In this document: one piece after another, positions 1 to 21,958 of the stretch | Position numbering within the stretch: position 1 is the stretch's first letter | Layout of the letters: each line of letters starts with the position of its first letter | Virus record (IMG/VR): IMGVR_UViG_3300005582_000129 | Location: 1-21,958 of that record | Origin: a virus | Length of the DNA stretch: 21,958 nt | Direction: 5' to 3' (one strand) | Program-made: the position numbers and the translations under genes | Notes under the pieces: model-generated | Told to the model about the DNA's origin: nothing | The model's input: only the letters and a program-made list of their open reading frames with translations | Database searches by the model: none

Positions 1-690
1 GCTCCCCACCGTCACGTCGGTCGCGAAGACCTCGCGCGTAAATGTGTAGACGCCGCTGCTCGGCGCCATGCCGAGCACGGTCGCGGCGCCGTCGAAGTTG
101 AGCGCCCCGTCGCTGCCGTCACCGTAGAAGCCGAGCAGGTCGGCCCATGCCGGGTTTGCGCCGCTACCGCCCGTGCGGAGGCGCTGCCCCGCGGTGCCAG
201 CGGCGAGGGCTACCCACGCCGAGGCGTTGCGGTACAGGACCGCGCCCTGCGTGGAGCTGAGCGCCTCCATCGCTGCGGCCAGCGTGGTGTCGGTAGGGTT
301 GCCGCTCCCATCGAACGAGGCGAGGCGCGAGGCCGTGCCCGTGAGCCCTGCGCCGGTCCACGTCGTCGCCGCCGAGAGCACGCCCGACGTGAGCTTGGCG
401 AGGCCGGTGATGGCTGCCCGTTTGATCAGCTTGCCGGTGGTGCCGTCGAACAGCGCCACCTCCGACGCCACCGACGAGGACGGGCCGACGACATCGCCAG
501 AGCCGCCGCCGGCCGCGGGTTCGAGCGTGCGATCTCCACCGCGCAACGTGTGAATCCGCAGCTTTCCGCTCCGCTGGTCAACGTAGAGGAGCCCCCACCC
601 GGTCGCGTCGATCTTCGGCCGCGCCTGCTCACGCACCACCACGGCGCCCGCTTCGATCCACTTCCGCAGCTTGGCCGGAATCAGGCCCAT
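1..690 (-). CDS. Tail fibre-like protein, 3' end outside window
   Basis: The frame opens with ATG at 690 and stays open for 230 codons to the left edge, so the C-terminus is missing. The start overlaps the end of the upstream minor tail gene by 10 bases. A short N-terminal module (about residues 1-50, with WGLLYVDQRSGKLRIHTL) is followed by a glycine-rich linker and then low-complexity Ala/Thr/Ser/Gly sequence. Around residues 145-185 it carries the SSTQGAVLYR and GTAGQRLRTGGSGANPAW pattern that is frequent in phage tail fibres and appendages. At about 188-201 it has GFYGDGSDGALNFDG, another signature I associate with appendage proteins. FDG recurs near residues 81, 126 and 199. Position directly after the putative tail hub fits a receptor-binding or fibre protein at the tail tip. 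The receptor-binding end is not in view, so specificity cannot be judged. Confidence 0.75.
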   Translation of the reverse strand, partial: MGLIPAKLRKWIEAGAVVVREQARPKIDATGWGLLYVDQRSGKLRIHTLRGGDRTLEPAAGGGSGDVVGPSSSVASEVALFDGTTGKLIKRAAITGLAKLTSGVLSAATTWTGAGLTGTASRLASFDGSGNPTDTTLAAAMEALSSTQGAVLYRNASAWVALAAGTAGQRLRTGGSGANPAWADLLGFYGDGSDGALNFDGAATVLGMAPSSGVYTFTREVFATDVTVGS

Positions 691-2192
691 CGCGTAGCCT
701 CCGAGGCGTACACGAGGATCGTAACCTCCGTCACCGGGGCCGAATCCCACGACGGAGATACCTGCACCACCTTGCACCTGTTCGCCGCGAACCCGCCCGC
801 GCCAAACCAGCGCGACACCACACGGGTGGTGGTGATCCGGCCGAGGTCGCCCGGCGCCATCTGCGCCCACCACCACCCGTGCAGGGTGAGCGTCAGCACC
901 TCGGGCGTGCGCTCCTTGGCCTCTACGAGCCGGTTGAGCATGTCCGTTCGGATGTTGGCCTCGTTGCTCCACACGATCGCCGACATATCGTAGGTGTAGT
1001 TCACCTCGCCGGGCCGCTGGTACACGACCGTCCCGGTGTGCGACGACGAGGCCGAGGCCATCGCTACCGTAGTCGAGCCGTATTCGGTCTGGTGCTCGCT
1101 GCTCCACCACTCTTGCGACACCTCCACGATGTCCGCGTCGGTAATCTGCCAGTCGGTCAGCGCGGCAATCGGCGCGATGCTCTGCTGTTGGGCGCGCACG
1201 GTCAGGCACCCCTGCCGCATCGTCATGAAGAAGCCGCACGCGCGCAACGTCGTCTGAAGCCAGCCGAACGCGTCCGCCTCGGGCGCGAGTAGCGCGATGC
1301 TCCACTCGTAGGCGCCTGACGATACGATCGCCACCTTCGTAGCGTACTGGAAGGAGTCGAAGTAGTCGACGTAGCCGATGGGCACCGCGAGCCCCCACGC
1401 CGTCGGGAGCACGTCCCACATTCCGTTCGCGCCGCCCCCGGTCGAGGTGAGCACCTGGAGCGCGATTACGATCGGATGCGCCTCCAACAGCGCCGCCCTC
1501 GCCACCGTGGAGCCGGTGAGCGAGTCAACCCGCGTGCTCCCGAGCTCGTCGGTGGCCGTGACGGTAAACGTCGTCGCCGTGCTGCCCGACCAGCGCAGCC
1601 AGAAGGCATCGCCGCTCGTTGGCGTGACGTGGATAATGCCGCTGTCGCCCGTTGCTCTCGCGAACCCGCTCGTGCTGCTCACCGTGAGCGTGGTGTCCGC
1701 CGTCACATAGTCGGCGGTGGTCGAGGTCGTCAGGTCCGGGTCGAGGTCGTAGCACAGCGTCATGCCCGCCGTCTCGTTGACCGGGCGCTGGCGTAGCCCG
1801 GTGGCCGCGTCGATCAACTCCATCACCCACGCCGGCTTGCGCCCGCTGAGCTGCCGCCACTGGCCGAACGCCACCCGCTGAAAGTCGGACTCTGCGTAGC
1901 CGGGAAACCCGAGGTAAAGCGCCCAGAAGGTGCCACGCGGGCCTGCGTCCGCAAGCGCCCCGAGGTCATCGCCGACGAGCTCGACCACGGTACGGCCCCA
2001 CGTCGTCGTTAGGTCGTAGTCGTTGAGCTTGGCGCCGTCGATCCGAACCCGGCGAATCCGTGGCGTACCCGAGTGCGAGTAGATGCGCGTCTCGGCGCCC
2101 GCCTCCGTGTGAAGCTCAACACGCTGAAGCCTCCACACGGGCGTAAGCGACGACGACGCGAGATCGTCAATGAACTTGGCGGACCAGCTCAC
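681..2192 (-). CDS. Minor tail protein, putative tail hub / tail-associated protein
   Basis: A 503-residue protein starting with GTG in a GTGA overlap with the preceding gene. It is the second gene after the tape measure, where siphoviruses usually encode the baseplate hub or tail-associated protein. Residues about 1-145 (including WRLQRVELHTEAG and the VELVGDDLGAL segment) look like a beta-rich domain. Residues about 155-245 form a Thr/Ser/Gly-rich insert with a phage-tail flavour (TLTVSSTSGFARATGDSGII, then a WLRWSGS turn). The C-terminal half has many Trp residues and ends in a strand-rich block (VVQVSPSWDSAPVTEVTILVYASEA). I see no peptidase or lysozyme motif. The hub assignment rests on gene order and general character; a plain minor tail protein is the safe reading. 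Ten codon positions of its end are shared with the fibre-like gene start. Confidence 0.7.
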   Translation of the reverse strand: MSWSAKFIDDLASSSLTPVWRLQRVELHTEAGAETRIYSHSGTPRIRRVRIDGAKLNDYDLTTTWGRTVVELVGDDLGALADAGPRGTFWALYLGFPGYAESDFQRVAFGQWRQLSGRKPAWVMELIDAATGLRQRPVNETAGMTLCYDLDPDLTTSTTADYVTADTTLTVSSTSGFARATGDSGIIHVTPTSGDAFWLRWSGSTATTFTVTATDELGSTRVDSLTGSTVARAALLEAHPIVIALQVLTSTGGGANGMWDVLPTAWGLAVPIGYVDYFDSFQYATKVAIVSSGAYEWSIALLAPEADAFGWLQTTLRACGFFMTMRQGCLTVRAQQQSIAPIAALTDWQITDADIVEVSQEWWSSEHQTEYGSTTVAMASASSSHTGTVVYQRPGEVNYTYDMSAIVWSNEANIRTDMLNRLVEAKERTPEVLTLTLHGWWWAQMAPGDLGRITTTRVVSRWFGAGGFAANRCKVVQVSPSWDSAPVTEVTILVYASEATRWA

Positions 2193-3082
2193 CGCGCCGG
2201 CCCCATCGTCTTGCGCCCGGTAAGCTCTTCCAGGCTGCGCCCGTTGCTCGAATAGGTCGGGGTCGTGATGAGCCCAAGCCCTGCGGAGCCGCTTGGGGCG
2301 CCGAGCATGGACCCGTCACCGGGCAGCTTGGCGTAACTCGACACCGACGGCGACCAGCCACCGCCGCTCCCGACGCTGAACGCGCCCGCCGGGGCGCCCG
2401 TGCCGATGCTCCCGAGCAACGTGGCCAGCATGGCCGGCGAGAACACCAGGCGAAGGTCGAGCGTGTAGTTCCGCCGATGGTCGTGCGTGATCGGGTCTTT
2501 CGCCGCCTCTTCCGCGCTCATGTAGCAGACCGGCCAGAAGTCACGATGCCGGGTCCACCCGCCTACCCGGTCGAAGATGATCGGCTCGCTCAGGTTGACT
2601 TGCCGCGTCCCGGTCATCGAGGAGACGCCGTGTACCTCGTGCGAGAAGTCCGGCGGGGCACCCTCTACCGCCACCTCGTCGCCGCTCGCCAGCGTAGCCC
2701 CCGAGGCCCACGGGGCGAAGGCGTTACCGCCCGTGGCGACGTAGGTGTACCCGCGTCCGGTCGCGCCACGCTGGCTCCCGCACCACGCTTTGTCGCTGTT
2801 GAGCGCCACGCCGCACAAGCCCCCGCGGCGTAGGTGGTTCGCGAGCGCCTGCAACTTGCGCTCCAACGCTGACGCGCCGGGGGAGCCGAACCGCTCCAGT
2901 ACGATACGCACGGTCCACAGCGGGCCGAGAACGACGGTAGACATGGACCCGTCAAGGGCTACGGCGTCCTCGCGCCGGATGGCCGGCACCGCGGTCAGGT
3001 CGGTGAGCTCTTCGCCGAGGTCCACCGTTTCGAGCGTGCGCCCGCCGGTCGGGTAGTAGTAGAGCGTTGGCGTACCCATCAC
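2189..3082 (-). CDS. Minor tail protein, putative distal tail protein
   Basis: A 297-residue protein directly downstream of the tape measure. Two starts are possible: GTG at 3082, which gives a GTGA overlap with the tape-measure stop, or ATG at 3079, the very next codon. The N-terminal part (LYYYPTGGRTLETVDLGEEL and PLWTVRIVLERFGS) and the HLRRGGLCGVALNSDKAWCG segment suggest a beta-sandwich with an embedded helix. The last 70 residues are rich in Gly, Ser and Pro and look flexible. In siphoviruses this slot normally holds the distal tail (Dit) protein, the hexameric adaptor between tube and hub, so Dit-like is the best guess from gene order. I recognise no decisive family motif. It ends in a GTGA overlap with the next gene. 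Confidence 0.62.
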   Translation of the reverse strand: MMGTPTLYYYPTGGRTLETVDLGEELTDLTAVPAIRREDAVALDGSMSTVVLGPLWTVRIVLERFGSPGASALERKLQALANHLRRGGLCGVALNSDKAWCGSQRGATGRGYTYVATGGNAFAPWASGATLASGDEVAVEGAPPDFSHEVHGVSSMTGTRQVNLSEPIIFDRVGGWTRHRDFWPVCYMSAEEAAKDPITHDHRRNYTLDLRLVFSPAMLATLLGSIGTGAPAGAFSVGSGGGWSPSVSSYAKLPGDGSMLGAPSGSAGLGLITTPTYSSNGRSLEELTGRKTMGPAR

Positions 3083-5517
3083 GTCCTCCCGAGCTTGCCG
3101 GATTCAATGCCGATCTCGCGCGTGAAGTCGCCCCACAGATCGCCCGCCTGAATCCAAATCGTCGTCGGGCGTGGGTTGGCGGCCGACTTCTCGTCTGCAA
3201 CGATCTGAGCGCCGAACAACTGGAATCCGCCGCCCGCGGTGGTGCCCGAGCCGAGGATCATGTTTTCCTCCGCGCCGCCATCCTTGCCCGCAAACGCCCG
3301 CTCAATCCCCGCGGCGAACGCTTCCGCGATGGCGACGTAGAAGGCCGGATCGGTAAACGCTTGGATGAGCCCGATGATCAACTGAGGCACCGCGCCAACA
3401 AGCAACTGGATGAACATGGCGAGTAGGTCGGGCAGAATCTCGGGAATCATGCCGGCGAGGGCTACAATTACATCCGGGACGGCGCCGACCAGCGCGCCGA
3501 TCAACTTCGGGATGCCCGTCGTTACCGCGCTCAGAATGCTCGGAATCGCACGGATGAGCAATACTGGCGCCTGCGCGATGATGTCGGCCACCGCGGCGAA
3601 CGCCGACTCCACGAACGGGCCGAGGTTGGCCAGCGCGTCGGTGATGAGGTCCGCCGCCTCCGTGAACACGGATTTGCCGTTTTGCACGTTCGCGGCGCTC
3701 TGGAGGCCCGCCAGCACCGCCGCGGCAATCCCGGTAGGGTCGGCGCCGACGGCCGCCGCAAGCGGGGAGGAGAGCGCCTGCCCCACCTTGCCCGCGGTGC
3801 CGGCCGTGCTCGGCACGTTCGCCGCGGTGATGGCGGTGCCGGTCGTGTCGATTTGCGCCAGCAGGGCCTTGGCTTGGTCGGGCGTGAGCTTGCCCATCGC
3901 AAGCGCCTCAGTCACACGCGCCGACAGCTCGGCCAACTTCTCCATGTCGCTCAGGGTCTTTTGCGGCACCAACTGGTCAATCTGGTTCGCGAGGGCTTCC
4001 CACTCGCTCACCGGGGGCGGGGCGAATCGCTCGGCGTCCATCTCCGCGGCGGCCGATGCGATCCAACCGAGGGTAATCGCCTGCAAGGCCCGCGCCTGAG
4101 CCTGCAACGTCTCCACTTCCTCCTTTGCCGCCTTCCGGTGGGCCTTACTCGACTCGGTCTGCTTGTGCGTGGCGTTGGACTCGGCCGACTTCGACCGGCG
4201 CACGTCGTCCGTCGCATCGCGCATCCTGAGTTGCCCGGCAACCGCCGCCTGCAACTCCTGTTCCAACTCCTTCGTGCTCGTGCTTACGCCGTCCATCGCC
4301 GAGGACAGGAAGGCGAATAGGCCCGTGTTGACAGCGAGCCCGGAGATACCGCCGTCCACCCGGTCGATCGCGTCCGCAAGGTCGCCCATGCCGCGCGAAA
4401 CGCCACCGACGGCCTCCTCCCACGAGTCGGGTACGCCTTTCAGCTCCAGCAGCTTGACGTGCGATGCGATCAGCGCGTCGCTCTCCTTCGTGGCCTCGCG
4501 GTAGGCATCGCCGGTCGAATAGAACGTGTCCGCCGCTGCGATGGCCTCCTTGGAAGCGCCCTCCATGATGAGCTGAAGCCGCGCCGTGCTGCGCGTGGCC
4601 TCGCGGGTCAACTCCTCGGTGTGGCTTAGCCCAAGCGCGAGCGCCGCTTGTGCGGCCGCCGCCGACTCGCTCTCCGCGGTGAGGCCCTGGTACGCCATAG
4701 CGAGCCCAGCCGCGGCCACCGCCACCACAGGCAAAGCCACCGCGAGAGGCCCCAGCGCCGCCTTGATCGTGGCGCCCATCGTCGCGCCCGATTGGCTCGC
4801 TTGCGTGAACGCCTGCGCGACTTGCGGCCCCTGTTGGGCGAGGATCATCATGGGGTTCATGCCCATGGCGAGCGATTGCCCAACGTCGTACATCTGGAAG
4901 CGGAGGTTACCGGCCGCGTAGCCGGCGGCGTCCATGCCCTTTGAGCCCGCAGCCATCGAGGCCGTAAGCCTGTCCTGTTCCGCCTTCGCCTTCGCCTTCG
5001 CCGCTACGAGTTGCGAGTATTGCGAGCCGGTCAGCCCAAGGGCCTTAGCGTTCATCTCGGCCGCGGCGGTCGTCTCGCGAATCGAGGCCGCAAGTTGCCT
5101 TTCATCTGTGCTGAGCGATGCAGCGTGTGCGGCGAGTTGCGCGGCCTCCGTAGCTGCCCGCTCCTCCGCTGCCGACACCGCCGACAAGGCCGCCGCAAGT
5201 TGCGCGGCCTCCGCGGCTGCGCGCTCCTCTGACGCCGCCGCTTGCGACGTTGCAGCCTCCATCGCCCGCAACTGCGCGACCGATAGCCCAAGCGCATCGG
5301 CCTTCATCTCGACCGCAATCGTTGCCGTCCGGATCGCTTGCGCCGCGTCTCGCTCTGCGTCGGAAACGGACATCGAGGCCGCCGCCGCCGCCCTCATCTG
5401 CGCGGTTAGCTCTGCCTCTCGCTGGGCAAGCAGCGCCGCCGCACGAGCCATGCCGTCGAGCGAAGCGGAGCCGGGGGTCTGCGCCTCGACCTTGAACGAT
5501 ACCCCCGTGGTGCTCAT
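3079..5517 (-). CDS. Tape measure protein
   Basis: This is the longest gene in the window at 812 residues, in the tape-measure slot after the chaperone pair. Residues about 20-190 are Ala/Glu/Gln-rich and predicted coiled coil. They contain an internal duplication: residues about 56-88 resemble 140-172 (AEMNAKALGL against VEMKADALGL), and SEERAAAEAAQLAA near 96 resembles AEERAATEAAQLAA near 117. Residues 206-236 (FQMYDVGQSLAMGMNPMMIL, then AQQGPQ) match the conserved head of lambda-type tape measures. Hydrophobic stretches follow at about 255-275 (membrane-insertion type) and 640-740. Such proteins set tail length; at roughly 0.15 nm per residue a full-length 812-residue tape would give a tail near 120 nm, unless the protein is processed. 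The start is in an ATGA overlap with the chaperone T frame. Confidence 0.93.
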   Translation of the reverse strand: MSTTGVSFKVEAQTPGSASLDGMARAAALLAQREAELTAQMRAAAAASMSVSDAERDAAQAIRTATIAVEMKADALGLSVAQLRAMEAATSQAAASEERAAAEAAQLAAALSAVSAAEERAATEAAQLAAHAASLSTDERQLAASIRETTAAAEMNAKALGLTGSQYSQLVAAKAKAKAEQDRLTASMAAGSKGMDAAGYAAGNLRFQMYDVGQSLAMGMNPMMILAQQGPQVAQAFTQASQSGATMGATIKAALGPLAVALPVVAVAAAGLAMAYQGLTAESESAAAAQAALALGLSHTEELTREATRSTARLQLIMEGASKEAIAAADTFYSTGDAYREATKESDALIASHVKLLELKGVPDSWEEAVGGVSRGMGDLADAIDRVDGGISGLAVNTGLFAFLSSAMDGVSTSTKELEQELQAAVAGQLRMRDATDDVRRSKSAESNATHKQTESSKAHRKAAKEEVETLQAQARALQAITLGWIASAAAEMDAERFAPPPVSEWEALANQIDQLVPQKTLSDMEKLAELSARVTEALAMGKLTPDQAKALLAQIDTTGTAITAANVPSTAGTAGKVGQALSSPLAAAVGADPTGIAAAVLAGLQSAANVQNGKSVFTEAADLITDALANLGPFVESAFAAVADIIAQAPVLLIRAIPSILSAVTTGIPKLIGALVGAVPDVIVALAGMIPEILPDLLAMFIQLLVGAVPQLIIGLIQAFTDPAFYVAIAEAFAAGIERAFAGKDGGAEENMILGSGTTAGGGFQLFGAQIVADEKSAANPRPTTIWIQAGDLWGDFTREIGIESGKLGRT
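5135..5213 (-). repeat. Direct DNA repeat inside tape-measure coiled coil
   Basis: The 16-mer AGTTGCGCGGCCTCCG occurs at 5135-5150 and again at 5198-5213, 63 bases (21 codons) apart. It encodes the duplicated EAAQLAA segments of the tape measure. It indicates a recent in-frame segmental duplication that could alter tape length. Confidence 0.7.
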
Positions 5518-5741
5518 TGGCCGACCTCCACCACCGCCATAGCCTTTCCGCCGAGGCTCTGCACCGCGAGTTGCCGCCGCTCAAACCCGGCATCGTAGGC
5601 CGCGCGATTGAACGCGAAGTCCTCCGCGCTCATGTCCCGCAGCTCAGACGGTAGCACCCGATACCTCGCCGCCATCGCGTCCATCGTCGCGAGCAGCGGG
5701 ACCGGGAAAGGTGGCCAGCGTTTCGCGCCACCCGCCTCCAA
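5514..5741 (-). CDS. Tail assembly chaperone, T-like frame (frameshift extension)
   Basis: This frame is open from a TGA at 5745-5747 to the stop at 5514-5516, and overlaps the end of the upstream chaperone gene by about 100 bases. The first usable start would be TTG at 5741 or ATG at 5684; neither has a Shine-Dalgarno sequence. The segment LPSELRDMSAEDFAFNRAAY resembles the helical T region of lambda G/GT-type chaperones. The most economical reading is that it is made as a C-terminal extension of the upstream protein by ribosomal frameshifting near 5704-5706. That would give a fusion of about 196 residues (134 from the first frame and 62 from this one). Relative to the upstream frame this one is +1 (or -2), not the common -1. 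It then overlaps the tape-measure start by four bases (ATGA). Confidence 0.72.
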   Translation of the reverse strand: MEAGGAKRWPPFPVPLLATMDAMAARYRVLPSELRDMSAEDFAFNRAAYDAGFERRQLAVQSLGGKAMAVVEVGQ

Positions 5742-6105
5742 TCGTCAGGTCGAGGACGACGCCAGAAAGCTGGTTGGCCACCGCCGCGGGCAGCGCGTAC
5801 AACGGCATCCCGCGAGTACCAGGGCGAACCGGATCGCGCTCGTGTCGCTGGATGGTGCAAGGCTCCAGTTCGGCTTCCGTCTCGCCAATGGCGAGCACGC
5901 AAGCGTTCAGAAGCCGCTCGTGCATGGCGGTCGCGACCTCAGGGTCAGTCGCCTTCGGCTTGGCGCCCGCCTTGCCGGGCAAGAGCGCCTGAGCCTGCAT
6001 CTCGCCCTGAGTGGCCGCTCGAACGCGAGCGTACACGGTGGCGCCATCATGGGTGATGGGGACCACCTTGCATTTGCCCTCGCTCCACTTGTTGATCAGG
6101 CTCAC
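5644..6105 (-). CDS. Tail assembly chaperone, G-like
   Basis: A 153-residue protein encoded between the tail tube and the tape measure, the invariable place of the tail assembly chaperone in siphoviruses. The start is GTG at 6105, with a good AGGAG five bases upstream that also overlaps the stop of the tail-tube gene. The body (residues 1-130) reads KWSEGKCKVVPITHDGATVY, then an Ala/Lys-rich stretch, then two helices (EVATAMHERLLNACVLAIGE). The C-terminal 20 residues after the overlap point are Gly/Asp/Arg-rich and look like the non-shifted tail of a frameshift product. By analogy with lambda gpG, the short form and the G-T fusion would coat the tape measure and recruit tube subunits during assembly. 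Confidence 0.8.
   Translation of the reverse strand: MSLINKWSEGKCKVVPITHDGATVYARVRAATQGEMQAQALLPGKAGAKPKATDPEVATAMHERLLNACVLAIGETEAELEPCTIQRHERDPVRPGTRGMPLYALPAAVANQLSGVVLDLTIGGGWRETLATFPGPAARDDGRDGGEVSGATV
5698..5709 (-). other. Candidate +1 frameshift site in chaperone overlap
   Basis: On the minus strand the zero-frame codons are TTT CCC GGT CCC, followed by GCT. A tRNA-Pro on the first CCC (5706-5704) could slip one base forward onto CCG, after which GTC CCG CTG CTC is read in the T-like frame. The second CCC (5700-5698), followed by G, offers the same move. The TTTCCCG heptamer here has the wrong phase to carry a -1 shift from the upstream frame into the downstream one. A CCC-based +1 shift is known from the tail genes of Listeria phage PSA. 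No stimulatory structure was computed. Confidence 0.5.
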
Positions 6106-6113
6106 GGGAACTC

Positions 6114-7055
6114 CTACGAGGTGGCGGTGCTCTGGGTGTTGACGACCACGACCGCGAGGCCGCGGTTGGTTGCGTCGCTCTGGCCCACGAGCTTGATCGA
6201 CTCGGGGAGCACGCCGTGTGTGTTCACGCCGATCTCATCCGTCTCGATGTAGGCGTTGTGCATGGTGAAGGTGATCGACCGGGCCGACGCGGTGGCGCTG
6301 ATGACCGCGCTCGCCTGCGTGTGGGCGGTGAGCCCGCTCTGCCAGTTGTCGCTCTCGTAGTCCGAGCTGACCATCATGGACACGTCGCGAAGCGCCGAGG
6401 GCTTGGGGTCCGCGGTCAGCTTGGTCCCGAGCACCTGCCGACGGTCCAGCTTGTTGTCAAGCTCCAGCGAGAACGTGCGGAGGTCGTAGGCCGTCGAGTT
6501 CCAGGTGATTTGGGAGAACTGGTGGTGCTCCATCTCCACCTCGTTCGTGCCGAACGTGGGCGTACCCGCCGACGTGGGAGCGCCCGAGGTCTGCCCGATG
6601 ATTTCGATCTCCACCACGCACCGCCCGCCGGCCTCGACGCTCATCTTGATCTTGGCGATCCGACAGCCCTCGTACACGATCGCGGAGCCGGTGCCCTGTG
6701 CGATCTCGATGGTCAGCCCGCCCGCCGGGGCGGTCGCGCCGAGGATGTAGGTGTGCGTATAGTCCGAGCCGCTGGGGCCGGTCGTGGAGCTCGACCACAT
6801 CGCGTGATGCAGGATGAGGCCCATGTCCTCATAGGTGCCCTCGAAGGTCACCGAGCCGCCCACGTCGTCCTGAGCCACGAACGAGCGGCGCGACACGAGG
6901 CCGGTGCCCTCGTACAGCGTCTCCCGCTTGACCTTGGACACGTTGCGACGGAGAGAGGAGGAGAGCAGGCGGAAGAACTTGGTACGACTGACCGCCGTTC
7001 CCCAGGTGCTTTCCGCGCCGAACCCAACGAATGAACCGAAACCAGAATAGGCCAT
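6114..7055 (-). CDS. Major tail tube protein
   Basis: A 313-residue protein with a strong ribosome binding site (AAGGGGGCTCCC before ATG). The N-terminus (GFGAESTWGTAVSRTKFFRL, with an LLSSSL continuation) is the typical opening of siphovirus tail tube proteins. VGGSVTFEGTYEDMGLILHH, an alternating beta pattern and EIEIIGQTSG are further tube-like features; the latter two recall the beta-sheet core that polymerises into hexameric rings. Residues about 255-300 (SARSITFTMHNAYIETDEIG) fit the closing strands. It is followed closely by the chaperone and tape-measure genes, as expected. The subunit forms the inner tube through which DNA is ejected. It is longer than lambda gpV (about 246 residues), possibly because of loop insertions or a surface domain; I cannot delimit one. 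Confidence 0.88.
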   Translation of the reverse strand: MAYSGFGSFVGFGAESTWGTAVSRTKFFRLLSSSLRRNVSKVKRETLYEGTGLVSRRSFVAQDDVGGSVTFEGTYEDMGLILHHAMWSSSTTGPSGSDYTHTYILGATAPAGGLTIEIAQGTGSAIVYEGCRIAKIKMSVEAGGRCVVEIEIIGQTSGAPTSAGTPTFGTNEVEMEHHQFSQITWNSTAYDLRTFSLELDNKLDRRQVLGTKLTADPKPSALRDVSMMVSSDYESDNWQSGLTAHTQASAVISATASARSITFTMHNAYIETDEIGVNTHGVLPESIKLVGQSDATNRGLAVVVVNTQSTATS

Positions 7056-7065
7056 GGGAGCCCCC

Positions 7066-7827
7066 TTATGCGTTCATGTCGCGCACGAGTACCTCGACCT
7101 TGGCCGTGAGGGTACGGCCAAGCGTGGTAACCGCCGTGACGGTGAGAATGTAGTCGGTAGCGGTGGTGCCGCCGCTGATTTGCACCCGCACGATCGCAGC
7201 GCCCGCGGCGCCCACCTCGTAGCGCGTGCCGGTAGTCGTGACCGTGAGCCCGCCCGTCGCCGCAACCGTGACGTAGCTCAGGCACTCGAGCTCGTGCGAG
7301 CCAACCGCCACGGGGTGAACATGCACCCGCCGCTGCATGAGCGCGGAGAAGTCGATCCACGCGAACACCGTCGTATCCGAGGTCTTCGCCATCACGTTCT
7401 TTGGCGACGTATCGCCCAACCGCTCCTGCGACTGAGCCGCGAACAGGTAGCCGGGCACCGGGGCGCCCAGGTCGATATGCCCCGTCTTTGCCGAGGCCGG
7501 CACGAACGCGGTAATCCCCGTTCCCAAGGTCGCATCGCCCCAATAGAGCCAGTATTGCAGCATCCCCGCCGCGGGGGCGGTGTCCTGGATTTCGATCGTG
7601 CCGGTCTTCGTCGTGGTGTTGAACGAGGCCAGATCGAGCTTGCTCACGACGGTCGTGCCGTCCGGACCCGTTACCCGCATGTCGTAGCCGGTCGCCAGCA
7701 CCGTAGTCCAGAAGTGATCCCAGTCCGCCGGGATCGAAATCGTCGCGTCGAATGCGCCCCCAGCTCCCGCCGTGTTGTCGATCGACAACGGCTGACGGTA
7801 GGTGTCGAGGGAGCTGCGCCAGCTCAT
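7066..7827 (-). CDS. Tail-region structural protein with DUF2341-like N-terminus
   Basis: A 253-residue protein; the ATG at 7827 is chosen because it forms an ATGA overlap with the upstream gene, whereas upstream in-frame sequence is Arg-rich and non-protein-like. Residues about 11-100 (QPLSIDNTAGAGGAFDATIS, the TGYDMRVTGPDGTTV segment and YWLYWGDA) follow the layout I know from DUF2341 domains: an IDNT opening, a 'W/F...GxDhRhxxxDG' core and an aromatic YWGD close. DUF2341 usually occurs in cell-surface or secreted proteins. The C-terminal ~90 residues (AATGGLTVTTTGTRYEVGAA and TDYILTVTAVTT) look like a small beta domain. Located between tail terminator and tail tube, it could be a minor tail or tail-surface adhesin. 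The function is inferred; the DUF2341 likeness should be tested by profile search. Confidence 0.65.
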   Translation of the reverse strand: MSWRSSLDTYRQPLSIDNTAGAGGAFDATISIPADWDHFWTTVLATGYDMRVTGPDGTTVVSKLDLASFNTTTKTGTIEIQDTAPAAGMLQYWLYWGDATLGTGITAFVPASAKTGHIDLGAPVPGYLFAAQSQERLGDTSPKNVMAKTSDTTVFAWIDFSALMQRRVHVHPVAVGSHELECLSYVTVAATGGLTVTTTGTRYEVGAAGAAIVRVQISGGTTATDYILTVTAVTTLGRTLTAKVEVLVRDMNA

Positions 7828-7988
7828 TTGGCGGCCTTCGGAGCGGGGGCAGGCTTCACCACCGCGAGGCCAACCGGCAGCGCCTCCACGGCGTCCGCAG
7901 GCACCTCGCGCACCTCGCCGGGCGACCAGTACACGCCCGCGGGGTACTCGCCCCGGTAGCCCGTGCTTTCGACCTTGACCGCTTTCAT
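7824..7988 (-). CDS. Small phage protein, 54 residues, unknown function
   Basis: A short open frame that fills exactly the space between the tail terminator and the next gene, with ATGA overlaps at both ends. This tight fit is the main support for it being real. The product begins MKAVKVESTGYRGEYPAGVY, continues WSPGEVREVPADAVEALPVG, and closes with a Lys/Pro/Ala-rich tail (KPAPAPKAAK). The pattern 'G-Y-x-PGevreVpxxxAxxLxxxGxA' is like many small phage head-tail region proteins that probably form a tiny beta barrel. I know no function for them. It is neither secreted nor membrane-bound by sequence. Confidence 0.75.
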   Translation of the reverse strand: MKAVKVESTGYRGEYPAGVYWSPGEVREVPADAVEALPVGLAVVKPAPAPKAAK

Positions 7989-8473
7989 ACGCCCCCCACT
8001 TTGCTCGCGCGGCAGAAGAACTCGAACCGTGCCCCGAAGGTAACACAGCCGGCGGCCTCGCCGTTGAGTCCGCTGATTTCCGACATCTCAAGTAGCTGCA
8101 CGTCGTACCACCCGGAGCCGAACAAGCCGCCCGACGAGGATCGCACCGCGATTTCAAGCGCGCGGGTCACGTCGTCAAGCAACCGCTCTTGCGCGAGCAT
8201 CCGTTCTGCCGGCTTGTCCACCGTGGCCGGCGCCCAACAGGCAAGCGTCCACGTCGCCGTGCGGGTGTAGGCCCCCAGGGGCTCCCCCATGCGGCTCGAA
8301 ACGTCGAGCGCCGCGAGCATGACCACCGCCACACCCGAGCGCGGGGGCGACTCGTACACGCCGCAAATCACCTGACCGTCGCCGTTCAGGTCGTAGTAGT
8401 AGCCGCCCGCGATGGTGCAGGCGCTCAGGGCCGTAACCATGCCCTCGCGCAGCGTGGTGAGCTTGGTGGGCAT
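7985..8473 (-). CDS. Putative tail terminator / tail completion protein
   Basis: A 162-residue protein with its ATG in a TAATG overlap with the upstream neck gene. The architecture is that of tail terminators (gpU-like): an N-terminal helix (PTKLTTLREGMVTALSACTI), a strand-rich centre (VAVVMLAALDVSSRM, TRTATWTLACWAP), a long helix (PAERMLAQERLLDDVTRALE) and closing strands (CVTFGARFEFFCRA). Such proteins form a hexamer that stops tube growth and joins the tail to the head. The assignment depends on gene order (connector, gp10-like, terminator, tube) together with this fold pattern; sequence conservation in the family is poor. Confidence 0.7.
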   Translation of the reverse strand: MPTKLTTLREGMVTALSACTIAGGYYYDLNGDGQVICGVYESPPRSGVAVVMLAALDVSSRMGEPLGAYTRTATWTLACWAPATVDKPAERMLAQERLLDDVTRALEIAVRSSSGGLFGSGWYDVQLLEMSEISGLNGEAAGCVTFGARFEFFCRASKVGGV

Positions 8474-9045
8474 TAGCTCACCCGCCGCTGGAGAGCGTCC
8501 GCGAACAGGTCAGGGAACGCCGCACGAGCCGCGTTCTCGGTGTCGCGCATGTAGTGCGTGGGCTTCACCCTCACGGAGCGCACGAGGATGTAGGCGGTCG
8601 TGCTCTTGCCGCGCTGGTCCATCACGAGCCGGCCCATCGTACCGCCCCGGATAGGCACAAACCGCAGCTTGACCGGCGCCGTCCGGGGCGACTCCCAACC
8701 GCCCTTGGTGACGCCCGCGCCCGTCTTTGCCGGCCCTACCGGGATGGCGAGGAACCGCCCGCGCTTGGGGCGCACCACGCCGCCGTGCTCTTGCAGCGCG
8801 GCGTATCGCACGTTTGCGTCACGACCGGCCCACACCTCCAGCTCGATGCCCTCGCCGGTCGCCTTGACTTCCATCCCCACGGAGTTGCGGAGCCGGCCCG
8901 AACGAACCGCGAGCCGGTTGCCGCTCAGCAAGCCGCGCACCACCGCCGTAGAACGCTGCCCGAGCGTGCCCAGCGCGTCGCGAGCCGCGAGAGGCACCGC
9001 CGCGCGCAACTCCAACAGGCGGGCCTCCATCATCGCCACCGTCAC
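8473..9045 (-). CDS. HK97 gp10-like neck / head-tail joining protein
   Basis: A 190-residue protein starting with GTG in a GTGA overlap. The hallmarks of the HK97 gp10-like family are visible. An N-terminal helix (EARLLELRAAVPLAARDALG) is followed by the 'RSGRLRNSV' motif near residues 49-57, a strand pair, and YAALQEHGG near residues 81-89 (the family's Y-hh-EfGt-like loop). The C-terminus has a helix (RDTENAARAAFPDLFADALQ). It is longer than the usual 110-150 residues because of a basic, Gly/Pro-rich insert at about 90-150 (RPKRGRFLAIPVGPAKTGAG). The role is tail completion at the head-tail interface. Confidence 0.8.
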   Translation of the reverse strand: MTVAMMEARLLELRAAVPLAARDALGTLGQRSTAVVRGLLSGNRLAVRSGRLRNSVGMEVKATGEGIELEVWAGRDANVRYAALQEHGGVVRPKRGRFLAIPVGPAKTGAGVTKGGWESPRTAPVKLRFVPIRGGTMGRLVMDQRGKSTTAYILVRSVRVKPTHYMRDTENAARAAFPDLFADALQRRVS

Positions 9046-9647
9046 AGGAGCGCCCGCGGCAAACGGAACGGAGCGAGCGCCTGCCGCACCGCCGGGGATA
9101 GCAACTCCTCGTCACGAAGCCCGAGCGACACACCGCCGCCGCTCACGTTGGATCGGCCCTGCTCAGCGCGCAGGTTCCAAGCGTTGCGAACCGCGAGGAT
9201 GGCCGCCATCTTCAGCGCCGCGGGAATGGTCGTGTACCCCGCCGTGAACGTCACCTTGAGCGCACGGCGCGCCGTGCCCCAACTGCCATGCGATGCCGTC
9301 TCGGTGAGCAGCACGAGGCCAATGGACCCGTCGAGGATCGCGTAGTCCCCGGAGGCCACAAGGTCCGCAGCGGCCCACGTCCAGTTGGCATCGTCGTAGA
9401 TCGAACCCACCGCGGTAACGGGCCACACATCAAGCGTGAGCTCACGCCCGCCGGGGCCGTCGATGTACCTGGTGTAACTCGTGCTCTCCATCGTAGGCGC
9501 TGCGCCCGCCGTTGACGGTGGGTAGTCGCACCACGCGGCGAACACGGCGCCGATGCGTCCGATCCACAGGTCGAGAAGGGTATCCTCGGCCGTGCCGGTC
9601 AGTTGCGGGATGTGCCCGCGCGCCTCGGCTGCGGTGATCAACGCCAT
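9042..9647 (-). CDS. Head-tail connector (HK97 gp6-like)
   Basis: A 201-residue protein preceded by a GGAAGGG ribosome binding site. The opening (ITAAEARGHIPQLTGTAEDT, then LLDLWIGRIGAVFAAWCDYP) matches gp6-like connectors: a pair of N-terminal helices whose second helix contains a conserved aromatic/Cys patch. The centre has the strand pair typical of this family (YIDGPGGRELTLDVWPVTAV, GSIYDD) followed by YAILDGSIGLVLL and ALKVTFTAGYTTIPAALKMA. That 'vtytaGy...iP..lk.A' signature is a strong marker. Twelve copies would form the ring beneath the portal. The stop overlaps the next gene by four bases. Confidence 0.85.
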   Translation of the reverse strand: MALITAAEARGHIPQLTGTAEDTLLDLWIGRIGAVFAAWCDYPPSTAGAAPTMESTSYTRYIDGPGGRELTLDVWPVTAVGSIYDDANWTWAAADLVASGDYAILDGSIGLVLLTETASHGSWGTARRALKVTFTAGYTTIPAALKMAAILAVRNAWNLRAEQGRSNVSGGGVSLGLRDEELLSPAVRQALAPFRLPRALL

Positions 9648-9650
9648 GGC

Positions 9651-9866
9651 TCAGCCCTTCCGGGGTGAGCGCATGGCCTTGTCAACCGGCGGGGACTCCA
9701 TCGCGGCGGCGACCGTCGCCACCTCGATCGAGCCGGGAAACGTGGCCAGCATGTAGGCCGCCGACTCGTCAGACAGCGCGCGTTCTTCGCCCGCACGCCA
9801 GAGAGCCGTCAAGCCCTCCCGCGTGCCGGCGTAGTGCGGCAATCCAACGAGCCGGTAGGACTTCAT
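9651..9866 (-). CDS. Small unknown phage protein, 71 residues
   Basis: A 71-residue frame whose ATG shares a base with the TAA of the preceding gene (TAATG), ending three bases before the connector gene. It contains HYAGTREGLTALWRAGEERA and an Ala-rich helix (IEVATVAAAMESPPVDKAMR). It fills the space between the possible decoration protein and the connector. I do not recognise a family, and it has no membrane segment or signal. In many siphoviruses this slot holds small head-completion or Rho-N-like proteins, but nothing here decides that. Confidence 0.65.
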   Translation of the reverse strand: MKSYRLVGLPHYAGTREGLTALWRAGEERALSDESAAYMLATFPGSIEVATVAAAMESPPVDKAMRSPRKG

Positions 9867-10243
9867 TAGGAGCGCACGCCTTCGTACACCACCACCACAT
9901 CGAAATCATAGGCGGGGCCGGTGCCGGCCTTCGCCACGGCCACGGCGAACACGCCAGCGGCGGCACGTTCGAGGTCGGCGCCCGTGCCGGTGATGGGCAT
10001 GGACTCCACCGTACCCGCCACCATGCCGAGGCCGGCAACGGTGGTCGTGCGGGTTACGAGGGTCGTGGAACCCTTTTTGACCGTGAGGGTGATGTAGTTG
10101 GTGTCGTTGGCCGTGACCGACACGTTGGGCACGAGGTAGACCCGCTTGATCTTCGCCGCGTTGAGCGAAGCGTTCAGCAGGTATTCGGCATCGGTTGCGT
10201 CGGTTCCCGCGCACTTCACGCGGTCGGTGAACTCGGTCATCAT
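9866..10243 (-). CDS. Possible capsid decoration / head-accessory protein
   Basis: A 125-residue protein right after the major capsid gene, with AGGAG eight bases before the start (adjacent ATG codons at 10243 and 10240). The sequence is beta-rich and Thr/Val/Ala-rich: a short N-terminal part with two helical turns (AEYLLNASLNAAKIKRVYLV), then strands (NVSVTANDTNYITLTVKKGS, TTLVTRTTTVAG, AAGVFAVAVAKAGTGPAYDF). The composition and position immediately downstream of the capsid are what one sees for decoration (head-stabilising) proteins. I do not see an SHP or gpD signature, so the function is an inference from context. Confidence 0.6.
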   Translation of the reverse strand: MMTEFTDRVKCAGTDATDAEYLLNASLNAAKIKRVYLVPNVSVTANDTNYITLTVKKGSTTLVTRTTTVAGLGMVAGTVESMPITGTGADLERAAAGVFAVAVAKAGTGPAYDFDVVVVYEGVRS

Positions 10244-10276
10244 GGTAGAGGCTCCTGGTGGGAAGGGGTGCGCTCG

Positions 10277-11740
10277 TTAGAGCATGTTGTAGGCGTAGAA
10301 CACGACCTTGCTGGACGACCCGCTCAGGGTCCGCAGGCTCTTGCGCTGCGTGGCCACGACGTTGAAGGCGCCGCGGGTGATGTCCTTGTCCTGCTCGACC
10401 ATGACCGAGCGGCTGGCGTAGTGCTTCCACTCGCTGCGGCTCACCGCCACGAGGCCCGAGAGGGCGCCCGAGTTGGTGAAGAGGCCGGTGCTCGCGAGGT
10501 CCGCGCCCATCCAGCGCGAGGAGAACAGCGGGTGTCCGCCGATGCTCGCGAGCTGGCCGGTCATGATCGTGGCCCGGTTGCCCATCTTATCCACGGTGAG
10601 GACGTTGGAATCAACCATGAGCTTCTTGTACAGCACCTCGGGGGAGGTGATGAGCGCGATGTCGCTGGCGGCGAGCTCGCCCATGGCGCCCACGACCGAA
10701 CCCATCACGCCCGCGGCGGTCTGGGCGGCGGTGAGGTCCACGGTCAGGCTGCGGTCAGCGGCGAGGGCGCGGAACCCGAGGAAGCCGCGGCGGTGGTCGG
10801 CGCTGCCACCGAGGCCGGAGGCGCCCCAACGGCTGCGGAGGTTCCACGAGGCGATCGCGTCCTGGTGGGTCGCGGTCGTGTCGCCGTTCATCATGCAGTC
10901 CTCGTAGCCGTCGCCGATCGCGCGGGCGGCCCGCTTGGCGATCTCGGGAGCGAGCGCGAAGATCGCATCCTCGGTCGCGGCATCGTCGATCAGGAAGCGA
11001 GCCGCGAAGCCGGCCACCTCGATGGTCTGCGAATCGGAGGTGAAGTCGGACGCGGTGTACTGGTCGGGGTCGTTGGTCGAAACCTTGCCCTTCAGGTAGG
11101 GGCGGCCGGTGTCGGTGATCTTCGGCACGATGATCGGGCCGTTGATGTTCACCACGTCGAAGAGGGCGGCGATGCCGTTGGGGGTGAAGAACTCCTCGTA
11201 GAGCGCGCTGATCGGCGTGTCGGGAATCCACTCGGCGCCCGATCCGGCGGTGTCGCTGATGCTCTTCGCGATGGTCTTCTCCAGCGCGGTGCGGAACCCG
11301 CCCGCGGTCGGGGCCTTCGCCGCGTGGGCGAGAAGGCGGCCCTTCAGGCTGACGGGGTTGCGCCCGGTCACGGAGCGGTAGAGGGTGGCGGCGAGGCCGA
11401 TGGCCTTCAGGTCGCGATCCCACTCGGTAGCGGGGGCGTCGGTGAACAGGCCGTCGCGCTGCACGTCGACCATCTGGCCGGCGAACTCGACGCGCTCCAC
11501 CGAGCGGGAAAGGTTCACGCTGCCATCGGCGCGCATGAAGCGGGACACCAGGGCGGCCTCACCACCAACGGGCGTGGCGATCGACTTTCCGGCGAGGGCG
11601 TTGCGCTCCTCGATGGCGCGGAGCTTGTCGGCGAAGTCGGCTGCGGCGCGGTCCTGCGCGGCCTTGTTGTCGCCGATGTCCTTGTGGATGGCGCGGAACT
11701 GGCCGATCAGGTCGGCGTTGCTCTTGATCTCGATTTCCAT
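10277..11740 (-). CDS. Major capsid protein, HK97 fold
   Basis: A 487-residue protein with GGAG eight bases before ATG. Residues about 5-50 (KSNADLIGQFRAIHKDIGDN, AAADFADKLRAIEERN) form a charged coiled coil that acts as the built-in scaffolding (delta) domain of HK97-type capsids and is normally removed by the prohead protease. The mature part begins somewhere after residue ~60. Features of the fold include a TAGGFRTALEK loop, FFTPNGIAALFDVVNINGPI, VAGFAARFLIDDAATEDAIF (spine helix region), DGYEDCMMNGD (the 'afe.ail.Gdgt'-like site) and a C-terminal strand VMVEQDKDITRGAFNVVATQ. It lies directly after the protease. The 487-residue length is longer than HK97 gp5 (385), so an inserted surface domain is possible around residues 290-350. 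Confidence 0.92.
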   Translation of the reverse strand: MEIEIKSNADLIGQFRAIHKDIGDNKAAQDRAAADFADKLRAIEERNALAGKSIATPVGGEAALVSRFMRADGSVNLSRSVERVEFAGQMVDVQRDGLFTDAPATEWDRDLKAIGLAATLYRSVTGRNPVSLKGRLLAHAAKAPTAGGFRTALEKTIAKSISDTAGSGAEWIPDTPISALYEEFFTPNGIAALFDVVNINGPIIVPKITDTGRPYLKGKVSTNDPDQYTASDFTSDSQTIEVAGFAARFLIDDAATEDAIFALAPEIAKRAARAIGDGYEDCMMNGDTTATHQDAIASWNLRSRWGASGLGGSADHRRGFLGFRALAADRSLTVDLTAAQTAAGVMGSVVGAMGELAASDIALITSPEVLYKKLMVDSNVLTVDKMGNRATIMTGQLASIGGHPLFSSRWMGADLASTGLFTNSGALSGLVAVSRSEWKHYASRSVMVEQDKDITRGAFNVVATQRKSLRTLSGSSSKVVFYAYNML

Positions 11741-11743
11741 GGT

Positions 11744-12406
11744 TCAGGCTCCGAAGAGGTGAGAGAGGGGAGAAGCTTCGTTGGCGTCATCGGTGGCGAA
11801 CAGGTGCGCCACGTTGTCAGGGGTTGCCAACATGTCACGCATGATAGCACGTCGCGCGGGGTCTTGTGCCAACTTGTCAAGGAGTGCGTCCGCGATTTCT
11901 TCGGCGCTCGCCTTCTGCGCTGCCCGCACGGCCACCGCTTCGGCGTTCGCCGGCACCGCTACGATGCTGATTTCGAGCAGGTCGCAATCGTAGTAGACTT
12001 CGCCGTACCCTTCGGCGAGGTGCAGCGGGTCAGTCGAGGGCAGCGAGCGGCGCGCCACCCGGCGACCGGGGCGAAGGCCCACGCTAACGGCGTTGATGAT
12101 GCCCTCCTCTACGTCGAGCTTGACCGCCTGCGCGTACTCCTTGCTCGACCACTTGACGACATCGAGCACGAGGCCCACGCCCTCCACGATCGACACCTCA
12201 CCACGCCCGACGACGTTGCCGGCGCGGTAGTCGTGATCGGTGAGCACCACCGGGTTCATCCGGTAGTTGTCGAGCTTCCAGCTTGCTTGGTCGATCACAT
12301 CGTCCATGCGGTCGCTCGATGCGGTGGAGGCAACGAACACCTGACGCTCCACGCCGTCAAGGGTGAGCGACTTGCGGACGGCGAGAACGGTACGATGGTC
12401 GCTCAT
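11744..12406 (-). CDS. HK97-type prohead protease (S78 family)
   Basis: A 220-residue protein; ATG at 12406 is chosen because it overlaps the portal stop by one base (TAATG). The expected triad can be placed: His58 in LTDHDYRAG, Ser108 in INAVSVGLRPG and Glu145 in DLLEISIVAVPAN. The STASSDRMDDVID motif near residue 28 is also typical of the family's N-terminal strand region. Residues after ~165 (SAEEIADALLDKLAQDPARR) form an acidic/basic helical tail. The enzyme cleaves the N-terminal delta domains of the capsid protein inside the prohead, and then itself. The neighbours (portal before, capsid after) confirm the assignment. Confidence 0.92.
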   Translation of the reverse strand: MSDHRTVLAVRKSLTLDGVERQVFVASTASSDRMDDVIDQASWKLDNYRMNPVVLTDHDYRAGNVVGRGEVSIVEGVGLVLDVVKWSSKEYAQAVKLDVEEGIINAVSVGLRPGRRVARRSLPSTDPLHLAEGYGEVYYDCDLLEISIVAVPANAEAVAVRAAQKASAEEIADALLDKLAQDPARRAIMRDMLATPDNVAHLFATDDANEASPLSHLFGA

Positions 12407-14484
12407 TATGCGGCCTCCTCGATGACGGGAACGGTTGCACATCGGCAGTTGCACACGAGGCCGGCGGCGGTGAACCCCCCAGGGCCTTCCGCAGTCGCCC
12501 CGGTGAACTCCCCGGCGGGTACGGTGAACATCTCGGCTACGCCCACGGTCTGCCCGTCAAGGAAGGCGTGGGCATCGCGCACGGACGAATCACGGGCGGA
12601 TAGCCATTGCTTCTTGACGGTCTGCCCCGTCTCGTCGGCGAACCGGCGATAGGCGGCCGTGTGGCCACCGCTTAGGCTGCGGGTCGTCTCGGTGCGAGCG
12701 ATGAGCAGCGAGCGCGAGGGCGAGAACGCGCCGCACCCGCGTACCCGGATGCCGAGCTCGTTGACTGTCTCGCCCGCGTCGATGCCCTCTTGCACCGCGG
12801 CGCGCACGCGGTCCTTGGTCGGCCCATCGGTGAACGTGACGAACTCGGCGAGCCGCCGTTCGGTCAGCGGGTCGGCTTCGCTGCCGCTCCACACCCAATC
12901 CTTCCCAAGCTGCTCGGCGCCGTCGCGGAAGCCCGCGCGCACCGTCTCACGCAGCGGCAGGCGCATCGAGTCGGCCCACAGTCGCGCCTCGTCGGCCGGG
13001 AACAGCCAGCCCATGATGTCGAGCACCAGGTCTTTGCGGACCTCGGCGCCCGCGCTGAGCTGGACCGGCATCGTTTCGAGCCGAGCGGCCACCCGCGCGC
13101 CCTGACGCTTCAGCGCGGCCATGGTCGCACGCGCGAGCTTCACCTCGGCGGGCGTGTGAATCTTGGCCACCCAGTCGCCCCACGCTGCCGAGCGCGCTTC
13201 CTCGCCCTCGGGCACCGCCATCACCGCGGAGGCCGGCTCGTCGTCGCCGTTGACCTCGCGGAACAGGTGAAGGATGGACTTCGCCGGGGGCGCTACCTCC
13301 TGCTCCTCCTCGTCAGCCGCGCCCATCGTCAGCGGGGCATCGGCGAATCCCTCGTAAGCGGCGGCCTCGGCTGCATCGGCGCCGAGCGTTACCCACGTTG
13401 CCACGCGGTCGAGGCGCGCATCCCGCGACTCCTGGAACGCCGGCACGCTGCTGAAGTCGTGCGCCACCCGGATCGACGGATCGAACCGGCGAGCGATGCG
13501 GGTGAGCGCCGCGTCAATCACCGCGGCGTGCGCTTTCAAGCCCTGCCAGTAGACTTGATCTTGCTGCTTCGAGGTGGCGTAGTTCGCGGTCGGGAGGCCC
13601 ACGCGCGTAGGCGGCACGCCGAACAGGCCAAGAACCGTCTCGCGCGTCATCTTGCGTTGCTCGCCGAACTCCATGTCTCGGAGCGAGAACGATGGGAACT
13701 CGGCTTTGATCGCGCCCGACATCACGAACGCGGGCGCCTTCGAGGCGCTGAAGTCTGCGTAAGCGGCGGCGATCTGGTCGCGCTGCACCTTCGTAAGCTG
13801 CTGGTCCTTGTCGGCCGGGGAGATGATCGCCTCTGGCCGCCCACGGTTCGCCTGCTTGGACGCCAGCTTGGCCGCGCCTCGCTCGGCGTTCAGGTCGTCC
13901 ACGAGCGCCGAGATCATACCCTCGCCCACCAGCGACCGAGCATCGGCCTGCCACGAGGTGAGCGACACGAGCGCGACCGACGAGGCCGGGAAGTAGCGAC
14001 GAGGGGCGCCCTGCCGCGGAGAGAACTGCACGCCCTCCAGCATCCCGTATTCGTCCATCACCGGCTGCACGGCCTCGGGGTGAAGCAGGGGCAGGCTCAC
14101 CGGTTCCCGCTCGCCCACCAGGAGGATCGTGGCGGTGCCGGTCGGGAGCCAGTAGGTGATGAGCTGCCGTTCCCACATCGTCCGGTCGGATGTCGTGGTC
14201 GGCTGCGCGAGGAGGTCGAGCACTGGGTGCCGGTCGATCACCTGCTCGTTGGCACCCTCGCCGCGGGTCAGGCGCAGCGGTAGGCCGCTCAGGTCGTCGG
14301 CGATGGCGTTGACGCACGCGCGCACCCACGGGAACGTGGCGAACGCGGCCATCGAGGCGTGAGGGTCGAAGGTCGCAGCGCCGGGGGCGGAAGAGGCGCC
14401 TACCTGCGGGAGCTGCTTGGGCTCCTCGTAGCCGTAGCCGATGGCCTTCGCCATGTCGGCCCAAGAGGGGAAGCGCCACGCCAT
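12406..14484 (-). CDS. Portal protein fused to C-terminal MuF-like domain
   Basis: A 692-residue protein, about 250 residues longer than a usual HK97-type portal. Residues 1-390 are the portal: VRACVNAIADDLSGLPLRLT near 54, HPVLDLL near 86, WERQLITYWLPTGTATILLV near 104, MISALVDDLNAERGAAKLAS near 190, and LGLFGVPPTRVGL followed by NYATSKQQDQVYW near 285-313. An acidic linker (about 390-430) leads to a second module. This ends in the Mu gpF / SPP1 gp7-like signature: ARTETTRSLS at 596, KKQWLSARDSSVRDAHAFLDG at 624-644 and NCRC at 679-682. MuF proteins are minor head proteins often encoded just after the portal; here no separate MuF gene exists. The ATG at 14484 has no evident Shine-Dalgarno sequence. 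Confidence 0.9.
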   Translation of the reverse strand: MAWRFPSWADMAKAIGYGYEEPKQLPQVGASSAPGAATFDPHASMAAFATFPWVRACVNAIADDLSGLPLRLTRGEGANEQVIDRHPVLDLLAQPTTTSDRTMWERQLITYWLPTGTATILLVGEREPVSLPLLHPEAVQPVMDEYGMLEGVQFSPRQGAPRRYFPASSVALVSLTSWQADARSLVGEGMISALVDDLNAERGAAKLASKQANRGRPEAIISPADKDQQLTKVQRDQIAAAYADFSASKAPAFVMSGAIKAEFPSFSLRDMEFGEQRKMTRETVLGLFGVPPTRVGLPTANYATSKQQDQVYWQGLKAHAAVIDAALTRIARRFDPSIRVAHDFSSVPAFQESRDARLDRVATWVTLGADAAEAAAYEGFADAPLTMGAADEEEQEVAPPAKSILHLFREVNGDDEPASAVMAVPEGEEARSAAWGDWVAKIHTPAEVKLARATMAALKRQGARVAARLETMPVQLSAGAEVRKDLVLDIMGWLFPADEARLWADSMRLPLRETVRAGFRDGAEQLGKDWVWSGSEADPLTERRLAEFVTFTDGPTKDRVRAAVQEGIDAGETVNELGIRVRGCGAFSPSRSLLIARTETTRSLSGGHTAAYRRFADETGQTVKKQWLSARDSSVRDAHAFLDGQTVGVAEMFTVPAGEFTGATAEGPGGFTAAGLVCNCRCATVPVIEEAA

Positions 14485-14505
14485 GGCGACAGCGTGGCAC
14501 GGCTA

Positions 14506-14518
14506 TGACAGGTTGTCA
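14506..14518. repeat. Inverted repeat TGACA-GGT-TGTCA upstream of portal
   Basis: A 5-bp perfect inverted repeat with a 3-bp loop in the 40-bp gap between the large terminase and portal genes. On the minus strand it supplies a perfect TTGACA (14517-14512), but no matching -10 hexamer is present at 16-18 bp. It may be an operator half-site pair or chance. Confidence 0.3.
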
Positions 14519-14524
14519 AGGCGC

Positions 14525-15928
14525 TCAGTACGACGCTCCCCAGTCCACCACTCCCGCGGCGAGGTTGTAGACTGCGTAGCGAGCGGCGTCGATCGCGTGG
14601 TCGTTCGCCTTCAAGGGCAGGTCGGGCGAGTCCTTCGCCCCGGTGCGCGGTGCCCAGACGTAGCCTTCGATCTCACGAACGAACGGCCGATTGGCCACCG
14701 TGTCGTGTACGACGAGATGCGGGTAGCCCTGAGCGTCGAGCGCGAGCCGCGAGGCTACCGCGTTGATGCCCGGTCGGATGTCCTTGCGCGCGGCCCGCGT
14801 GTCGATGCCGAGGTTCCGCAGCGTCATTCGCCCATTCGCTTCCTCGGGGTCGGCCCAGATCGTCTCTGGCCACCCGTACTGCTCGAACATGGCCCGCAGC
14901 TTGACCGCGTGTTCCTCCCACCGTAGCCCCGCCTGGTAGTGCGTGGCGAGGAGGTGAAGCACGTCATCGGCAGGGTCAATCGCGAACAGGCAACAGGCGA
15001 ACGGGTTGCTCGTGCCGAAGTCGATCCCCGCCACCCGGCGCCACTCGGCCGGCACGGGCGTAGCCGGCACGAGGTGAACCGCGCGGCTCCACCCGGAGTA
15101 GACCAGCCCCTCGAGCGCCACGAACTTACCCGACTCGCGCGCCGCCTTCTCGTGCTCGCCATACCTCGCCATGCGCTGCTTTCGGCCCGCTTGGTCGATG
15201 TACGGGTTGTCGCGGCCGTCGATCTCAGCGTACCGGTAGCCCGGCTTGGGCTCGCTCTGGAAGTCGTCGTAAACCCACGTCATGCCCTTTAGCGGCGTCA
15301 TGCTCAGGAGGATGTAGCAGCCCTTCCACGGGCGCCGACCGAGCCGCATCAGGCACTCGCCGAACACGGCCGAGTCGTGCTCCTCGTCCAGAATGATGAT
15401 GTCGAACTCGTCAGCCTGATACGCCCGCGCCCCCTGGTCGTTGCTCTTGAAGACGATCGTGCCGTTGTTGCCCACCGCACCCGGTGCCGAGACCTCGGCC
15501 TCACCGTCGCCCCGCTCGTTACGCCACTTGCATCCCGCCGGCAGGAGGCGCCGCACCTTCTCCCGCAGCACCTTGCGGCTGTCGTTGCTCGTGAGCGCCG
15601 AGAACAGCACGCGGCCGGGGTAGGGCGGGATGGTGTCGAGGTCGAGGCCGTTGGCGTCGAGCCATCGCCGGGCGTCAGGGTGGCGACTCCCGAGCATCGC
15701 GGCAACGGCGAACTCCGCAGCCAGCGCGCTCTTGCCCGATCCGTTCCCACCCAGCACGGCAAACGCCAGCGCCCCCTTGACCGCTCGCGCCGCTCCTCGC
15801 TGCGAGCTCGCCCGCGGTGCCGCGACATCCCACAGGCGGGAGTAAGCGATCGGAGCCTGCGCCCGCCGCTCGTGCCTGGACTTCGCCGCCCGTGCGCCGC
15901 GGAGGAGGTCAGATCGCGAGAGTGGCAC
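14525..15928 (-). CDS. terL: Terminase large subunit
   Basis: A 467-residue packaging motor and nuclease. The start is set at GTG 15928, overlapping the small terminase by 20 bases; in-frame sequence further upstream is an Arg/Ser-rich antisense-type artefact, and no ATG lies nearby. ATPase: Walker A GGNGSGKS at 60-67, Walker B DIIILDEEH at 176-184 and coupling motif LLSMTP at 207-212. Nuclease (RNase H-like): Asp303 in AGIDFGTSNPF, Asp360 in IWADPEE and Asp443/Asp447 in KANDHAIDAARYAV. All expected catalytic acidic residues are present. It cuts concatemeric DNA and pumps it through the portal. The start has little Shine-Dalgarno character, so it is probably translated by coupling to the upstream gene; the exact start is the weak point of this call. 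Confidence 0.93.
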   Translation of the reverse strand: MPLSRSDLLRGARAAKSRHERRAQAPIAYSRLWDVAAPRASSQRGAARAVKGALAFAVLGGNGSGKSALAAEFAVAAMLGSRHPDARRWLDANGLDLDTIPPYPGRVLFSALTSNDSRKVLREKVRRLLPAGCKWRNERGDGEAEVSAPGAVGNNGTIVFKSNDQGARAYQADEFDIIILDEEHDSAVFGECLMRLGRRPWKGCYILLSMTPLKGMTWVYDDFQSEPKPGYRYAEIDGRDNPYIDQAGRKQRMARYGEHEKAARESGKFVALEGLVYSGWSRAVHLVPATPVPAEWRRVAGIDFGTSNPFACCLFAIDPADDVLHLLATHYQAGLRWEEHAVKLRAMFEQYGWPETIWADPEEANGRMTLRNLGIDTRAARKDIRPGINAVASRLALDAQGYPHLVVHDTVANRPFVREIEGYVWAPRTGAKDSPDLPLKANDHAIDAARYAVYNLAAGVVDWGASY

Positions 15929-16430
15929 GAACGGCCGCCGCTGCTTCGTGGTGGCCCTGCTCGTCAAGGATGGCGATCGCCTCCTCCAGCGTGACGCGCG
16001 CCAGCTCCTCGTCGGACTTCTCCCCGAGCGTGAGCGCCCCGGTGAGCTCCTGCACCTCCGTCTTCGGCAGGCCGAAGCGATCGGCCACCGAGTCGGCGGC
16101 GCGGAGCCGGATGGCGTGGTCGGCCGGGCTGTCGAGCGCCCCGCTACAATGGGGGCACTCACCAGCGGGGCCGGCGGTAGCCTTCAAGGCATCGCGCCAC
16201 ACTCCCACCGCCGAGTTGAGCAGCCCAGCCCCTACGCGCTTGGCGCTGGTCCGCGCGTCGTTCTGGATGCGCTCTACCTCCTCCAGCACCTCGGGCGACT
16301 GAATCAGCCGCGTGACGGTGTTGCGGTGTGCGCCGATCTCCTCGGCGATCTCCACGTTCGTCGCGCCCGTGCAGAGCATCGCTGCCACGCGAACCGCGAT
16401 CAATGCCGGATCATGCACGACCACGCCCAT
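15909..16430 (-). CDS. terS: Terminase small subunit
   Basis: A 173-residue protein. ATG at 16430 is chosen because it overlaps the stop of the upstream small gene by one base (TAATG). The frame extends upstream but only in a sequence with no coding character. Residues 24-44 (TNVEIAEEIGAHRNTVTRLI) form a helix-turn-helix of the kind used by small terminases to bind the packaging site. A helical oligomerisation region follows (SPEVLEEVERIQNDARTSAK). A single CPHC knuckle at 92-95 and a C-terminal acidic helix (SDEELARVTLEEAIAILDEQ) complete it; the latter may contact the large subunit. It is encoded directly upstream of terL and 165 bases from the repeat-bearing gap it might recognise. Confidence 0.85.
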   Translation of the reverse strand: MGVVVHDPALIAVRVAAMLCTGATNVEIAEEIGAHRNTVTRLIQSPEVLEEVERIQNDARTSAKRVGAGLLNSAVGVWRDALKATAGPAGECPHCSGALDSPADHAIRLRAADSVADRFGLPKTEVQELTGALTLGEKSDEELARVTLEEAIAILDEQGHHEAAAAVRATLAI

Positions 16431-16594
16431 TACGGAGCCACCACGAGCGCGCCGAGAACGCCAACCGTCACGACCGCCACGAGCGCAGCGGCTACCCATC
16501 GCAGCCACCTCGACTCCACCACCCGCTCGACCAGGGCAAACGCAAGAATGACCACGAGGGCGGGTAGGTCGCGGGCGGGGATGTTGCCGAGCAT
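16430..16594 (-). CDS. Small two-helix membrane protein, 54 residues
   Basis: A 54-residue frame, ATG at 16594, ending in a TAA that shares its last base with the ATG of the small terminase. The product has two hydrophobic segments: PALVVILAFALVERVV (11-26), then a charged turn with ESRWLRW, then VAAALVAVVTVGVLGALVVA (34-53). The first is short and contains a Glu. A hairpin in the inner membrane is likely. No enzymatic motif is visible. Small two-helix proteins of this type can be holins or antiholins, but no lysin is adjacent, so this is only an option. The one-base junction and the GC-rich third positions support a real gene. The ribosome binding site is weak (TAGG about 9 bases upstream). 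Confidence 0.65.
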   Translation of the reverse strand: MLGNIPARDLPALVVILAFALVERVVESRWLRWVAAALVAVVTVGVLGALVVAP

Positions 16595-16639
16595 GCCGTA
16601 GCCTACCACGAGGGCGGGAAGGTGGCGACCGGCGCACGT

Positions 16640-16661
16640 CGGACAGATCGCGGACAGATCG
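16640..16661. repeat. Tandem 11-bp direct repeat CGGACAGATCG x2
   Basis: Two perfect adjacent copies (16640-16650 and 16651-16661). On the minus strand each reads CGATCTGTCCG. The left copy is extended by GT to GTCGGACAG, which recurs inverted at 16828-16836 (CTGTCCGAC). The pair lies about 45 bases upstream of the 54-residue membrane-protein gene and about 210 bases from the small-terminase start. Confidence 0.8.
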
Positions 16662-16725
16662 TACTACAGGAGATTGACGGTTTGCGGCCCATACTGACAC
16701 TTGCTACACGTTTTCTTAGTAGTCT

Positions 16726-16735
16726 CTCACGTGAG
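16726..16735. repeat. 10-bp palindrome CTCACGTGAG
   Basis: A perfect palindrome in the AT-rich core of the gap. Its centre CACGTG (16728-16733) is repeated exactly 64 bases away at 16792-16797. Palindromes of this size suit a dimeric regulator; none is encoded in view. Confidence 0.5.
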
Positions 16736-16865
16736 GAAAAAGGAAAGCGCACATCATGTATACAGATGCGACTTTCGGCCTCTGAAGTGTCCACGTGTCC
16801 GGATCGCGTTCCCATCGGCATTCTCTCCTGTCCGACATCTGCGGAACGTGTCGTAATGTGTCCGT

Positions 16866-18491
16866 TCACTCTCCGAACCCGGTCTGCCGAGCCTTGACGG
16901 TCAGGCTGATGCCTGTCCACCGCCGCCCGGTGCTTCGGTCGTTCGCCTGCTTCATGCCCTTCCGCTGGAGCTCCTGCGAGAACCACTTGTGGGAGCGAGG
17001 CCGTAGCCCGTTATCCTTGGCCCACTCGACATAGCTGGCGTAGAGCGGCGCGTTCTCTGCGCTCAGGAGCGAGTTGACCTCGCACCGCTCCTCCACGAAG
17101 TCGCCGAGCATGTCCATCTCCTGCCGGTACTTGGCGCTGGCTCCGGTCACGGCGGCGGGTGCGGCGAGGCCCTGGGCCTTCCACTCCTTGAAGCCTTCGA
17201 TCATCCAGCGCAGGATGGCGGCGTGCTCGGCTTTCAGCTTGTTGGGGAGGTCGCCGTCTACCTCGTCGTCGGGGATCGTGAAGGCGAACGGGATCAAGCG
17301 GAGCCGGCGCCAGATGCCGTTGTCGGTGCCCTTGATGGGCGGCTTGTGGTTGGTCATCATCCAGAGCTTGAACTGGGGGATGAAGTCGAAGAACTCACGA
17401 TTGAGGAAGCGCGCGGTCACGGTGTCCTGACCGGTCACGGTCTTGATCAGGCCCTCGTCAAGCGGGGCGCCCTCGTTGGGCTCGGAGCAGAGCACGAAGC
17501 GTGCGCCAGCGAGGGCGGCGAGGTCGTTGGGAATGCCCCCGGCCTTGCGGTCTACGAAGGTGGCGACCTGAGCCCCCTGGGCGTAGCTGCCGAGGATGGC
17601 CTTGAGGGTGTTGAGGAACACGCCCTTGCCGTTTCGGCCGGTGCCGTAGGCGATGAACATGCACTGCTCGGACGTATCGCCGGTCAGGGCGTAGCCGGCA
17701 GCGCGCTGGAGAAACGCGACCATCTCCACGGCTGCGGCGTTCGCGGGGTCTGCGTAGGCTGCGTCGAGGGCGGCGGTGTCCGGGGCGACCAGCGGCCCGC
17801 CCATGATGCGGAGGAGGAACGCGCGCCACGTCGGGCAGTCGGCGAGCTGGGCGGCGACGGAGGTTGACCGGGTGATCAGGTCGGCGCGGCGGTTGGGGTG
17901 ACGGCGCCCGGTGCGGAGGTTGTAGGTCTGGTCGGTGGTGTTGAGCATGAGCGGGTCGTGGTCCCATGCGTCAACGTCAACGGCGATGGACTGGCGCCCG
18001 CGGAGCACCTCGAGCATGTTTCGGATGCCGGCGGCGCTCTCGCACTTGTTCGCGTGGGCGAGGATGGCCTTCCGCATGGCGCGTGCTCGCTTCTCTTCCT
18101 CGCTGAGTACGAGGTCGGTGGAGTCGGGCGGCGCTCGCTTGCGCCACTCTTCGCCCACGATGTCGGCGAGCCGGTAGGCGGCGCGGGTGGTGTCCGGTCG
18201 CCACTTGGCGCCATCCCACAGCATCCACCCTTCGCCTGGCATGGCCCCGCACCACCGGATATCGCCGCCTGCGAGGCGCACGAGGATGCGGGCGTTGCCG
18301 AGGTCGGTCAGGCGCTCGCTATCGGTGTCGATGATGTCGGGGGCGATGTCGTGCCCGGGGTCGTCTGGGTCGTCGGGTCGCACGATCTCCAGCTCGGCGG
18401 GCTCGTGGTAGACCTCGGCGGAAAGCAGAAGCTCGGTGAGGTCTACGCCTTGCGCGTAGAGGTCGGAGATGTCGATCTTAGGGGAGGTCAT
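16866..18491 (-). CDS. D5/P4-type replicative helicase (SF3-like)
   Basis: A 541-residue protein; ATG 18491 is chosen for its ATGA overlap with the primase stop, since upstream in-frame residues are an Arg/His-rich artefact. Residues about 60-260 correspond to the D5_N-type region (GNARILVRLAGGDIRWCGAM, WMLWDGAKW). The helicase core follows: Walker A YGTGRNGKGVFL near 282-292, Walker B-like FVLCSEPNEG at 332-341, sensor motif LWMMTNHKPPI at 377-386, and the arginine-bearing GIWRRLRLIPF at 392-402. The C-terminus (about 460-520, DFVEERCEV and LYASYVEWAKDNGLRPRSHK) fits the winged-helix found at the end of this family. It probably forms a hexameric ring that unwinds the phage origin. Its primase partner is the separate gene just upstream; the AEP/TOPRIM half is not fused as in P4 alpha. 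Confidence 0.9.
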   Translation of the reverse strand: MTSPKIDISDLYAQGVDLTELLLSAEVYHEPAELEIVRPDDPDDPGHDIAPDIIDTDSERLTDLGNARILVRLAGGDIRWCGAMPGEGWMLWDGAKWRPDTTRAAYRLADIVGEEWRKRAPPDSTDLVLSEEEKRARAMRKAILAHANKCESAAGIRNMLEVLRGRQSIAVDVDAWDHDPLMLNTTDQTYNLRTGRRHPNRRADLITRSTSVAAQLADCPTWRAFLLRIMGGPLVAPDTAALDAAYADPANAAAVEMVAFLQRAAGYALTGDTSEQCMFIAYGTGRNGKGVFLNTLKAILGSYAQGAQVATFVDRKAGGIPNDLAALAGARFVLCSEPNEGAPLDEGLIKTVTGQDTVTARFLNREFFDFIPQFKLWMMTNHKPPIKGTDNGIWRRLRLIPFAFTIPDDEVDGDLPNKLKAEHAAILRWMIEGFKEWKAQGLAAPAAVTGASAKYRQEMDMLGDFVEERCEVNSLLSAENAPLYASYVEWAKDNGLRPRSHKWFSQELQRKGMKQANDRSTGRRWTGISLTVKARQTGFGE

Positions 18492-19414
18492 TTGGCTTCC
18501 GGTGGGCGGGTGCGGTGTATTTTGCGGTGTCGATAGTGGGCGGCGACCTTCGCGGCGTAGTCGTTGCCGGCGGTGTCGTTGTCGGTGGCGATGATGAGGT
18601 CGGCGGTGTCGGGCAGGGCGATGCCCGCGAAGGCTTCTGCGCCCCCGGAGGTGAGGCCGAACACGGTAACGGGCTCTCTGTATTCGGCCCAACACGATAG
18701 CGCGAGCCAATCCGTGAGCCCTTCGGCGACAACGACGAGCCCACCATCTACGGGTGTGCGGCCGTTCCAGAAGAGCAAACCTCGGGCGTCGAGGTTCTTA
18801 CCCCACACGGTCTTGATGCGTCGCCCGTTGAACTCTGGTGGCTCCACGATGGCGCGGCCGTGGAGGTTGACGGCTTGCGGCGCGGGGCCGGCGAAGGACC
18901 ACCCGCGGGTAACGAGTCGCCACGTTGCGGCCCGGCCGACTGGCCACCAGTCCGGGTAAAGCTCGCTCGCTGGGGGAGTGAATCGCGCGAGGTCGGGTGA
19001 TACATTGCGATACCCGCGGGCGATGAGGAACGGGTCGCCCGACGGGCACGGATAGCAGGCGCTCCAGAAGCTCGACACATCGGCGTATCGCGCGGGTGGA
19101 GGTGGCGCGGCTGGTCGCGGTGGCGGGGCCTCGCCGCACCAATCGCGCACGGCTCGGCGCCCATCGTCGCTGGCATCGCGGAGCCGGTGCCCGGTGAGTG
19201 CATAGCTCAGGTAGTCCAGGCCGTCGCCCATGGCGGGGCATTTGTAGCACTTCCAGCCGCCGCCGGGGCCGACGACGACAGCGCCGCGGCGGCCGTCCCG
19301 GTGCGGCTCGTTGCAGGCGGGGCACGGGTAGCCGCGGCGAGGGTCGCCCTCATAGCCGAGCCCGGCGGCCACCTCGGCGACGGTGCGGCGTTGCCGGTCG
19401 ATCCACCCGCTCAC
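18488..19414 (-). CDS. DNA primase with zinc finger and TOPRIM domain
   Basis: A 308-residue protein. I take the GTG at 19414 as start because it overlaps the helicase stop as GTGA; an ATG at 19510 would intrude about 100 bases into that gene with atypical sequence. The zinc-binding part has CPAC at 31-34 and CYKC at 56-59, with RDGRRGAVVV between them, as in CHC2-type primase fingers. A Pro-rich linker (about 95-108) follows. The TOPRIM domain is marked by the conserved Glu231 in VVVAEGLTDWLALSCW and the acidic DNDTAG at 278-283. Such phage primases lay down RNA primers at the fork. It sits between two helicases, and together with the downstream D5-type helicase it resembles a split gp4-like primase-helicase. 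Confidence 0.87.
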   Translation of the reverse strand: MSGWIDRQRRTVAEVAAGLGYEGDPRRGYPCPACNEPHRDGRRGAVVVGPGGGWKCYKCPAMGDGLDYLSYALTGHRLRDASDDGRRAVRDWCGEAPPPRPAAPPPPARYADVSSFWSACYPCPSGDPFLIARGYRNVSPDLARFTPPASELYPDWWPVGRAATWRLVTRGWSFAGPAPQAVNLHGRAIVEPPEFNGRRIKTVWGKNLDARGLLFWNGRTPVDGGLVVVAEGLTDWLALSCWAEYREPVTVFGLTSGGAEAFAGIALPDTADLIIATDNDTAGNDYAAKVAAHYRHRKIHRTRPPEAK

Positions 19415-21270
19415 GACCGCGCCCTGTTGATCTGCGCCTGAAAGCCCTTGGCTTCGAGCAGGAACGACGCCTCGCCGAAGGAAAGCCCATCGGGCGGCTT
19501 GATCTTCCACTTCACGAGAGCGGCAATCATCTTCTCGGTTGGTGTGTCGGCCATGCGTCGTTTGTCGAGCTTGCCCGGCTTGAAGTGTTGCCGGGTAGCG
19601 GCTTCACATTCATCGAACGGGCCGACGGCGATACATTCGACTTCGATCTCACGACGTATCCACGCTTCCCACACGTCGCCCGCCTCGCGGAGCATGGCCG
19701 ACTCACCGAACCGCTCGCCCTTGGCGACCATGATCCGGCGGTTGTTGATCGTCGTCTCGAACCACCCTGCGCGCGTGGTGCCGCGCTCGGCCTCGCCGAA
19801 CAGGGAGATCGAGAACTCGCGCATCCCTCGCACGCCGACGCCCATTGATACCTGCTCTGGCTCGTTTGGCTTTCGGGGTGGCTTGACCATCACGAGGTCA
19901 CGGCAGCGCCACCAGCGCGACGACTCGAACAAGTCAGGGTCGGAGGCGAGCGCGAGCGCCCGCGTTTCGAGTTGCTTGTCGGTCGTCTCTTCGAGGTCGA
20001 GCGAGTCAGGAGCGCCGCGCCAGAGCACGCGCGCATCGCCCTGGTTGTCTCGGTCGGCATAGTTGCGCACCTCGGTCACGAGGCCGCGAGAGAGTGCCGC
20101 GTGTTGCCGGTGTCTCACCTCGGCGCCGACTTCGATACGCGGTCCCGGCTCGGTCGGCTTGGTGAGGTCCACGAGTGACGCAAGGTCATGCGTCGAGGAG
20201 TTGGCCACGAAGTCGAGGATCACGCCCTCCACCTTGCCGGTGCGCGGGCTGTTGCGGGTGACGCGCCCTACCTGCTGCGCGTAGAGCCCTCGGCTATGTG
20301 TCGGTCGCAAGAGCATCACGATCTCGGTCGGCGGGTGGTCGAAGCCTTCTGATAGGAGGTTGTTGTTGCAGAGCACGGCGATCTGACCGGCCTTGAACGA
20401 TTCGATCTTGCGGGTGCGTTCCTTGTCGGTGCCCCACACGGCCTCCGCGGTGACGCCGACGGCTTGCAACTCGGCGGCGAGGTGTCGCGCGTGGTCGATC
20501 GTGACGGTGAAGGCGAGCGCCTGCTTTCCCCTGCCGTGCTCCAGGTACTTCGCCGCGGCGGCGCGGTTCCGCGGCTCGGTGTCGATCATCTTCGCCAGCT
20601 CGTCCTCGTCGGCCGGGTCCACGCCGCTCAGGTCGAGGTCTGTTTCGATGGTCACGCCGCGGATAGGGCAGAGGGCTCCATCTTCGATCGCCTGCTTCAA
20701 GCTGTATTCGTAGGCGAGGAAGCTCACGACATCGCCGAGCCCTTCCGTGCGCCCGCCGCCCGCGTTGCGGTAGGGCGTGGCCGTAAAGAGGATGTGCTTC
20801 CACTTCGGGTTTAGGGCCTCGGCCCGCTTGTAGATGGCCTGATACGACTTCGCGGGGGCGTGGTGGGCCTCGTCAGTAAATACGAAGTCGAACGCCGGCA
20901 ACGTGTCGAGCCGCTTGCCGCGGAGGGTCTGGACGGAGGCGAACACGCATTGCCGGTCGATCTCGTTGACCGAACCCTTTACCTTGCCGGCGTGGAGGGC
21001 GGGTTCGATCTCGCGCGCCCGCTGCATCACGTCGTCAATGAGCTCGTCGCGGTGGACCAGGAAGAGGCACCGCTTGCCCGCTCGCGCGGCCTTGACCGTG
21101 AGCGAGGCGATCAGGGTGCCTTTCCCGGTGCCGGTGGCCGCGGAGATCAACACGGCTTGCTCTTTGGGCAGGTGCTCGCGGATCGCCATCATCGCTTCGG
21201 TCTGCCACTTGCGGGGCACGGCGCCGGGGGCGAGGGGCACCAGGGACGTATCGGCGGTGTTCATTCGCAT
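19411..21270 (-). CDS. DEAD/DEAH-box superfamily 2 helicase with C-terminal extension
   Basis: A 619-residue protein from ATG 21270; a second ATG at 21264 lies in an ATGA overlap with the nuclease stop and may be the true start (617 residues). SF2 motifs are complete: RKWQTEAM near 20, motif I SAATGTGKG at 43-51, FLVHRDELIDD (Ia), motif II TDEAHH at 132-137, motif III TATP at 163-166, motif V LLSEGFDHP near 305 and motif VI QQVGRVTRN at 332-340. This pattern is that of RecG/UvsW/ResIII-like DNA translocases of many phages, probably used in fork remodelling or recombination. Residues ~380-619 are a further ~240-residue region without motifs I recognise (KKxPRKPNEPEQ-like basic stretch, many Trp and Glu). 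It lies between nuclease and primase. Confidence 0.9.
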   Translation of the reverse strand: MRMNTADTSLVPLAPGAVPRKWQTEAMMAIREHLPKEQAVLISAATGTGKGTLIASLTVKAARAGKRCLFLVHRDELIDDVMQRAREIEPALHAGKVKGSVNEIDRQCVFASVQTLRGKRLDTLPAFDFVFTDEAHHAPAKSYQAIYKRAEALNPKWKHILFTATPYRNAGGGRTEGLGDVVSFLAYEYSLKQAIEDGALCPIRGVTIETDLDLSGVDPADEDELAKMIDTEPRNRAAAAKYLEHGRGKQALAFTVTIDHARHLAAELQAVGVTAEAVWGTDKERTRKIESFKAGQIAVLCNNNLLSEGFDHPPTEIVMLLRPTHSRGLYAQQVGRVTRNSPRTGKVEGVILDFVANSSTHDLASLVDLTKPTEPGPRIEVGAEVRHRQHAALSRGLVTEVRNYADRDNQGDARVLWRGAPDSLDLEETTDKQLETRALALASDPDLFESSRWWRCRDLVMVKPPRKPNEPEQVSMGVGVRGMREFSISLFGEAERGTTRAGWFETTINNRRIMVAKGERFGESAMLREAGDVWEAWIRREIEVECIAVGPFDECEAATRQHFKPGKLDKRRMADTPTEKMIAALVKWKIKPPDGLSFGEASFLLEAKGFQAQINRARS

Positions 21271-21686
21271 ACCGTCACCGTCCAGTTACCGCCGAGCGTT
21301 TCTACGCCATCGGCGAGTGTGAGCGATGCCGGGTGGCCGGTGGTGTACCAGCGCCTCCACCGGTCGCGGAAGGTCGCCCACCACACGACGGCATCGCCCT
21401 CGGCGGTTCGCATGTAGATGAACGAGCGCCCGCCGGCCCGGTCGAACGAATCGAAGGCGGCGGCTTGGTGCGGCTTCAGTAGCGCGACGGGCCACGCATG
21501 GAGGCGGGTTGACTTCGCGTCGAAGAGCAGGGCGCGCCCATGCCCAACGGCGATGTAGTCGGGCGGTCCCTTGGTGCGCTTGTCCTTGGGGTGGTTGCGC
21601 TGGACGTACCAGCCCACGATGCCGTGGTGGAAGGTGTCGAGGTCACGTTCGAGGGCTGCGCCCGCGAGTTGTTGTTCTTTGCCCAT
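21261..21686 (-). CDS. RecU-like Holliday junction resolvase / PD-(D/E)xK nuclease
   Basis: A 141-residue protein with GGAG seven bases before ATG. The central segment reads GPPDYIAVGHGRALLFDAKS (residues 40-59), which is the RecU pattern 'PDf..-.G..i.fEaKsT' with Asp43, Asp56 and Lys58 as the likely metal-binding and catalytic residues; the usual EAK is DAK here. LKPHQAAAFDSFDRAGGRSF at 70-89 matches the conserved HQ helix and following strand. RecU cleaves four-way junctions; in phages such enzymes help resolve recombination or replication intermediates before packaging. It overlaps the helicase start, which suggests the two work together. It is shorter than B. subtilis RecU (about 200 residues) and lacks the N-terminal stalk, so archaeal-Hjc-type or VRR-like variants are possible. 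Confidence 0.77.
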   Translation of the reverse strand: MGKEQQLAGAALERDLDTFHHGIVGWYVQRNHPKDKRTKGPPDYIAVGHGRALLFDAKSTRLHAWPVALLKPHQAAAFDSFDRAGGRSFIYMRTAEGDAVVWWATFRDRWRRWYTTGHPASLTLADGVETLGGNWTVTVCE

Positions 21687-21744
21687 TGCCGCTCCGCGGG
21701 AAGGGTTGATGTCTGGTCAGGCTATCACGGATTCGGGCGGCGGG

Positions 21745-21948
21745 TCACGGCTTCACCTCCTCCCGCAGCTTCTGCATGAGGTGCGATTCCGGGTTGAGGA
21801 GCAGGTACGCGAGCCACGCGAACGCAGCTTCGCGCCCGTCGTTGTAGTAGCCGCCGTTCGCATCGCCGCTGGCGTGCATCCCACGCGCGGCGCTGGCGGC
21901 GTGCTTGGCGAGGTCGGAGAGCTCGCGGGCGAGGTGGGCGGGGTTCAT
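21745..21948 (-). CDS. Small unknown protein, 67 residues
   Basis: A 67-residue frame with a strong GGGAGGTG ribosome binding site four bases before the ATG. The sequence is helical and Ala-rich (ARELSDLAKHAASAARGMHA), with a central NGGYYNDGREAAFAWLAYLL, and ends KLREEVKP. No signal peptide, no clear membrane segment and no family I know. It precedes the nuclease by 58 bases, a space in which I see no promoter. The good ribosome site is the main evidence that it is translated. Confidence 0.6.
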   Translation of the reverse strand: MNPAHLARELSDLAKHAASAARGMHASGDANGGYYNDGREAAFAWLAYLLLNPESHLMQKLREEVKP

Positions 21949-21958
21949 GGCACCTCCC

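Follow-up and report, generated by a model that had tools for sequence, protein, structure and literature searches.

The window analysed here, an IMG/VR virus record of 21,958 nucleotides, exhibits between its replication genes and its late genes a gap that is very probably the iteron-type replication origin of a tailed phage, the boxes of which would be read by the winged helix of the adjacently encoded D5 helicase. The sequence argues for this reading through a family of short boxes, their layout, their place after the helicase gene, their linkage with the helicase and its winged helix, an AT-rich core, and the exchange of the whole as a module. An earlier note on this DNA had proposed three roles for the gap, namely origin, packaging site and late control region. 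The origin role is strongly supported, since loci with related D5 helicases keep the boxes in the same arrangement. The packaging role found no support, and for the role in late control neither a sigma-70-like promoter nor a terminator was found.

On the minus strand, the genes around the gap are, in order, a DEAD/ResIII helicase (19411-21270), a Toprim-domain protein that is likely a primase and forms a separate ORF (18488-19510), the D5/SF3-type helicase (16866-18710, start-codon end provisional), the gap, a small hydrophobic ORF of 54 aa that is the first of the late module (16430-16594), a small terminase-like protein with a helix-turn-helix (15909-16430), the large terminase (14525-16162) and the portal, with a tape measure gene further on. 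The D5 helicase, our proposed origin-binding initiator, contains D5_N, DUF5906 and Pox_D5 domains and is thus a D5-family SF3 helicase, the type of replication protein that marks the rep-ori modules of PICI/SaPI elements. It exhibits a sequence match to the SaPI5 primase-helicase (PDB 7ola, E-value = 1.3e-4), and its structural model aligns with AsfvPrimPol and MPXV E5. The proposed reader of the boxes is its predicted C-terminal winged-helix domain (Pox_D5; 16866-17117, minus strand).

Six TGTCC/GGACA pentamers had been reported in the gap (GGACA at 16641 and 16652; TGTCC at 16788, 16796, 16829 and 16859), five of the six being extended to TGTCCG/CGGACA. All these coordinates hold. So do the perfect 11-bp tandem repeat CGGACAGATCG (16640-16661), the pair of CACGTG sites (16728 and 16792, the first within the palindrome CTCACGTGAG), which are the sole two copies in the whole window, and the low G+C content of the core (46.5% for 16662-16790 versus about 67% for the window). 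The list of six boxes was correct as far as it went, with two further good boxes overlooked (TGTCG at 16849-16853 and TGACA at 16695-16699). Within the span then given to the gap (16595-16865), the repeat region proper is 16641-16863, and 16595-16606 is already the start of the late module. The excess of boxes is real: there are six copies in 224 bp, whereas 5000 dinucleotide shuffles of that stretch gave 0.58 on average and 4 at most (P ~2e-4), and any 225-bp stretch elsewhere in the window has at most three. By itself the count is only moderately strong, because 43 pentamers, the top ones mostly composed of G and C only, reach the same number in one 225-bp stretch or another of a window so rich in G+C. 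General k-mer enrichment in the gap is modest (P ~0.01) and would not decide the matter by itself. It is conservation, not the raw count, that settles whether the boxes matter.

We trained a matrix on 106 boxes, taken from 14 loci whose helicases are related D5 (SF3) proteins, leaving the window out, and scanned both strands of the window with it. Of about 43,900 positions, the seven with the highest scores lie inside the gap, the training boxes having been picked with a fixed GGACA core, which favours the core word but not the location; the eighth box (158 nt past the helicase stop) is weak. The strength of this result depends on the training set: six leading sites are still in the gap when the closest relative (L036) is removed, and five when the matrix is trained on L089-L099 alone, but just two when it is trained on L037 and L044 alone. 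The relatives were selected by helicase homology, and shared ancestry accounts for part of the association between boxes and helicase.

The predicted origin (16641-16863), delineated by the matrix and the relatives, consists of two inverted sets of GGACA-type boxes around an AT-rich core. The left arm (16788-16863) carries its boxes on the minus strand. Its outer pair is made of a GGACA (box 1, 16859-16863), which begins at the third base past the D5 stop, as expected of a PICI/SaPI-like origin lying immediately 3' of the helicase gene, and of the variant CGACA (box 2, 16849-16853); its inner pair is made of two GGACA boxes 8 bp apart (box 3, 16796-16800; box 4, 16788-16792). An extra GGACA on the same strand (16829-16833), weaker in the scan (rank 17), is not part of the canonical layout. 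The right arm (16641-16708) has its boxes on the plus strand. Its expected inner position is occupied by a degenerate CTACA with a weak score (box 5, 16704-16708), 9 bp from the variant TGACA (box 6, 16695-16699), and its outer pair comprises two GGACA boxes 11 bp apart (box 7, 16652-16656; box 8, 16641-16645). The core separating the arms (16709-16787) is the proposed melting site, and the arms flank the 80 bp of the window with the highest AT content (16695-16774, 57.5% AT; the best value outside the gap is 47.5%).

The same arrangement is found in relatives. Counted from the helicase stop, the boxes start at 3, 13, 66, 74 / 158, 167, 210, 221 in the window and at 2, 14, 57, 66 / 156, 165, 208, 220 in L089. 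In six loci (L089, L092, L095, L096, L097 and L099) the helicase stop is followed within a few bases by two forward pairs, the boxes of which are spaced about 12 and 8-9 apart; beyond an AT-rich stretch come two inverted pairs, with spacings of 8-9 and about 12. In L097 and L099 three of the four forward boxes are exact GGACA. The earlier note had asked whether relatives keep the boxes and not the spacer, and beside related D5 helicases this is the case. Variation occurs among the relatives: in L036, other small ORFs come between the helicase stop and the boxes, which are about 1.3-1.6 kb beyond it and less strongly clustered (P 0.013), and L094 has GACGC/GCGTC words at several box positions instead. 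No GGACA cluster was found in the cultured Microbacterium/Curtobacterium phages Quenya, Eden and Buldak, in which the match to the primase/helicase gene is only partial, and no repeats in L038 (30% identical). A first alignment-based scan for relatives, using two N-terminal peptide patterns, returned known loci only.

From this layout we infer binding, stoichiometry, melting, loading and bidirectional forks as follows. The D5/SF3 helicase, encoded immediately upstream, would bind the GGACA-type iterons via its C-terminal Pox_D5/RFX-like winged helix, with one helicase oligomer seated on each set of about four boxes (two pairs). With the two sets facing each other across the AT-rich core, the core would melt and two helicases would load, which would then unwind in opposite directions, priming being provided by the separately encoded Toprim primase.

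The comparison of contigs separates the boxes from the packaging genes. The contig L001, which is independent of the window, shares 99% identity with it over the terminase and tail genes, beginning at about 16606, and 94.5% at about 21732-21949. Between these matching flanks it carries a different replication cassette with a VapE-type helicase. The corresponding exchangeable cassette of the window (16607-21731) comprises the DEAD/ResIII helicase, the Toprim primase, the D5 helicase and the predicted origin. The L001 gap has no GGACA cluster; it has instead GCGCACA/TGTGCGC repeats, in a number reached in 0 of 200 shuffles. More generally, four contigs (L001, L003, L004 and L010) match the TerS and TerL of the window (56-100%) but not its D5 helicase, and a scan with the relatives' matrix finds no box cluster in any of them. 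Six loci (L036, L037, L044, L090, L097 and L176) match the D5 helicase (42-67%) but not TerS, and the boxes are present; among their TerL sequences only that of L176 matches the window, weakly (22%). In L037, its own terminase genes lie about 2.3-2.5 kb from the box cluster. Therefore the boxes follow the helicase, not the packaging genes.

Two further features of this exchange were observed. A near-perfect 19-bp direct repeat (ACCACGAGGGCGGG[T/A]AGGT; window positions 16551-16569 and 16605-16623) is found where the L001 homology begins, and is possibly the trace of the recombination that swapped the cassette. In L001 (positions 5100-5545), after the VapE helicase, TGTGCGCC/GGCGCACA words are repeated around an AT-rich stretch, and the alternative cassette likely has its origin there. 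A search with the VapE helicase of L001 returned no contig other than L001.

The gap may be an origin and yet be read by another protein of the cassette, such as the Toprim primase, the DEAD helicase or an unseen factor that recruits the D5 helicase. The exchange between the window and L001 took the whole cassette and so cannot tell its proteins apart. We nevertheless consider another reader unlikely, given the association of the repeat word with the D5 winged helix across families. Among 89 distinct D5 loci, 27 exhibit a repeated word directly downstream (P < 0.01), and in most positive loci the repeats come directly after the D5 gene. The words vary with the D5 lineage (GGACA, CCGTCA, AGGGCA, GGTGTA, AGTGCA, AAGGGT, AGTGGC and others). 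Loci whose helicase has a C-terminal P[RK][SA][HQ][KR]W helix contain on average 7.2 GGACA in 350 bp versus 0.75 elsewhere (permutation p 5e-5, uncorrected for relatedness). Downstream of the D5 gene of a large clade (most of L110-L166), no repeat cluster is detectable, and the origins of this clade must be elsewhere or marked by another signal. Its D5 helicases have a different C-terminal region (FFPGVL...).

The Listeria prophages provide clearer evidence on the reader: their repeat word changes with just the last ~25 D5 codons. Compared in 70-bp blocks, L062 and L070 show about 94-100% identity across the aligned D5 gene; the value falls to about 50-70% over its last ~80 bases and the repeats and is back at 93-100% a few hundred bases beyond. 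Their wings differ (KRSKKGYKYTG in L062 versus KKSNSKRNYVG in L070) and so do their repeats (seven GGTGTA versus eight AGGGCA). A third wing, in L084, comes with eight AGTGCA. L067, which has the wing of L062 and a different upstream part of the domain, carries the L062 repeats. Thus each wing type has one repeat word in these prophages. Among L062, L067, L070, L084 and L056, genomes that are nearly identical elsewhere, one short segment is swapped as a unit: it comprises the end of the D5 (P4-family primase/helicase) gene, about 25 codons, together with the repeats that follow.

Pox_D5 is the family matched by the C-terminal domain of the D5 helicase; the Listeria homologue of this domain hits RFX_DNA_binding as well, just under the family cut-off. 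The domain of the window is predicted to be a winged helix, of which the best fold match is a DNA-bound RFX domain (E-value = 2e-3, a weak match), followed lower down by archaeal Orc1/Cdc6 and the P4 origin-binding domain (PDB 1ka8, E-value = 0.48, also weak). RFX proteins contact the major groove mainly via the wing, which fits the wing exchange seen in the Listeria prophages. We give about even chances to a more general rule, by which the swappable unit in tailed-phage D5 origins would be the C-terminal winged helix, largely its wing, together with the iterons just downstream. Recombination would exchange this unit so that origin and reader stay matched, and the wing-iteron pairs would amount to a natural recognition code for RFX-like winged helices. 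No report of such pairs in Listeria phages was found in the literature searched, mostly papers available without subscription.

Alternatively, the boxes could be operators for a regulator of the late or the helicase operon. The gap does lie between replication and late genes, and a -10-like TAGGCT (16600-16605, minus strand), a candidate late promoter, is found 5 nt ahead of the ATG of the first late ORF. This hexamer follows closely after the boxes and is not part of their cluster. The region yielded neither a sigma-70-like promoter nor a terminator, the boxes vary with the C-terminal domain of the helicase and not with the following genes, and the matrix reveals no second cluster elsewhere in the 21,958-base window, which is possibly a fragment. 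Transcription control by the boxes is thus very unlikely. As to the hexamer itself, the pattern of TANNNT, exactly 5 nt and the ATG of the first late ORF recurs in the window, L001, L003 and L004 (TAGGCT, TAGGCT, TACGGT and TACAGT, respectively), and may represent a leaderless late promoter.

That the boxes form a cos or pac site, bound by the small terminase and with the DNA cut there, is highly improbable, even though the gap lies just upstream of the small terminase gene and the relatives do have a cos-like terminus between origin and TerS. Repeats of a cos or pac site should be conserved with the terminase genes. The boxes are absent from L001, the late genes of which, terminase included, are nearly the same as those of the window, and from L003, L004 and L010 with their related terminases; they are present in the six D5 loci, with no detectable match to the small terminase of the window and no clearly related terminase. 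Moreover, the apparent DNA end of the relatives is a different sequence, which lies about 220-450 bp beyond the closest box where an array is present. D5 relatives contain a conserved GTGTATACYGACSGNNNCCCCC between origin and small terminase. Seven of the 13 contigs with GTGTATACYGACSGNNNCCCCC end 16-18 nt beyond it (L167, L168, L170, L173, L174, L177 and L178), six of these seven stopping at GACCCCGTATGGTT or GACCCCGTTAGGCT; the other six (L169, L171, L172, L175, L176 and L179) continue through it. These contig ends, indirect as evidence, suggest a physical, cos-type end to a genome of about 30 kb. They are outside the box array, so the packaging end of the relatives would be near the origin but distinct from it. 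L171, L174, L175 and L177 keep the end sequence with no recognisable GGACA array. No GTGTATACYGACSGNNNCCCCC-type sequence was found in the window.

A chimeric assembly of the window or of L001 is conceivable; for the window, a box layout common to independent contigs argues against this. Dispersed repressor sites resembling stoperators were rejected, because the best matrix sites are all confined to one gap.

The predicted origin, with its D5 helicase, matches a known kind in helicase type, position and architecture. In SaPI/PICI modules the origin lies immediately 3' of the gene for a D5-family helicase, the C-terminal domain of which is reported to recognise it (PMC6092414, PMC7581432). The pri-rep-ori modules of SaPI5 (Rep, PDB 7ola) and of E. 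coli PICIs thus share with the window a D5-family helicase and a 3' origin. Unlike these satellites, the window encodes virion proteins (large terminase, portal and tape measure) and belongs to a tailed phage; its module would work as in a PICI, but the element is not one. Its iteron is GGACA, its arms are clearly inverted, its boxes are paired at 8-12 bp, and its primase domain is a separate ORF. The SCCmec helicase Cch2 uses its C-terminal domain to bind iterons of 5 nt, which directly follow the gene that encodes it (PMC7581432); unlike the window, the putative origin of this different mobile element has only three direct AAGTG iterons. In P4, the C-terminal winged-helix origin-binding domain of the alpha protein binds repeats (PMC4234260), and the model of the window D5 helicase resembles that domain (PDB 1ka8), weakly by E-value. 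However, P4 alpha unites primase, helicase and origin binding in one chain, whereas the Toprim protein of the window is encoded apart. P4 also needs a second site, crr, whereas the 22-kb window record, possibly a fragment, has no second cluster. The Listeria PSA/B025-type prophages, with an annotated P4-family primase and eight repeats directly downstream in several variants, differ from the window in using other words (AGGGCA, GGTGTA, AGTGCA) with other wings.

The SaPI/PICI organisation has been stated to be shared by none of the other bacterial replicons known (PMC6092414). If the origin is confirmed, this statement would need amending: tailed phages from several lineages show a very similar organisation here. 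Few metagenomic phages have a known origin; here one can be predicted from sequence since relatives keep both box and spacing. Because wing and repeat word change together, the rule by which these D5 helicases read DNA can be put to a direct test, and the co-change bears on the separation of phage and satellite replication systems.

Finally, apparent inteins were observed in the large terminases of two relatives (L006:3-617 and L009:801-1919), with Pfam Intein_splicing matches below the curated cut-off. One is inserted inside the Walker A motif (GGNG^C...HN^SGKS) and the other at KANDHA^C...HN^CDAA.
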